This document shows, piece by piece, positions 1 to 64,000 of a stretch of DNA of 64,000 nt; the stretch's first letter is position 1; every line of letters starts with the position of its first letter. A program made the position numbers and the translations under genes. Source of the stretch: an uncultured Bacteroidales bacterium (GTDB lineage: Bacteria; Bacteroidota; Bacteroidia; Bacteroidales; Paludibacteraceae); the NCBI GenBank assembly GCA_903911085.1, contig CAIWCC010000099.1, positions 82,366 to 146,365 on the forward strand. Direction: 5' to 3'. The notes beneath the pieces were generated by a model. The model saw only the letters and a program-made list of their open reading frames with translations. It was not told where the DNA came from and made no database searches.

Positions 1-3000
1 TTATCGGTTCCAATACCAATCATTTTTTCATAATCCTGACCAATTTCGTAAGCTGTACTTTGATTATTATCCATTATCAAGTTGGTTTTGTCAATTCCAG
101 TAGAACTTGCAAAATTTATTTGAATCTTATCCGATAAATCTGTATCAACAGTTGTTTTTGCTCCTTGACGACCTAGATAATTGAATGAAATTGTGGTGCC
201 ACTTCCTACCTGAACAAAATATGCTGACATTGGTGGTATAGTATAACTTTCGGCATTGCTAACGTCGGTATAAGTAATATTATTTCCATCGATAAATGAC
301 ATGTGTGTAGCACTAGTTTTTGCTCCATTGCCATTAAAATTACTCAAATATGGTAACCCAATTAAGTTCCAACCATAATTGTTACCAGCAGCATCTCCTG
401 TATATGCAGTTACTGGAACAGTGCGACCATCTGTTTCTGCATCAAGTACATTAGGAGTTAATGGTATAGACAATTCTACATTATATGTTCCACTTACAAG
501 AGTTTTTAATCCAATAATATAACCTTTATTGGCAAGCAAAATGTTTGGGTCTGGCAGTTGTAGAGCAATGTGTTTCCAATTGCTTCCTGTACCAAATTTA
601 GCACGCTTTTGACCATCATAATACTTTATAAACCAATCGCCATCTTCGCCTAAAGTACCTAATGAATTACCATCCGATTTGGTAATAGCTGCAACAGATA
701 CATTGCATGGAAATGCCATAAAATACCATTTCGTGTCGTCGATGGTTTTTAAAAGTCGCACTGTGGTTGCAGTAATTTTGGCATCTATTTTGGCACTAAA
801 AGTCGTTGCATCTTTTCCTGCTTTTAAAGTTACTGTTTCAACTGTTATTTGACTATTTACATTTAGTTTTCCACCTGCATCAACTGTAACGCTATTTACT
901 TTTGGTGACGTGTTTACAGTCAATGTACCGTTATTAGCAATGGTTAAATTTGTTCCTGCGTCAACAGGCAAATCACCTAAGTTTTGTGCAGTTGCAGCAG
1001 GTACATTTACTGTATTTATAGCGGCAATGGTAATTGTGCCAGCCACCGGATTAAAGCTATAATTGGTAGCCGATAAACCGCTAACATTTGGTGTGATAGT
1101 AAGTCCAGTAGTTTCGGCAACAGTGGTGTTGGAGTAATTTGTTGAATATGAAACCGATCCACTTATTACGCCAGCACCTTCACTATTTACAAAACCGGAA
1201 GGAGTGTAAGTTCCTGCACCTGTTACTGTAGCAGCGGCGGTTCCATAAGCTACTGATTGATTTCCTGCAGTAATGGTTAAAGCCACTTTATCAATTGTAA
1301 ATGCTGTAGCAGAAGAACTTGCAGAATTGTAATTTCCATTGGCTGCAACAGTTGCGGTTACGGTATATGAACCAGCATTTGTAGGTGCTACATCGGTTGG
1401 GCCATATCCTGTGCCTGAATAACTGAAAGTTAGTGTTCCAGCAGAACCACCTTTAGTTGCAGCAATTGGACCTTGAGGCGTACCATTGTAAGTATAAGTA
1501 CCAATAGGAGTTACTATTACTGTTGGTGTTGCTGGATTTACACTTCCCGAACATGCAACATTTTGATCACTAATACCCGTTGTTGCAATTGTTATGTTTT
1601 CGGAATTGTAATTTGCTACCGCCAAACCTGCTTTTAACCGAACATAGATGTTTGTTTCACTTACAGAGCCGTTACTTGGGGTTAGAGTTATTGGATTTGT
1701 AGCACTAAAAGAGCCACCTGTAGAGGTAGAAATTTCGTAATTTGTAAGTGGACTTATGGAAATATTTCCATTCAAATTTGTTCCACCTACGATAAATGAC
1801 TGTTCTGAAGATGGTCCAGAACTATAAGTATAGGCAAAACCAGTGCGTGTAGTTTGGGTAACTGATACAGTAGTAACCGCAAAATTGGCAACCAATGTTT
1901 TGGCGGCCGAAGCAGTAAATGCATAAGTTGCGTCTGTAGATTGCACTGCGCCACCGCTAGTATTAAGTGTCCAGTTCACAAATCTATAACCACTGTTGGC
2001 GGTTGCTGTGAGTGAAACGGATGCTCCTGCCGTATAAGTGGCTGCACCACTAACACTTCCATTACCAGAAGACGAAGCAGAAATTACATAATTTTGGGGT
2101 GCATAAGCACCAGTCACATCGTAATTAATGTATGCTATGTCAAAGTTGGAGGCTTCCGATTGGAATGCTTTTCCATAGCTTAAATACGTTGGATACGTGG
2201 CTGCATATTCTTGAAGTACGACATCGTCCAATGTCATAACTACAACCGGTGTTCCAGTACTACTATTTGTCTTGGTCGAAAATTGCATTGATAAGGAAGT
2301 GGTTGTAGGGCTTGTGGTTAAAGCCGGTGTTGTATTGGTTGAATAGTTACTTAATCCTGTTGACGTATAGTCAGCCTTTACAGAAGCTGCTCCATCTACT
2401 AATTTAATAGATTGACCTAGAGCAGCCCTTTGAGAGGTTGTTGCACTTAACTTGTAGGTTTTATTAGGTGATACAGTTGCAGATACACTGTATGCTCCAT
2501 TATTCGAGGCAACCCATGTACCTTCTTTGATTTGTAACTGACCCCCATTGGTTGATGACCATACAACAGCACCTAAAGGCCATCCGCCAGCAGACCATCC
2601 GGTAGCATCTGTTGCGAAATCTCCATTTGTAACTAAATTTGGTCCAACTGCAGAACCAATTGTTGGAGTTGCCTCCATTTCGGATAAAACCATGTCATCA
2701 ATTACATAAGTGTTACTACCATTCCAACCAATTACATCAAGTATAGCAACTGAATCAGCTACTCCCGTTGTAAATGTTTTTCCATTTAATGTCCATACAG
2801 CAGATGCGGGAACCGTTGAGCCAGGATTTCCATATATATTGTTCATACCATCAGACGCATTTGTTTTTACAAATGTTCCTGTACCATCGTAATTCCCTAA
2901 TTTAAAGTCGTAACGCATATTCCCATTATTCAACGTTTTAGAAAGGTATTTAGCATAAAAACTAAATGAATAGGCTGTACTTGGTTTCAATCCTTTAATA

Positions 3001-3641
3001 GTTAGTGTTGTTACAACAGATGTAGTATTGCTGTTAATTAACTTTAGTGCACCCGCTCCAGTTCTAAATTCTCCAGCCGTAGTTGTTCTGCCTTGTCCGG
3101 CTAAAATGAAATTCCACATAGTCATATCGGCCGATTCAAAATTTCCATTATTATCCTTCAATAGATTATCGCTGTAAATACTTTGAGTTGTTGTAGTTGT
3201 AACAAAAACTCCATCTCTATAAATATGAACATTTGTTCCTTCCACTGCAAAGCGGAAAGTGTGATAAGTTGCAGCATCATTAGCCGCAGAACTTATATTT
3301 GTAGCGGCAGTTTCGTTGGTGTAATTCAATGCGCCATAGTTATCTATTCCACTTGAATTGATTGACATACGCATGCCAGTACGCCCACTATTACGAGTTT
3401 CGAGGAAAAAACCTTTTACGGCAGCTGATAGAATTTTAGCTTTTACTTCAACGGTGTAATTCGTAGGTGCAGTAAATAATGCATTATTGATCATTTTACG
3501 GGTTCCAGCTGCAAGATTCATTGTCGTTGCAGCTATCTGTGGACTAGTGCTTAAATCCTTAATGGTCAATACGGGATCTGCTGCCATAAGTTCAAAAGAG
3601 AAAAAAGGCAAGATAACCAAAAGTAAAAATGTTTTTTTCAT
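1..3641 (-). CDS. Large secreted protein, partial (C-terminus beyond window): LamG-like/CenC-like N-terminal region, then InlB-type (Listeria-Bacteroides) repeat and MBG-like domains
   Basis: Manual minus-strand reading from ATG at 3641 (MKKTFLLLVILPFFSFELMAADPVLT...). N-terminal ~550 aa nearly parallel the 4185..5993 protein; later segments read GNGSVSGAATYTAGASVSLTATANSGYRFVNW and YNGTPQGP...TITAGNQSVAYG. No closed ORF from this start is in the track, consistent with it running off the left edge. Confidence 0.8.
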   Translation of the reverse strand, partial: MKKTFLLLVILPFFSFELMAADPVLTIKDLSTSPQIAATTMNLAAGTRKMINNALFTAPTNYTVEVKAKILSAAVKGFFLETRNSGRTGMRMSINSSGIDNYGALNYTNETAATNISSAANDAATYHTFRFAVEGTNVHIYRDGVFVTTTTTQSIYSDNLLKDNNGNFESADMTMWNFILAGQGRTTTAGEFRTGAGALKLINSNTTSVVTTLTIKGLKPSTAYSFSFYAKYLSKTLNNGNMRYDFKLGNYDGTGTFVKTNASDGMNNIYGNPGSTVPASAVWTLNGKTFTTGVADSVAILDVIGWNGSNTYVIDDMVLSEMEATPTIGSAVGPNLVTNGDFATDATGWSAGGWPLGAVVWSSTNGGQLQIKEGTWVASNNGAYSVSATVSPNKTYKLSATTSQRAALGQSIKLVDGAASVKADYTSTGLSNYSTNTTPALTTSPTTTSLSMQFSTKTNSSTGTPVVVMTLDDVVLQEYAATYPTYLSYGKAFQSEASNFDIAYINYDVTGAYAPQNYVISASSSGNGSVSGAATYTAGASVSLTATANSGYRFVNWTLNTSGGAVQSTDATYAFTASAAKTLVANFAVTTVSVTQTTRTGFAYTYSSGPSSEQSFIVGGTNLNGNISISPLTNYEISTSTGGSFSATNPITLTPSNGSVSETNIYVRLKAGLAVANYNSENITIATTGISDQNVACSGSVNPATPTVIVTPIGTYTYNGTPQGPIAATKGGSAGTLTFSYSGTGYGPTDVAPTNAGSYTVTATVAANGNYNSASSSATAFTIDKVALTITAGNQSVAYGTAAATVTGAGTYTPSGFVNSEGAGVISGSVSYSTNYSNTTVAETTGLTITPNVSGLSATNYSFNPVAGTITIAAINTVNVPAATAQNLGDLPVDAGTNLTIANNGTLTVNTSPKVNSVTVDAGGKLNVNSQITVETVTLKAGKDATTFSAKIDAKITATTVRLLKTIDDTKWYFMAFPCNVSVAAITKSDGNSLGTLGEDGDWFIKYYDGQKRAKFGTGSNWKHIALQLPDPNILLANKGYIIGLKTLVSGTYNVELSIPLTPNVLDAETDGRTVPVTAYTGDAAGNNYGWNLIGLPYLSNFNGNGAKTSATHMSFIDGNNITYTDVSNAESYTIPPMSAYFVQVGSGTTISFNYLGRQGAKTTVDTDLSDKIQINFASSTGIDKTNLIMDNNQSTAYEIGQDYEKMIGIGTD

Positions 3642-3851
3642 GATTTTGAGTTTTAAATTTAATGATAGGCTTAATTTGATAGATTTAATTTTGTTACTGG
3701 CTTTTATCACTACAAATACAAATTTTATCGTAAATCAATAGTTTGAAGTGTTTTAGCCAATTTTTATCTGCGCAAAAATAAGTGATTTATAAGTAGTGAT
3801 AGTTTGAGTATTATTCAAATTGGTTTAATAAGAATTCATACATTAAATAAT

Positions 3852-4095
3852 ATTGTTGTCCGGTAAAAACAAAAGAAAAAATAGTGTCGCTCCTAAGGAG
3901 CTCTGGTAATACTTGTAACTTATTGACTACCATAATTTCGTCCCTTTGGGACTAAAGATTTAGCTGCATCGCAGCGAAATTATGGTAGAAAAAATTCAAA
4001 CCATAAAACCTAAGCCCCATTCGGGGCGACATTATAGCAAGTCTTGTTGAATAAAGACTTACAGCAATTATATAAAATGTTTACCGGACAACAAT
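3852..4095. mobile_element. MITE-like non-autonomous element, copy 1 (244 bp)
   Basis: Perfect 16-bp terminal inverted repeats ATTGTTGTCCGGTAAA (3852-3867) / TTTACCGGACAACAAT (4080-4095); no ORF inside; related copies at 32794 and 34368. Confidence 0.7.
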
Positions 4096-4110
4096 GTTTA
4101 TATTAAAAAC

Positions 4111-4140
4111 AACCGCCTTTTCCTTTCGAAAAAGACGGTT
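4111..4140 (-). terminator. Rho-independent terminator downstream of 4185..5993
   Basis: Minus strand AACCGTCTTTTTCGAAAGGAAAAGGCGGTT followed by GTTTTTAATA. Confidence 0.65.
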
Positions 4141-4184
4141 GAATTAACTAATAACTACAAACTTTTTCTTGAAAGCAATTTTGA

Positions 4185-5993
4185 TTAAAGAATAATTTTA
4201 GTTTTACTCTCTCCAGATTTTACAATCACAACTCCTTTTTCTTTTATTATCAGTTGATTGTTTCTTTCTTTTGCAATAGTTCCAGCTACTTTTACTCCCA
4301 TGCAATTGTAAACTTCTATTCGTTCACCTGCTTTTGCACCCGATATTTTAAGAATTCCATTCTGATTACTAATTGACATTTTTCTGTTTATGTTTGAAAG
4401 TGCATTAATTACGTTGTAAGGGGCATAAGCGCCAGTCAAATCATAGGTAATATAAGCAATATCAAAGTTGGCAACTTCCGATTGGAATGCTTTTCCATAG
4501 CTTAAATAGCTTGGGAAAGTGGCTGCATATTCTTGAAGTATCACATCGTCCAATGTCATTACTGCTACTGGTGTTCCAGTATTGCTATTAGTCGTTGTTG
4601 TAAACTGCATTATTAACGATGAACTTGTAGGTCCTGTTGTTATTGCTGGTGTTGTGTTGGTATAGTAGGTCGTTAAACTTCCTGTTGGAACGCTATATTC
4701 TGTCTTTACAGATGCAAATCCATCAACTAATTTAATAGATTGAAACAAAGGAGATGCAGCTGCTATTCTTTGAGAAGTTTTTGCACTTAACTTATAAGTT
4801 TTATTGGGTGATACAGTCACAGGTGCACTACTGTATGTTCCACTGGATTTGTTTACCCAAGCGGCTTCTTTGATTTGTAATTGCCCTCCATTGGTAGAAG
4901 ACCAAATTGCAGTACCTAATGGCCAGCCACCATTAGCCCATCCTGTTGCATCTGTTGCGAAATCTCCGTTTGTAACCAAATTTGACCCAACAGCTGCGCC
5001 AATTGTTGGAGTTGCCTCCATTTCGGATAAAACCATGTCATCTATTACATAAGTATTGCTACCATTCCAACCAATAATATCAAGTATAGCAACTGAATCA
5101 GCTACACCTGTTGTAAATGTTCTGCCATTAGCTGTCCAAGTAGCAAGTGCGGCATCCATCGAGTTGGTTGGAGCACCATATATGTTGTTAAAAGCATCTG
5201 TTGCATTGGTTCTAACAAATGCTCCTGTACCATCATAATTGCCTAATTTTAGGTCGTAACGCATATTGCCAGCTACAACTGATTTTGCTAAGTATTTTGC
5301 ATAAAAACTAAAAGAATAAGCTGTACTCGGTTTCAATCCTTTAATAGTTAATGTTGTAGCAACTGATGTAGTATTGTTGTTTTTTAACTTCACAGCACCC
5401 AATCCATTTCTGAATTCTCCGGCAGCAGTTGTTCTGCCTTGTCCTGTAAGAGCAGGTAAAAAATACCACATACTCATATCGGTCGATTCGAAACTTCCAT
5501 TGCTGTCTTTCAATAGATTGTCGCTGTAAATTGCTTGAGTAGTTGTTGTTGTCACAAAAACTCCATCGCGATAAATATGTACGTTTGTACCTTCTACTGC
5601 AAAGCGAAAAGTGTGATAAGTTGCAGCATCATTTGCATCAGCATTCAAATTGGTGATGGCAGTTTCGTTGGTATAATTCAATGCGCCATAGTTGTCAATT
5701 CCATTTGAGTTGATTGACATACGTAGGCCATTACGTCCACTGTTGCGGGTTTCCAAGAAAAAACCTTTCACGGCTGCTGATAGAATTTTTGCTTTTACTT
5801 CAACGGTATAATCACCTGTTGGTACAAATGAAGAGTTGTTGATCATTTTACGAGTTCCAATTCCATAATTTATTGTTGATGCACCAATTACAGGATTTGT
5901 GCTCAAATCTTTAGTTGTCAATACAGGATCGGCAGCCATAAGTGCAAATGAGAAAAATGGCATGATAGCCAATAGTAAAATTCTTTTTTTCAT
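4185..5993 (-). CDS. Secreted LamG-like/CenC-like protein with T9SS-like C-terminal tail
   Basis: Signal peptide; VHIYRDGVFVTT and FDIAYITYDLTGAYAP motifs; two GDFATDATGW / NGSFESTDMSMW-type modules; C-terminal IEVYNCMGVKVAG...VVIVKSGESKTKIIL. Confidence 0.75.
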   Translation of the reverse strand: MKKRILLLAIMPFFSFALMAADPVLTTKDLSTNPVIGASTINYGIGTRKMINNSSFVPTGDYTVEVKAKILSAAVKGFFLETRNSGRNGLRMSINSNGIDNYGALNYTNETAITNLNADANDAATYHTFRFAVEGTNVHIYRDGVFVTTTTTQAIYSDNLLKDSNGSFESTDMSMWYFLPALTGQGRTTAAGEFRNGLGAVKLKNNNTTSVATTLTIKGLKPSTAYSFSFYAKYLAKSVVAGNMRYDLKLGNYDGTGAFVRTNATDAFNNIYGAPTNSMDAALATWTANGRTFTTGVADSVAILDIIGWNGSNTYVIDDMVLSEMEATPTIGAAVGSNLVTNGDFATDATGWANGGWPLGTAIWSSTNGGQLQIKEAAWVNKSSGTYSSAPVTVSPNKTYKLSAKTSQRIAAASPLFQSIKLVDGFASVKTEYSVPTGSLTTYYTNTTPAITTGPTSSSLIMQFTTTTNSNTGTPVAVMTLDDVILQEYAATFPSYLSYGKAFQSEVANFDIAYITYDLTGAYAPYNVINALSNINRKMSISNQNGILKISGAKAGERIEVYNCMGVKVAGTIAKERNNQLIIKEKGVVIVKSGESKTKIIL

Positions 5994-6034
5994 GATTTTG
6001 AGTATTAATTGTTTGATTGTTATAATTTAGTTGT

Positions 6035-8683
6035 TTATTTTTTCATTAATTTCAAAGGCGCAAATCCTTCGCATTTTAGTATATAAAAACCTGAAAGTAA
6101 TTGGTTAGTTTTTATACTTTTACCTGTAAAATTGGTTTGTAAAGCCAACCTTCCTTGAGCATCATAGAGACTCACTTTTTTACCTTCTGCTATTCCTTTG
6201 AGTTGAAATGCTTCACCAATCGGATTTGGAAAAATGCTCAACTCCGAAATTGATACATTTTCCACTGCCGAAGGTGTATTTACTGTTATGGAATATTCTT
6301 TGGTTGTAATGCGAGAAACATAGTCGCGTCCACGCACTTTTATGCGGTAATTTCCTGGTTGTGTGTATGTAATCTGGTCTTGATAAAAATTAGACATCAA
6401 TGTGTCAGCACCTTGAAACATATACCAGCGATAAAACGCATCCTTATTTTCGGTGGTTTGTTTTGCCCCCAATAAGTTTACAGTTAACGGTGCACTTCCA
6501 ATTAATGGTTCTACTTTTATATCAAAAACGCCCAAAGATGCATCTGCGCAATTGCATGTGCCTGAAGCTATTGGCTCCCAATGTGCTGCTTTATTTAATG
6601 TAATATCTGTTGAAGAAACCAACGTCAACAAAGTGCCAATGCTAATATTATTATTCAGTGGATTAAGGTATTTCCCAGACGCTGAGTTTTTTAGTGCAAA
6701 ATAATTAGTTCCAGTAATTGCAACCATTTCCCAAAGTTGATTGTTGTTGTTGGTTTCATTTTCAACTACTACAGAATCGTTTCTTACGCTCAAAGTCAGA
6801 CAGTTATTGTTTACCTTTAATTTGTAAGTATTTCCAGCAACTTTATTCATTATAAAAATTTCATTTACCGAACCACTTCCTGTCCCAACACCACCCATAA
6901 ATGCAGTATTTAATTTGCCAGCAGTTGTAGAAATTTGCATTCTTCTTCGAGAAACTCCGTCGTTGTTGCGCGAAAGGAAACTGAAACAATGATTGTCATA
7001 ATCTACAGTGGTTGTTAATTCTGATGCAGCTTGTTTTGCTTTTGAAATTTTTGTGCTGTAAATTAAAGGATTGCCTCTACTTGGTATTCCTTCAAAATCT
7101 CTGTAGTATATTCCATTTGCTGCCAATAATTTAGGCGTTTTCTCAAATGAACAATAAAACGAATCGGTTGGCGCAACTGGGTTTCCAAATGCAAAAAGTG
7201 CATATCTTTCTATCATTGGTGTTGCATTCATTTTCACGATATAATCTTTTATTCCGTTGTGATAAGTTAGTGCATTGTCCTTACTTGTTGTATTCCAGCT
7301 AGCACCATAGCAAAACTCTGTAACCCAAATTGGAATATTATATTTATCGTACAAAGGTTTACAAATGGTATTTACGTAATTGTCGCCAGTTCTTTTTTCA
7401 TAATTATGCAGGCAAATAAAATCGACCCTATAACCACGTGCCAATGCTTTATCCATAAATTCGTTTAGCAAAACCAAGTTTGTCATTGCAGGCGAACCCA
7501 ACCGCAGGCCAGTTGCCATCAATTTTGGCCAAAGCGTAAGGCATTGTTCCACAGTCATATTAGACTGCTCGGCATGATCTGGTTCGTTAAAGCCGAGTAG
7601 ATGTGTTACATCTCCTTTGGTTTTAAGTGTTTCAATGTTTGCATCAACAGGTGGCCAACTCGAACCCCATTGCATAGGAACAAATTCTTTTTCAAGAGGA
7701 GATGAAGCGCTAGGACCCCAATTGTAATACCAATCGTTTTGGAATTGAGTATAGCCTCCACCCATTCCCTTTTTTGTGCTCCAAAACCATGGTGCAACTC
7801 TTACAAACGTTACAGTATCATTTTTGCCATTAATCTTACCATTTACAATGATATCATTATCTTCGGCAATGTAAACTTTACTTGGTCCAGTTCCATCCTG
7901 GTTTTGAGCTATAACTGCCATATAACCTTTTCTTAGAAATAAGGAAGCTGCCTTATTTGTACTATTGGCACCAATAGTTGTTCCTGTACTGTAACTTACT
8001 CGGAAATACTTACTTACCCCCGTTAAATTTGCTCCTGAATAAAGATACATAGCTTTTGTAGACGACCGCTGTGGAATAACCACAGTTCCACCATAATACT
8101 GCGCAACACGTACATTGCTGCCAACAATTAATGCAATTCCATCAACAGTCATTTGTTTTTCATATTTAGCTACAACTTGCTGAGGAGTAAGTGAATGAAA
8201 ATATAACCATGCATTTTCACCCACAAAATTAATTTTTGTTTCTGAAGTAATAGCCTCATTTTCATATAAATGTAATTGCGCATTGCCGCTTAATGTAATA
8301 AGTGGAGCTGCAACTTGGCCAGTTAATACAATGGCGCTGTCAAGTGTTATATTCACAGCCGATTTAAAGCCAGTAACAGTTACATAATCTGTACGAATAG
8401 TTGCTTTTTTGAAAGTGATTGTTCCTGAACCAGCATTAATTATCCCTTTCACTTCCGTGTCGGTTCCAATGAGTGCATTTGAACCAAAGTAAATGTTTCT
8501 GTTTATTGCCACCGACGATGATATACCTGTGGCCAAAGAATTGCCAGTAGCTTCGTCTTGCCAATTTGAAGAATTAAACATGGAAATTTTATCAAAATTT
8601 CCTGTCCAACTAATTTGTTGTGCTGGCGCAAAACCAATAGCACAAGTACTGAACAAAAAAAGGAGTATAGATTTTAAATTCAT
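6035..8683 (-). CDS. GH128-like (Glyco_hydro_cc) endo-beta-glucanase candidate with ricin-like/PKD-like regions and T9SS type A sorting domain
   Basis: HLLGFNEPDHAEQSN and IPIWVTEFCYGASW candidate catalytic Glu motifs; LRLGSPAMTN; C-terminal SIFPNPIGEAFQLKG...KLMKK. Confidence 0.75.
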   Translation of the reverse strand: MNLKSILLFLFSTCAIGFAPAQQISWTGNFDKISMFNSSNWQDEATGNSLATGISSSVAINRNIYFGSNALIGTDTEVKGIINAGSGTITFKKATIRTDYVTVTGFKSAVNITLDSAIVLTGQVAAPLITLSGNAQLHLYENEAITSETKINFVGENAWLYFHSLTPQQVVAKYEKQMTVDGIALIVGSNVRVAQYYGGTVVIPQRSSTKAMYLYSGANLTGVSKYFRVSYSTGTTIGANSTNKAASLFLRKGYMAVIAQNQDGTGPSKVYIAEDNDIIVNGKINGKNDTVTFVRVAPWFWSTKKGMGGGYTQFQNDWYYNWGPSASSPLEKEFVPMQWGSSWPPVDANIETLKTKGDVTHLLGFNEPDHAEQSNMTVEQCLTLWPKLMATGLRLGSPAMTNLVLLNEFMDKALARGYRVDFICLHNYEKRTGDNYVNTICKPLYDKYNIPIWVTEFCYGASWNTTSKDNALTYHNGIKDYIVKMNATPMIERYALFAFGNPVAPTDSFYCSFEKTPKLLAANGIYYRDFEGIPSRGNPLIYSTKISKAKQAASELTTTVDYDNHCFSFLSRNNDGVSRRRMQISTTAGKLNTAFMGGVGTGSGSVNEIFIMNKVAGNTYKLKVNNNCLTLSVRNDSVVVENETNNNNQLWEMVAITGTNYFALKNSASGKYLNPLNNNISIGTLLTLVSSTDITLNKAAHWEPIASGTCNCADASLGVFDIKVEPLIGSAPLTVNLLGAKQTTENKDAFYRWYMFQGADTLMSNFYQDQITYTQPGNYRIKVRGRDYVSRITTKEYSITVNTPSAVENVSISELSIFPNPIGEAFQLKGIAEGKKVSLYDAQGRLALQTNFTGKSIKTNQLLSGFYILKCEGFAPLKLMKK

Positions 8684-8684
8684 T

Positions 8685-11102
8685 TTATTGAAAAATTAGT
8701 TTTTTAGTAATCGTATTATTGTTCTCAGTAACAAGTTGTAAAAAATAGCAACCCTTCATATTTTCAAATTGAATATTTTGATTGGTTTTATTACGCACAT
8801 CAATCAATAATTCTGTAGAACCTTGCAAGTTGATAATTTTTAGCGAAGTGTATCTATTTCCTAAAAAGTCAACTGTCACATTGTCTTTTACAGGATTTGG
8901 ATAGAAATTGAAATTTTCGACATTCATTTTTGTTATTTCAAAACCGGTACTGTTTTTTGATACAGTTACATTTACAGTTTGGGTCAGCGTTTTTCCATTT
9001 CTATTTATTACCAATCGAATAGGTGCAGTTCCTTCTTTTAATGCCATCATATTTCCTCTGTCGTCAACTTGTACTATATTTCTGTTATCACTTACCAATA
9101 AAGTATTTGTGTTTAACAAATTAAGTGCTTTGTTATTTGACATCAAGGCAGTGGTTGAATATGCTCCACTTTCACGAACAGTTAATGATGGTTTTGGAAT
9201 TGATAGATTTATACTAGATAGATTTATACAACGAACAGTAACAGTATCTTTAAGAGTAATACCCAAAACTGTAACAGAAACTGCAACTTTTCCATCTCCA
9301 ATCGTTTTTGGGATTATTGTACCAAAAGCATTCAAATCGTTGATTGTAGGAGTTAGATTGGTATACTTTATTTCCACATATTTAGTGTCGGGTGCATTTC
9401 CATCATTCATCAATATTTCAAGTGAAGTGCCTGTAGCTTCATTTACTTCAACTTCGGAAGCATAAGAATTGAAGTTGATAGTGGTGAATTTATACTCCAA
9501 AACCTCTATGTCTATTGTGTCTTTAAGAATTACATCACTTAGTTGAACTGTTGTTTCAATTTTGGTTTTTCCTACAGAAAGACCTGTAATTAAGCCCAAT
9601 TCGCTAACAGAAACATTGGGGACGCCTATTATTTTATAGGTAATTTGAGCAATGCTCATGTTGGCAACCGTGTTATCTGACAGTTTTCCAGTAACTGAAA
9701 TCTGTGTACTTAAGTGCTCTTTTATAAGTGTTTTGTCTGCTGTGGCTTGAATTGAAGCAAGTTTTACTGTTGTACTTGTTATTTTACTGTTTGCAAATAC
9801 TGCCATTGCCTTATTCAGAAAGTAATAAGTTGTGTCAATTTGTGTATAATCAAGTTTGCTTTGTATTTTCAGATCCACTTTTGAAATTTCAGCGTTAAAT
9901 TTGTCAACCGAAAATTGAGGATATTGATTAAGATTATTCCCAACAACCGCTGTTGTAACTGTGTTTTTGGCTTCAATCAGTTTTAATTTTAAACTGCTTA
10001 GATTTGTTGGAATATATGTGTCAGGCGCATAAGCTACATACGATGTTGTGAAATCGGCCCCGTTGGAACTTGCTAATTTCCCAAATTGCATATATGGTAA
10101 ACCTTCCAATTGTGTTAATTCAAAGTCATCGAAATAGATAGAATATGAATCAGATGTCGTCCATCCATTGTGATAATTAAGTTGTGCTTCATTGCAATCT
10201 GGTCCGGTTGTAAATTCCGCAGTTTTTTGAGCAAAAGCAGTGGTATTGGTTAAGGTTAAATCAACCACTTTTACACCAGAAACCCAAATTCCACCCATCA
10301 TTTTTGATAGACCATTGTAGTTTGATGATATTTTAAGCTTTGCCCAAAAAGAAATTCTATACCTTGAGTTAGGTTGAACTTTTAATTTTCCAAGAAAACG
10401 ACCAGTCCAGCCATTGGACCAAACCATTGAATATTTTCCTGAGTGAACATTGGCAGCTGCAGTTTCAATCGCCCTTGGTGAATAACTATCACCACTCCAC
10501 CAGTTTGCATTTATTGCATTTAATTCAAATCCAGGGTCTGGAATTACATCGGTGCGTTCAGTATTTACAGTTCCAACCTGAACACTGTCTTTATAGATTG
10601 CTGCTGTGGTACCTTGTGCACTTAATCTATAATTGGCAAAGCTGGAATTATCAATATTTTTTATCAAGGTGTCATTCGTTACAGAATTGACAATTGCATT
10701 TGAAAGTACAGTAATATTTATTCTACTGCCTGTTTTTGTGCGCACATCGATTCCTAAACCCGATTTAGAAGACTTAACTGCTGATTTTAACTCCACAGAG
10801 TAATTATCAACAACAGGATTAAAATCCAAATTCGATAATTTATATCCATAAACACCACCTGCGGCTACAGTTAAAACATTTAACCCGGTTGGCAAAATTG
10901 ATGATTGAGAATTTTCTCCAGTTACAAAGAATTTTGTCCAAGTGGGAGTGGAGTATATCGGATTAATTGTTCCATCATAAATTATATTTCCATAAAGTGA
11001 TGACATTGGCACAGTCGAAGTACTTTTGGAGATAATCTGTGCCGACGCAGATGACGTAATGGAAAATATTATAAGGACAATAAATAGTTTAATATTTGTC
11101 AT
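8685..11102 (-). CDS. Secreted LamG-like/CenC-like protein with Ig-like (Big2-type) repeats and T9SS type A sorting domain
   Basis: Signal peptide; PDPGFELNAINANWWSG; repeated Ig-like segments; C-terminal FNFYPNPVKDNVTV...TKKLIFQ. Confidence 0.7.
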   Translation of the reverse strand: MTNIKLFIVLIIFSITSSASAQIISKSTSTVPMSSLYGNIIYDGTINPIYSTPTWTKFFVTGENSQSSILPTGLNVLTVAAGGVYGYKLSNLDFNPVVDNYSVELKSAVKSSKSGLGIDVRTKTGSRINITVLSNAIVNSVTNDTLIKNIDNSSFANYRLSAQGTTAAIYKDSVQVGTVNTERTDVIPDPGFELNAINANWWSGDSYSPRAIETAAANVHSGKYSMVWSNGWTGRFLGKLKVQPNSRYRISFWAKLKISSNYNGLSKMMGGIWVSGVKVVDLTLTNTTAFAQKTAEFTTGPDCNEAQLNYHNGWTTSDSYSIYFDDFELTQLEGLPYMQFGKLASSNGADFTTSYVAYAPDTYIPTNLSSLKLKLIEAKNTVTTAVVGNNLNQYPQFSVDKFNAEISKVDLKIQSKLDYTQIDTTYYFLNKAMAVFANSKITSTTVKLASIQATADKTLIKEHLSTQISVTGKLSDNTVANMSIAQITYKIIGVPNVSVSELGLITGLSVGKTKIETTVQLSDVILKDTIDIEVLEYKFTTINFNSYASEVEVNEATGTSLEILMNDGNAPDTKYVEIKYTNLTPTINDLNAFGTIIPKTIGDGKVAVSVTVLGITLKDTVTVRCINLSSINLSIPKPSLTVRESGAYSTTALMSNNKALNLLNTNTLLVSDNRNIVQVDDRGNMMALKEGTAPIRLVINRNGKTLTQTVNVTVSKNSTGFEITKMNVENFNFYPNPVKDNVTVDFLGNRYTSLKIINLQGSTELLIDVRNKTNQNIQFENMKGCYFLQLVTENNNTITKKLIFQ

Positions 11103-11168
11103 ATTATTTTGTTAGTTAATGATAAATGATTTTTTAGAAATTGGAATAAAAACAAATTATTAACTAAA

Positions 11169-12518
11169 TTACTTCATTCTAAATGGAGCAACAGGAAAAT
11201 TGTCAGTGGAGTATAAATTGGGAACAGCATAGTTTTTCCAATAATACCTGGCTTTAACTGGCGCAATAACTTCTTCGGCCCAAACTAATACGGTGTTTCC
11301 TTCAATTCTAGCTTTAGCAGGATAATAAACATCGTCTGCACCAGCAATTTCAAATAATTGTGGACTTTCACCAGAATTGATTTTCAGTCCTTTATCTGCA
11401 AAATTGAAAAATATGCGTAAAGTTTTCCCCTCAACTAGCGCCGATTTATAGATTGGGCTGCTGAAAGTGCTTGGTTTTCCATATACTTTTGCTAAAGCGA
11501 TATCACCCAGGCGATTACCGACAGGTATTTTATTCCATGGATGAATATTTGTTTCTTCACCAACATCTATTGTGGTGGCGAAACCTGAATTAGGTAATGA
11601 TTCGGCAATTTCTTGTTGAATTTCTCTAAAATCGCACCAATTACTTGACTGAAAACCAGGTAACTGAACTGCATAGAAAGGCAACATATCGTTTTTAAAA
11701 TCGGAACGCCAACCTTTTACCAAAGCTTTCATAATTGGAGAATAGGTTTGAAAACGTGAAGCATTGTTTTCGCCTTGATACCAAATCATACCTGATATTT
11801 TATATGGTAACAACGGATTAATCATTCCATTATACAAACATCCAGGAATACGGGCACTTGTAGGTGGCGTGTAAGCACTTTTGACATTAGCTGGCAATGA
11901 AGCAAAAATTGATGGATTTATCCATTCTTCAGCATTTGTACCGCCTTGATATGCACCAATCATGCCTATTGGAACATTAAGTGAACTGAGTAATCTTTGG
12001 GCAAAGAAATAGCCTACAGTACTTACAGGTGACATTTCGTTAATTGAATCACCATGTGCCCATTTGCCACCCAAAGTATCGAGAGGTAAATTAGAATTGA
12101 CTACATTGGTTCTGAAAAAACGAATATTGGCATTTTTGTAAGTTGTTGCATATGAGGTTCCTAAAGGCAAATTCATATTTGATTGTCCAGAGCAGAACCA
12201 TACTTCACCAATGAGCACTTCGGGAATTGTTATGTCATTTACTGTCAAAGTATATGGTCCTCCTGCCGCTGGTGTAGGTAAATATGCAATGAATTTTCCT
12301 TTACTATCAGCAACAGTTTGAACGGGAGTATTATTCCAACTTCCAGTTACTGTGATTGTGGTTCCAGTAGGTGCGGTTCCCCAAATTGGAGCTTCGGTTT
12401 CACGCTGTAAAACCATACCTTTTGAGAATATTTTTGACAATATCAATGTCTGAGAATTGACAGTGTAGCTAATGTTCAGCAGTAATAAAATTAACACTTG
12501 ATATGGTGTGATTTTCAT
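11169..12518 (-). CDS. Sialate O-acetylesterase-like carbohydrate esterase (SASA family)
   Basis: FCSGQSNMNLPLG, MIWYQGENNASRFQTY, GWRSDF. Confidence 0.85.
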   Translation of the reverse strand: MKITPYQVLILLLLNISYTVNSQTLILSKIFSKGMVLQRETEAPIWGTAPTGTTITVTGSWNNTPVQTVADSKGKFIAYLPTPAAGGPYTLTVNDITIPEVLIGEVWFCSGQSNMNLPLGTSYATTYKNANIRFFRTNVVNSNLPLDTLGGKWAHGDSINEMSPVSTVGYFFAQRLLSSLNVPIGMIGAYQGGTNAEEWINPSIFASLPANVKSAYTPPTSARIPGCLYNGMINPLLPYKISGMIWYQGENNASRFQTYSPIMKALVKGWRSDFKNDMLPFYAVQLPGFQSSNWCDFREIQQEIAESLPNSGFATTIDVGEETNIHPWNKIPVGNRLGDIALAKVYGKPSTFSSPIYKSALVEGKTLRIFFNFADKGLKINSGESPQLFEIAGADDVYYPAKARIEGNTVLVWAEEVIAPVKARYYWKNYAVPNLYSTDNFPVAPFRMK

Positions 12519-12541
12519 TTTCTGTATTAGATTTAATGAAA

Positions 12542-12570
12542 GTGTTTCAAAAAAAACTTTATTGAAACAC
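12542..12570 (-). terminator. Probable terminator downstream of 12590..14068
   Basis: 9-bp stem GTGTTTCAA...TTGAAACAC; downstream T-tract is weak. Confidence 0.4.
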
Positions 12571-12589
12571 CTTCATTGATAGGTTGTTT

Positions 12590-14068
12590 TTATAAACTAA
12601 CTTTAATTGTTGCCGTTTTTTCGTTGGCTATCAAGCGAAGTAAATAGATACCTTTAACCGTAGAAACAGAAATATTTCTTGAATTTTCACCAGTAGTAGC
12701 TGCAACAGATTGACTTGATAATATGCGTCCATTCAAATCCAATAATTGAATTTTTGTGTCTGTGTTGTTTGTTAAAGTGTAACGAACGTTCAACATTCCA
12801 TTTCCAACACTTGTTGCACTCAAATTAGCAGAACTCATATAATTATCATGTATTCCAGACAATTCAGGCGCATAAGCACCAGTCAAATCATACGTGAATG
12901 AACCTATGGTCATGTCTGTAACTCCAAATTCGCTGTCTTTACCAAAACGTACATAAGGCATGGATTCTATTTTTGTTAATCTAAAATCGTCGAACCAGAT
13001 ATTTCCCCAACCTGGTTTTGGATCTGGTGGACCCCAACCATTGTGAAAAACGATATCAATATCGCCATCTGTTGGCACATCAAAAATAAATTGTTTGAAA
13101 TTGAAATTCCTATTGTCATTGACCATTATTGCACTTGGAAGCAACATTGCACCTGTAGCACCATCCATTTTTATATAACCTTTTTGAGCTTCGCCAGCTG
13201 CTTTTGTTTTCGACCAATAACTTAGTTTATATTTTCCAGCAGTAAGACCTCTTTTTATAATAGTCATTACACCAGTTGTTCCATTATTATACCACATCGA
13301 AGTTTTTCCAACTTTTACATTGGCTTTTACTGTATCTATACCCATGTGCGCCCAAGTACTATAAGTAATATCCCAGTTTCCTGATAAATTAGCTCTAAAA
13401 GTTGGTTCTGTTGTGTATGAATTTGGGGCAAATGCAGGACTATAACTGTCAATAAAATCTTCGAAAAACTGATCGACCATTACTTCTTCTAAATCTTTGG
13501 TAATAGGAGTGGAGCTTAATAATCCATCTACATCGGCAGTTGCTATAGCTACACCATCTCTATAAATATGAGCAATATCCATTGCATCAATAGCAACCCG
13601 ATAAGTATGCATGCTGCGATTATCCAAATTATTTACCAGCACTTCTTTTGCAACTGATGGATAATAGGTCATGTTGTAAATGGCCGTTGTGTCGATATTT
13701 AAATGAAAACGTTTTCCGGGCATTCCTTGCATTTCCATGTTAAAGCCATTTTTCATCGATTTTGTGATTGATACTTTTGCTTCAACAGTATAACCTCCAT
13801 TTACCACAAACCCTGAATCGGGTGTTGCGTACCAAAGAACTGGTGTATAATACGACCCTTTGGTCAAAAAGTTTAACCCCTCTGGTTTCTGAGTAAAAAT
13901 AATACTGTCCTTGATGGTGGTTGTTAGAGCAAACTTTGATGTGGTAGGTTGACCTTGTCCATTATAACGTGGAGTACCTAAATTTTTAGTTGTCAACTGA
14001 GCCATTATTGTCGGAACAAATAGAAGACTGATACATGTGATAATTGTAATTTGTAATTTTCGTTTCAT
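12590..14068 (-). CDS. Secreted LamG-like/CenC-like protein with T9SS sorting tail
   Basis: AHIYRDGVAIAT, MPYVRFGKDSEFGVTDMTIGSFTYDLTGAYAPELSG; C-terminal KIQLLDLNGRILSSQSV...GIYLLRLIANEKTATIKVSL. Confidence 0.7.
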   Translation of the reverse strand: MKRKLQITIITCISLLFVPTIMAQLTTKNLGTPRYNGQGQPTTSKFALTTTIKDSIIFTQKPEGLNFLTKGSYYTPVLWYATPDSGFVVNGGYTVEAKVSITKSMKNGFNMEMQGMPGKRFHLNIDTTAIYNMTYYPSVAKEVLVNNLDNRSMHTYRVAIDAMDIAHIYRDGVAIATADVDGLLSSTPITKDLEEVMVDQFFEDFIDSYSPAFAPNSYTTEPTFRANLSGNWDITYSTWAHMGIDTVKANVKVGKTSMWYNNGTTGVMTIIKRGLTAGKYKLSYWSKTKAAGEAQKGYIKMDGATGAMLLPSAIMVNDNRNFNFKQFIFDVPTDGDIDIVFHNGWGPPDPKPGWGNIWFDDFRLTKIESMPYVRFGKDSEFGVTDMTIGSFTYDLTGAYAPELSGIHDNYMSSANLSATSVGNGMLNVRYTLTNNTDTKIQLLDLNGRILSSQSVAATTGENSRNISVSTVKGIYLLRLIANEKTATIKVSL

Positions 14069-14385
14069 GATAGTTTTATTTAAAGATTAATATTTTTTTG
14101 AATTGGTTCTGATGGTAATTTGATAATTTATAAATTAGATAATTTGAAATAGGTTTTTGAGTAATTAAGTTTCCTCATTCAGATTCAATTTCGAATTTAC
14201 ACTGTGCAAAAATAGATAGGGAATAGCAATTATAGGTTTATGTATAGTCCAAAAAAGTAGAATTATTGACCAAGCGATAATTAATGCTTATAATAGGTGC
14301 AGAATAGGATTTTAATCTCATTTATTTGCGTGCTTTAAATCAAGTTATTCATTTTCATATATTTTCTACTTTCAATAAATTTGTA

Positions 14386-14961
14386 CTAATTTGTTTTTTC
14401 TGCCATTTTGTACCTCAATTTTTGTTCTCTGCTTCTGCCCCAATATGTACAATCCAATTGAATAAAAACGGAAGAGTACGGGATTGTAGATTCTGTTTTC
14501 AGCACTACTACATTGAATAAGTTAGATGCTGAATCAAGTTTAGCAAACACTTCGTTGTGGAGAATCGAATTTATTTCATAACCATTGAGTGTGCTGAAAA
14601 TACTCATTTTCATGCTATCAACTCCTGGCGATAAATCTTCGGATAAATATTTTAATTCTAAATCAGTAAATACAATTGGCTTTATATGTTTTGTTTTTGA
14701 AATACTTGTCAACACTTGCTCCAAAACTTTGGGTAGTTGCTCACCGGTATTAATCATGGTCATTCCTTGTGCGCTTTGCAATGGGAATGCTTTATCGACA
14801 ACCAATATCCAATTTCTATGACCAAGAAGTGGTAACTTTTTTTGAAATTTAGTTTGCCAAGAAGCTGTTTCTTTAGAATTTTGATTGCATGCTGAAAGCA
14901 GAAATGCAAATACAAGTAATTGAATGTAAATCATTACGTTTATGATCGAATTTTTACGCAT
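14386..14961 (-). CDS. Putative lipoprotein, possibly RbsD/FucU-like
   Basis: Lipobox-like LLSAC; LLGHRNWILVVDKAFPLQ and IQLDCTYWGRSREQKLR resemble RbsD/FucU-type proteins. Confidence 0.45.
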   Translation of the reverse strand: MRKNSIINVMIYIQLLVFAFLLSACNQNSKETASWQTKFQKKLPLLGHRNWILVVDKAFPLQSAQGMTMINTGEQLPKVLEQVLTSISKTKHIKPIVFTDLELKYLSEDLSPGVDSMKMSIFSTLNGYEINSILHNEVFAKLDSASNLFNVVVLKTESTIPYSSVFIQLDCTYWGRSREQKLRYKMAEKTN

Positions 14962-15048
14962 ATCTCAACTATATTAGTTTTATTTTAAGAGTGTTTTTTT
15001 TTTTTCTATTTATGAAGTTTTGGTATTTTATTTATTAGCAGATAACAG

Positions 15049-16821
15049 TTATTTCGAATTAAAATAATCCTTCACCACATACCATGCTTTTTTGCGCAAC
15101 CCCTTGTCAGAAACCAATCCTTTTCGATTCCATCCATTTTGGTTAAGATAATTCATGCGGGTTGGTGACCGAAAATCGAATAATACCCATGGTGTAATGC
15201 CACACAAATTCGGAATGTTTTTAAACATATCAATATTGTCGATGTATAATTTTTCCTGATATTCTTCACTCCATGACGAAGCTACATCGTTTGCCCCATG
15301 TTGTCCATAAACGGCTTCTCCACCAAATTCAGATATTAGCAGCGGTTTATCGATGGCAATATTCCATTTCAGTTGACCTGGTGCTACAGGAAAAGACATA
15401 TACCATCCCATGTATTTATTAACACCTACCAAATCAAGCGATTGCACTAAACTATCCTGCAATGTGAATGTAGACGTCTCTTTAGTATAAGATATATTGT
15501 TGAAAGCAGCTCCAATAAGTCGGGTATTATCCAACTTTCTTGTCAGATTTACCAACCCACGTAAAACTCTATTTCTGTCTGTTGAAGGTGCCGTTTCATT
15601 TGCAACACTCCAAATGATGATTGCAGCCCTGTTTTTATCGCGGGCAATCATATCTTTAAACATAACTTCAGCTTTCTTCATGACAGTTTCATTTGTAAAA
15701 TCAATACCCTGCCAGATTGGAATCTCCTCCCAAATCATTAATCCCATTTTTTCAGCCATTCTCACAATCCTTTCGTTTTGTGGATAATGTCCGGTACGTA
15801 TAAAGTTGCATCCCAATGCTTTTACTTCATTCAGAATCATAGCTGCATCTGCATCCGAATAAGCCCTGCCCATTCGTTGAGGAATTTCTTCGTGGAAATT
15901 AACCCCTTTTAAAAACACAGGAATTCCATTTAACATTACTTTATCTCCCTTTGTTTCAATGGTTCTAAAGCCAATGTCTTCACATATTGTGTCTTTTCCA
16001 AAAACAAAACGTACGCTGTATAACTTTGGAATTTCCGGATTCCATAGTTGAGGCTTAGCGCTGATTTCAAATGAAACTTCGCCTGTTTCATTGGTAGTTA
16101 GTGTTTTATTTATTTTAAGTTCCGGTATGTTTATTTCCACGTTTTGTGCCGTTTGAACCCCATTTAGTCGTAAATATCCGGTTAATGTTGTGGAGGAGCT
16201 TTTCTTGAGTTGAATTTTGTAATCTTCTATAAAAGACGTCGGTGTTTGTACTAAAAAAACATCTCGTGAAATTCCGCCATAATTCCACCAATCAAAATTC
16301 ATAGCCGGAATATTTTCCTTTTTTCGGTTATTGTTTACCATCACTACCAGATCATTTTCACCGTTTTTAACAAAAGGAGTAATATCAAACTGAAAAGGCA
16401 AAAAACCACCTTCATGAGAACCCATCTCAACACCATTCAACCAAACTTTGCTAAAATAATTTGCCCCCGCAAAATAAAGGAATTGTCTTTTGTCAGAAAT
16501 AATATTAAGCTTCAATGTGCGCTGATACCATACATTGCCTTCGTAATATTTCAATTCTGGCAATTGGGAGTTAAAATCGCCCGGAACATGTAACCGAAAA
16601 ACATTGCTAAAACTATACTCAACAAAATCGGCTTTTCCACTTGGTTTTTTATTTTTATAAAAACCCGAAATTTCACCCCTACAAAAAGGATCGATAATTA
16701 CATTCCACTCACCATTGAGCGAAATCGCATCTTTACGATTATAGGGATTCAATAGGATTGACTCAGAAAATACCCATATTGATATTAATAGAAGCACGAG
16801 AGATAGATTAAATTTCTTCAC
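15049..16821 (-). CDS. Glycoside hydrolase family 2 (beta-glucuronidase/beta-galactosidase type)
   Basis: FLKGVNFHEEIPQRMGRAYSDADAAMILNEVKALGCNFIRTGHYP; IIWSVANETAPS; LLISEFGGEA. Confidence 0.9.
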   Translation of the reverse strand: MKKFNLSLVLLLISIWVFSESILLNPYNRKDAISLNGEWNVIIDPFCRGEISGFYKNKKPSGKADFVEYSFSNVFRLHVPGDFNSQLPELKYYEGNVWYQRTLKLNIISDKRQFLYFAGANYFSKVWLNGVEMGSHEGGFLPFQFDITPFVKNGENDLVVMVNNNRKKENIPAMNFDWWNYGGISRDVFLVQTPTSFIEDYKIQLKKSSSTTLTGYLRLNGVQTAQNVEINIPELKINKTLTTNETGEVSFEISAKPQLWNPEIPKLYSVRFVFGKDTICEDIGFRTIETKGDKVMLNGIPVFLKGVNFHEEIPQRMGRAYSDADAAMILNEVKALGCNFIRTGHYPQNERIVRMAEKMGLMIWEEIPIWQGIDFTNETVMKKAEVMFKDMIARDKNRAAIIIWSVANETAPSTDRNRVLRGLVNLTRKLDNTRLIGAAFNNISYTKETSTFTLQDSLVQSLDLVGVNKYMGWYMSFPVAPGQLKWNIAIDKPLLISEFGGEAVYGQHGANDVASSWSEEYQEKLYIDNIDMFKNIPNLCGITPWVLFDFRSPTRMNYLNQNGWNRKGLVSDKGLRKKAWYVVKDYFNSK

Positions 16822-16873
16822 CTTAATGTAAATTATATTTTATAAGTCTTTGAAATAAATGTAGTTGTCGTCA

Positions 16874-18241
16874 TTAAAACACAACAGTATTCATAGAATT
16901 TGCGGGTACATCAAGTTTGATGCATGAACTACCAATTAAAAGTTCCGTGGAAACAGTTTGAGTAGCTTCGTTTTGAAAAATGAGCACTTTACTGCCAGAC
17001 GGATTCAGAAAACCAACCACATTCTTGAATACTCCGGTACTCACAGCAATTCTTTTTGCCCCTGGCATTACAGCTCCTGAGAAATGTTTCATCGCGTAAT
17101 ATTCGGGATTACAGATCACTTTATCTGTCTTTCTGTCAATAGTAATCAAACTATTTTGTGCCCAATTCCAGGTACTTCTACCTGATTCATTCAAAATCAT
17201 GTTCCAAAAGAAGTAACTACTGCTAAAGTGTTTTGTATCTTCAATAATTTTCCGAAAAGTAGTCATACCCTGAACCCAGGTATTTTTTCCATCGTTACAC
17301 TCGGTTTCCGTTTGAGCTATTTTCTTGTTTGGATATTTTTCATGAGTTGCCAACATAAGATCCTGACCTCCCCATTGATAACCAATTCCGGTAAGTCCCT
17401 GATTTGTAACTGTATCATTCAAAACAGGCTCTGTAAATTCTGCCATGGATTTACTGACTATCGTACCGAGCCAAACCTCAACCTTTACCTTGTCCTTTTT
17501 GAGTCGTGGAAAAAGATAATCACGTAAAAAAATATTCAACTCCTCACCACTCCACTTGCATTGTGGATAAATATTGTCGTTGTAAATTGGCTCGTTTTGT
17601 GGCATAATGGCATAAATATTAACGCCCTCAGATCGATATGCTTGCACATATTTCGAAAAATAAAGTGCATAGGCAGAAAGTGTCTGTTTATCCTGTTTCA
17701 TTCTGCCGCCTTTGTAGTGTCCATTGGTTTTCATCCATGCCGGTGGAGACCATGGAACGCCCCACACTCCAAGTTTTGGCTGAAATTTCATTGCTGCTTT
17801 TATGTATGGAATTAGCTCATGCTTATCTCTTTCTATGCTAAAAAGCTCCATTTTATAATCATTTGGAGATTCGCTGAGAAAATAGGCAGACAGCGAGAAA
17901 TCATTTGCGCCAATGGGTGCTCGACACAGTGTAAAATTTGCTTCGGTAGGATCAAACAATAACTTTAGGACTGCTTGCTGTTGCTGCTCATTCTGCGAAA
18001 GTAGTGCTTGCCAACCGAGGTCGTTGAAACAGCCACCAAAACCATCCATAGTTTGGTAAGTGGTGTATACATCTAATTTGAGAACATTGGTCCCGAAAGA
18101 GTCCACTTTTGAAGTTGGCAACTCTTTCCATGGTTCGGTTTGGGTGCTGGAAATCCAACGTGGAGTAATTGCACTGACTTTGGTTCCAATTGCTGTCAAG
18201 ACAATGAAGGAGGCAATAATACTGAAAAAAATATATTTCAT
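16874..18241 (-). CDS. Glycoside hydrolase family 30
   Basis: MDGFGGCFNDLGWQALL; IMPQNEPIYND; IAQTETECNDG. ORF track begins at 18331; ATG at 18241 (MKYIFFSIIASF, signal peptide) is more likely. Confidence 0.85.
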   Translation of the reverse strand: MKYIFFSIIASFIVLTAIGTKVSAITPRWISSTQTEPWKELPTSKVDSFGTNVLKLDVYTTYQTMDGFGGCFNDLGWQALLSQNEQQQQAVLKLLFDPTEANFTLCRAPIGANDFSLSAYFLSESPNDYKMELFSIERDKHELIPYIKAAMKFQPKLGVWGVPWSPPAWMKTNGHYKGGRMKQDKQTLSAYALYFSKYVQAYRSEGVNIYAIMPQNEPIYNDNIYPQCKWSGEELNIFLRDYLFPRLKKDKVKVEVWLGTIVSKSMAEFTEPVLNDTVTNQGLTGIGYQWGGQDLMLATHEKYPNKKIAQTETECNDGKNTWVQGMTTFRKIIEDTKHFSSSYFFWNMILNESGRSTWNWAQNSLITIDRKTDKVICNPEYYAMKHFSGAVMPGAKRIAVSTGVFKNVVGFLNPSGSKVLIFQNEATQTVSTELLIGSSCIKLDVPANSMNTVVF

Positions 18242-18356
18242 CTGAATCAAAATTTGAGTAAATTCTATAAAAAAATTAATAAGGCAACTTATTTGTAAGG
18301 GTGTTTTCAAAATTAAAATGCAACTATACAAATATTTACAATAGCTATAATGTCGA

Positions 18357-20915
18357 TTATTGAACTATTTTAATGGTTTTTTCTTCTCCTTCGTTGATGT
18401 TTAGCTTCAGTTTTGTAGGTTTTAAATTGTTTTTTAACGAAAACTTATTTAGAATAAGATTGCCTTTCAGCACTTTAATAGTTGCGCTTTCTTTACTTAC
18501 AATGCAAGTTCCCCAAGCGTAGCCGTTGCTCCAAAAATAAGTTCCAGGATTGGAAGTGAAAGTCATTGAATGTTCGATACCTGAATATGAAAATTCGCTC
18601 AATGCAATAATAGTTGCCCAGCTTGCCATGGAACGAGCATAATGATGCCCACATTCGGGTTCGCTGAATGGATTTCGTTTTGCACCATTGTGGCGGTCAC
18701 GAATGGCTTGAATGCACTTCAACGCATCGTCATTTTGTCCTTCGTAAATCATTTCCACAGCAGCTGCATATTCAAATCCGGTCATCACTTCGGGGAAATA
18801 TGGGAATGGGACTTCCAGACGACCTTTCGGCCACGAAGCCATTAATAAACCTGCCTCATTGCCCATGGCATAGGAACGCATATTGTTGAAATGAGCTGAA
18901 AAATCGGGCATAAAATTATTGGTCATTACACTTTTAGACGTGTTTTGTATATTTTCTTTATTACCAAGATAGCCCAGTCCACAAATATGTGCCATATATT
19001 GCCCCACCAACTGATCGACCAAGCATCCACTTCCCAACTGAAACGGTGGAATCTTTGTGGCGGGATTTGTCATATCTAAATATTGAAAAGTTTTTGGGTC
19101 GGTAATTTTTTGTTCGTAATAGGAGCCATTGAATAAATTGGCATCCATCCACTGCGAACCTTTGGTGAAAAGCATTCTGCATTTTTGTGAAAAACCTTTG
19201 TCTTTCATGGCGATGGCCATTTCCTCGGCAGCGCGCAGCGCACCCATGTACCAAAAACCCATTTGCGGATTTGGTCCGAAATAATTCACATCCATGGTGT
19301 TGTGCTGGCTTCCTTCCATCACACCGTCCTGATTTCCATCCCAGCCTTTTTCTGTCCACGCAAATTCCAACACTTTTTTTACTTGACCATAGTTCTTTTT
19401 CAGAAAATCGTTATCGCCAGAAAGTTGCCAGTCACGGTAAAATTTCATAATGCAACCCATTTGCCCATCGGCAGCCGCATTCGATTTTTTATTAGCATTT
19501 GACAACGGAAGATCAGCTCTAAAATTCATCAATCCATTGTCTTTGGTAGCATAATTAAATTCCACATCGCGCATTGTCTTGGCCAATTCTCCAAACAAAA
19601 ATGGAGTGGCTATCTCGTAATTCCAAACATGTGTGCAACTTCCTTCGCAAGAACCTTTTTTGTCCATTACGCCTTCCCAGCCCATTAAATGACCACTCGG
19701 TAAGCGAAAAACGGTTTGAGAACGGAGTACGGCCAGATTAAACAATGCCGCCTCTTTTACTACAGTTGGATAAGATGATTGAGCAATGGCATTTACAAAA
19801 TCTAGAGTTTGCGATTCTAATTGTGATAATCGTGGAAGCACTTTTTCTGCAACATTCCATGCATTTGAAAACTGATGACTATAATAATTTCCTATCAAGT
19901 TTTTATCAGTCCAAGCATATCTGTTTGGAAAATTCCAAGTAATAAAAAAGGAGAAAGATGCTGTTGAATGTGGTGCAATGGTTTTCTTTACAGACAATGA
20001 AGCCATCGGATCATTCTCTTCTTGCTTGTACTTTTCGGTTAATTGGCCATCTGCCGAAAAATCGTCCCAGAAACTAAGCAAAGAGTTGCTCCAATTGTCT
20101 TTTTTTGAAGCGGTTCGATTAGTGACGCCGGCTGATTCCTGTGTTGTTAAGGCCATTGTGCCCCATGCAGCACTTGTAGTATCTACGCCTTCGGAGTCAA
20201 AATAAATACCACGAAAATTATCAGCAACTTTGTATGTGTTTCTATTCTTTTTAGCTCCTGTTGGAATAACATCGCCTTTCCAATCTGTATTATTTTGTTG
20301 TCCGTTTTTGCCAATAAAATTACGAATTGAGCCGCAAACCGCCACTTCTATTGGATTGTTGGAAGTGTTCGAAACTTCATAAGTAATTATGGCAATGGGC
20401 AAGCCGCTGTTATCAGCATCGGTTGGTATAAGCGGATTGAAACCTTTTATTTTTACTTTTATTGGTAAATTTTTATCTTCCAGATTGACTTGACCAAATG
20501 GATAAGCAGCATCAAAACTGGCAGATTCGAAACGTGGCAAACCGTGATGATCCACTGGGCGACCTTCGTAATGCAGATATTCGTTGTCGTAAAGATTTCC
20601 CAACAAAGCCTTTGACTGGGGGTTTTTATCTTTTTCTTTTACGTACACAGCAAAAAATGGCGCATTATTTCCAGTTGTTACGGTGCTAAAACCTTTGGCT
20701 GGAACATTCATTATTTCCCAATCGCGCAATTCACCTCGTCCGCCCAACGAAACTGTTCCAGTGCCAATGCCTCCTAATGGTAAAGCAATTTCCTGAAGTG
20801 ATGAAGCATCATAATGCTTTATTATTGGCCACGATTGAGGTTTCCATTGTCCGTAAATAAATACTGCGTCTATAAAAAGCAGAAACAGTAAAATTAATTT
20901 GTTTGTGTTTTTCAT
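18357..20915 (-). CDS. Glycoside hydrolase family 116 (GBA2-type beta-glucosidase)
   Basis: LPLGGIGTGTVSLGGRGELRDWEIMN; GSCTHVWNYE; DGNQDGVMEGSQHNTMDVNYFGPN; PEVMTGFEYAAA. Confidence 0.9.
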   Translation of the reverse strand: MKNTNKLILLFLLFIDAVFIYGQWKPQSWPIIKHYDASSLQEIALPLGGIGTGTVSLGGRGELRDWEIMNVPAKGFSTVTTGNNAPFFAVYVKEKDKNPQSKALLGNLYDNEYLHYEGRPVDHHGLPRFESASFDAAYPFGQVNLEDKNLPIKVKIKGFNPLIPTDADNSGLPIAIITYEVSNTSNNPIEVAVCGSIRNFIGKNGQQNNTDWKGDVIPTGAKKNRNTYKVADNFRGIYFDSEGVDTTSAAWGTMALTTQESAGVTNRTASKKDNWSNSLLSFWDDFSADGQLTEKYKQEENDPMASLSVKKTIAPHSTASFSFFITWNFPNRYAWTDKNLIGNYYSHQFSNAWNVAEKVLPRLSQLESQTLDFVNAIAQSSYPTVVKEAALFNLAVLRSQTVFRLPSGHLMGWEGVMDKKGSCEGSCTHVWNYEIATPFLFGELAKTMRDVEFNYATKDNGLMNFRADLPLSNANKKSNAAADGQMGCIMKFYRDWQLSGDNDFLKKNYGQVKKVLEFAWTEKGWDGNQDGVMEGSQHNTMDVNYFGPNPQMGFWYMGALRAAEEMAIAMKDKGFSQKCRMLFTKGSQWMDANLFNGSYYEQKITDPKTFQYLDMTNPATKIPPFQLGSGCLVDQLVGQYMAHICGLGYLGNKENIQNTSKSVMTNNFMPDFSAHFNNMRSYAMGNEAGLLMASWPKGRLEVPFPYFPEVMTGFEYAAAVEMIYEGQNDDALKCIQAIRDRHNGAKRNPFSEPECGHHYARSMASWATIIALSEFSYSGIEHSMTFTSNPGTYFWSNGYAWGTCIVSKESATIKVLKGNLILNKFSLKNNLKPTKLKLNINEGEEKTIKIVQ

Positions 20916-21046
20916 AGACGCAATGATTTATTACAGCAGTATACAAATCGTGGCTACTCTCATTCCTTTCCATGAAAGGTTAAGTGAGGTGCAAATTCCA
21001 AAATCTTATGTTGAGCTCACGTTTAATTATCTCGAAATTTTATGTC

Positions 21047-22735
21047 TTATTCCCAACCAGGATTTTGTTGCAAGTTTCTGTTCTTGTATATTTCAGTTAA
21101 AGCAATTGGGAAATAATACATTTTATCATCCCAAACTCTATCGGTGGTGGCATAAGTGGTATAGGTAAATAACCCACTTACAGGATCTTTAATAATCTTT
21201 GTGCGTTTAATTGCCACTGTTTCAGGTCCTATCATCCAACGACGAATGTCCCAGAAACGGTGATCTTCAAAAGCTAACTCTACCATTCTTTCATTTCGGA
21301 CTTTGGCTCTAAAATCGACTGTATTTATTGTTGCAGGAATGGCAATCAATGCAACACCCGATCTTTTACGTATTAAATTAATAGCTTCAACTGCCGAAAG
21401 TGTAAAAGTGGCATCTTTATAATTTGGCGATGGATATGCTTCATTCAATGCTTCGGCATAATTTAGCAAGACTTCGGCATATCGAAACATTACCCATACG
21501 TGACGTGAAGAAGTTGTTCCTGAAGGTTTAAAACTTACATTTTTATCAACGTATTTTTTTAAATAATAGCCTGTTTTGGTAGCACCCGATTTTGGCAGTC
21601 CACTGTTACCACCTTCCCAAGCCTCTACTATTTCATCGTAAGCCCATTTGGTATTATTTAGCGCCACGGTAAAAGCTAATCGTGGATCTCTGTTGGCATA
21701 GGGATTTGCAGTCATGGTTGGGTCATTCCAATTAAATGCTCCGCCATCGAAAGTAGCTCCCGATTTTTTCATTTCGTAAGCGTCTACCAAATTTTGAGTT
21801 GGGCATGTTCCAGTGTTACCACCAACAAAACCAATTGGGTAATTCAAACTTTCGAACGTTCCTGAATTTGCCTCCCGGCGAGCAAAAATCAATTCGGGCA
21901 ATGCAATATTATTGGGGATTTTGTCGTACGCAATCAAAGAATTGATTTTATAAATCGATGCTGAATCAATCAATGTTTTGGCGGCTTTGGCTGCAACAAC
22001 CCATTTTTCAGTTACCACCGGATTGTTGTGAAGCTTACTTGCGCCATAAAGTAAAACCCTTGCTTTAAGTGCCAATGCGGTCATGCGGGTTACTCGCCCA
22101 GTTTCCAAATCGTAAGTGGCATCGTAAAATTTTGGTAAGTATTTAGCTGCTGTATCGCATTCATTCACAATGAATTCTGAAACTTTATCATAGGCGTCTC
22201 TCGAAACTGAGTTGGCTTCCTCTTCTGTTAAAACTTTTGTAACTAATGGAACGCCCCCATAGCGTTTTATTAACTCAAAATAAAATAAAGCCCTCAGAAA
22301 ACGTACTTCATATTGCAAATTGTTGTACTTTAACATGGCTTTGTCATAGCCCGATTGATACTTATTTTCCTCAAAAGTTTGTCCAACGCCTTTCTCCAAA
22401 AACAAATTGGCAGCTCTAATTCCTTTGTAATTTTGTGCCCAAACATCATCTACAGTATTCATTTGACTCCATGTACCATTATAAAAAGTATGTACATCGG
22501 ATGCAGGCCAAACGTACTCAGCTTCATCGCAACCTGCTGCACGCATTGCACTACCCACACTTCCAAAATCGGATTTCATATAAGAGTATACGTTGGTTGC
22601 CATTTGGGTTGAACGCGAATATACAGTAAATACTTGATCTTCGGAATAAGTAGAAGATTCATCGTAGCCAAGAAAATCGGTACATGAGTAAATAATTAAC
22701 ATCAAGCACGAAAGAAATAATATTTTAGTTTTCAT
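21047..22735 (-). CDS. SusD/RagB-like outer-membrane glycan-binding lipoprotein
   Basis: Lipobox LIIYSC; RFLRALFYFELIKRYGGVPLV; RNERMVELAFEDHRFWDIRRW; C-terminal LQQNPGWE. Confidence 0.92.
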   Translation of the reverse strand: MKTKILFLSCLMLIIYSCTDFLGYDESSTYSEDQVFTVYSRSTQMATNVYSYMKSDFGSVGSAMRAAGCDEAEYVWPASDVHTFYNGTWSQMNTVDDVWAQNYKGIRAANLFLEKGVGQTFEENKYQSGYDKAMLKYNNLQYEVRFLRALFYFELIKRYGGVPLVTKVLTEEEANSVSRDAYDKVSEFIVNECDTAAKYLPKFYDATYDLETGRVTRMTALALKARVLLYGASKLHNNPVVTEKWVVAAKAAKTLIDSASIYKINSLIAYDKIPNNIALPELIFARREANSGTFESLNYPIGFVGGNTGTCPTQNLVDAYEMKKSGATFDGGAFNWNDPTMTANPYANRDPRLAFTVALNNTKWAYDEIVEAWEGGNSGLPKSGATKTGYYLKKYVDKNVSFKPSGTTSSRHVWVMFRYAEVLLNYAEALNEAYPSPNYKDATFTLSAVEAINLIRKRSGVALIAIPATINTVDFRAKVRNERMVELAFEDHRFWDIRRWMIGPETVAIKRTKIIKDPVSGLFTYTTYATTDRVWDDKMYYFPIALTEIYKNRNLQQNPGWE

Positions 22736-22752
22736 ATTTATTCAGTTTTTTA

Positions 22753-25746
22753 TTAGAATGCAACATTAACACCTAAATGATAAGAGGCCGTCATAGGATA
22801 TACAGTTCCATAAGCTTCTGGGTCAACCACTTTCAAATTATCAATAGAAAATAAATTCATTCCCCTGACGTAAATTTTAGCTTTTGTAATGAATGTACTT
22901 GCTAACATACTTTCAGGTAATTTGTAATAAAATTCACAAGTGCGTAATTTAATATACGAACGGTCTTTTATCCATATTGAATTGGTATTGAAGTTATTAT
23001 CGTTCTGTAGAGTTGATAATCTTGGGAATAATGAATTTTGATTATCTGGCGTCCAACGATTCTCGTAGTAATAAGTTGATAGATTTGTATTGTTACGCAA
23101 TGGCCAAAACATACTTGCAGTATTTAGTACAGCACTATAATTTCCTACTCCTTGGAAGTTGGCATCGATACCAAATCCTTTGTATTCCAAATTAATGTTT
23201 GCCGAAAAATAGATTTCGGGACAACCAGTGTTGTAACCTAAAGCAACTTTGTCTAATTCGTTGATTTTTTTGTCATCGTTTTGGTCTTTAAACTTTATAT
23301 CTCCTGGAACAACTGTAGAGAACAATTGTGTAGGACTTGTATTGATATCGTTTTGGTCTTTGAAAAACCCAAGTGCTTCATATCCAAATATCTGATTGAC
23401 AGGTTTGCCTGTTTGTTTCAAATAATCATATTGTACAAATCCTTCGTTTCTGTTAATTACATTGCTTCTTGCGTATGTAAATTGACCACCGATATTGAAA
23501 TTAAAATCACCAACAGATTTATTAATATTCAGCCCGACTTCAATTCCTTTGTTTTCTACAATTCCATCATTTGCCATCGAAGCTGTTGCACCTAACACAT
23601 TGGAAATAGAACCAGAAGTGCTTACCAAAATATCAGTTCTTTTTTCGTAAAAAGCCTCTGCAGTTAAGTCTATGGCATTTAAAAATCTTGCCTCTAATCC
23701 TACATTGGTTTTTTGCGATTTTTCGTAGGTCAAGCCAGAAGTTGCCAGTCGCAATTCCGTTAAACCAGACACTGAGGTGTAATTGTCGGTAAATAAATAC
23801 GAACCGCCTCCACCGTAAGTTTGTTTGAACAACTCTGAAGAACTTGTATAATCATTACCCACAATGCCATAGGATGCTCTAATTTTCAGTAAGTTAATAG
23901 CTTTCTGGTCTTTCAAAAAATCTTCTTTCGATAGTATCCATGCTGAACTTATAGCTGGAAAATAACCAATATTGTGTCCAGTTTGCAATCTATTTGTTCC
24001 ACTGCCAGTCAATGATAAATCAATATAATATTTCTCATCAAAACCGATATGAGTGTATGCATTTAATCGCTGTCTGTTGGTAGTGCTAAATTGTCCATTT
24101 CCAATATATTGGTCGTGAAAAAACATCAAATTGGAACTAGTGGTAATATTATTCCAATTCTTATCGTATTGTAATTTCCAGAATGCATTGAAATGTCTCC
24201 ATTGACTACCTAATGAGCTTGAATAAGTAGGAACAGAATTTGAGCCAACAAGCGTTGAGATTGGACTAATTAAAGCATCGCCAGCAGTGTTAAATTGTGC
24301 AGTGTTTTTATAGTATCGATAGGTTTGAGACATTGATTCCCAGTAATCGGCATAGTTATCAAAACCTACACTGACATCGGTTGTTAAACCTTTGGTAATT
24401 GCTGAAAGGTCCTGACCAATTGTCCAATCGGCAAATAAAGTGCGTGAACTTGCTTTACCATAACCTTGAGCGGCAATCATAGCTTCAGGATTTACTGTCC
24501 ATGTGTCGCTTCCGCCCCATTCGCCTGTTGAAGTTTTCACTGGAAAGGCTGCTGAAGGAGTATTATACATTTTTGTCATAATTGCATCTGCACCAGATCC
24601 TGGTCTGTTCGATTCGGAAAGCGACCCCAATAACTTTACACTGAAATTTGTGGATTTAGTTAATTGAACATCCAAGTTGGTGCGAATATTCAATCTTGAG
24701 TACTTGAACTGTGATGAATAAGCCGAAACATTATTGCCTGGTTTCAATAATCCATCATGACTTGTTAAATTCATTACCGTAAAATAGCGCACATTTTTAT
24801 TTCCACCACGAATACTTATGTTGTAAATATTAGAAGATGCATTGTCTTTCAAAACTCGATCCACCCAATTTACATTTGGATAATAATCTGGATATTTACC
24901 CGAATTAAAGGCTGCTAGCTCATTGGTATTGTAACGTGGAGTAGCAATTCCATCATTCACAAGTGCTTCATTTACAGAGTTTGCGTAGGTGTAAGCATTC
25001 ACAAACTCCGGTTTACGAAGAGCTTGTAAGAAAGCCTGATCATAAGAAAAGTCTATTTGCGTTTTTCCTATAATACCACGTTTTGTTGTTACAAGTACCA
25101 CTCCATTTGAACCTCGAAGTCCGTACATTGATAACGATGCTGCATCTTTCAGGATAGTAATTGACTCTATTTCTTCTTTTACCAATAAGCTTAGTGGTCT
25201 TTCAAAACCATCTACCAAAATCAAAGGATTATTGCCTTGAAGACTACCCAATCCACGTATGTTGAATGTTGTATTCGATTCATATTCTAGCCCATCGTTT
25301 TGTAAAGCGCTTAATCCCAAACCTTTACCATATAAGCCGTTCATTACATTAAGTGACGAACTTTTCATTATGTCTTCCGAGTAAATTGTAGAAGTGGCTG
25401 ATGTACTTTCTAATTTCGACTGTGACATTGTATTTCCAACCTCAATAAGCGAATTTAAACCTTCCATTTTCACCTCATTATACTGTTGTGCAATGACTGT
25501 TTTTTTTGCTTTATCAGGAGTTGTTACATTGATTTTGTCACCAATTGAAACCGAAATTTTGAAGTTCCCTTTCTCATCTGTTACATCTGTTATCAAACGA
25601 TTTTTGTTGCTGGAAATAGTTGCTCCAAATACAGGTTTTCCATTCATGTCTAAAACTTTTCCGCTTACATTCTGTGCATTTAATTTGCCCTGAAAGCAAT
25701 AAATAAGCGCGAAAACAAGTAAAAAGTGACAATATTTAATTTTCAT
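22753..25746 (-). CDS. SusC/RagA-like TonB-dependent transporter
   Basis: Carboxypeptidase-D-like N-domain; LILVDGFERPLS...ITILKDAASLSMYGLRGSNGVVLVTTKRG plug motif; C-terminal LGVNVAF. Confidence 0.93.
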   Translation of the reverse strand: MKIKYCHFLLVFALIYCFQGKLNAQNVSGKVLDMNGKPVFGATISSNKNRLITDVTDEKGNFKISVSIGDKINVTTPDKAKKTVIAQQYNEVKMEGLNSLIEVGNTMSQSKLESTSATSTIYSEDIMKSSSLNVMNGLYGKGLGLSALQNDGLEYESNTTFNIRGLGSLQGNNPLILVDGFERPLSLLVKEEIESITILKDAASLSMYGLRGSNGVVLVTTKRGIIGKTQIDFSYDQAFLQALRKPEFVNAYTYANSVNEALVNDGIATPRYNTNELAAFNSGKYPDYYPNVNWVDRVLKDNASSNIYNISIRGGNKNVRYFTVMNLTSHDGLLKPGNNVSAYSSQFKYSRLNIRTNLDVQLTKSTNFSVKLLGSLSESNRPGSGADAIMTKMYNTPSAAFPVKTSTGEWGGSDTWTVNPEAMIAAQGYGKASSRTLFADWTIGQDLSAITKGLTTDVSVGFDNYADYWESMSQTYRYYKNTAQFNTAGDALISPISTLVGSNSVPTYSSSLGSQWRHFNAFWKLQYDKNWNNITTSSNLMFFHDQYIGNGQFSTTNRQRLNAYTHIGFDEKYYIDLSLTGSGTNRLQTGHNIGYFPAISSAWILSKEDFLKDQKAINLLKIRASYGIVGNDYTSSSELFKQTYGGGGSYLFTDNYTSVSGLTELRLATSGLTYEKSQKTNVGLEARFLNAIDLTAEAFYEKRTDILVSTSGSISNVLGATASMANDGIVENKGIEVGLNINKSVGDFNFNIGGQFTYARSNVINRNEGFVQYDYLKQTGKPVNQIFGYEALGFFKDQNDINTSPTQLFSTVVPGDIKFKDQNDDKKINELDKVALGYNTGCPEIYFSANINLEYKGFGIDANFQGVGNYSAVLNTASMFWPLRNNTNLSTYYYENRWTPDNQNSLFPRLSTLQNDNNFNTNSIWIKDRSYIKLRTCEFYYKLPESMLASTFITKAKIYVRGMNLFSIDNLKVVDPEAYGTVYPMTASYHLGVNVAF

Positions 25747-25781
25747 ATTATATGTATTTATTTAGTTAACAATAAGGTTGC

Positions 25782-27656
25782 TTACCATCCCGGATTTTGA
25801 GTTAATCCGTAGTCTTTATAAATTTCGGTCACTGGAAAAGCTGCTAAATACCATTTTGGATCGAAATTGTTGGTACCATCATCGCTGTCTTGCCATGCTC
25901 GTTTAAATAAATTAAATTTCTTATAAGAATATCTGTTAGGCACCACAACACCGTTTTTAGTGACTCTGCTAATTCTTACTCCATATAATCTTTTTCTAAA
26001 ATCGGCTTCCCTTTTCCAACGAACCAAATCGAACCAACGGACATCTTCTAACCCAAATTCACAAGATCTTTCATTTAATACGACTTCTAAAAAGTTTTCT
26101 TTAGTCCATATTTTGCCTGGATTTGACTCTTTCAATCCTTTTAAATTTACTCTTGAGCGAACCTGATCTATCCACGTAAACGCCTCTTCGGTTCTATTTG
26201 CCTGACTTAATGCTTCGGCATAACTTAAATAAATTTCGGAAAGTCGCAAATATGGCCATTGTGCAGGTGCTCCTAGCGAAGTAGCTGTGCTTTTGTCCAT
26301 AATAAACTTATATACACCCATACCTGATGCTGCTGAACCGGCTTCCAATGAATTACCGCGTTCACGACCTCCCATCCACAATTCGGCTTTACGGCCTTGA
26401 TAATCACTGTTATTCACAACACACGTTTCATACATTCGAGGATCTCTATTTGCAAATGGATCAAAAAAAGTGGTATCTCCTGGTCCATTAATTTTTGCGA
26501 TACACAATGTGTCTTTATCCCAAATAGTTTTGTCGAAAGCAGTTCCATCGGACATTGAAAACAAATCGCAATAATTCATTGTAGGTACTGCAGCTCCATA
26601 ACTTCCTAGTGACTGCAAGCAATAATAATTTGCATCCCAGTAATTTGTAGGTATTAAATAGCGGATTCGAGTTGAAATCAACATTTCGCTATTCCCACGT
26701 GTAAAATATGATTGTTTGAATGCAGTCCTTGGATCGCCTGTAACCAAGCTATATCCACCATTTGGATCTTGAGAATTTAACAAAAAGAACTTTTCACATG
26801 CAGTAACTACATCATTCCACATATTGGGATTTTTGCTACCAAACCAAACTTGTCTTTTGTCAATCGATTCATAACTTTTTGAAGTATAATAAGGTACATC
26901 ATCATTGAACAATGGACTTGCAGCAAACAATAACATTCTTATTTTTAAACCTAAAGCAGCTCCGCCTGTAAAACGACCGTCCCATTTTGCTACATCTTCT
27001 TTGGGTAAAGTCCAAGGTAGTACATTCAGTGCTGAATCACATTGATTTATTATGAAATCGAGCGTTTCTTTGGCTGTGGAACGCGGTAATGACATATCGT
27101 CTGTGGCTTTGAACGATCTGTAAAGCAATGGTAATCCTCCAAAATGTCTAAACATATCCGCGTAATGGCAAGCAATAATCATTCTGGCTTCACCTTTCAA
27201 TCGTGCTTTTAAGGCATCATCCATATCAGGAACCCTGTCCACATTTTCGATAAAAATCCAGCCTTTTCGAATGCCTTCCCAACTTCCTTCCAAATTATAA
27301 TTATAAGCTGTTGAACCATTCTCTTCGGTGGCATTGTATTTCCCATTATAATAAATTCTATTCAAGTTATCCCACGTAAGGTAACTTTGAAAATTATCGG
27401 TAAGTGATTCAGGTAAACCCATGTTCATTTTGTTACCTCTAGCACTCCAATCCCAATTAAGCCCATAAAACAATGTAGAATAACCATTCCAAAGAAACCG
27501 TTGTGCAAAATCGGATTTTGAAAACACTGTGTCAATGGTAATATCTTCTCCTGGCAATTTGTCAAGAAATTTGTTTCCGAGCAGTAATTCATCTGTACAT
27601 GAAGCTACCGTCACCAAAAGCAAAAAACCTAATATTAAGTTATTTATTTTTTTCAT
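25782..27656 (-). CDS. SusD/RagB-like outer-membrane lipoprotein
   Basis: Lipobox VTVASC; ARMIIACHYADMFRHFGGLPLL; LNERSCEFGLEDVRWFDLVRWKRE; C-terminal LTQNPGW. Confidence 0.92.
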   Translation of the reverse strand: MKKINNLILGFLLLVTVASCTDELLLGNKFLDKLPGEDITIDTVFSKSDFAQRFLWNGYSTLFYGLNWDWSARGNKMNMGLPESLTDNFQSYLTWDNLNRIYYNGKYNATEENGSTAYNYNLEGSWEGIRKGWIFIENVDRVPDMDDALKARLKGEARMIIACHYADMFRHFGGLPLLYRSFKATDDMSLPRSTAKETLDFIINQCDSALNVLPWTLPKEDVAKWDGRFTGGAALGLKIRMLLFAASPLFNDDVPYYTSKSYESIDKRQVWFGSKNPNMWNDVVTACEKFFLLNSQDPNGGYSLVTGDPRTAFKQSYFTRGNSEMLISTRIRYLIPTNYWDANYYCLQSLGSYGAAVPTMNYCDLFSMSDGTAFDKTIWDKDTLCIAKINGPGDTTFFDPFANRDPRMYETCVVNNSDYQGRKAELWMGGRERGNSLEAGSAASGMGVYKFIMDKSTATSLGAPAQWPYLRLSEIYLSYAEALSQANRTEEAFTWIDQVRSRVNLKGLKESNPGKIWTKENFLEVVLNERSCEFGLEDVRWFDLVRWKREADFRKRLYGVRISRVTKNGVVVPNRYSYKKFNLFKRAWQDSDDGTNNFDPKWYLAAFPVTEIYKDYGLTQNPGW

Positions 27657-27674
27657 ATCAATTTATTTTGTGGA

Positions 27675-30600
27675 TTAAAACGAAATATTAACACCTGCAT
27701 TCATAATTCTCAAAGTAGGATAAGTCGGACGACTACTAGTTTGAGTTTCTGGATCAGCAAATTTCAAGTAATCGAATGTAAGCAAGTTGTATGCATTTGC
27801 AAAAATCCGAAACTGGGACATTCCTAACTGCTTCATAAATGGAAATTTAATTGACTGTGAAATTTCAATTGTTTTTAATCGGAAATAACTTGCATCTTTC
27901 AACCATAAATCCGAATTTGTACCATAGTTGTTCGCTTTTGAGTCGAACGAAGGCCGTGGTAAAGTAGCAGTTGATGCAGTTTCTGGCGTCCACCTATTAT
28001 CGTATTGCATTTGCATCAACGATCGGTTATTTGTATCGCCCAAAGGAGTTCTGAATGTTTCTTCAAGTAAGCGTGAAGTCATAGTAGCTCCAACCCATAA
28101 CATGCTGAATGAAAAACCTTTGTAGTTGAATCCAAGTGTTATTCCACCATTTAACGAAGGATAGTTTGGTTTTCCAATGGCAGTGTCATCATTACCATCA
28201 ATTATACCGTCATCGTTTAAATCACGATAAACGCAATCGCCGGGTTTTAATGTGCCTGGATGTTTTGCAATTGCTTTGCCATTATCGGTCATTCCATCGT
28301 AATAAAAACCAATAAATTCTTTTCCGAAATTTTGCCCAACTTGTTTTCCTGTTCTCCATTGATATTCATACGGAGATAAGACTTCATCTTGATACACAAT
28401 ATTGTTTTTTGTATAAGATAAATTTAGATTAATAAAATAATCAAATTTGTTGATTTTATCTCTCCATTTGAGTGTGATTTCCGATCCATCATTGTTCACC
28501 TGACCCAAATTCAACACAGGAAGACTCATTGCATGGTAGGCAGGGTCTGAATTGCGACTAGCCAAAATTCCAACCCGATGTTCGAAAAATACATCTAAAT
28601 TGATTGCAAGCCTGTTTTTTAAGAATGAGACATCAAGTCCATAATTTTGCTTATAGGACGTTTCCCATGTTATAATTGGATTGCCAATTTTTCCTTCGGC
28701 CATTCCGGCTAAATTTGATGTTACATTCACACCAAAATTATAACCTGTAGATCCCACATAACTATCTGGTAAGTATAAAAATCGGTAACTACCTATAGCT
28801 CTATCGTTTCCTACCACACCATAAGAAACTCTCAGTTTTAATAAGTCAATAAATTTCTGATTTTTCATGAATTTTTCTTCAGAAAGTATCCAACCACCAG
28901 ACACTGATGGGAAAAGACCAAAGCGTAATTTCGGATCGTTCGGAAAGTTTTCTGAACCATTATATCCCATGTTTACATCTAGCATGTATCGAGTTTTATA
29001 ATCGTAAGTCAACCGGCCAACTAATCCTACATAACCAGTTGGAATTTCGGTGTACGATGCTGGATAATAGCTTCTTGACTGATTGTACAAAAGCAGTCCA
29101 GTGAAATGATGATTTCCAAAATTTCGGGCATAATCTAAACTTGCTTCAGTGTACCAGTTTCGCGATTTCGAAAAACTTTCGCCATATCCCAATACTCCTT
29201 CATCGCCGTTTTTTACATATACTACATCATTCATTTCGGATAAAGGCACATTTTTTAGCCAAGTTATATCCTTTTTTAACCATGGAGTATAACTTTCAAT
29301 AGAGGTTGATCTTTGTTTGGCGTGATTATAAATACTATTGTATGCGCCTTTAATTCTCAAAGAAAGTCCCTTGGTTACAAAGTCCAATTTTTGTTTCAGT
29401 TCAACGTCGATATTCAAATCATTACGTGTTGTATTATCAAATCCTTTGCCATAGTAAGAGCTAAGCCCATCGTTTCCCGACAAGGGATTGTATAAACTAT
29501 TATTTGTAATCCACCTTCCATCTACAATACCTGCGCCCAAAAGTGGTGTAGCCCAATAAATATAACGGAACAATTGTGTTTGGTCATCTACACGCGGTTG
29601 ATTACGTTCTTCAAGACGACCACCCAAATTAATTTTCATCGTAGTAGTGGTAGAAAAGTCAATGTCCAAATTGGTACGATAATTATATCTTTTAAAGTAA
29701 TAGTTACCATTATACCGTTCGTCGTAATTTTTGAACAAACCATCTTGACTTAATGATCCAAGTGACGTAAAATAACGTACTCGTTTTGTACCACCCGAAA
29801 TATTTATATTGGTTTGACTTTGTGGTGCTGTAGCTTTAAAAAGCATTTTCATCCAATCTACATCAGGATATAGTAATGGATTGCTGCCAGTGCGGTATGC
29901 TTCTCTGGCATCATTTGTAAATACTGGACTTTTTCCATCGTTTTTTAGAGATTCCTCATAAAAGTTAACCCATTCGTTTGCATTGGCCTGATCTACCATG
30001 CGTGTAGGCTCTTGTGTGCCGTAAGAACTTGTTATACTAACTTTGGCTTTCCCTTCAGAACCTCTTCTTGTAGTTACTAAAATTACACCATTAGCTCCTC
30101 TTACACCAAAAACGGCTGTGGCTGATGCATCTTTTAATACGCTCACACTTTCAATTTCATTTGGATCCAGATTGAAAAAACTTCTTTCTACTCCATCTAC
30201 CAAAATTAATGGTGTAGAGTTGGCGGTGCTTAATGAGCCAATACCACGAACGTAAATTTCGGGATTATCTGCTCCTGGCTGACCAGAATACTGAATGGAT
30301 GACACACCACTCAAATTTCCGGCTAAGATATTGCCCACATTTGGTGATGGTGATTTGAGCAAATCGGCTGTGCCTATCGATACTACAGCGCCTGTCATTG
30401 TCACTTTTTTCTTCTGACCATAACCGATAACTTGTACTTCCGACAAATTTTGCACATCTTCTTGTAGCTCGATACTAACAATTTGCTGACCTTTGAGCTT
30501 CACTTCTTTTGGTACATAACCTAAGTAAGTAATTAAAAGGACTGAGCCTTCTTTGTTGGGTTTAATAATGAAATTTCCATCAACATTGGTAAGAGTTCCA

Positions 30601-30758
30601 ATTGTTGTTCCCTTCAATACAACATTTACCCCAACTAAAGGAGTGCCAGATGTATCTACAACTTTTCCTTTTATACTTTGAAGATCCTGTGCTATTACAG
30701 ACATCGAAAAAAAGATAGTTAGAAAACTTGTGATTAAGTAATAAGTTTTACATTTCAT
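27675..30758 (-). CDS. SusC/RagA-like TonB-dependent transporter
   Basis: IKGKVVDTSGTPLVGVNVVLKGTTIGT; VQVIGYGQKKK; LILVDGVERSFFNLDPNEIESVSVLKDASATAVFGVRGANGVILVTTRRG. Confidence 0.95.
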   Translation of the reverse strand: MKCKTYYLITSFLTIFFSMSVIAQDLQSIKGKVVDTSGTPLVGVNVVLKGTTIGTLTNVDGNFIIKPNKEGSVLLITYLGYVPKEVKLKGQQIVSIELQEDVQNLSEVQVIGYGQKKKVTMTGAVVSIGTADLLKSPSPNVGNILAGNLSGVSSIQYSGQPGADNPEIYVRGIGSLSTANSTPLILVDGVERSFFNLDPNEIESVSVLKDASATAVFGVRGANGVILVTTRRGSEGKAKVSITSSYGTQEPTRMVDQANANEWVNFYEESLKNDGKSPVFTNDAREAYRTGSNPLLYPDVDWMKMLFKATAPQSQTNINISGGTKRVRYFTSLGSLSQDGLFKNYDERYNGNYYFKRYNYRTNLDIDFSTTTTMKINLGGRLEERNQPRVDDQTQLFRYIYWATPLLGAGIVDGRWITNNSLYNPLSGNDGLSSYYGKGFDNTTRNDLNIDVELKQKLDFVTKGLSLRIKGAYNSIYNHAKQRSTSIESYTPWLKKDITWLKNVPLSEMNDVVYVKNGDEGVLGYGESFSKSRNWYTEASLDYARNFGNHHFTGLLLYNQSRSYYPASYTEIPTGYVGLVGRLTYDYKTRYMLDVNMGYNGSENFPNDPKLRFGLFPSVSGGWILSEEKFMKNQKFIDLLKLRVSYGVVGNDRAIGSYRFLYLPDSYVGSTGYNFGVNVTSNLAGMAEGKIGNPIITWETSYKQNYGLDVSFLKNRLAINLDVFFEHRVGILASRNSDPAYHAMSLPVLNLGQVNNDGSEITLKWRDKINKFDYFINLNLSYTKNNIVYQDEVLSPYEYQWRTGKQVGQNFGKEFIGFYYDGMTDNGKAIAKHPGTLKPGDCVYRDLNDDGIIDGNDDTAIGKPNYPSLNGGITLGFNYKGFSFSMLWVGATMTSRLLEETFRTPLGDTNNRSLMQMQYDNRWTPETASTATLPRPSFDSKANNYGTNSDLWLKDASYFRLKTIEISQSIKFPFMKQLGMSQFRIFANAYNLLTFDYLKFADPETQTSSRPTYPTLRIMNAGVNISF

Positions 30759-31157
30759 AAGCTATACAAATTGATGTTTGTGATTATCGTTTAATATTTG
30801 ATATAAGAATTCTGATTTCTATATTTATCAATATGTGGTGAAATTAAGGAAAGTGTTGTGTTTTCATTTTTTTTAAGTTTGAATTAAAATTTCTGTTTGC
30901 AAAAATAGACTTTAGAATAAGAAATAAAGTCAAATATATATCCAAAAACGTTTAATTTAGGTTCAACCAGATAATAGTTATGTAACTCTGGAATTTCTTT
31001 AATTGTTTATCCAAACAATTTCTCATAGAGCACGATTCCAAGTAGGACTGTTTGAATCAATCACATGTGTATTATCAAGCGTACTACTATTCTCAATATC
31101 AGGGTATTGATTGTTTTAAACCGATTGTAATCTATAGCTATATAAACCTTTTTTGAT

Positions 31158-32654
31158 TTATTTAAAATCGATGATGTTTATTTCATAAATAGAAGGTGGG
31201 GCAGACGCCTGAGTTACTTTTAGTCGCACTTTAGATGTTTGATAATAAATGGGGAACCGTATAACTTTACAATCTCCTAACGGACGATTATCGGTATAAA
31301 TAGTTTGCCAACATTCGTTTTTCCAAATATCAATATTGTACGATTGAATGCGATTAAATCTATAATTCGAAAAAATATCATTGGCAATTGTTGACTTTTT
31401 GACGTCTTGGTATTCGAAGATGGTAATTTTATTAAATCGATCTTTATTATTCAAATCAATAATTAATTCGGGTAATGTGTCAGAAGCTGCCCAACGTGTT
31501 TCCATTCCACCATCTACTGCAAGTTGCGACCCAAATTGCGACTGTTTATTCTCAAGCACAGAACTTGTAGAAGTTTTGGCTTTCAATGAAATAAACCGTC
31601 CATTTTTAGGAAGTGGTTTATCTTTTTTAATCCCTAGTCGTTGTCCCAAAGCAATTACAGCATTTGCCTCATTTTCTCTTATTCTACCAGTATTGTCAGG
31701 TGGAACATTGATAACCAACATGTTGTCATTGTCGGTGCACCAATAAAAAAGTTCGTCAAGTTCGTCGGATTCTCGTACCAAACGTGGAACTGATTTTTGA
31801 AACCAAGTCCACTCACGGCTCAGGCATAAGGTGTGTTCGTAGGGCAAATAGTACGATTTTCCATTATGCAAATACTGTTTTTTGTCGAATTTATTAGCAA
31901 TTTTAGGATCCCAAAGTCGGAAGTCGCTTGGAAAATATTGGAAAAAATATTTATTATCTACTGTCATGGAATCAGGATGTGTAAAATTGCGTTTCCCTTC
32001 AGCATTTACAATAGTATGATTTACCGAAACGGCACAATTTGGTTGAAGTTTTTTTACCAAACTATAAACTTGGTCTATTCCCCATTCTCCAGGTTTGCGT
32101 TTCCAACCACCATCGAGCCACAATTCACAGACTGGACCGTAATTAGTAAAAAGTTCGGTCAATTGATTCTGCATAAACTGAATATATTTTTGTGGATCTT
32201 TGTCATTAAAAGTAGGTTCGTGCCTGTCCCACAACGAATAATAAACAGCAAACTCCAATCCATATTTTTTGCATGCTTTTGAAACTTCGGCCACAATGTC
32301 TGTTTTGACTTTTGTAGACGCTACATCATAATCGGTATATTTGCTATTCCACAAGCAAAAGCCGTCGTGATGTTTGGTTGTAAGTAAAACATACCGAAAC
32401 CCAGCATCGCGTGCCACTCGCACCCATTGGTCGCAGTCTAATTTAGTAGGATTGTATTTGTCAACCGAAATTGTTCCATCAGACCATTCATCGCCCGAAA
32501 AAGTATTGATACCAAAATGCATAAACATCCCATAAGCACGCTTTATTTGTAGCTGCTGCGTTTTATTAGGTATATTGGAAGGCGAAATTTGCTGAGCAAA
32601 AGCCATATCTATTGAAGAAAAGAAAAGGACTAAAAAAATGGCTGTAAGTTTCAT
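31158..32654 (-). CDS. Alpha-L-fucosidase, GH29, with C-terminal discoidin-like region
   Basis: YGMFMHFGINTFSGDEWSDG; YVLLTTKHHDGFCLWNSKYTDYDV; CELWLDGGWKRKPGEW. Confidence 0.92.
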   Translation of the reverse strand: MKLTAIFLVLFFSSIDMAFAQQISPSNIPNKTQQLQIKRAYGMFMHFGINTFSGDEWSDGTISVDKYNPTKLDCDQWVRVARDAGFRYVLLTTKHHDGFCLWNSKYTDYDVASTKVKTDIVAEVSKACKKYGLEFAVYYSLWDRHEPTFNDKDPQKYIQFMQNQLTELFTNYGPVCELWLDGGWKRKPGEWGIDQVYSLVKKLQPNCAVSVNHTIVNAEGKRNFTHPDSMTVDNKYFFQYFPSDFRLWDPKIANKFDKKQYLHNGKSYYLPYEHTLCLSREWTWFQKSVPRLVRESDELDELFYWCTDNDNMLVINVPPDNTGRIRENEANAVIALGQRLGIKKDKPLPKNGRFISLKAKTSTSSVLENKQSQFGSQLAVDGGMETRWAASDTLPELIIDLNNKDRFNKITIFEYQDVKKSTIANDIFSNYRFNRIQSYNIDIWKNECWQTIYTDNRPLGDCKVIRFPIYYQTSKVRLKVTQASAPPSIYEINIIDFK

Positions 32655-32793
32655 ATAAATTGATTTTTTTCTTTAAATATTCTATTATGGGGAAAATATA
32701 GAGCAAAAGTAATTCAACATGCAAATACAGAGGTAGACATATTATTCAAAAAGGAATGGAGATTGACCAAATAACTGAATGATAAAATATATA

Positions 32794-33036
32794 AAGGATG
32801 ACTGATAAACATTTTATATAATTGCTGTAAGTCTATATACAGCAAGACTTGCTATAATGTCGCCCCGAATGGGCTTAGGTTTTGTGGTTTGAATTTTTTC
32901 TACCATAATTTCGCTGCGATGCAGCTAAATATTTAGTCACATCGGGACGAAATTATGGTAGTCAATAAGTTACAAGTTTTACCAGAGCTCCTTAGGAGCG
33001 ACACTATTTTTTCTTTTGTTTTTACCAGACAACAAT
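32794..33036. mobile_element. MITE-like element, copy 2 (about 243 bp, inverted relative to copy 1)
   Basis: Reads as the reverse complement of 3852..4095; right terminus TTTACCAGACAACAAT (33021-33036); left terminus degenerate. Confidence 0.65.
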
Positions 33037-33159
33037 AATTTTAATTATTTCAATGCTCCTAATATTTAATGGAATGTCAATTTTGATAAGTCGTTTTTCT
33101 TGAGTAGAATTTGGATTTGTAAATGACTGATTATCAAGTTTGATACTGTAGCTAATAAA

Positions 33160-34335
33160 TTATTTTCTGAAGTCTTTTATTCTGTGAAAAGTGATCATGT
33201 TTGCATTGTGTTGATTATCAGCACCACCCATACCGTCGTCGTAGGCAGTTCGTGAAAGTGCAATAATATCATTTCCATCAAACTGCCAATCGAGGTACTG
33301 AAACCCATGATAAGCTACATCTTTGTGTTGCAATACAATACGATGTATGTTCCAGTTCCGCAAATCTGATGACCAGCTCAATGCCTGTGTGTTTCGTGTA
33401 CGTTCCGCATTTCCTCCCTTAAACTCGTCTGGCACATAATTGCTTAGCATCCAATACTTTTTAGATGTCTTATCGTAACGAATTGTGAATTTTTTGCAAC
33501 CGCCAGGAAGGTTTATAAAGTCCTTTTCAGGATTGAATGAAGCGGTTTTTCCATCGTCAGAAATGTGTACCAGAGCTGCTTTTTCGCCATCCTTTTCACG
33601 GTAATCCACCCGTAAGACATTGACAATTTTACCATCGGGCGATACCACAGCATTACCTTCGAGCCATCCGCCAAATTTCCCGTTCAAATAAGTTGAATCG
33701 TATGGCAGACGGGTTGAGAATGTCCAATTGGATGATTTTAATAAGTCAGCATTTATTGGTGCAGAAAGCATGAATGTACGAAACATTTTACCCCAAACAT
33801 GATTTGCTCGGCTACAATCTTCCATAGCTCTCCAAATTCTGCCGTTGTGAACAACTACGGGAACAGGTCCACAGTGAAATGGTTCGTCTATTGCCAACAA
33901 TCCATTATTAGTATCGGTAGGTTCTGTCCAAGTTAATCCACCATCATCTGATTTGCGAATCGAAATATTTCCTTCACTTTTAGTAGTTCCAATGATATAT
34001 AGCTTTCTATTCAATACAAATAGATTAGACCAATACTGATGATTTAAGTTGGCTATATGCTTCCATGTTTTGCCTTTGTTTTTTGAGATGTGAATTTTGG
34101 TCATCGGCTCTAGCTTTTTAGCCACCGAAACACCAAATATATCATGAGAAGCTACATAATTGCCATTAGGAAGTATACAAATACTGGGTGAACCTAAAAA
34201 AATGTTACTAATTTTGGGAGAATGTGCCAAAACAATTCCACCTGTTTCGGTATGAAATCTTTTAAAGTCGGGTTGAGCATTTGTTAATGTAATTTGCAAG
34301 CAAAGAAATGTCAAGATGATAAAAGTATTTCTCAT
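33160..34335 (-). CDS. Sialidase-like / BNR-repeat exo-glycosidase candidate
   Basis: Asp-box-like ISKNKGKTWK and SDDGGLTWTEP; track start 34359 is ATT, ATG at 34335 (MRNTFIILTFLCLQ) is more likely. Confidence 0.6.
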   Translation of the reverse strand: MRNTFIILTFLCLQITLTNAQPDFKRFHTETGGIVLAHSPKISNIFLGSPSICILPNGNYVASHDIFGVSVAKKLEPMTKIHISKNKGKTWKHIANLNHQYWSNLFVLNRKLYIIGTTKSEGNISIRKSDDGGLTWTEPTDTNNGLLAIDEPFHCGPVPVVVHNGRIWRAMEDCSRANHVWGKMFRTFMLSAPINADLLKSSNWTFSTRLPYDSTYLNGKFGGWLEGNAVVSPDGKIVNVLRVDYREKDGEKAALVHISDDGKTASFNPEKDFINLPGGCKKFTIRYDKTSKKYWMLSNYVPDEFKGGNAERTRNTQALSWSSDLRNWNIHRIVLQHKDVAYHGFQYLDWQFDGNDIIALSRTAYDDGMGGADNQHNANMITFHRIKDFRK

Positions 34336-34367
34336 TAGTATTCTATTTTGATTAATCAAATGTGAAT

Positions 34368-34562
34368 ATTGATGTCCGATAAAAAGAGAATATAAAATAA
34401 TGTCGCCCCGATTTAAATTGCTAACAATTTTAATTCATTGACTACCATAATATCGCTTCTCCGAAGATATTTATAAAAAGCCCCATTCGGAGCGAAATTA
34501 TCTCAAAGCATTATTGGAAGCGGTTTTTCTGAGGTAAAATAAAAAGTTTATCGGACAACAAT
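34368..34562. mobile_element. MITE-like element, copy 3 (195 bp, internally shortened)
   Basis: Termini ATTGATGTCCGATAAA (34368-34383) and TTTATCGGACAACAAT (34547-34562); shared interior ATTGACTACCATAAT, AGCCCCATTCGG. Confidence 0.65.
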
Positions 34563-34651
34563 ATAAATTAAATTTTTTTATCGATGACTTTTGCTAAGCT
34601 TATTAAGTTGTCAAATGCCTTTTTTCGACAAGTATCAAACTTTCTAATTTT

Positions 34652-35770
34652 TTACAATGCACTCCACTCGTTATACCAACGCAAAACAGGTATTCCATTC
34701 TCAAAAGTAATTGGCAACCAAATATACCTTCCATCAATTGGTGTTTTGGGAGTCCAGCGATCGGCCATAAATACATAAGTATCTTTTTTTCCTTCAATTT
34801 TTAGAATGTAAGTGCCTTGAGATTTGAATGTTAAATTGGAGTCGGCGCCAACGCAAGGATTTCCAAGTTCTTTCCATTCTCCAAAGAGACTATCGGCAAC
34901 AGCCATTCGTGCAGCGTTGGGTGTCCATCCCGTACAATCGGAGGTTATTAAATAATACTTTCCGTCTTTTTTCAAAATGGTTGGTGCTTCATTGTGTTTA
35001 CCTGCTAAAATTCTAACATATCGTCCTGTGTGGCTCATATAATCGTCGGCTAATTCAGCTATCTGAATTGTTTGATTATCTTCCGAGGAATAGATATGAT
35101 ATGCTTTGCCATCATCATCCACATAAATTGTCATATCGCGTGACATTTGTCCACCAGCTAAATCGCGACGTACAAACAGACCATTTTCTACTGCCGAAAT
35201 CCATTCGGGTGTCCACGATTTTGGGAAATTGGCAACGGTAATTTGAGAGTTTTTTTGTTCGTCAGTAATATTTAATGGTAATTTCCCTGCATTTGGACGG
35301 TATGAGCGTATGTATTTGAAAATTCCTGTTGGGCTATCGCTTACAGCTAAACCAACTCTGGCTGCTTTATAACCTTTCCCTTTTAATTCTAGATGAAACC
35401 AAAGTACATATTTTTTTGTTTTTTGGTTATATACTACTTTTGGCCGTTCCATTATGCAACCTTTAGTAATATCCGACGAATCGTTATTAGTAACTACTGG
35501 TAGTGCTACTCTTTCAAATTTCCAATTTACTAAGTCGCGTGACGAATAACAATTTATACCAACATTTGCTTCATTTGAATTTTCATCTTTGTGTTCACCA
35601 TACCAATAGTAAATTCCATTGTTGAATAATATTCCGCCCCCATGAGCATTTATATGTAAACCTCTGTCATCCTTCCATATTTCACCAGGCATTATTTTTT
35701 TTGTAATTTGATTTGCTGAGCATGACAACAATGTTAATGTTAGCATGATAAATACATAATTTGTTCTCAT
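34652..35770 (-). CDS. Glycoside hydrolase family 43-like lipoprotein
   Basis: Lipobox LTLLSC; INAHGGGILFNNGIYYWYGEHKDE; MTIYVDDDGKAYHIYSSEDN; EAPTILKKDGKYYLITSDCTGW. Confidence 0.85.
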   Translation of the reverse strand: MRTNYVFIMLTLTLLSCSANQITKKIMPGEIWKDDRGLHINAHGGGILFNNGIYYWYGEHKDENSNEANVGINCYSSRDLVNWKFERVALPVVTNNDSSDITKGCIMERPKVVYNQKTKKYVLWFHLELKGKGYKAARVGLAVSDSPTGIFKYIRSYRPNAGKLPLNITDEQKNSQITVANFPKSWTPEWISAVENGLFVRRDLAGGQMSRDMTIYVDDDGKAYHIYSSEDNQTIQIAELADDYMSHTGRYVRILAGKHNEAPTILKKDGKYYLITSDCTGWTPNAARMAVADSLFGEWKELGNPCVGADSNLTFKSQGTYILKIEGKKDTYVFMADRWTPKTPIDGRYIWLPITFENGIPVLRWYNEWSAL

Positions 35771-36030
35771 TTTTATAAATTGTTTATGTGTAAATATTTT
35801 TATTCAATTGTGCTTAAATATCGAAGAATTTTAGGAGTTTAAAATTTATTGTACTCCTTTCTAAATCTAGTTGATTATTGATGAGATGCTGTTTTTTGAT
35901 AAAAAATAACTATGCAAAAATATATATTCATATTGAAGTGAATATCTGTTTAAAGTTCAAATATCTTTAATTATAGTTCAATAATTGATAGGAATGCCTA
36001 TAATGCACGATTCTGTTATTGTAAATATCA

Positions 36031-36072
36031 AAAAAAAGCTGATTCGATATATGTTTTCGAATCAGCTTTTTT
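36031..36072 (-). terminator. Bidirectional-looking terminator hairpin downstream of the sulfatase gene
   Basis: AAAAAGCTGATTCGA...TCGAATCAGCTTTTT long stem with A- and T-tracts. Confidence 0.75.
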
Positions 36073-36154
36073 AATTCTTAAGCAATGTATTTTAATATTT
36101 CATTTATGTATAAGTAACAAAATGAGTAGATGTTTGAATTGTATTTTTTGAGAT

Positions 36155-37645
36155 TTATTTTTTATAATTTTTATTTATTGTGGGCATTTTTGCTTTCACC
36201 GAAGCTCTCCATGCATGGAGTTCTTTCACTAATTCTGTTGTTTTTGTTTTGTTGGATGTCGTTAAATTATGTGTTTCGCCAATGTCTTTTTTCAAATTAT
36301 ATAATTCCAAATCGCCGTTATCAAAAAACTCAATCAATTTAAAATCTCCTACGCGAATTGCACCGGCTGGTCTACCACCCTGATTCGAATAATGAGGATA
36401 ATGCCAATAAAGACTTCCTCTGTCTTGTTTATTTCCTTCGAACGATGTTTTTACACTTTTTCCATCAATCTTTAATTTTTTTGGCAACGGAATTTGTAGC
36501 AAATCTAGTATTGTTGGAAAATAATCAACCGATGAGACCAAATTGTCAGAAACTTTATTTTTAGGAAAATGATTTGTCCAACTGGCTATAAGTGGCTCTC
36601 TAATACCTCCTTCGTAAATATGACCCTTTCCCGTTTTTAGCGGATAGTTGCACGTTGGCGAACTTTCGGCAGTAGACAAACCACCATTGTCGGATGTGAA
36701 AATGATAATAGTATTTTCGTATAAATTAAGTCGCTTTAGTTCGGCAATTATTTTTCCAATATTTTCGTCCATGCTCGAAATCATAGCCGCATATACAGGG
36801 TTGTTTTGCACCATCCGTTCGCGAAATCCTTTTTCGTTAAATGGTTGTTTTGCTTCCCATTCTGGTTTTTCGTTAAATACATTTTTTATGGTATCGATAC
36901 CCATTCGGTGAGCTTTCTCAGTAAAATACTTTACTTTATCGGGTTTCCCAATTAACGGTGTATGCACTTGGTAAAATGGAAAATTGATAAAAAAAGGCTT
37001 ATCCTTAAATTTTTGCATTATTTTTACACATTCATCGCCGAGTCTATCGGTGAGGTATTCGCCCGCTGGACCATCTTCCAATTCAGGATTGTTATATGGT
37101 GTAAAATATCCTCCGTTACCGGGTGAGCCTTTTGAGCAGCCTCCAATATTAATATCATATCCTTGGTATTGAGGATATAACAACGGATTTTCCGACAAAT
37201 GCCATTTGCCGATATGTGCTGTTTGGTAACCATTGTCTTTTAAAACTTCTGCTATTGTTTTTTCGCTTAAAGGCAAATTAAATAAATTTTCAGGTGGCAA
37301 AACTGGACAAACTGTTTGCATATCCTTTATTGCTTTTTGACCATCGTAACGTCCTTTTATCCAGTCAGTGATGCCAATTCGAGCAGGATATTTACCTGTT
37401 TGAAAGCTGGCACGGGTTGGTGAGCTTACCGGACAAGCTGCATAAGCATTTGTAAAGCGTATACCTTCTTTGGATAGCTGGTCAATATTAGGTGTTTCGT
37501 AAAATTTGCTACCATAACATCCTAAATCAGTCCATCCCAAGTCGTCGGCAAGAATAAAAATAACATTGGGATGGTTTTGTTTTTGTGCGCTTAATGCAGC
37601 TGATGTTAAGCATGTAAGCGAGATAACTGATAGTTTCAATTTCAT
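36155..37645 (-). CDS. Secreted sulfatase (S1 type), serine-type active site
   Basis: NVIFILADDLGWTDLGCYG; CPVSSPTRASFQTGKYPARIGI (S-S-P-T-R, Ser at the formylglycine position); IFTSDNGG. Confidence 0.92.
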   Translation of the reverse strand: MKLKLSVISLTCLTSAALSAQKQNHPNVIFILADDLGWTDLGCYGSKFYETPNIDQLSKEGIRFTNAYAACPVSSPTRASFQTGKYPARIGITDWIKGRYDGQKAIKDMQTVCPVLPPENLFNLPLSEKTIAEVLKDNGYQTAHIGKWHLSENPLLYPQYQGYDINIGGCSKGSPGNGGYFTPYNNPELEDGPAGEYLTDRLGDECVKIMQKFKDKPFFINFPFYQVHTPLIGKPDKVKYFTEKAHRMGIDTIKNVFNEKPEWEAKQPFNEKGFRERMVQNNPVYAAMISSMDENIGKIIAELKRLNLYENTIIIFTSDNGGLSTAESSPTCNYPLKTGKGHIYEGGIREPLIASWTNHFPKNKVSDNLVSSVDYFPTILDLLQIPLPKKLKIDGKSVKTSFEGNKQDRGSLYWHYPHYSNQGGRPAGAIRVGDFKLIEFFDNGDLELYNLKKDIGETHNLTTSNKTKTTELVKELHAWRASVKAKMPTINKNYKK

Positions 37646-37665
37646 GTTTTAGTTGTTTTTGTACA

Positions 37666-40110
37666 TTAATTTGCGTTTATAGAAATTGATTGTTTCTTCA
37701 ACAAACCTCCCGATACCAAAAGTTCGATACTTCCTGAAGTGCTTTCCGATTCGATTACGGCAACAATTTTTCCGTTAAATGCTCGCATATAGTTGGATGC
37801 AAATGAAGTTTGATCTGTGGCATCACCATTGCATATAGCTTTTAAACTTCCTGCTCCATTTACTTTGAAAAATAGTAAATTACCTGCTTTTGGACACAAA
37901 TTTCCATTTATGTCTGTTATTTCTATCGTTACAAACGACAAATCTTTGCCATCGGCTTTTATTGTTGATCGGTCGGCTGTCATAACTACTTTGTAAGGTT
38001 CTCCAGCTGTTTTAATAGTTTGTTCAGCTACTGCTTTGTTGTTCGCATCGTAAGCCACCACTTTTATTTCTCCTGGTTGATAAATTACATCATTCCACAT
38101 TAACCGATATCTGGTGTATTTATTGCTTTTATCTTTTTGCTTCACACCCATACTTTTTCCATTTACAAACAATTCTGCTTTGGGATAGTTTGTATAACAA
38201 AAGACTGGTACATTTTGACCTAATCTATCTGACCAGTTCCAATGTGGTAGAAGATGTAAAACTGGCGTATCGCTCCATTTACTTTGATAAAGGTAAAAAC
38301 GATCTTTTTTCATTCCTGCCAAATCTACAATCCCAAAATATGAACTTCGTGCTGGTGTGCCTTCATTGTAGGGTGTTGGCTCTCCCAAATAATCAAATCC
38401 TGTCCATACAAACTCGCCCAACACAAATTCATTATCGTCCTGCATTTCAAATTCAGTATCAGGCGTGGTAGCCCAACCCGGAAACTCCAAATCGTAACTC
38501 GAAACCTGATAATCGTTGTAGAAAGGACTTCTTGTTTCTTTTACTGGAAATTTATATTCTCCGCGCGAACTGACTGTGGAAGCTGTTTCACTGCCAATTA
38601 AAGTATAATTTGGAAACTCGATGTGTTTTTTCTTGTAATCGTTTGGTTTGTAATTAAATCCGACTATGTCAACCGCATCGGCCAATCCGTTTTTAATAGC
38701 AGCATTATGACCATTAAATCCTGCTGTAACTGGTCGAGTAGGGTCTTCCTCACGACATGCATTGGCCAAAGCAGTTGCTATTTCTTTTCCTTCAGGTATC
38801 GATTGTTCGTTAATTTCATTTCCAATGCTCCACATAATTACCGATGGGTGGTTTCTGTCGCGTCGTATCATCGAACGAATATCTTTTTGTGACCAGTTAT
38901 CGAAATAATTTCCATAACCATTTTTGTTTTTTCCATGTTTCCACTCGTCAAATGCTTCCTCATCGACCAACATACCAATGCTATCGCATATTTCCAGCAA
39001 CTCTGGCGATGGTGGATTATGTGAAGTGCGTATTGCATTGCAACCCATTTCTTTCATAATTTGTATTTGACGTTCGGTAGCACGGTAATTTACTGCTGCG
39101 CCCAATGGTCCTAAATCGTGATGCATGCAAACTCCTTTTATTTTTACTGGTTTTTCATTCAAAAAGAACCCTTTATCTTTATCGAAACGAATACTACGAC
39201 AACCAAATGTGGTTTTGTACTCATCTGTAAACTTGTTGTCGACATACACTTTTGAAACTGCAATATATCGTGACGGAGTTTCAATTGACCATAGTTTAGG
39301 ATTTTTTATTTGAAAATTCTGGTCAAAAGTAAGTTTTGTAGTCATTTTTTTACTGGAAGCTATGGAACTAACTTTTTCACCGTTATTATTAAAAATTTCC
39401 GTAACTAGTTTTACCACACCTGTTTTGCCCTCACTACTAACAATATCAGTTTTCAAATTTACATCTGCACTTTTTGTATTTACTTTTGGAGTGGTAATAT
39501 AAGTGCCCCAATGACTTACATGAGTTGACGATGCTTTCACTAATCTTACATTACGATAAATTCCTGCACCTGAATACCAACGAGATGTTTCAGTTTTGTT
39601 CTCGATACGCACTGCTAAAATATTTTCTTTATCCGCTTGAATAAAATTGCTAATGTCAAACGAAAATGACGAATAACCATAAGGTTGTTCGCCTACAAAT
39701 GAGCCGTTTACATAAATTTTTGCCAAACTCATGGCACCATCAAATTCAATAAAAATTTGTTTGTCTTTGTCGGTTTCATTTATTGGCAAAGCCCTGCGAT
39801 ACCAGCCAATTCCAAAAATGGGCAATGCCCCTGTGCGGCCAGTTCTAAGTTTTGCTACTTTTTCGCCGTCCTGATTTACTTTAACCCATTGAACATCCAA
39901 ATTCATATCAAAATTGCTCCTGATAGCCCAGTCATGCGGTACAGTTACCGTCTCCCAGTCGCTATCCACAAAATATTTCTTTTCAGCATTTTGAACCTCA
40001 CAGTTTTTAAACTTCCATTCTTTGTCCAATGTGATAATTTTCCGAATCTCTTCAGCATTCAAATTTTGGAAAAATAATATTAAAATAAAATAAATCATCA
40101 ATTTTTTCAT
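37666..40110 (-). CDS. Glycoside hydrolase family 2 beta-galactosidase-like
   Basis: VTVPHDWAI; GVCMHHDLGPLGAAVNYRATERQIQIMKEMGCNAIRTSHNPPSPE; IMWSIGNEINEQ; LIGSETAS. Confidence 0.92.
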   Translation of the reverse strand: MKKLMIYFILILFFQNLNAEEIRKIITLDKEWKFKNCEVQNAEKKYFVDSDWETVTVPHDWAIRSNFDMNLDVQWVKVNQDGEKVAKLRTGRTGALPIFGIGWYRRALPINETDKDKQIFIEFDGAMSLAKIYVNGSFVGEQPYGYSSFSFDISNFIQADKENILAVRIENKTETSRWYSGAGIYRNVRLVKASSTHVSHWGTYITTPKVNTKSADVNLKTDIVSSEGKTGVVKLVTEIFNNNGEKVSSIASSKKMTTKLTFDQNFQIKNPKLWSIETPSRYIAVSKVYVDNKFTDEYKTTFGCRSIRFDKDKGFFLNEKPVKIKGVCMHHDLGPLGAAVNYRATERQIQIMKEMGCNAIRTSHNPPSPELLEICDSIGMLVDEEAFDEWKHGKNKNGYGNYFDNWSQKDIRSMIRRDRNHPSVIMWSIGNEINEQSIPEGKEIATALANACREEDPTRPVTAGFNGHNAAIKNGLADAVDIVGFNYKPNDYKKKHIEFPNYTLIGSETASTVSSRGEYKFPVKETRSPFYNDYQVSSYDLEFPGWATTPDTEFEMQDDNEFVLGEFVWTGFDYLGEPTPYNEGTPARSSYFGIVDLAGMKKDRFYLYQSKWSDTPVLHLLPHWNWSDRLGQNVPVFCYTNYPKAELFVNGKSMGVKQKDKSNKYTRYRLMWNDVIYQPGEIKVVAYDANNKAVAEQTIKTAGEPYKVVMTADRSTIKADGKDLSFVTIEITDINGNLCPKAGNLLFFKVNGAGSLKAICNGDATDQTSFASNYMRAFNGKIVAVIESESTSGSIELLVSGGLLKKQSISINAN

Positions 40111-40322
40111 GTTTCTCTTTTTTTGTTTTTATTAGTTTGTGTTTTTCTTTATTTTACGATATTTGAATTATGCTTGACGAATATTAAATTTTTTAGTGTC
40201 AGGGAATTAATGATCATAGAATTAGTTTTGCAAATTTATGGATTCTCAATTTGGAATAATTTCGTTTATGTTTCAAATTATTCTAAAATACATTCATTTA
40301 CATATATAAAAATTGTATATTC

Positions 40323-40353
40323 GTTGCATTTTTATAAAACATCTTTATCTTTG
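40323..40353 (+). promoter_or_regulatory. Bacteroidota-type promoter for the HTCS gene
   Basis: GTTG (-33 region) about 19 bp upstream of TATCTTTG (40346-40353), matching TAnnTTTG; HTCS ATG at 40407. Confidence 0.5.
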
Positions 40354-40406
40354 TCGTCTGAAAAAATGAATATGAGAGGATTCTAGGTGCAACAAAAAAA
40401 AATCAC

Positions 40407-43400
40407 ATGAAACAAAAAAAAATACTTTTCCTGTTAATTTTACAAGTAATAATAAGTTTTTGTATTGATGTTCAGTCAATAACCATTTCAAAAATTCCTT
40501 ATAAAGAGTTGCTTCCAAACAGCATTGTAAAGCGAATTTTCCAAGATCAACGAGGTTTTATTTGGTTTGGTACCGAAAGTGGTATTTGTAGATTTGATGG
40601 TTATAAATTAATTACAATAAAATCAAATATTGAGCATCCAAACTTGCTCACGAGTGGTAATATTCTATGCATTGCTGAAGATAAAAACCAACGAATATGG
40701 TTTGGTACCGACCGTGGCGTAAATATTCTCGACCAAAATAATCAGATAGTTTTATTATTTCCAAAACATAAAGTCCAAGATTTGCGTATAAATAGTATTT
40801 CGTGCGATAAAAATGGTGATATGTGGATTGGTAGCGAAGACGGACTTTTTTTATATGATAATAAAAAAAATACTTTAAAAAAGTACTGCCATACAAAAAA
40901 TCAAAATTCTTTGCCAGGAAACAATGTGAGTCAGGTTTTCGAAGATAAATCTGGTATTATTTGGGTAGCACTTTGGAACGAGGGACTATGCCGTTTTGAT
41001 AATAAATATGAAACTTTTGAACGACTTCCTAGTTTGGGAAAAAGCAATAATCCATTTTATATTTACGAAGACACCGACGGAAACTTTTGGGTTGGGGCAT
41101 GGGTGGATGGTTTGTTTAAAATAGACTTTAGTAAAGGAAAATCATCGCCTATATATACACAATTTCAACACACAACCGATCCCACCAGTATTTCTGCAAA
41201 TTCCATTTACAGCATTACACAAGATAATGTTTCTGGTAATATATGGATTCTTTCACAAATGGGTTTAAGTATTATCACTGATAGGAAAAATATTAAATTT
41301 GAACGCGTTAATGTACTTGATATCTTTAGTGACGCAAGTAATTTTTTAAATCATTTAATGAAAGACCGTCAGGGAAATATTTGGATTGCTACAAGCAACG
41401 ATGGAATTTATCTGGCAAACATGAATAAACCTCTTTTTCAATCTAATATATTAAATGATTTAAAACGTAAATTTGGTTTTATAACTGTAAATTCCATTGT
41501 CGAATTTGATAACAAGTTATGGTTTGCAATAGCTAATTATGGAATTGCTGTAGTTGACAAGCAAACTCAATTAATTGACAATAAAACGGACTTAAATATA
41601 GAGTTTGCCAAAAACTTTCAGAGACCTTACAATACAGTTAATTGTATGTGTATTAACAAAATGGATAGCTCTGTTTGGATTGGTGGAAATGGAATTTTGG
41701 CAAGGGTTTATAAAAAGAACAATAAAAATGTTTTTGAAAAAATATCAATAAAATCTTCTTTGTTAGGTTTGCGATTAAACAGTGTATCGTCGCTTTTCTG
41801 CGATTCCAAAAAAAGAATGTGGATTGGCACGCGGTATGGTGTTTATTTAATGTTTAACAATAAAATAATGAAAATAATACCTAACCTGAACAGCGTGAAT
41901 TCATTTTGCGAAGATAATGGAACTATTTGGATAGCTTCACCAAGCAAAGGTATTGTACATTTAACTGAATTTGAACCTAATAAGTTTGTTTTTAAGCAAT
42001 ACTTAATTTCTAATGGTAAAATTAATAGCAATGAAATTAACACTTTGTCAGTTGATAAAAAAGGAAATTTATGGGCAGGTACAAATAATTGTGGATTAAA
42101 TAAATACGACAAGCAAGGCGATAGATTTGTTGCACAAAACAAGAACTTTTCAATTTTAGAAGATGATATAAAAAGTATCATTGTTGATGACTCAAATTTC
42201 CTTTGGCTCGCAACGAATAATAAAATTGTAAAAATCGATTTAGAAAGAAAAACTTCAATAATTTTCTCAACAAATGATAATATAAAAAACAGTTCTTTCC
42301 GTGCCAATACCTACTACATGGATAAGGATAGAAAATTTTATTTTGGAGGTGGAAATGGATTCTGCTCGTTTTACCCCAATATCAAAAAGCGTAAACCTAT
42401 AAAAAACCAAGTTGTTATTACAGATATTGAAATAAATAATCTGTCAATTTTCAACAGTTTGCATTCCGAAGAATACAACGTTAATAGCAAAACATTGCAG
42501 TTATCTTACAAACAGAATAATATTGGATTCGAATTTTCGGCTCTCAATTTTATATCACCTTCAAATATCAATTACGCATATAAACTATCTGGAGTTGATA
42601 AAGATTGGGTGAAAGTTGATAGCAAACGTAGGTACGTAAACTACAATAATTTGAATAATGGAAAATATACTTTTCAGGTAAAAGCAACTGACGAAAACGG
42701 AGTTTGGTCCAATGATACTACCACTTTAACAATAGTTGTGGCGCCTGCACCTTACGAAACTTGGTGGGCTTACTGTGTTTATTTGATAATTTTATTGTTG
42801 ATATTTTACTATACATATCGTAATGTGTCAAATCGTATTTTGTTAAAGCACGATTTGCTTGTTTCTAAACTAGAGAAACAAAAATCGGAGGAATTAACTC
42901 AAACAAAACTTCGATATTTTACAAATATTTCACATGAATTGCTCACTCCACTTACAATTATATCGTGTTTAATTGACGATTTTAATTATAATTTTCCAAA
43001 TCAATTCTCGCAGTATTCCATTATGAAATCAAATATTTCTCGCCTCAAAAGGTTATTGCAGCAAATACTCGATTTTAGAAAAGTAGAAAGTGGAAATATG
43101 AAATTGAGCGTTAAGCAGGCCGATTTGGTAGCTTTTGTAAATAATATCTGTTGGAATAATTTTGATCCTTTGGCAAAGGAGAAAAAAATAAAATTCTATA
43201 TTACTGCTCCCGATAAGTTGATTGGGTGGTTTGATGCCGATAAAATTGATAAAATACTGTTCAACACCCTTTCCAACGCATTCAAACATACTCCCGAAAA
43301 CGGAACAATTAATATTGCCATTCAAAGCGCAATAAAAAAAGATATTGAATATGTGAAATTATTTGTTAGCGATACGGGTATAGGTATTTCACAAGATAGA

Positions 43401-44447
43401 ATTCCATATATTTTCGATCGGTTTTATGGCAATGAATTTAGTCTTGAATCCAACGGCATTGGTCTTTCATTAACCAAAGAATTAGTCGAAATTCATAAAG
43501 GCATTATTTCTGTGGAAAGTCAAATTAATGTTGGAACAACATTTATGGTTGAAATTCCGATTGATATTAATGGATATACTTCTGACGAATATGAGGGCGA
43601 TATAGAAGAAACACATTCATACCCAGCCGAATTGACCGAAAATGACGATAGTAAATCACCTTTGGAAAACAACACTTCGAATAATAATGAAATTGTGATA
43701 TTAATAGTTGAAGATAATGTTGATTTGTTGATGATTTTGGCTAATTCTCTGTCACATAAATATAGAGTTTTCAAAGCTAGAAATGGGTTAGAAGCTTTAA
43801 AAGTGCTGAAAGTAAACGAAGTAAATTTAGTGGTAAGTGATGTGATGATGCCCGAAATGGATGGTATTACACTTTGCAAAACAATAAAGGAAGATATTGA
43901 TTTTTCGCATACACCAGTATTGTTGCTTACGGCTAAAAATCAGATAGTTGACAGAATTGAATGTTATAATGCTGGAGCTGATGCTTATATATCTAAACCT
44001 TTTGAGATGGAAGTGCTTGAGGCGCGTATTAATAGTTTGATATTGAATAGGCAGAAAAAAAATAAGGAATACCAGTCGTCGCTTGCCATTCACCCAAAAA
44101 ATTACGAAAATGATTCAATGGACGATATATTCTTGCGTCAGGCAATAGATATTGTTGAAGCTAATTTGTCCAATTTTGATTTTACACATGAGCAACTTAT
44201 CGACGCCATGAATTCTTCAAAATCAACGTTTTATCGAAAAATAAAATCTTTGACAGGTTTATCTCCTAGCGAATTTGTTAGAAATATCCGTCTAAAACAT
44301 GCCTGTTTAATGCTTAAAAGTGAAACCGGCAATGTGTCAGACATTGCTTATGCCGTTGGATTTAATGATCCCAAATACTTCAGCACTTGCTTCAAAGCTG
44401 AATTTGGTGTGTCGCCAAGAGAATACAATAAACCGAGTAAAAGTTAA
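40407..44447 (+). CDS. Hybrid two-component system regulator (HTCS): Reg_prop propeller, Y_Y_Y, HisKA, HATPase, REC, AraC HTH
   Basis: Repeated DKNQRIWFGTDRGV-type units; RYFTNISHELLTPLTII; SDTGIGISQDRIPYIFDRFY; VVSDVMMPEMDG; AYAVGFNDPKYFSTCFKAEFGVSPREY. Confidence 0.95.
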   Translation: MKQKKILFLLILQVIISFCIDVQSITISKIPYKELLPNSIVKRIFQDQRGFIWFGTESGICRFDGYKLITIKSNIEHPNLLTSGNILCIAEDKNQRIWFGTDRGVNILDQNNQIVLLFPKHKVQDLRINSISCDKNGDMWIGSEDGLFLYDNKKNTLKKYCHTKNQNSLPGNNVSQVFEDKSGIIWVALWNEGLCRFDNKYETFERLPSLGKSNNPFYIYEDTDGNFWVGAWVDGLFKIDFSKGKSSPIYTQFQHTTDPTSISANSIYSITQDNVSGNIWILSQMGLSIITDRKNIKFERVNVLDIFSDASNFLNHLMKDRQGNIWIATSNDGIYLANMNKPLFQSNILNDLKRKFGFITVNSIVEFDNKLWFAIANYGIAVVDKQTQLIDNKTDLNIEFAKNFQRPYNTVNCMCINKMDSSVWIGGNGILARVYKKNNKNVFEKISIKSSLLGLRLNSVSSLFCDSKKRMWIGTRYGVYLMFNNKIMKIIPNLNSVNSFCEDNGTIWIASPSKGIVHLTEFEPNKFVFKQYLISNGKINSNEINTLSVDKKGNLWAGTNNCGLNKYDKQGDRFVAQNKNFSILEDDIKSIIVDDSNFLWLATNNKIVKIDLERKTSIIFSTNDNIKNSSFRANTYYMDKDRKFYFGGGNGFCSFYPNIKKRKPIKNQVVITDIEINNLSIFNSLHSEEYNVNSKTLQLSYKQNNIGFEFSALNFISPSNINYAYKLSGVDKDWVKVDSKRRYVNYNNLNNGKYTFQVKATDENGVWSNDTTTLTIVVAPAPYETWWAYCVYLIILLLIFYYTYRNVSNRILLKHDLLVSKLEKQKSEELTQTKLRYFTNISHELLTPLTIISCLIDDFNYNFPNQFSQYSIMKSNISRLKRLLQQILDFRKVESGNMKLSVKQADLVAFVNNICWNNFDPLAKEKKIKFYITAPDKLIGWFDADKIDKILFNTLSNAFKHTPENGTINIAIQSAIKKDIEYVKLFVSDTGIGISQDRIPYIFDRFYGNEFSLESNGIGLSLTKELVEIHKGIISVESQINVGTTFMVEIPIDINGYTSDEYEGDIEETHSYPAELTENDDSKSPLENNTSNNNEIVILIVEDNVDLLMILANSLSHKYRVFKARNGLEALKVLKVNEVNLVVSDVMMPEMDGITLCKTIKEDIDFSHTPVLLLTAKNQIVDRIECYNAGADAYISKPFEMEVLEARINSLILNRQKKNKEYQSSLAIHPKNYENDSMDDIFLRQAIDIVEANLSNFDFTHEQLIDAMNSSKSTFYRKIKSLTGLSPSEFVRNIRLKHACLMLKSETGNVSDIAYAVGFNDPKYFSTCFKAEFGVSPREYNKPSKS

Positions 44448-44590
44448 AATTGGTTTTATTGGCTTGTCTTTCACTAGTTCCGTTTTTCATCTGTGCATTA
44501 TTTGATTTATTGTTTTAGTACCTGAAAAAAAATATGGTTTCGTAATATAATGAAATTGAATAATTTATTTCATATGCGACTATTGGTAAA

Positions 44591-44805
44591 CGGACTGACC
44601 TCGTCCGGTGAGCCGAAAAATTGAGTGAAGTAGGCGTAGAAAACTTTTGTGTTTGAGTGCCGACGTATTTCGTCGGTGCGAGTTTAAAAGTTTTCAGCCT
44701 ACAAACGACTAATTTTTCGAGTGAAGCGGGCGCAGTCTTGACTTTTTTTGCATACTTTTTTGTGTCAAGACAAAAAAGTATGTGGGGTTAGGGGCAAAGC
44801 CCCAT
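44591..44805. repeat. Highly structured intergenic palindromic element
   Basis: CGGAC/GTCCG (44591-44607); nested palindrome 44614-44719 (CGAAAAATT, GTAGGC, GAAAACTTTT, CCGACG with complements); perfect 13-bp stem CATACTTTTTTGT-GTCAAG-ACAAAAAAGTATG (44751-44782); GGGGCAAAGCCCC. Confidence 0.7.
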
Positions 44806-45249
44806 GTAAATATCTATCTTACAGTGAAATACTTTGAATTTGTCGTTTTTATTCTGTACTAAGGATTTATTGTTTTTAATAGTATAACTTTGCTAAATTG
44901 AAAATAGGAAGTGTTAATCGTTCATTTACACTAGCTTACTGTTTAATTGATGTAGAATGCATTTGTAAATCGGAATTCTTTCAATTTTTCATTTTAGTAT
45001 CGTTAATTCAAAAAATCAATAGATTATTAAAACACAAAGCGTGTTGAGTTAGGTACTATTTTGCCATTCAAACACTCCAACAAGTCAATATGAATTAACA
45101 ACATCCATAGATTATCAAGATAATAACATGATTATTTTTTCTAATATCTAACAAATATCATATTTATTAAATATTAATTCCTATTTTTGTAACCCATTAA
45201 AAATAAATAGTGGACAGATTTGAATTGCTAAAGAAAATGGTTGAAACTT

Positions 45250-48200
45250 ATGAAAAGATGGATTTTAATACTTTCTTGTTTAATATGTAATATTTCACTC
45301 TTGTTGGCACAATCAACAAGCATTAAAGGGACTGTGCTTGACGAAAAAGGTGAGCCAATTATCGGTGCAACAATAGTGGTAAAAAATAATACCAAGGTTG
45401 GAACGGTGACGGATGTTGATGGAAATTTTAAGCTCACTGTACAGCCGCAATTCAAGAAAGTTGCAATTTCGTATTTGGGAATGAAATCGCAAGAGCTTGA
45501 TATAAAGCCAATAATGAATGTAAAGATGCAGTCGGATGCCATGTTGCTAGGTGAAGTGGTGGTGACTGGTATGGTGAAAATTGATAAGCGATTATTTACT
45601 GGAGCAACTGATAAACTCGATGCTGCTAAAACAAAAATTGATGGCTTGACAGATGTTAGCCGAGCATTGGAAGGTCGTTCGGCAGGTGTTTCGGTTCAAA
45701 ACGTGTCGGGAACTTTTGGTACAGCGCCTAAAATTCGTGTGCGTGGTGCTACTTCTATTTACGGAAACTCCAAACCTCTATGGGTGGTGGATGGTGTGGT
45801 TATGGAAGATGCAATTGATGTGTCGAGTGACGATTTATCTTCTGGAAATGCCGAAACATTGATTTCGTCGGCTATTGCAGGTATCAATGCGGATGATATT
45901 GAGAGTTTTCAAATCCTCAAAGATGGCTCAGCTACATCTATTTATGGTGCGCGGGCTATGGCTGGCGTGGTGGTTATTACTACCAAAAAAGGAACTGCTG
46001 GCGCAAACAAAATCAGCTATACAGGTGAATTTACCTCGCGCATGATTCCTAGTTACAACGATTTCAACATTTCAAACTCGCAACAGCAAATGGGAATTTA
46101 CCAAGAAATGGAGCGAAAAGGTTGGCTGGAATTTGCAACTATTGCTACCTCGGCAAACAGTGGTGTGTATGGTAAAATGTATCAGCTTATCAATCAGTAT
46201 AGTAATGGCAATTATGGACTAGTAAATTCTACTGCAGCAAAAAATGCTTATTTGCGTCAAGCCGAATTACGCAACACCAATTGGTTTAGTTTATTATTCA
46301 ACCAGAATTTAACTCAAAATCACGGTGTAAGTATTTCTTCGGGAACAGAAAAAGCAAAATTCTATGTTTCGTTATCAGTTTTCGACGATCCGGGATGGAC
46401 TAAAGCAAGTGCCGTGCAACGCTATACCGCCAATGCCAATGGTTCTTTTTTGATTTCGAAAAATCTTACGCTTAATATGCTCACTAGCGGTACTTACCGT
46501 AAGCAAAAAGCCCCTGGAACATTGAGTCAGGACGTAGACGTGGTAAGTGGCGAAGTGAAACGTGAATTCGACATTAATCCTTATAGTTTTGCGCTCAATA
46601 CTTCACGTACTTTAAACCCAACAGAAAGTTATAGACGTAATTATGCTCCATTTAATATTTTTAAAGAGCTGGATAACAATTATATTGATTTGAATGTGGC
46701 CGATTTAAAATTCCAAACTGAATTAAATTGGAAAATTATTCCTGGATTGGAAGCAAGCGTATTGGCAGCCATAAAATACCAAGCCTCCACTCAGGAACAT
46801 CATATTAAGGATCAATCCAATCAGGCCGAGGCATATCGAGCAGGTATTTTTCCAGCAGATGCCACAATAAGAGAAAAAAATCCGATGCTTTACACCGACC
46901 CCAATGACCCTGGGGCATATCCTGTGTCTATTCTTCCAGTGGGTGGAATTTACGACCGAACTGCATATTCTTTAATGGGCATAGATGCTCGTGCCACATT
47001 GCAGTATAACACAGCTATAAACGAGACTCATATTATCAACTTCTTTGGTGGCATGGAAACTGGCTCTGCCGATAGAAATAAATCATGGTCGCGTGGTTGG
47101 GGTTATCAGTACGACAATGGAGGTGTGCCGTTTTACGACTATAATGTTTTCAAGCAAGGCAAAGAAGAAGGTGCTGATTATTACTCAAATACTTGGACTT
47201 ATTCGCGTGATGTCGCATTTTTCAGTTCGGCAACCTATTCGTATAAAGGACGTTACACCTTAAATGGAACTGGTAGATACGAAGGTTCTAATAAATTGGG
47301 AAAATCGCGGTCGTCGCGTTGGTTGCCAACTTGGAATATATCGGGAGCTTGGAATGCACATGAAGAAAAATGGTTCAATCAAGTTTTTAATCCTACTCTT
47401 TCGCATGCCACACTTAAGGCATCTTATTCATTAACAGCCGATCGTGGACCAAGTTTTGTTACCAATTCTCAGGTGGTTTACAAATCAAAAAGTACCTGGC
47501 GTGCTACTGCCAATGTAGCTGAATCGCAGATTTTTATTGGCGACTATTACAAAGACGAAATTATTAGCGGTTTGGAAAATAGTGAGTTGACTTACGAAAA
47601 GAAAAATGAACTCAATTTTGGAACTAGTTTAGGTTTTTTGAAAAACAGAATCAATTTGGAAGCCGATTATTATATCCGACAGAATTTCGATTTAATAGGT
47701 TTGGCATTTACGCCTGGAGTTGGTGGACAAATTGAAAAATATGCCAATGTAGCTTCAATGAAATCTAGTGGAATTGAATTGTCGTTGTCCACCAGAAACA
47801 TTACAAATAAGGATTTTTCTTGGAACACCGATTTTATTTTTTCTAATGCTGTGAATGTTATTACCGATTTAAAATCGCGTTCCAATGTAATTCAACTGGT
47901 TTCGGGCAATGGTTTTGCTGTTCAAGGCTACCCAGTGCGTGCACTTTTTTCTATTCCTTTTGCAGGGTTAAACGCCGAGGGTTTACCTACATTTATTAAT
48001 CAGGATAATAAAAATACAGTAACCGATATTAATTTTCAAGAGTTTGATAAGCTTGGTTTTTTGAAATACGAAGGACCTACCGACCCTACTATTACTGGCA
48101 GCCTTGGTAATACATTTACATACAAAGGTTTTTCGTTAAATGCTTTTATTACCTATTCTTTCGGCAATAAAGTAAGACTCGACCCTGTGTTCAACGATAA

Positions 48201-48603
48201 TTATACCGATTTAAGTTCAATGCCAAAAGAGTTCAAAAACCGTTGGGTAGCACCAGGCGATGAGGCGTTTACCACCATTCCCGTTATTGCAAGCAAAGTG
48301 CAGTACAGAGCCTACGGGCGCGACTTAGCTTATGCATATAATGCATATAATTATTCTACCGAACGTGTTGCCGATGGCGGTTTTGCTCGATTAAAGGAAG
48401 TTTCGTTGGCTTATGATATTCCCAAGAAAGTATTGACGATGCTCAATGTCAATAAATTGCAATTGAAATTTCAAGCCACTAATCTGTTTCTTTTGTACTC
48501 AGATAAAAAATTAAATGGACAAGATCCTGAGTTTTTTAATACAGGCGGAGTAGCTGCTCCTGTGCCTCGTCAATTTACTCTAACTTTGAGGATGGGAATT
48601 TAA
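45250..48603 (+). CDS. SusC/RagA-like TonB-dependent transporter
   Basis: IKGTVLDEKGEPIIGATIVVKNNTKVGTVTDVDG; PLWVVDGVVMED...IESFQILKDGSATSIYGARAMAGVVVITTKKG. Track start 45241 is TTG; ATG at 45250 is more likely. Confidence 0.95.
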   Translation: MKRWILILSCLICNISLLLAQSTSIKGTVLDEKGEPIIGATIVVKNNTKVGTVTDVDGNFKLTVQPQFKKVAISYLGMKSQELDIKPIMNVKMQSDAMLLGEVVVTGMVKIDKRLFTGATDKLDAAKTKIDGLTDVSRALEGRSAGVSVQNVSGTFGTAPKIRVRGATSIYGNSKPLWVVDGVVMEDAIDVSSDDLSSGNAETLISSAIAGINADDIESFQILKDGSATSIYGARAMAGVVVITTKKGTAGANKISYTGEFTSRMIPSYNDFNISNSQQQMGIYQEMERKGWLEFATIATSANSGVYGKMYQLINQYSNGNYGLVNSTAAKNAYLRQAELRNTNWFSLLFNQNLTQNHGVSISSGTEKAKFYVSLSVFDDPGWTKASAVQRYTANANGSFLISKNLTLNMLTSGTYRKQKAPGTLSQDVDVVSGEVKREFDINPYSFALNTSRTLNPTESYRRNYAPFNIFKELDNNYIDLNVADLKFQTELNWKIIPGLEASVLAAIKYQASTQEHHIKDQSNQAEAYRAGIFPADATIREKNPMLYTDPNDPGAYPVSILPVGGIYDRTAYSLMGIDARATLQYNTAINETHIINFFGGMETGSADRNKSWSRGWGYQYDNGGVPFYDYNVFKQGKEEGADYYSNTWTYSRDVAFFSSATYSYKGRYTLNGTGRYEGSNKLGKSRSSRWLPTWNISGAWNAHEEKWFNQVFNPTLSHATLKASYSLTADRGPSFVTNSQVVYKSKSTWRATANVAESQIFIGDYYKDEIISGLENSELTYEKKNELNFGTSLGFLKNRINLEADYYIRQNFDLIGLAFTPGVGGQIEKYANVASMKSSGIELSLSTRNITNKDFSWNTDFIFSNAVNVITDLKSRSNVIQLVSGNGFAVQGYPVRALFSIPFAGLNAEGLPTFINQDNKNTVTDINFQEFDKLGFLKYEGPTDPTITGSLGNTFTYKGFSLNAFITYSFGNKVRLDPVFNDNYTDLSSMPKEFKNRWVAPGDEAFTTIPVIASKVQYRAYGRDLAYAYNAYNYSTERVADGGFARLKEVSLAYDIPKKVLTMLNVNKLQLKFQATNLFLLYSDKKLNGQDPEFFNTGGVAAPVPRQFTLTLRMGI

Positions 48604-48619
48604 TATTAATAATTAGAAA

Positions 48620-50197
48620 ATGAAAAATAAATTCAACATATTATTTTGCCTATTGGTAATTTTTGCTACCACTTCTTGCGACGATTTTTTGAGTACTTTG
48701 CCCGATAATAGAACTCAATTGGACAATGCTGACAAAATATCGCAATTGCTTGTATCTGCATATTCTACAGCTAACTACAGCGTTTTAGCAGAGCTTAGTT
48801 CCGATAATTTTATTGATAATAATTCTATTCTTGCTGCTACTTTAACAAGTTTTGAGCAAAAAGACGATCAGATATTTGCTTGGGAAGCTGCAACTTCATC
48901 TACCCAGGAAGATAGCCCGTCGTATGTTTGGGGAAAATGTTACGCTGCAATTGCTGCTGCCAATCACGCTTTGCAAGCTATTGAAAAATTGCAAACAGAA
49001 GATCCAAAATTAGACATGACCGCACAAAAAGGTGAAGCGCTGATTTGTAGAGCTTATGGTCATTTTATTTTGGTAAATATATTTTCGCAGGCTTATAAAG
49101 ATGAGTCTGCCAGTGCTTTGGATATTGGCATTCCTTATGCCACTGAGCCCGAAACGGTGGTAAAAGGAACTTACAGCCGTGAAACTGTCGCTTCTGTATA
49201 TCAGAAAATTCAGAAAGATATTGAAGCTGGTTATGATTTAATTTCCGATCAAAAATACAAAGTTCCAAAATATCATTTTAATAGAAAAGCTGCCGCTGCA
49301 TTTGCTGCCCGATTCTTTTTGTACAAACGTGATTATCAAAAAGTTTTGCTGTATGCCAATAGTGTTCTTGATGCCGACCCAAGTGCGTTAATGAGAGATT
49401 GGACTGGATATTTTGGTAGTCCTTCCGAAATTGGATACGATTATATCAACACTGCTTTGCCTTGTAATCTATTAATTTTGCCAACAAACTCAACTTTTAA
49501 TCGAATTTTTGGTACACGTTATGGCCACAATGCCGAAGCTATGTATGGTTCCACTTATGGTGAGGGACCTACTTGGACGATAATGCCTCCATGTTTTGAT
49601 GGAAAATTGTACATTTCTCAACAACAAGAATATGGTGTGTTTTACCCAAAATGCGACGAGATGTTCGAATATACCGATAAAGTTGCAGGAATTGGGTATG
49701 CGCATCTTTCGCGTGCAGAATTTACTGTTGACGAAACCTTGCTCTGTCGGGCCGAAGCATTGGTTTATCTCAATCGTTTGCCCGAAGCATTGGCCGACCT
49801 ACAGATTTGGAACAAATCGCATTTGGCTACCACTGAACTGACCGAGACGCTGATTAAATCGTTTTATATTCCTTCAGCAACATTGTTTGTAAAAAAACTC
49901 AATGCAAGCAAAATGAGCTCAAGTTTTGTTGTTAGTGCCAGTCAAGAGCCTTATATTCAATGTATACTTCATTTCCGTCGCATCGAAACTATCTTTGATG
50001 GACTTCGTTGGTTCGACATTAAACGTTACGGTATTGAAATTTCACATGCCATTGGTCGCACTCGTGTGGAAACACTTCTTTACAACGATTACCGACGTGC
50101 CATTCAGTTACCACAAGAAGTGATTAGTGCAGGAATGGTTCCAAATCCTCGTGTTGTGGGCGCTTCGAATGCTGTTTATCAACCTTTTAAAAAATAA
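48620..50197 (+). CDS. SusD/RagB-like outer-membrane lipoprotein
   Basis: Lipobox FATTSC; GEALICRAYGHFILVNIF; LHFRRIETIFDGLRWFDIKRYG. Confidence 0.9.
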   Translation: MKNKFNILFCLLVIFATTSCDDFLSTLPDNRTQLDNADKISQLLVSAYSTANYSVLAELSSDNFIDNNSILAATLTSFEQKDDQIFAWEAATSSTQEDSPSYVWGKCYAAIAAANHALQAIEKLQTEDPKLDMTAQKGEALICRAYGHFILVNIFSQAYKDESASALDIGIPYATEPETVVKGTYSRETVASVYQKIQKDIEAGYDLISDQKYKVPKYHFNRKAAAAFAARFFLYKRDYQKVLLYANSVLDADPSALMRDWTGYFGSPSEIGYDYINTALPCNLLILPTNSTFNRIFGTRYGHNAEAMYGSTYGEGPTWTIMPPCFDGKLYISQQQEYGVFYPKCDEMFEYTDKVAGIGYAHLSRAEFTVDETLLCRAEALVYLNRLPEALADLQIWNKSHLATTELTETLIKSFYIPSATLFVKKLNASKMSSSFVVSASQEPYIQCILHFRRIETIFDGLRWFDIKRYGIEISHAIGRTRVETLLYNDYRRAIQLPQEVISAGMVPNPRVVGASNAVYQPFKK

Positions 50198-50265
50198 TAT
50201 AGAGTTGAATCAATGTGATTTAAAAGGTTTTTATTCACCAATTGAATTATTAAAAAGAAAAATTT

Positions 50266-51192
50266 ATGAGAAAAGTAATTCTTAAAATACTATTCGTCTA
50301 CTTTTTGTTAACTGGCTTAATTTCTTGTTCGTCGAATGAGGAGTTTGGAGCAAGCATTTTTGATGTTACCGATTCGTTGGATGTCAATTCTGCTAGTTAT
50401 CAATTCGATTTGTGGTTAAAAGAATCATATTTAAAGCCTTATAATTTAGATTTTAGGTATCGAATGCAGGATGTAGGTTCTAATATGGATTACAACTTGG
50501 TGCCTGTTTCGTTGGCAAAAGCGCAACAAATTGCCAAACTTGTAAAATATCTTTGGTTCGATGTTTACGGAACAGTTGTTGGTAGTGAGTTTTTGAAAGA
50601 AAATGGACCACGAATGATTCATTTAATTGGCTCACCTGCTTATAATCCAACTTCGGGAACTATATTGCTGGGAACAGCCGAAGGTGGAATAAAGGTTACA
50701 CTTTATCGGTGTAATGATTTAGATCCTACCAAAATAGATGAAATGAATGAGTATTATTTTAAAACTATGCATCACGAATTTGCTCATATTTTGCACCAAA
50801 AACGTAATTATCCCGAGGATTTTAATTTATTGTCCAAAGGACGGTATAATTCCATTGGTTGGCAGTATTATTCTGATTCCGAAGCTGCTTCCATGGGTTT
50901 TGTTTCACCTTATGCCGGCAGTCAAACCCAAGAAGATTTTGTGGAAATAATTGCCAATTATCTGGTTAAAAGCGATACCGAATGGAATAATATTTTATTA
51001 ATGGCCTCAAAACAAGGCATTGATAATGCTGGCAATGTTTTATCTGATGATGGAATTGATGGCAAAGCAATTATTCTTAAAAAATTGGATATGGTTACCA
51101 AATGGCTAAAAAACTCATGGGGAATTGATATTTTAAAATTGCGTACTGAAATTATTAAGAGAGAATCAAATATTAATTCAGTGATAAATTAA
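50266..51192 (+). CDS. SusCD-associated zinc metallohydrolase lipoprotein (HExxH)
   Basis: Lipobox LTGLISC; TMHHEFAHILHQKRNYP; position directly after SusCD. Confidence 0.85.
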   Translation: MRKVILKILFVYFLLTGLISCSSNEEFGASIFDVTDSLDVNSASYQFDLWLKESYLKPYNLDFRYRMQDVGSNMDYNLVPVSLAKAQQIAKLVKYLWFDVYGTVVGSEFLKENGPRMIHLIGSPAYNPTSGTILLGTAEGGIKVTLYRCNDLDPTKIDEMNEYYFKTMHHEFAHILHQKRNYPEDFNLLSKGRYNSIGWQYYSDSEAASMGFVSPYAGSQTQEDFVEIIANYLVKSDTEWNNILLMASKQGIDNAGNVLSDDGIDGKAIILKKLDMVTKWLKNSWGIDILKLRTEIIKRESNINSVIN

Positions 51193-51197
51193 AAGTT

Positions 51198-51431
51198 GTT
51201 ATTTCATTTTTTGAGGTACTATTGTATATTTATTTTGTGAACCTTTGTGATGTTTTTTTGTGTTTCTTTGTGTTATAGCTATTACACAAAAATCACAAAA
51301 ATCACAAAACAACCCACAAAACCCACTAAGTTTAAAGATTAAAAAAGAGAAAAATGAATAATTTAAGATCATTCTGTGTAGCTTAATACGGTAATTGATT
51401 TACTTAATAGCACCTCAAAAAATGAAATAAC
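51198..51431. repeat. 234-bp element with 26-bp terminal inverted repeats inside the SusCD operon
   Basis: GTTATTTCATTTTTTGAGGTACTATT (51198-51223) and reverse complement of GTTATTTCATTTTTTGAGGTGCTATT (51406-51431), 25/26 identity; interior TTTGTGTTATAGCTATTACACAAA. Confidence 0.75.
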
Positions 51432-51491
51432 CCTAAAAAGTAATTATATTCCACCTAACCAATTGATTATCTTACTAATTCGCAATCAAAA

Positions 51492-52769
51492 ATGAAGAAA
51501 ACTTTTTACATAATATTGTGTCTGCTTTCAATTCTTTTGGGAGCATGTACTCAAGAACAAGCCGATATTTTTGATATGTCGGCTGCTCAGCGATTATCTA
51601 AAGCGATGAATGATGGGAAAGATACTTTGCAAAGTGCTCATAATGGTTGGGTTATGGAGTATTTTGCAACGCCTGAAAGTCCAGGTTATACTATGTTGAT
51701 AAAGTTCAATACTTCCGGTCAAGCCATAATTGCTGGTAAAAGCGAACTTACGAATAATGTTTTATTGACAGACAGTTGTTTGTACAAAATGATTGGAGAT
51801 AATGGTCCAGTGCTTACTTTTGATACTTTCAACAAGGTACTTCATGCATTTTCAAATCCAATCAATCCAGATGGTTTTGGATTAGAAGGTGATTATGAAT
51901 TTGTAATTATCAGCAAAACTGCCAATGAAATTACTTTGAAAGGAAAAAAAAGAGGTGCTATTATTAAGATGACTAAAGTTCCTAATGATATTACTTGGCA
52001 ACAATATTTTGCCAATTTAGATGCAATGAATTCCACTTTGTTTGGTGGGAAACCTCCTAAACTTACTATGTATTTTGGGAATTTGAGATATTGGTTTTCC
52101 AATGGTACAACGCATATTTTCGATATAATAAAAAGTACTGCTTCGCAAAGCACAATTATTAATTCTCCTTTTATTGTTACACCCACTGGAATTAGGTTTT
52201 ATTCCACACAAACTATAGAAGGAAAAAACTTTCAAACACTAACTTTAAGTGCTAATAAATCAACTTTGGTAAGTGTTGAAAGCCCTGAAATTAGTCTTGT
52301 AGGAACCGAAATTATTGCAGAATATTTTATTGACGAGGCAAAGCAATGGATAATTAGCCCTACCGAACTTAGCCCAAAAGTAAAAGCTGTTTATGATAAA
52401 ATAGTGCTGTCGTGCAAAACAAAATATAAGGGAGATAATATGATTTTGTCAATAATTTATCACTCAACTAGAAAATGTTTTGTTTTTAAAATCACCTTCA
52501 ATTCTGGAAAAACAAAGTATGAAGGCAATGCCGATTTGACTTTGAATATGGCTGCAAAAAGTGAACTGGCCATAATATATAAGGGCACTTGCGATAATAA
52601 TTTTGCTAAATTTTATCCCGAAACCACTGGAATGAATGGTATGAAGGAAATGATTGAACTAATATCAAGTAACTTTGTTTTAACTTCTCAAACACTTATA
52701 AACCCTCAAAATATTAAACTTGTACAGAAGCTAAACGCAGATGCCTGGTTGAATGTTTCATGTCAATAA
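51492..52769 (+). CDS. DUF4302-like lipoprotein
   Basis: Lipobox LLGAC; LQSAHNGWVMEYFATPESPGYTMLIKFNTSGQAIIAGKSE. Confidence 0.75.
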   Translation: MKKTFYIILCLLSILLGACTQEQADIFDMSAAQRLSKAMNDGKDTLQSAHNGWVMEYFATPESPGYTMLIKFNTSGQAIIAGKSELTNNVLLTDSCLYKMIGDNGPVLTFDTFNKVLHAFSNPINPDGFGLEGDYEFVIISKTANEITLKGKKRGAIIKMTKVPNDITWQQYFANLDAMNSTLFGGKPPKLTMYFGNLRYWFSNGTTHIFDIIKSTASQSTIINSPFIVTPTGIRFYSTQTIEGKNFQTLTLSANKSTLVSVESPEISLVGTEIIAEYFIDEAKQWIISPTELSPKVKAVYDKIVLSCKTKYKGDNMILSIIYHSTRKCFVFKITFNSGKTKYEGNADLTLNMAAKSELAIIYKGTCDNNFAKFYPETTGMNGMKEMIELISSNFVLTSQTLINPQNIKLVQKLNADAWLNVSCQ

Positions 52770-52784
52770 TATAAATTTCACAAG

Positions 52785-55172
52785 ATGAAAAAAATCGTTA
52801 TTTCATTAGCTTTTATTACATTGGGGATTTCCTCAATCACTTCTCAAACGAACAAGAATACTGCATTATGCAATAAAAATAAGTCCAATTTCAAAGTTGT
52901 TCAGCAGCCGATAATTGCAATTAATAGTATTGATAATTTGGTTGCTAATAATAAATCCTCAATTCCGATGAGCAGAATTGCAGCATTTAACTCGCAATTG
53001 AAAAGATTTTCTTTGTTACAAAACAAACATATCACTACTGTCAATTCTGTAGTGAATTTTAAATCAAGTACTCCATTGCTTAAAATGAAAGCTAGTAAAG
53101 ATACTACTTTCTACGAAGGTTTTGAAAGCTTCGACGGAAAAACACTTAATTGGATTCCTGCCAATTGGACTCAATTGAATTTAGCACCAAATACTGCTTA
53201 TGTAGCAGGTGATTCCATTAACCCAACTTGGAGTGTTAACCCATCAAATGATTATGCCGACCCAAGCAACGGTAAAAGTATGGCTTGGGTAGATAAGGAC
53301 AAAAACTCAAAACCGCAGGATGTGTGGTTGGTTTCTCCAGCTTTTACTCCTGCTACCGAGGATTATATAAATTTCGATTTCTTTTATAATCCTTGCATGA
53401 TGTATGTCGATTATGCTAATTCTACCGATTCGACCAATGTGTTTGATTTTAAAAAAGCAAATGCAACAATGCAATTATATATTAGTATAGATAATGGCAC
53501 AAAGTGGACTTTGCTATGGGATGCTATTGACGATGCCAGTCAGTTCGATAATGCCAATATTGAAAGTTGGTTATATACTTTTGGTACTTGGAATACAATT
53601 CAAAAATCGTTGGCCACTTATGCTGGTCAATCGGCCAAAATTGCTTTTCGGTATGTTGGCAAAAGAGGAGGTTCAATGGGATTAGACGAAATTTGTGTTC
53701 GTCAATTGCAACCTGCCGCACTTTACAAACGACCTCATGGTTATTTCATTTTAGGTTTAACAACAGATTATCGCAAAAATAAAGCATCTGTTTTATTAGG
53801 ACCTGCTTACGAAAAAGCAGTTTGGGAAAATTATTCAAATCTTGATTCAAAATCATTTCTATGGACTTTTGCCGATCCCAAAATTGCGAATACATCTGCT
53901 AATTCTACTGAGAAAAATCTCGAAGTTCTTTATAAACCACTGGGAACTACTGTGCCAACTTTAAAAGCCACTGGCGGTGCCAAAGACTCAACTTATAGTT
54001 GGGGAAAGGCTGGAAGTTCTTATTTTGTAACTGGCGATAGTTCAAATCCTGTTGGTGCAGGAAACTATGATTTGCTGCAAGGTTACAGTGATTTTGAAGA
54101 AACCAAGTCACCAGGAAGTTATTTTTTTGGAACTCGAGCCGATAGTACTATTGATGCTATTGCTAATTATTTCGAAAAACCTGTTCATCGTTATATTTTG
54201 GATAGTTTATGGGTTAATGTTGGTGAATTTGCAGCTCCTGCGACTACTGAATTCAAATTAATTATTCATAGAGTAAATTCTAAAGGTTTTATAACCGATA
54301 CAATTGCTACAGCTGTGTGTAAAGCCGCCGACCTTATGGTGGTTGACAACGGTTACAATACAATGATATTTAAAGGATTTACAAGTGTAGACTCCACTAA
54401 TGGTTTGGAAGTTGTAAACGATTATTTAGAAATTAGTGATGCGATATTAGTCGAATTAACCGGCTTCAATAAAAAAGGCATTACATTTGCACCTTTTGCA
54501 CAACTTAATGAAAGTCCCACAGGCGAATCTAATGCTTATGTTTATTATAATGCGAAGGATTCTGTTGGTAAAATCACCCGCAGACTTGTTGGTTCACCCG
54601 ATTATATCGGCGCGCGGACTTCGTTCTTTTTCAACATAGCTGCTTCTTATTCTTATTTGCAACCCGACGATTCCATTTTTGTAGCACCCATTTCTGGTGG
54701 TAGCAAAACCTTTAAAGTTGATGCTTTATATTCGCCTCAGGGTTGGTGGCTCGATACCGAATTACCTTCATGGCTTAGTTCTGACAGTACATTCAATGCA
54801 ACAACAGGTGAAGTTACATATACTCTAAAAGCTGCTGCATTGCCTTCCGAAGTCAAAAGTCGTAGTGCAATTGTAAAAGTTCTAACTTTTGGTGCCGATA
54901 TGTCAATAAATGTTTATCAAGGCGATTATACTGGACTTACTTCATTAAATACCTCAAATACAAAAGTGATAAGTAAAGGGGCATCGTATGAATTGACTTA
55001 TAGTGCTGATTTTAATTCGGTTTCAATTTATAATCTAACAGGGCAGTTGTCAAATAAATTCAGGCTTTCACCTAGTGGAAAAACTACCATACCAGCGTCA
55101 AATTTTCCTACAGGCGTAGTTCTTTTCAAATTCAGTGGTAAAAATTCCGAAACAGTGAAAGTGGTTCGCTAA
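52785..55172 (+). CDS. Choice-of-anchor-J/cleaved-adhesin-like secreted protein with T9SS-like tail
   Basis: TTFYEGFESFDGKTLNWIPANWTQLN...DVWLVSPAFTPATEDYINFDFFYNP; C-terminal VSIYNLTGQLSNKFRL...GVVLFKFSGKNSETVKVVR. Confidence 0.75.
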   Translation: MKKIVISLAFITLGISSITSQTNKNTALCNKNKSNFKVVQQPIIAINSIDNLVANNKSSIPMSRIAAFNSQLKRFSLLQNKHITTVNSVVNFKSSTPLLKMKASKDTTFYEGFESFDGKTLNWIPANWTQLNLAPNTAYVAGDSINPTWSVNPSNDYADPSNGKSMAWVDKDKNSKPQDVWLVSPAFTPATEDYINFDFFYNPCMMYVDYANSTDSTNVFDFKKANATMQLYISIDNGTKWTLLWDAIDDASQFDNANIESWLYTFGTWNTIQKSLATYAGQSAKIAFRYVGKRGGSMGLDEICVRQLQPAALYKRPHGYFILGLTTDYRKNKASVLLGPAYEKAVWENYSNLDSKSFLWTFADPKIANTSANSTEKNLEVLYKPLGTTVPTLKATGGAKDSTYSWGKAGSSYFVTGDSSNPVGAGNYDLLQGYSDFEETKSPGSYFFGTRADSTIDAIANYFEKPVHRYILDSLWVNVGEFAAPATTEFKLIIHRVNSKGFITDTIATAVCKAADLMVVDNGYNTMIFKGFTSVDSTNGLEVVNDYLEISDAILVELTGFNKKGITFAPFAQLNESPTGESNAYVYYNAKDSVGKITRRLVGSPDYIGARTSFFFNIAASYSYLQPDDSIFVAPISGGSKTFKVDALYSPQGWWLDTELPSWLSSDSTFNATTGEVTYTLKAAALPSEVKSRSAIVKVLTFGADMSINVYQGDYTGLTSLNTSNTKVISKGASYELTYSADFNSVSIYNLTGQLSNKFRLSPSGKTTIPASNFPTGVVLFKFSGKNSETVKVVR

Positions 55173-55215
55173 ATTTTGTAAGCAGACTATTTGAAAACAT
55201 TATACTTTGCAAATC

Positions 55216-55275
55216 AAAATCGCCTTTAGAAATGGATTATCGTTGTGGTATATCCGTTTCTAAAGGCGATTTTTT
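55216..55275 (+). terminator. Terminator of the SusCD operon
   Basis: AAAATCGCCTTTAGAAATGGA...TCCGTTTCTAAAGGCGATTTTTT long stem plus T-tract. Confidence 0.85.
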
Positions 55276-55301
55276 CTATTTTCTTAATCTACAACTGCAT
55301 A

Positions 55302-55369
55302 GAAATACGGTTCAACCAACGCTTACGTGTGGGGTCGTACCGATAGCAGGAAGTCTGAGTATTAGCACC
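55302..55369. repeat. Family-B imperfect palindromic repeat, copy 1
   Basis: GAAATACGGTTCAACCAACGCTTACGTGTGGGGTCGTACCGATAGCAGGAAGTCTGAGTATTAGCACC, related to copies at 56201 and 60097. Confidence 0.65.
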
Positions 55370-55375
55370 AGTTTT

Positions 55376-55945
55376 TTATTTTCTTGTCAATGATATTGCC
55401 TTTAAGAAATTTATCTTTTCGTTTTCTTCCCACTTTTTTACGTTTGTAATCGAAAAGTTAGCAATGTCTCCTTTTTTCTCAGCGACAAGAAAATATGTAT
55501 TAATGTTTGCTGTTTCTTTCTGTCCGTAAATTCTATAAATGATAAAATTGTTTGTGCTATCAGTCTCTATCGATTGTCTTTTCAAACCTTGAGATTCAAC
55601 GAAATAATTAGAATCCCACTCATAAAATGATTTTATAAACTCAAAACCAGATTTCTCGCCATTTCTATTAAATTCATATTTATTGAATCTTACGAAAGAA
55701 ATTGCTAAACTTACAGAGTCTCGATTCCTGAAAAACTGTTGTTTGCTACTTGCAAGATAATTAGTCCTTTCCCATTTTCCTGGTATTGTTACTGATCCAT
55801 AAGGAAAAACAAAATAGTCGGTCGTATTCGTTTTCTCATTATACTCACATCCAACAATTGTACTCGTAGTTTTTTGTATTGCACAATTTGTCAGACTAAC
55901 TACTAAAGCTAAAAAAAGAACAATTTTAATGTGGTTTGTTTTCAT
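55376..55945 (-). CDS. Hypothetical lipoprotein
   Basis: 189-aa ORF with lipobox VVSLTNC. Confidence 0.65.
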   Translation of the reverse strand: MKTNHIKIVLFLALVVSLTNCAIQKTTSTIVGCEYNEKTNTTDYFVFPYGSVTIPGKWERTNYLASSKQQFFRNRDSVSLAISFVRFNKYEFNRNGEKSGFEFIKSFYEWDSNYFVESQGLKRQSIETDSTNNFIIYRIYGQKETANINTYFLVAEKKGDIANFSITNVKKWEENEKINFLKAISLTRK

Positions 55946-56046
55946 TGTTAATAATTGTGGTACTGATTATTATTTGATATTTGTTTTATCTTTATCAATG
56001 CTTTAATTTTTTTTACCCTTCTGAATAACGCCAGTCTGCGCAAAAA

Positions 56047-56163
56047 CTAAATTTCACCCAAAAGTTGTGAAAATTTCGTTTGGCTGACTTTCATAGTTGC
56101 AATTAAATTAAAATAATCAATGCCTTCCTGCGCCAATTCATCAAAACTTGTTGCTTTCTCCAT
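56047..56163 (-). CDS. Small ORF adjoining family-B repeat copy 2 (38 aa, MEKATSFDELAQEGIDYFNLIATMKVSQTKFSQLLGEI)
   Basis: ATG at 56163, TAG at 56047-56049; the MEKAT start is shared with the sequence beside repeat copy 3. Confidence 0.35.
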   Translation of the reverse strand: MEKATSFDELAQEGIDYFNLIATMKVSQTKFSQLLGEI

Positions 56164-56200
56164 AACTAATTTATTTTCCTCCACTTTCGTTGAATGAAAT

Positions 56201-56277
56201 GCCTGCAAGCGGGAATACGGTTCAATAGACGCTTCCTAGTGGGTCGTGCCGATAGCAGGAAGCCTGGTGTTTTGGGG
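56201..56277. repeat. Family-B imperfect palindromic repeat, copy 2
   Basis: GCCTGCAAGCGGGAATACGGTTCAATAGACGCTTCCTAGTGGGTCGTGCCGATAGCAGGAAGC...; homology with copy 3 continues to about 56155. Confidence 0.7.
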
Positions 56278-56285
56278 TCGTTTTT

Positions 56286-57509
56286 TTATTTCGTTTTTTC
56301 TGTCTTAACTAAAAGTCCGTTTGCTATAAAATTGTCCGCAGTTTTCAATTCAATTGTATAAGTTTGCTGTCCACTATTTAGTCTTTCAATTGAGGTTAGT
56401 TCTGAAAATATTTTCTCTGACGGTATGAAAACCTTGTCGCCAATTTGTAAATTTTGTATTTCAGTGGTCTGTTCATAATTAGAATTAGATTTTTGGGGAT
56501 TCAAAGAAGCCCATCTTTTATTTTCTGTCCAAAATGGGTGGTCGTCTGTTGAAGTTATTTCTCGATCTTTGAATACTAGCTTGTAAAGGTTTGAATGTAT
56601 TCTATTAATTGTTTTTGTGACTTCTGTATCTTGTAGTCCTTCTTTCAGAAAGTTATATGTTTTAATTTTGTCACCTTTTTTTATTGTCTCTATGTCTTTA
56701 ATTGAATTATCTGACATTAGAATTTTAGTTCCCGCCCCAAAGCAATGAACATCAATCCCATCAAAATAAATTTCTGTAATTGCTGTATCATCAAATTTTT
56801 CTCCTTGGTAAACCTCCAAGATTTCAAATTTCATAGTCCACCAAGGTTTAGTTGAAAGTTTTTTCCAGTCTTTCCTGTCACTATAACCAATTGGTTCAAA
56901 CGAGAATGTTTGTTCTTGTCTTGTGTCGACTAAATTTAAAATGGCAAATGGCTTGTTGTACAGATACATTTTGAGCTTTTTTACTCTAGAGTTTTCACGC
57001 CACGCTCTTTCTGATTTTACGTATCCGTTGACGATAATAATTTTCGTAATTCTTGGATTTTCAGGTGGAAAATGAAAAGTTATATTTTCTCCAATTCCAT
57101 ATCCTGGGACACCTTCAATCCAAACCGTTTTGTAATTCAAATCATCAATGTTTGAGGCTGCATATTTTACACCTTTGAAGGGTTTTAATTCTGAAGAAGC
57201 TGTTGCAGTATCTAGTCCGCCACCACAATACCAACTGCAACCAGAACCAAGGATTTCCCAATAGGTTTCATCAACTTCGTCACAATTATCATAGATTTTC
57301 TTTTCTTCTGGAGTGAGTTTTTTATAGTCATCAGATTTTGATACTTTTTTCCAGACTTTCTCACATTGTTCAATTTTTTTATTAAACTCGATCTCACCTT
57401 CGGAACTTTTGTCAATAAGTTTTCCTAAAGTTGGTTTCATCTCTTTTATAGTCTGTCCGTAAATTGTCAGGCTAAAAACAGTTAAAAGTATTGTTGCTGA
57501 TCGTCTCAT
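56286..57509 (-). CDS. Secreted NADase-type glycan-binding/discoidin-like protein with C-terminal Hint (hedgehog/intein) domain
   Basis: SGCSWYCGGG...YKTVWIEGVPGYGIGENITFHFP; Hint start VHCFGAGTKILMSDNSIKDIETIKKGDKI, TSTDDHPFW, TADNFIANGLLVKTEKTK. Confidence 0.8.
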   Translation of the reverse strand: MRRSATILLTVFSLTIYGQTIKEMKPTLGKLIDKSSEGEIEFNKKIEQCEKVWKKVSKSDDYKKLTPEEKKIYDNCDEVDETYWEILGSGCSWYCGGGLDTATASSELKPFKGVKYAASNIDDLNYKTVWIEGVPGYGIGENITFHFPPENPRITKIIIVNGYVKSERAWRENSRVKKLKMYLYNKPFAILNLVDTRQEQTFSFEPIGYSDRKDWKKLSTKPWWTMKFEILEVYQGEKFDDTAITEIYFDGIDVHCFGAGTKILMSDNSIKDIETIKKGDKIKTYNFLKEGLQDTEVTKTINRIHSNLYKLVFKDREITSTDDHPFWTENKRWASLNPQKSNSNYEQTTEIQNLQIGDKVFIPSEKIFSELTSIERLNSGQQTYTIELKTADNFIANGLLVKTEKTK

Positions 57510-57525
57510 ATTCTTTTTTTTAATG

Positions 57526-57634
57526 CCCCATAACGACCAATGCTATGGGCATTTGGCGGATTGTGAAGCTAATACGGGCGCAAAACTCCCGCTAAATGCG
57601 CGTCCGCCAGCCAATGCGCATAGACGTGTGGCTG
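57526..57634. repeat. Family-A attC-like imperfect palindrome, copy 1
   Basis: CCCCATAACGACC start; arms CTATGGGCATTTGGCGGA (57543-57560) and TCCGCCAGCCAATGCGCATAG (57603-57623). Confidence 0.65.
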
Positions 57635-57882
57635 GAAGTTAAGTCATTCAGAATTCGGTTTTATTATTTTCGATTTTAAACCTTTATACCTTATTCATTT
57701 TTCCACGTTTATGTATCTTGTTTTGTTGTGCTTAATTATAGCCTTTATTATTGTTTTGTTTTTCTTGTCTTCAAAATCTTAAGACTAAGCTAATTTGCCT
57801 ATTTTCTTTTCTGAGATTAGACAGATTCTTTCATTAGTAGTATATTTTCTTTCCCTCGTTCACTATGAGGTAAAGAGTTATA

Positions 57883-59832
57883 TTAATTCAAAAAATTATT
57901 ATTGACTGTCTGTAATGCCCATTCATATAATAAGCCGGCTCCACTGTTAGCTTTTGTAAGAACATAGATTTGTTTTCCAGTTGAATCTGTAAAAACAAAA
58001 TTACCTTCAGCATTATATAATTTATTATTGGACATAAAGCTTTCCAATGTAAATTTGCCCAAGTAATTCAGATAGCTGTAGTTAAACACGTATAAATAAG
58101 GATCACCTGTAGTAGTTGTCCAATTGCTTGAGTTACTAGTCAGAACAAAAAACTGATCTGCCGATTTTGAATGGAAAAGCGATTGAATCTGATTTGTAAC
58201 ATCTACATTACCATTGTAGTACATATCTAGTGTTTTCAATTCACTCGATCGGAGTACAGTTTTACCACGGGTAAATATTCTATCACCATCTTCCGAAAAC
58301 CATAGGTTTCCATTCATTGGATAATCACCATGATAAGGTGAATCATAAAGCATAGATGCAACTCCATTCTGGATGTCATATTTTTCAATATCACTTGGTG
58401 AAGAGCCATTATCAGCTCCATACATATATTTTTCCGAAGGATGTAATCGTCCTAATGTACCTGCATAAATCATCCAGTCCGATGAGTTTGATTCTAATCC
58501 TGTAGTGAGATTTACGCCATGGATAGCACACCACTGGTCCCTTATAGGGAATACATATCCCCAGCCACCTGAAGTAAGAACCACATCCAGTGCATCACAG
58601 CTAATGCTGCATTCCTTTTCAAGAGTGCTTGAGGCTATATCAATATAACTTACCATTCCGTTATGACCTACCAATGCTTTTGTTCCGTTGGCATTTACGG
58701 ATACACAACTTGGTGTTTTATTCAACCTTACAGTTTGTTTTGTCTTTGTTTCTGGGTCAAGTATAATCAGTGCATTGGTTGGAGATGCAGTTACCATGTA
58801 TATTTTGTTTGTCTTACGGCAAAATTCAGCATCCACAACATTGCAGTTCAGCATGTATTTTGTTTCCACAAAATGATCGATAGTTACCAACAAAGAGTCT
58901 TTGAAGTTAGCATCATTGTTGAAATTAATGACGGCTGTATTTTTGCCATTTGGAATTGATGTCCTATTGGTTGAGATTTTTAGAAGCACAGAATCACCCT
59001 GATTAACTAATCCTTGCGCAGGAACAATATCAAAGTATTGTTTCTGACTTGAAGCTGACCATGTCAGTGGAGAATTGCCAGTATTCCTGAGATATACATA
59101 TTTCACATTATCCGTATAATCATATTTCAATTCTTTTGCTGATAAATTATAGGTCGAATTTAATGGAACTTCCATACTTACATTTACAGAATCATAGGAA
59201 TTTTCAGCATTTGTTATCAAACTAATCATATGATTATAAATGTTCTTATTCATATTTGCGCGATTACATTGCAATGTGATTGTTACTTTTTGTTTCTTAA
59301 ACAAATTACCATGTGTTGGACTTACACTCAACCAATTGTTTGGCTTGTTGATAGACCACGAAAGAATTCCGGTACCAGAATTTTCAATTGTAAATGTTTT
59401 TGTATTATCAGTTGTACCAAAATCAATACTCTTCGAACTGTTGTAAATTTTAGGATGACCACTAACAGACATGTAGACATAGACATCTTTAGTGCCCGCT
59501 AAATCAGAAATAATGGAAATTTTTCCTGAATATACTCCTTCCAAATTGTCTTTTAATGGTACTAAACGAATGGGATTAATTCCGTTTGCTATTTTAGCTT
59601 TCAACAAGGTAGAATCAATAAATAACCATGATGGATATTGGGTAATTTGATACTGAATACCGGTTTGAGGCTGAACTGATATATAGATGTCTTTAAAACT
59701 ATCAGCATCGGCAATGTAAAGCGTATCTGGTGATACAAATAGTTTTAATGTGCTGATGTCTAGATCATTTTTTTCGCAACCACCAATCAATAATAATACC
59801 GGGAGGATAACTGAAATCAATAGTTTCTTCAT
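57883..59832 (-). CDS. Lipoprotein with BACON/Ig-like repeats and YVTN-type beta-propeller
   Basis: Lipobox LLIGGC; SWSINKPNNWLSVSPTHGN and TWSASSQKQYFDIVPAQGLV repeats; NKTPSCVSVNANGTKALVGHNG propeller-like. Confidence 0.65.
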   Translation of the reverse strand: MKKLLISVILPVLLLIGGCEKNDLDISTLKLFVSPDTLYIADADSFKDIYISVQPQTGIQYQITQYPSWLFIDSTLLKAKIANGINPIRLVPLKDNLEGVYSGKISIISDLAGTKDVYVYMSVSGHPKIYNSSKSIDFGTTDNTKTFTIENSGTGILSWSINKPNNWLSVSPTHGNLFKKQKVTITLQCNRANMNKNIYNHMISLITNAENSYDSVNVSMEVPLNSTYNLSAKELKYDYTDNVKYVYLRNTGNSPLTWSASSQKQYFDIVPAQGLVNQGDSVLLKISTNRTSIPNGKNTAVINFNNDANFKDSLLVTIDHFVETKYMLNCNVVDAEFCRKTNKIYMVTASPTNALIILDPETKTKQTVRLNKTPSCVSVNANGTKALVGHNGMVSYIDIASSTLEKECSISCDALDVVLTSGGWGYVFPIRDQWCAIHGVNLTTGLESNSSDWMIYAGTLGRLHPSEKYMYGADNGSSPSDIEKYDIQNGVASMLYDSPYHGDYPMNGNLWFSEDGDRIFTRGKTVLRSSELKTLDMYYNGNVDVTNQIQSLFHSKSADQFFVLTSNSSNWTTTTGDPYLYVFNYSYLNYLGKFTLESFMSNNKLYNAEGNFVFTDSTGKQIYVLTKANSGAGLLYEWALQTVNNNFLN

Positions 59833-60018
59833 AATTTCTTCTAATTCTAATAGTATATTTAATAAATAATTTGTTCAATTGATCTTCTCCTCGGCTCCTA
59901 AGGAGTATGGAGTGTTTCATTAGTTGTTATCTTGCTATATTTCAACTTTTTACGCTAAGCGTCTTCTTGCGTTTAGATGCACAACATTATTCGTTCTCTC
60001 TTTTGTCTTTTCCCTCCT

Positions 60019-60053
60019 GCGACTATGGTTGCTGAGCTTGTCGAAGCAGTCGC
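60019..60053. repeat. REP-like hairpin
   Basis: GCGACT atggtt GCTGAGCTTGTCGAAGC AGTCGC. Confidence 0.55.
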
Positions 60054-60096
60054 TTTCTCCATACCTAATTTTTTCTTCCACGTTCGTTGAATGAAG

Positions 60097-60175
60097 TTCC
60101 TGCAAACGGGAATACGGTTCAACCGACGCTTCCTTGCTGGGTCGTGCCGACCGCAGGAAGCATGAGTATTAGGGG
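60097..60175. repeat. Family-B imperfect palindromic repeat, copy 3
   Basis: TTCCTGCAAACGGGAATACGGTTCAACCGACGCTTCCTTGCTGGGTCGTGCCGACCGCAGGAAGCATGAGTATTAGGGG; terminal TTCCTGC/GCAGGAA inverted repeat. Confidence 0.7.
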
Positions 60176-60234
60176 TTTGTTGTTTGTTTAGGTTATCTGT
60201 GTTTCTTCAATTTAGTCGTGTCATAATTTGGAGC

Positions 60235-61302
60235 TCAGAACTTGTTTTTCTTCATATCCTTTTTGTAATTCTTAATCACTTTTCCAAACTCTTTATCTTT
60301 TTTTCGTCTCTCTTCAATTGTTGATTCAAAATGTGCTTTCTCACGTTCCATTTTTAGGTAGTTTTCATAGGAACTTTTTTCAATTTCTCCTTTTTCAACA
60401 GCTTCTAGAACTGAACAGCCAATCTCGTTGGTGTGAGTGCAATCTTTGAATTTGCATTTTCGAGAAAGACTGATTATTCTGTCGAAAGTTGTTTCTAATC
60501 CGCCCGTCGTATCAGCAATACCCACTTCTCTCATTCCAGGATTGTCGATAAGAATCCCACCACTTTCAAGAACAATTAATTCTCTGTGACTTGTAATGTG
60601 TCTTCCTCTATTTGAGCTCTGACTAATTGTATCTGTTTTCATTAAAGTTCTTCCAGAAAGGTTGTTCAGCAATGTAGATTTTCCAACTCCCGATGAACCA
60701 AGCATACAATATGTCTTACCCTTTTCGATAATCTTTTTAAGTGCTTCGTATCCATCCTTCGTTTCATTACTTATTGAAAGAACTGGAATGTCTTTAATTC
60801 GTTGCTTAATACTTTCAGTTATTTCAGCAATCTTTTGTTCATTTATTAAATCAGTTTTCGTCAGTACAATTATTGGGTTTACTTTAGACGAATAACAAAT
60901 GGTCAGGTATCTTTCAAGTCGGTTGATATTAAAGTCCCTGTCAACAGCTTGAATCAGAAATGCGTAATTAATATTTGTTGCTATTATTTGTATCTCTCCA
61001 AATTGACCAACTGCCTGTCTTGTTATGATTGAAAGTCTCGGTAATGTTTTATGGATTACAGAAAAATCAGAATCATAGGTTGTTAACGCAACCCAGTCGC
61101 CAACCGCAGGGAAATCTACACGTCTTTGTGCTGAAAAGCGTAAATTTCCAGTTATTTCGGCTTCAAATTCACCGTTTTCTGTTCTTACAATATATCTTTC
61201 TTTGTGCTCCGCAATAATTCTTCCAATCTCAAAGTCTGTAAGGTTATTCTCTATTCTTAATTTTTGGAATTTGTCATTATATCCAAAATCTTCTAGTTTC
61301 AT
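60235..61302 (-). CDS. rsgA: Circularly permuted GTPase RsgA (ribosome small-subunit-dependent GTPase A) family
   Basis: VLTKTDLI (G4) before GSSGVGKSTLLNNL (G1); DNPGMREVG; CKFKDCTHTNEIGCSV. Confidence 0.9.
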   Translation of the reverse strand: MKLEDFGYNDKFQKLRIENNLTDFEIGRIIAEHKERYIVRTENGEFEAEITGNLRFSAQRRVDFPAVGDWVALTTYDSDFSVIHKTLPRLSIITRQAVGQFGEIQIIATNINYAFLIQAVDRDFNINRLERYLTICYSSKVNPIIVLTKTDLINEQKIAEITESIKQRIKDIPVLSISNETKDGYEALKKIIEKGKTYCMLGSSGVGKSTLLNNLSGRTLMKTDTISQSSNRGRHITSHRELIVLESGGILIDNPGMREVGIADTTGGLETTFDRIISLSRKCKFKDCTHTNEIGCSVLEAVEKGEIEKSSYENYLKMEREKAHFESTIEERRKKDKEFGKVIKNYKKDMKKNKF

Positions 61303-61319
61303 CTCGGTAATTATTGTGT

Positions 61320-61931
61320 TTAATGTTTAAGCTGTGTATCTGTTACTAGTTTTTCTTTGTAAGGAAATCGCTTTTCGAATTCAATTAATTCATTGGGCTG
61401 TGTTATAAAAGCATTGTCCTCAAAAAATTTGCCCTTTATATCGTCAAATCCATTAGTTTGCAACTCCAACGCCATAAATGGTTCAAAATTAAGCCCATCT
61501 TTAGTAGTTATACTATATTCCTGTGCATTTCTAAATCCCAAACGGTGATAATAATCTGGATTTCCAAAAAGAATCATACCCTTGTAATCTAATTCTTTTG
61601 CCACTCTAATTGATTCATTTAAAAGCTCTGAACCGATTCCTTTTTTTTGAAAATCCGCAAATACTGATAAAGGTCCAACACATAAAATTTCATGTTCATT
61701 ATTTTGCAAATCAATAATTATTGCTTTGGTAGATATTATATGTCCTATAATCTCATTCTCAAAGACAGCAACTAAGTCAAGTTTACTAATATAACTTTTA
61801 CTGTTTCTAATATTATGCAAAACTAAATGTTCATCGCACCCAGGTTTATATAAGTTCCAAAATGATTCTCTTGTAAGGTTTTCTGTTTGGAAAAAATCAT
61901 TTTCTGTTGTTCTTTCGATAAGTATTTTCAT
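61320..61931 (-). CDS. GNAT family N-acetyltransferase (YhbS-like)
   Basis: LCVGPLSVFADFQKKGIGSELLNESIRVAKELDYKGMILFGNPDYYHRLGFRNA. Confidence 0.9.
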   Translation of the reverse strand: MKILIERTTENDFFQTENLTRESFWNLYKPGCDEHLVLHNIRNSKSYISKLDLVAVFENEIIGHIISTKAIIIDLQNNEHEILCVGPLSVFADFQKKGIGSELLNESIRVAKELDYKGMILFGNPDYYHRLGFRNAQEYSITTKDGLNFEPFMALELQTNGFDDIKGKFFEDNAFITQPNELIEFEKRFPYKEKLVTDTQLKH

Positions 61932-61966
61932 AATTTTACAATGTCTTTTTTTATTTTTTACACTGA

Positions 61967-62120
61967 CCCCTAACGACAGAGACTATGTACATCCTGCGGT
62001 TTGCGTGCACTTCACTGTCTACAAACGACAAAGTGAATTGCAAATCAGCGAAGCTAGTGCAGGCGCAAAACCTGCTAAATGCACGTCATCCAGCAGGTGA
62101 CAATAGGCGCGTATTAGGGG
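61967..62120. repeat. Family-A attC-like imperfect palindrome, copy 2 (154 bp)
   Basis: CCCCTAACGAC...GCGCGTATTAGGGG; inverted-repeat arms; shares 34 identical bp with copy 3. Confidence 0.7.
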
Positions 62121-62134
62121 TTGTGGCTTGGCAA

Positions 62135-63235
62135 TTAGTTGATTTTCAATTCATAATTTGTACTTCGTCCGCCTTGTTCAGATTTCGCAAGAATTCTCTT
62201 CTCAATTAAATCCTGAATGTCACGCAACGCTGTGTCCTGTGAACATTTTCCGATTTTTGCCCATTTTGTCGTGTTCAAAACTCCTTCAAAGTCGTCCATT
62301 AGCATATTTAGTATTTTTCGCTGTCTGTCATTTATTGATACTTTAGAGTTCTGAAGCCAAAATTCGTGCTTGTAAATAACTTTTTCAAGTAATTTTTCTG
62401 AGTTTTCAATCGAGTGTAATAAGCTATTCAAAAACCATTGAAGCCAGTTAGTTATGTCCAAACTCCCTTTTTGTGTTTTCTCCAAAATGTCATAATATGA
62501 ATTTCGTTCTTTTCGTATTTGTGTCGACATACTGTAAAATCGATATGATTGTTCGTCTGAACGTGCTAATAACATATCACTTAATGCCCTTGAAATTCTT
62601 CCATTTCCGTCTTCAAATGGGTGAAGCGTTACAAACCACAAGTGTGCAATTGCAGCTTTTAAAACAGGGTCAACATTCTGTTCCAGATTAAACCAGTCGA
62701 AGAAAATTCGCATTTCATTTTCTATTTGATTTGCTGGTGGAGCCTGATAATGAACTTTCTCTTTTCCTAAAGCTCCTGAAACAACTTGCATTGGTCCGGT
62801 TGAATCGTCACGCCAGTTTCCGGTTATTATTTTGTACATTCCGCTTTGTCCTGCTGGAAAAAGTGAAGCATGCCAACTAAAAAGTCGTTCCTTGGTTAGT
62901 TCTTTGTCGTATTTTTTTGTTGCATCAAGCATCAAATCAACAATTCCGTCTACGTTTCGTTCTGAATAAACTAATCCTGAAATGTCCAATCCTAAACGTC
63001 TTGCAATTGACGATCTTACTTGTTCTCTGTCAAGAAATTCACCCTCAATTTCAGTCGATTTTAGAATTTCAATCGTCAATATCTCGAGATTCGCTTCGTT
63101 CTGAAGTTCAAAACCCAAAGCGCCCATTTTTCCAACGAGTTTTCCTTGTCGATTTCTCACATAAGCAAGTAATGGTAATAGTTTCTCGCTATTCCATTCA
63201 AAGTTTGGCCAGTTTTGATTGTTGTATAAATACAT
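62135..63235 (-). CDS. Fic family protein (DUF4172-type N-terminus) with C-terminal winged-helix-like region
   Basis: HPFEDGNGRISRALSDMLLAR Fic motif; N-terminal NWPNFEWNSEKLLPLL; C-terminal RQRKILNMLMDDFEGVLNTTKWAKIGKCSQDTALRDIQDLIEKRIL. Track start is 63307; ATG at 63235 (MYLYNNQNWPNF) is more likely. Confidence 0.88.
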   Translation of the reverse strand: MYLYNNQNWPNFEWNSEKLLPLLAYVRNRQGKLVGKMGALGFELQNEANLEILTIEILKSTEIEGEFLDREQVRSSIARRLGLDISGLVYSERNVDGIVDLMLDATKKYDKELTKERLFSWHASLFPAGQSGMYKIITGNWRDDSTGPMQVVSGALGKEKVHYQAPPANQIENEMRIFFDWFNLEQNVDPVLKAAIAHLWFVTLHPFEDGNGRISRALSDMLLARSDEQSYRFYSMSTQIRKERNSYYDILEKTQKGSLDITNWLQWFLNSLLHSIENSEKLLEKVIYKHEFWLQNSKVSINDRQRKILNMLMDDFEGVLNTTKWAKIGKCSQDTALRDIQDLIEKRILAKSEQGGRSTNYELKIN

Positions 63236-63247
63236 ATTTTTTCTTAC

Positions 63248-63353
63248 TCCGCTAAATTTGCGGTAAAAATACAATTTATTCTCCGCATGACAAAATAAAA
63301 TCCGCACAAAATGCGGTGATAATACTATTTATTCTCCGCATTTTTTATTTTTT
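63248..63353 (-). promoter_or_regulatory. Two 53-bp tandem operator-like units upstream of fic
   Basis: TGCGGTAAAAATACAATTTATTCTCCGCA (63259-63287) and TGCGGTGATAATACTATTTATTCTCCGCA (63312-63340), 26/29 identical, 53 bp apart. Confidence 0.65.
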
Positions 63354-63361
63354 GCCCTTGC

Positions 63362-63515
63362 CCCCTAACGACCGAGTCTATGGGCATTTGGCGGCTTGCG
63401 AGAGCATTCGCTGTCGTGAAACGACAAAGTGAATTGCAAATCAGCGAAGCTAATGCGGGAGCAAAACCGCCGGAATGCACGTCAGCCAGCCAATGCCAAT
63501 AGGCGCGTGTTGAAC
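63362..63515. repeat. Family-A attC-like imperfect palindrome, copy 3 (154 bp)
   Basis: CCCCTAACGACC...GGCGCGTGTTGAAC; AAACGACAAAGTGAATTGCAAATCAGCGAAGCTA shared exactly with copy 2. Confidence 0.7.
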
Positions 63516-64000
63516 TAAACCTTCGGTAATCAACCTACCATTCACCTAATTTTTCTTATCAGCATCCAAAAGTAGATAATTATTCTGATATTCACATTAC
63601 AAATCATTTTAAATGTGAATATATGCAATCAAAATCATAAAAAAAAGGCTATGTTTCTTTAGTAGAGCAAGCCCACACTGCAAAGTGGGACATTTGCACA
63701 CCGTGAGTACTTGGAGCGCACGTGCACCACCACCAGCCGATGCTGTTCACCGTGCAGCCATAAATGCTGCTGCACAAAAAATAAGTCACTGATAATCAAT
63801 ACTCGGCTTCCTGAAACGAAGCTCGACAGCCATTGTATTGCCTAAACATAACTAAATAGGACAGAAATGCCCTATAAAGCGACAAAACCTGAACTTTTCA
63901 TGTTTCGAAAACACCCAATCTAGCGTTATTTGATAGTAAAAAACTGGTTTTTAAGCTTTGTAGGTTAGCCTCAACCAACCCAAGCTCAACCAATAATACA

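What the first reader, a model, noticed from the sequence alone, without database searches (positions are those of the whole stretch)
55302..63515. Integron-cassette-like array of minus-strand genes separated by attC-like palindromes, no integrase visible
Seen: single minus-strand genes (Hint protein, RsgA+GNAT, Fic) are separated by about 109-154 bp imperfect palindromes. On the gene strand copy 2 starts CCCCTAATAC and ends GTCGTTAGGGG; copy 3 starts GTTCAAC and ends GTCGTTAGGGG. These resemble the attC core consensus RYYYAAC...GTTRRRY, placed 3' of each gene and immediately 5' of the next, as in integron cassettes. The Fic gene plus its operator fills the whole interval between copies 2 and 3. 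Cargo (GNAT, Fic, Hint, RsgA-like) is typical accessory material. Inference: a CALIN-like cassette cluster, or an unrelated palindrome-mediated shuffling system. The inverted-repeat arms are longer and less regular than classical attC.
Basis: partly seen in the sequence, partly recalled or inferred. Interest (0 to 1): 0.72.

Follow-up and report, generated by a model that had tools for sequence, protein, structure and literature searches.

The report
Bacteroidota integron with unusual integrase
The window ends in a run of mobile gene cassettes that belong to a phylum-wide integron-like gene-capture system in Bacteroidota, whose recombinase lacks the part thought to define integron integrases and whose cassettes include the tigecycline-resistance gene tet(X).

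Summary
Three minus-strand palindromes (57532-57630, 61972-62115, 63367-63511) are copies of a ~124-nt attC-like family with about 49 members in this genome (labelled Paludibacter), many in arrays about 1 kb apart; the window lies at a contig end. They bound true cassettes: each cassette's first bases after G^TT are the reverse complement of the bases that open its own attC (4.6/6 matches; shuffled 2.4 +/- 0.19).

The same genome carries an integrase, on contig C206, next to an attI-like site and the array. It is not IntI: it lacks the 42-residue IntI insertion (93-99 versus 135 residues), forms its own clade, and has a three-repeat N-terminal extension.

Relatives across Bacteroidota/Chlorobi keep the layout: integrase, attI (predicted 9-mer present in 25/26 loci; control 1/640), then same-strand attC arrays. 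None of 22 genomes examined has a canonical IntI.

tet(X2), blaOXA-347 and lnu(H) on Bacteroidota plasmids sit in such cassettes; tet(X2) joins different upstream sequences exactly at G^TT. The "xerD" of xerD-tet(X3) is a truncated copy of this integrase.

Best reading: an integron-type system, a new variant. Recombination by this enzyme is inferred, not shown.

The parts
63367..63511 (-). attC-like site (copy 3), 145 nt; ends GTCG^TTAGGGGG
   Evidence: R1 covariance model 48.1 bits, E 1.2e-9; sequence
61974..63368 (-). Fic cassette: starts TTAGGGGGC, ends in its own attC (copy 2), whose 5' bases CCCCTAA are the reverse complement of the cassette's first bases
   Evidence: sequence; cassette rule 4/6
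62135..63307 (-). Fic/DOC protein with DUF4172 (longest ORF starts GTG 63307; the true start is probably the downstream ATG of MYLYNNQNW)
   Evidence: PF13776 8.6e-32, PF02661 1.1e-18
61972..62115 (-). attC-like site (copy 2), 144 nt; ends GTCG^TTAGGGGTC
   Evidence: R1 33.5 bits, E 5.9e-6
60123..61973 (-). GNAT + RsgA-like cassette: starts TTAGGGGTCAG, presumed to end in the short family-B element (R'' CCCCTAATAC); 3' end inferred
   Evidence: sequence; inference
61320..61931 (-). GNAT acetyltransferase
   Evidence: PF13508/PF00583 1.4e-6
60235..61302 (-). RsgA-like GTPase
   Evidence: PF03193 9.5e-49
60111..60172 (-). Family-B short attC-like element (eroded), next 5' end G^TTGAACC
   Evidence: repeat families D14/D7/D11; sequence
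57883..59832 (-). BACON-domain protein in the interval 57534-60122 (status as a single cassette uncertain)
   Evidence: PF19190 3.4e-17
57532..57630 (-). attC-like site (copy 1), 99 nt, shortened, eroded R''; ends GTCG^TTATGGGG
   Evidence: R1 27.4 bits, E 2.1e-4
56286..57509 (-). NADase-translocation F5/8C domain + Hint-like protein, first gene after copy 1
   Evidence: PF25302 1.1e-54, PF08517 7.9e-11
56228..56290 (-). Family-B element, eroded
   Evidence: repeats D7/D11
55304..55365 (-). Family-B element, eroded; probable end of the array
   Evidence: repeat D14

Best explanation
The window end is a stretch of gene cassettes of a chromosomal integron-type system. An integrase gene (L039:5835-7565, on another contig of the same genome) is followed by an attI site (inverted repeat, then G^TT) and by same-strand cassettes, each a gene or genes plus a ~124-nt attC-like hairpin. 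Proposed mechanism: the integrase cuts at G^TT in attI and in the folded strand of attC, so cassettes leave as circles and re-enter at attI or other attC sites; the cassette's first bases and its own attC start are complementary because they form one attC arm in the circle. The integrase is not IntI: it lacks the IntI patch insertion, belongs to a separate tyrosine-recombinase clade, and in many hosts has three N-terminal repeats that may recognise the hairpin. Shown by sequence: architecture, cassette boundaries, attI/attC rule, conserved hairpin, association with the integrase, precise cassette joins for tet(X2). Inferred: that this enzyme is the catalyst, that the folded single strand is the substrate, and the role of the N-terminal repeats.
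For: Cassette rule: own 4.59/6 vs shuffled 2.39 +/- 0.19, max 3.13 of 10,000, n = 32; repeated in other genera, 4.23/5 vs 2.00 +/- 0.23, n = 22. attI: predicted G+8-mer found between integrase and first attC in 25 of 26 loci, other loci's 8-mers 1 in 640, usually 100-250 nt 3' of the integrase and next to an inverted repeat. De novo hairpin scan around 80 named integrase loci: 47 same-strand downstream, 1 same-strand upstream, 5 opposite strand. Covariance model: 84 of 84 hits on the integrase strand, 83 downstream; 70 of 71 in 18 further loci. Hairpin: 13 of 14 pairs with compensatory change. Co-occurrence in 150 family genomes: 24 of 26 with the integrase have attC vs 19 of 124 without, p = 5e-14. 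No canonical IntI above cut-off in 22 genomes with this integrase. tet(X2)/tet(X3) joined at G^TT to three different upstream sequences; in tet(X2) the own attC start GGCACATAAC matches TTATGTGCC. SSB gene directly after the integrase in 6 loci. Published independently: in Riemerella anatipestifer aph(3')-IVb with 27-nt 5' and 140-nt attC-like 3' flank integrates without homology; lnu(H) and blaRATA likewise (PMC13148043).
Against: No recombination assay. The accepted view is that the IntI patch is essential for integron function, so a patchless enzyme needs another means. 19 of 124 genomes have attC sites without a detected integrase (lost, missed or another enzyme). The integrase is on a different contig from the window. 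tet(X3) in Acinetobacter has an R'' (GGCTACTAAC) that does not match its 5' end (TTATGTGCC). The covariance model was trained partly on elements found downstream of the integrase, although it was searched on both strands and everywhere.
Confidence: 0.87

Rival explanations
1. Canonical integron: the sites are ordinary attC sites served by a canonical IntI that is missing from the assembly or acts in trans.
For: attC architecture and cassette rule are those of integrons; genome 97.9% complete, so a gene could be missing.
Against: No IntI above cut-off in any of 22 genomes; canonical IntI in the phylum sample lies almost entirely outside this class (1 same-class genome among 85); the patchless enzyme sits next to attI and array in dozens of loci.
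Confidence: 0.05
2. The patchless integrase is an IntI that lost its patch: a derived branch of the known integron family (a question of ancestry, compatible with the mechanism above).
For: Closest solved structure by sequence and by fold is integron integrase 2a3v; shared C-terminal SPLD motif.
Against: In the tree it is a clade separate from all IntI sampled (IntI 100/99), with an unresolved backbone, so neither loss nor independent origin is shown.
Confidence: 0.4
3. The palindromes are a REP-like or transposon-end repeat family that merely lies between genes; the neighbouring recombinase is coincidental.
For: Palindromic, intergenic, multi-copy.
Against: The cassette rule, one-sided strand, attI 9-mers and the tet(X2) junctions at G^TT are not expected.
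Confidence: 0.03

Closest known systems
Integrons with IntI (class 1; Vibrio superintegron, VchIntIA 2a3v)
   Same: Integrase + attI + same-strand cassettes; hairpin attC with R and L arms and unpaired spacer; crossover G^TT; cassette 5' end complementary to own attC start.
   Different: Integrase lacks the 42-residue patch insertion, is a separate clade, often has three N-terminal repeats; attI has an inverted repeat next to the crossover; integrase and cassettes point the same way.
Homology-independent acquisition of aph(3')-IVb, lnu(H), blaRATA in Riemerella anatipestifer (PMC13148043)
   Same: Gene with short 5' flank and attC-like 3' stem-loop moves without homology; lnu(H) is in a cassette with this attC type on pSE1-3-20kb.
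   Different: That paper names no recombinase, attI or wider family; here all three are proposed.
xerD-tet(X3) unit on Acinetobacter plasmids (pJAT2044; PMC7494873)
   Same: 'XerD' is 68% identical over 238 aa to the integrase, followed by an attI-like site and the tet(X) cassette start.
   Different: Truncated beside ISVsa3; not described as an integron end in the passages read.
XerA / XerC / XerD
   Same: Catalytic fold, no patch (NF040815 218 bits, cut-off 220).
   Different: Linked to attI and cassette arrays, extra N-terminal domain.

Membership tests
Integron | Tyrosine recombinase gene with catalytic R..H.R..H..Y | tested here: met
   L039:5835-7565, PF00589 1.4e-42; motif in 45 relatives
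Integron | IntI-specific insertion (patch, I2 helix) | tested here: not met
   93-99 residues between box I and HxLRH in 45 sequences vs 135 in all 30 IntI; TIGR02249 209.5 bits, cut-off 265
Integron | attI site beside the integrase | tested here: met
   By sequence prediction, 25 of 26 loci
Integron | attC: imperfect palindrome with conserved ends AAC...GTT and conserved fold rather than sequence | tested here: met
   A4: 13 of 14 pairs compensatory
Integron | Cassette 5' end complementary to its own attC start | tested here: met
Integron | Single cassettes found in different contexts with junction at G^TT | tested here: met
   tet(X2)/tet(X3) in three contexts
Integron | Bottom-strand, single-stranded recombination | not testable with these tools
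   Only indirect: bottom strand folds more stably in examples shown; SSB gene beside integrase in 6 loci
Integron | Extrahelical bases in attC | tested here: inconclusive
   One extra base in the Paludibacter family, not in all others
Integron | Promoter Pc for the first cassette | not tested
   -
CALIN | Two or more attC without a nearby integrase | tested here: inconclusive
   True of the window, but contig C99 ends at window position 64000
Canonical IntI family (TIGR02249) | Score above curated cut-off | tested here: not met

The most novel reading that the evidence does not exclude
Bacteroidota evolved a second, separate kind of integron: a patchless Xer-like integrase that recognises folded attC hairpins by another module (HARP/XPB-like N-terminal repeats in many hosts), serving as the gene-capture platform of the phylum and as the source of tet(X), OXA-347 and lnu(H) resistance cassettes.
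Probability: 0.5. Interest if true: 0.96.

Novelty: new variant of a known kind. Interest (0 to 1): 0.9.

Why it matters
Integron surveys recognise integrases by the IntI patch, so this system would be missed, and Bacteroidetes are described as having almost no complete integrons (PMC9024848). If the patchless enzyme recombines attC, the patch is not the only solution to hairpin recombination. It also supplies a concrete candidate for the unexplained homology-independent gene capture reported in Riemerella, and an origin for the xerD-tet(X3) unit that carries tigecycline resistance.

Tried and rejected
Rfam: no match in the window. Canonical IntI search in the own genome: the best hit is the patchless enzyme, below cut-off. 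A REP/transposon-end reading was rejected because of the cassette rule and G^TT junctions. N-terminal domain: Pfam only weak HARP (E 0.21) and Foldseek only weak hits (E 0.01 and above, XPB among them), so the HARP/XPB likeness is a lead. Ten literature searches found no description of a patchless integron or Bacteroidota cassette system apart from the attC-like remark in PMC13148043; preprints and most subscription journals were not searchable, so novelty is provisional.
Full report
What is in the window. The window is G000:C99:82366-146365 and ends exactly at the end of contig C99. Same-genus genomes in the collections are labelled Paludibacter (G034 and L105 are the same 84,338-bp contig). 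The three family-A palindromes are confirmed on the minus strand. Each stands at the 3' end of a gene unit, and the next unit begins at G^TT. The Fic unit runs from crossover to crossover (61974-63368).

Genome-wide family. A BLAST search with copy 2 gave 49 matches in the own genome. Iterated profile searching gave about 49 elements, in arrays on C37, C70, C133, C177 and C185 among others. Spacing is about 0.4 to 4 kb and each array runs in one direction. Ends are variable bases + TAACAC and GTCGTTA + variable bases. A second family of ~132-bp elements in array C70 (L041:1329, 4157, 7316) has the same ends.

Cassette rule. In an integron circle, the bases just after G^TT and the bases just before AAC form one arm of attC, so they must be complementary within a cassette. 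For 32 intervals in this genome the match to the cassette's own attC is 4.59 of 6, to the preceding attC 2.09, and 2.39 +/- 0.19 after shuffling (maximum 3.13 in 10,000). In other genera it is 4.23 of 5 against 2.00 +/- 0.23. The few failures are mostly misplaced cut calls, eroded sites or skipped sites. This is direct evidence that these intervals were once excised or inserted as single units.

The integrase. The best integron-integrase profile hit in the genome is at C206:65834-67564, 2 kb upstream of two attC sites at the contig end. The protein has core-binding and catalytic domains and a ~300-residue N-terminal extension. Its nearest solved structure is the integron integrase 2a3v both by sequence and by fold of the AlphaFold model of a relative. 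However, the IntI insertion is absent: 93-99 residues between box I and HxLRH in 45 relatives, 135 in all 30 IntI. In the tree the group is separate from IntI (100/99), with an unresolved backbone. The extension has three homologous repeats (profile comparison E 1e-8 to 1e-13), each predicted as a two-strand/helix/two-strand/helix unit. Likeness to HARP or XPB DNA-recognition domains is only weak. That those domains are structure-specific DNA binders is from my own knowledge and is a lead, not a test.

Conservation of the layout. A search of GTDB genomes with the N-terminal region found 143 relatives; 80 loci were kept, nearly all labelled Bacteroidota, including Spirosoma, Arundinibacter, Pedobacter, Solitalea, Algoriphagus, Lacihabitans, Thermoflexibacter and Breznakibacter, and two Chlorobiaceae bins. 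A de novo hairpin scan found 47 candidates on the integrase strand downstream, 1 upstream, and 5 on the other strand. A covariance model from 44 of these and own elements then found 84 hits in 48 loci, all on the integrase strand and 83 downstream, and 71 hits in 18 further loci, 70 on the integrase strand (the exception is the reverse of the same palindrome). Many of the further loci have shorter integrases that match the profile only from its third repeat or from the core-binding domain on, so the three-repeat form is not universal. The model was partly trained on downstream elements; strand and position were not imposed in the search. In one search the regions were mostly downstream, so there only the strand is informative.

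attI. If the first cassette obeys the rule, the complement of its attC start must occur after a G near the integrase. The exact 9-mer occurs once in 25 of 26 loci; the 9-mers of other loci occur 1 time in 640 trials. The sites usually lie 100-250 nt after the integrase stop, beside an inverted repeat such as TATGCGAACATCATGTTCGCATA or TATACGCCATAAAGTGGAATTTATGGCGTATA.

Absence of IntI. None of 22 genomes with this integrase has a hit above the IntI cut-off. In a phylum sample 85 of 298 genomes have a canonical IntI, but only one of those listed is marked as the same class. Within the family sample, 24 of 26 genomes with an integrase hit have attC hits, against 19 of 124 without (p = 5e-14). 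The 26 include shorter recombinases as well as the extended form.

Single-strand hints. In six loci (Cytophagales and Saprospiraceae labels among them) an SSB gene follows the integrase by about 35-60 bp. In the examples folded, the bottom strand is more stable than the top. Both fit single-strand hairpin recombination as in integrons; neither proves it.

Resistance cassettes. A protein search of plasmids found a 68%-identical truncated integrase beside tet(X3) on pJAT2044. Between them lies GATATATACGCCATTTGGCGTATAGCCACTTG^TTATGTGCC, an attI of this type. In Empedobacter brevis pSE1-3-20kb and Sphingobacterium faecium pWB8, tet(X2) starts with the same TTATGTGCC at G^TT but follows different attC ends. 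Its own 125-nt attC starts GGCACATAAC, the perfect complement, and is followed by different next cassettes. On the same plasmids blaOXA-347 and lnu(H) obey the rule, and arr is directly followed by an attC of this type. The tet(X3) copy has a non-matching attC start. Independent laboratory work reports homology-independent uptake of aph(3')-IVb, lnu(H) and blaRATA in Riemerella, with attC-like 3' structure for aph(3')-IVb and no identified mechanism (PMC13148043).

Verdict. The system works like an integron and meets most defining features, but its integrase fails the IntI-defining feature, so I file it as a new variant of integron, not as a member of the IntI family. The catalytic role of this enzyme, the strand used and the job of the N-terminal repeats remain to be tested. 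A survey of tyrosine recombinases already noted that the IntI insertion is not fully conserved in its integron-like subgroup (PMC8138268), so patchless relatives had been seen as sequences. Novelty is provisional because preprints and most subscription journals could not be searched.

Noticed in passing
L250:2967-5030 (NZ_CP104735.1, pJAT2044): The 'xerD' upstream of tet(X3) is a truncated patchless integrase followed by an attI-like site; tet(X3)'s own attC start does not match its 5' end.
   Followed up: partly
L254 (pSE1-3-20kb) and L255 (pWB8): Bacteroidota resistance plasmids hold cassette arrays with tet(X2), blaOXA-347, lnu(H), arr and catB (catB in antisense orientation).
   Followed up: partly
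L121:11675, L125:11673, L127:11685, L129:11673, L140:4642, L147:11711: SSB-family gene directly downstream of the integrase.
   Followed up: partly
window 55304-55365, 56228-56290, 60111-60172: Second, shorter (~62 nt) palindromic family ending near GGTTGAACCG; looks like an eroded attC type.
   Followed up: partly
L041:1329-1460, 4157-4289, 7316-7447: A distinct ~132-nt attC family sharing the ends GGCAAGCCGCTAACACACGTC, interspersed with family A in the same array.
   Followed up: no
G262 (L256, L257, L258): A complete genome with three copies of a shorter patchless integrase, each followed by same-strand attC hits.
   Followed up: partly
window 3831-4090 and 32799-33057: Two copies of a long inverted repeat (187 nt, 92% complementary) 29 kb apart, with palindromic CTACCATAATTTCG ends.
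   Followed up: no
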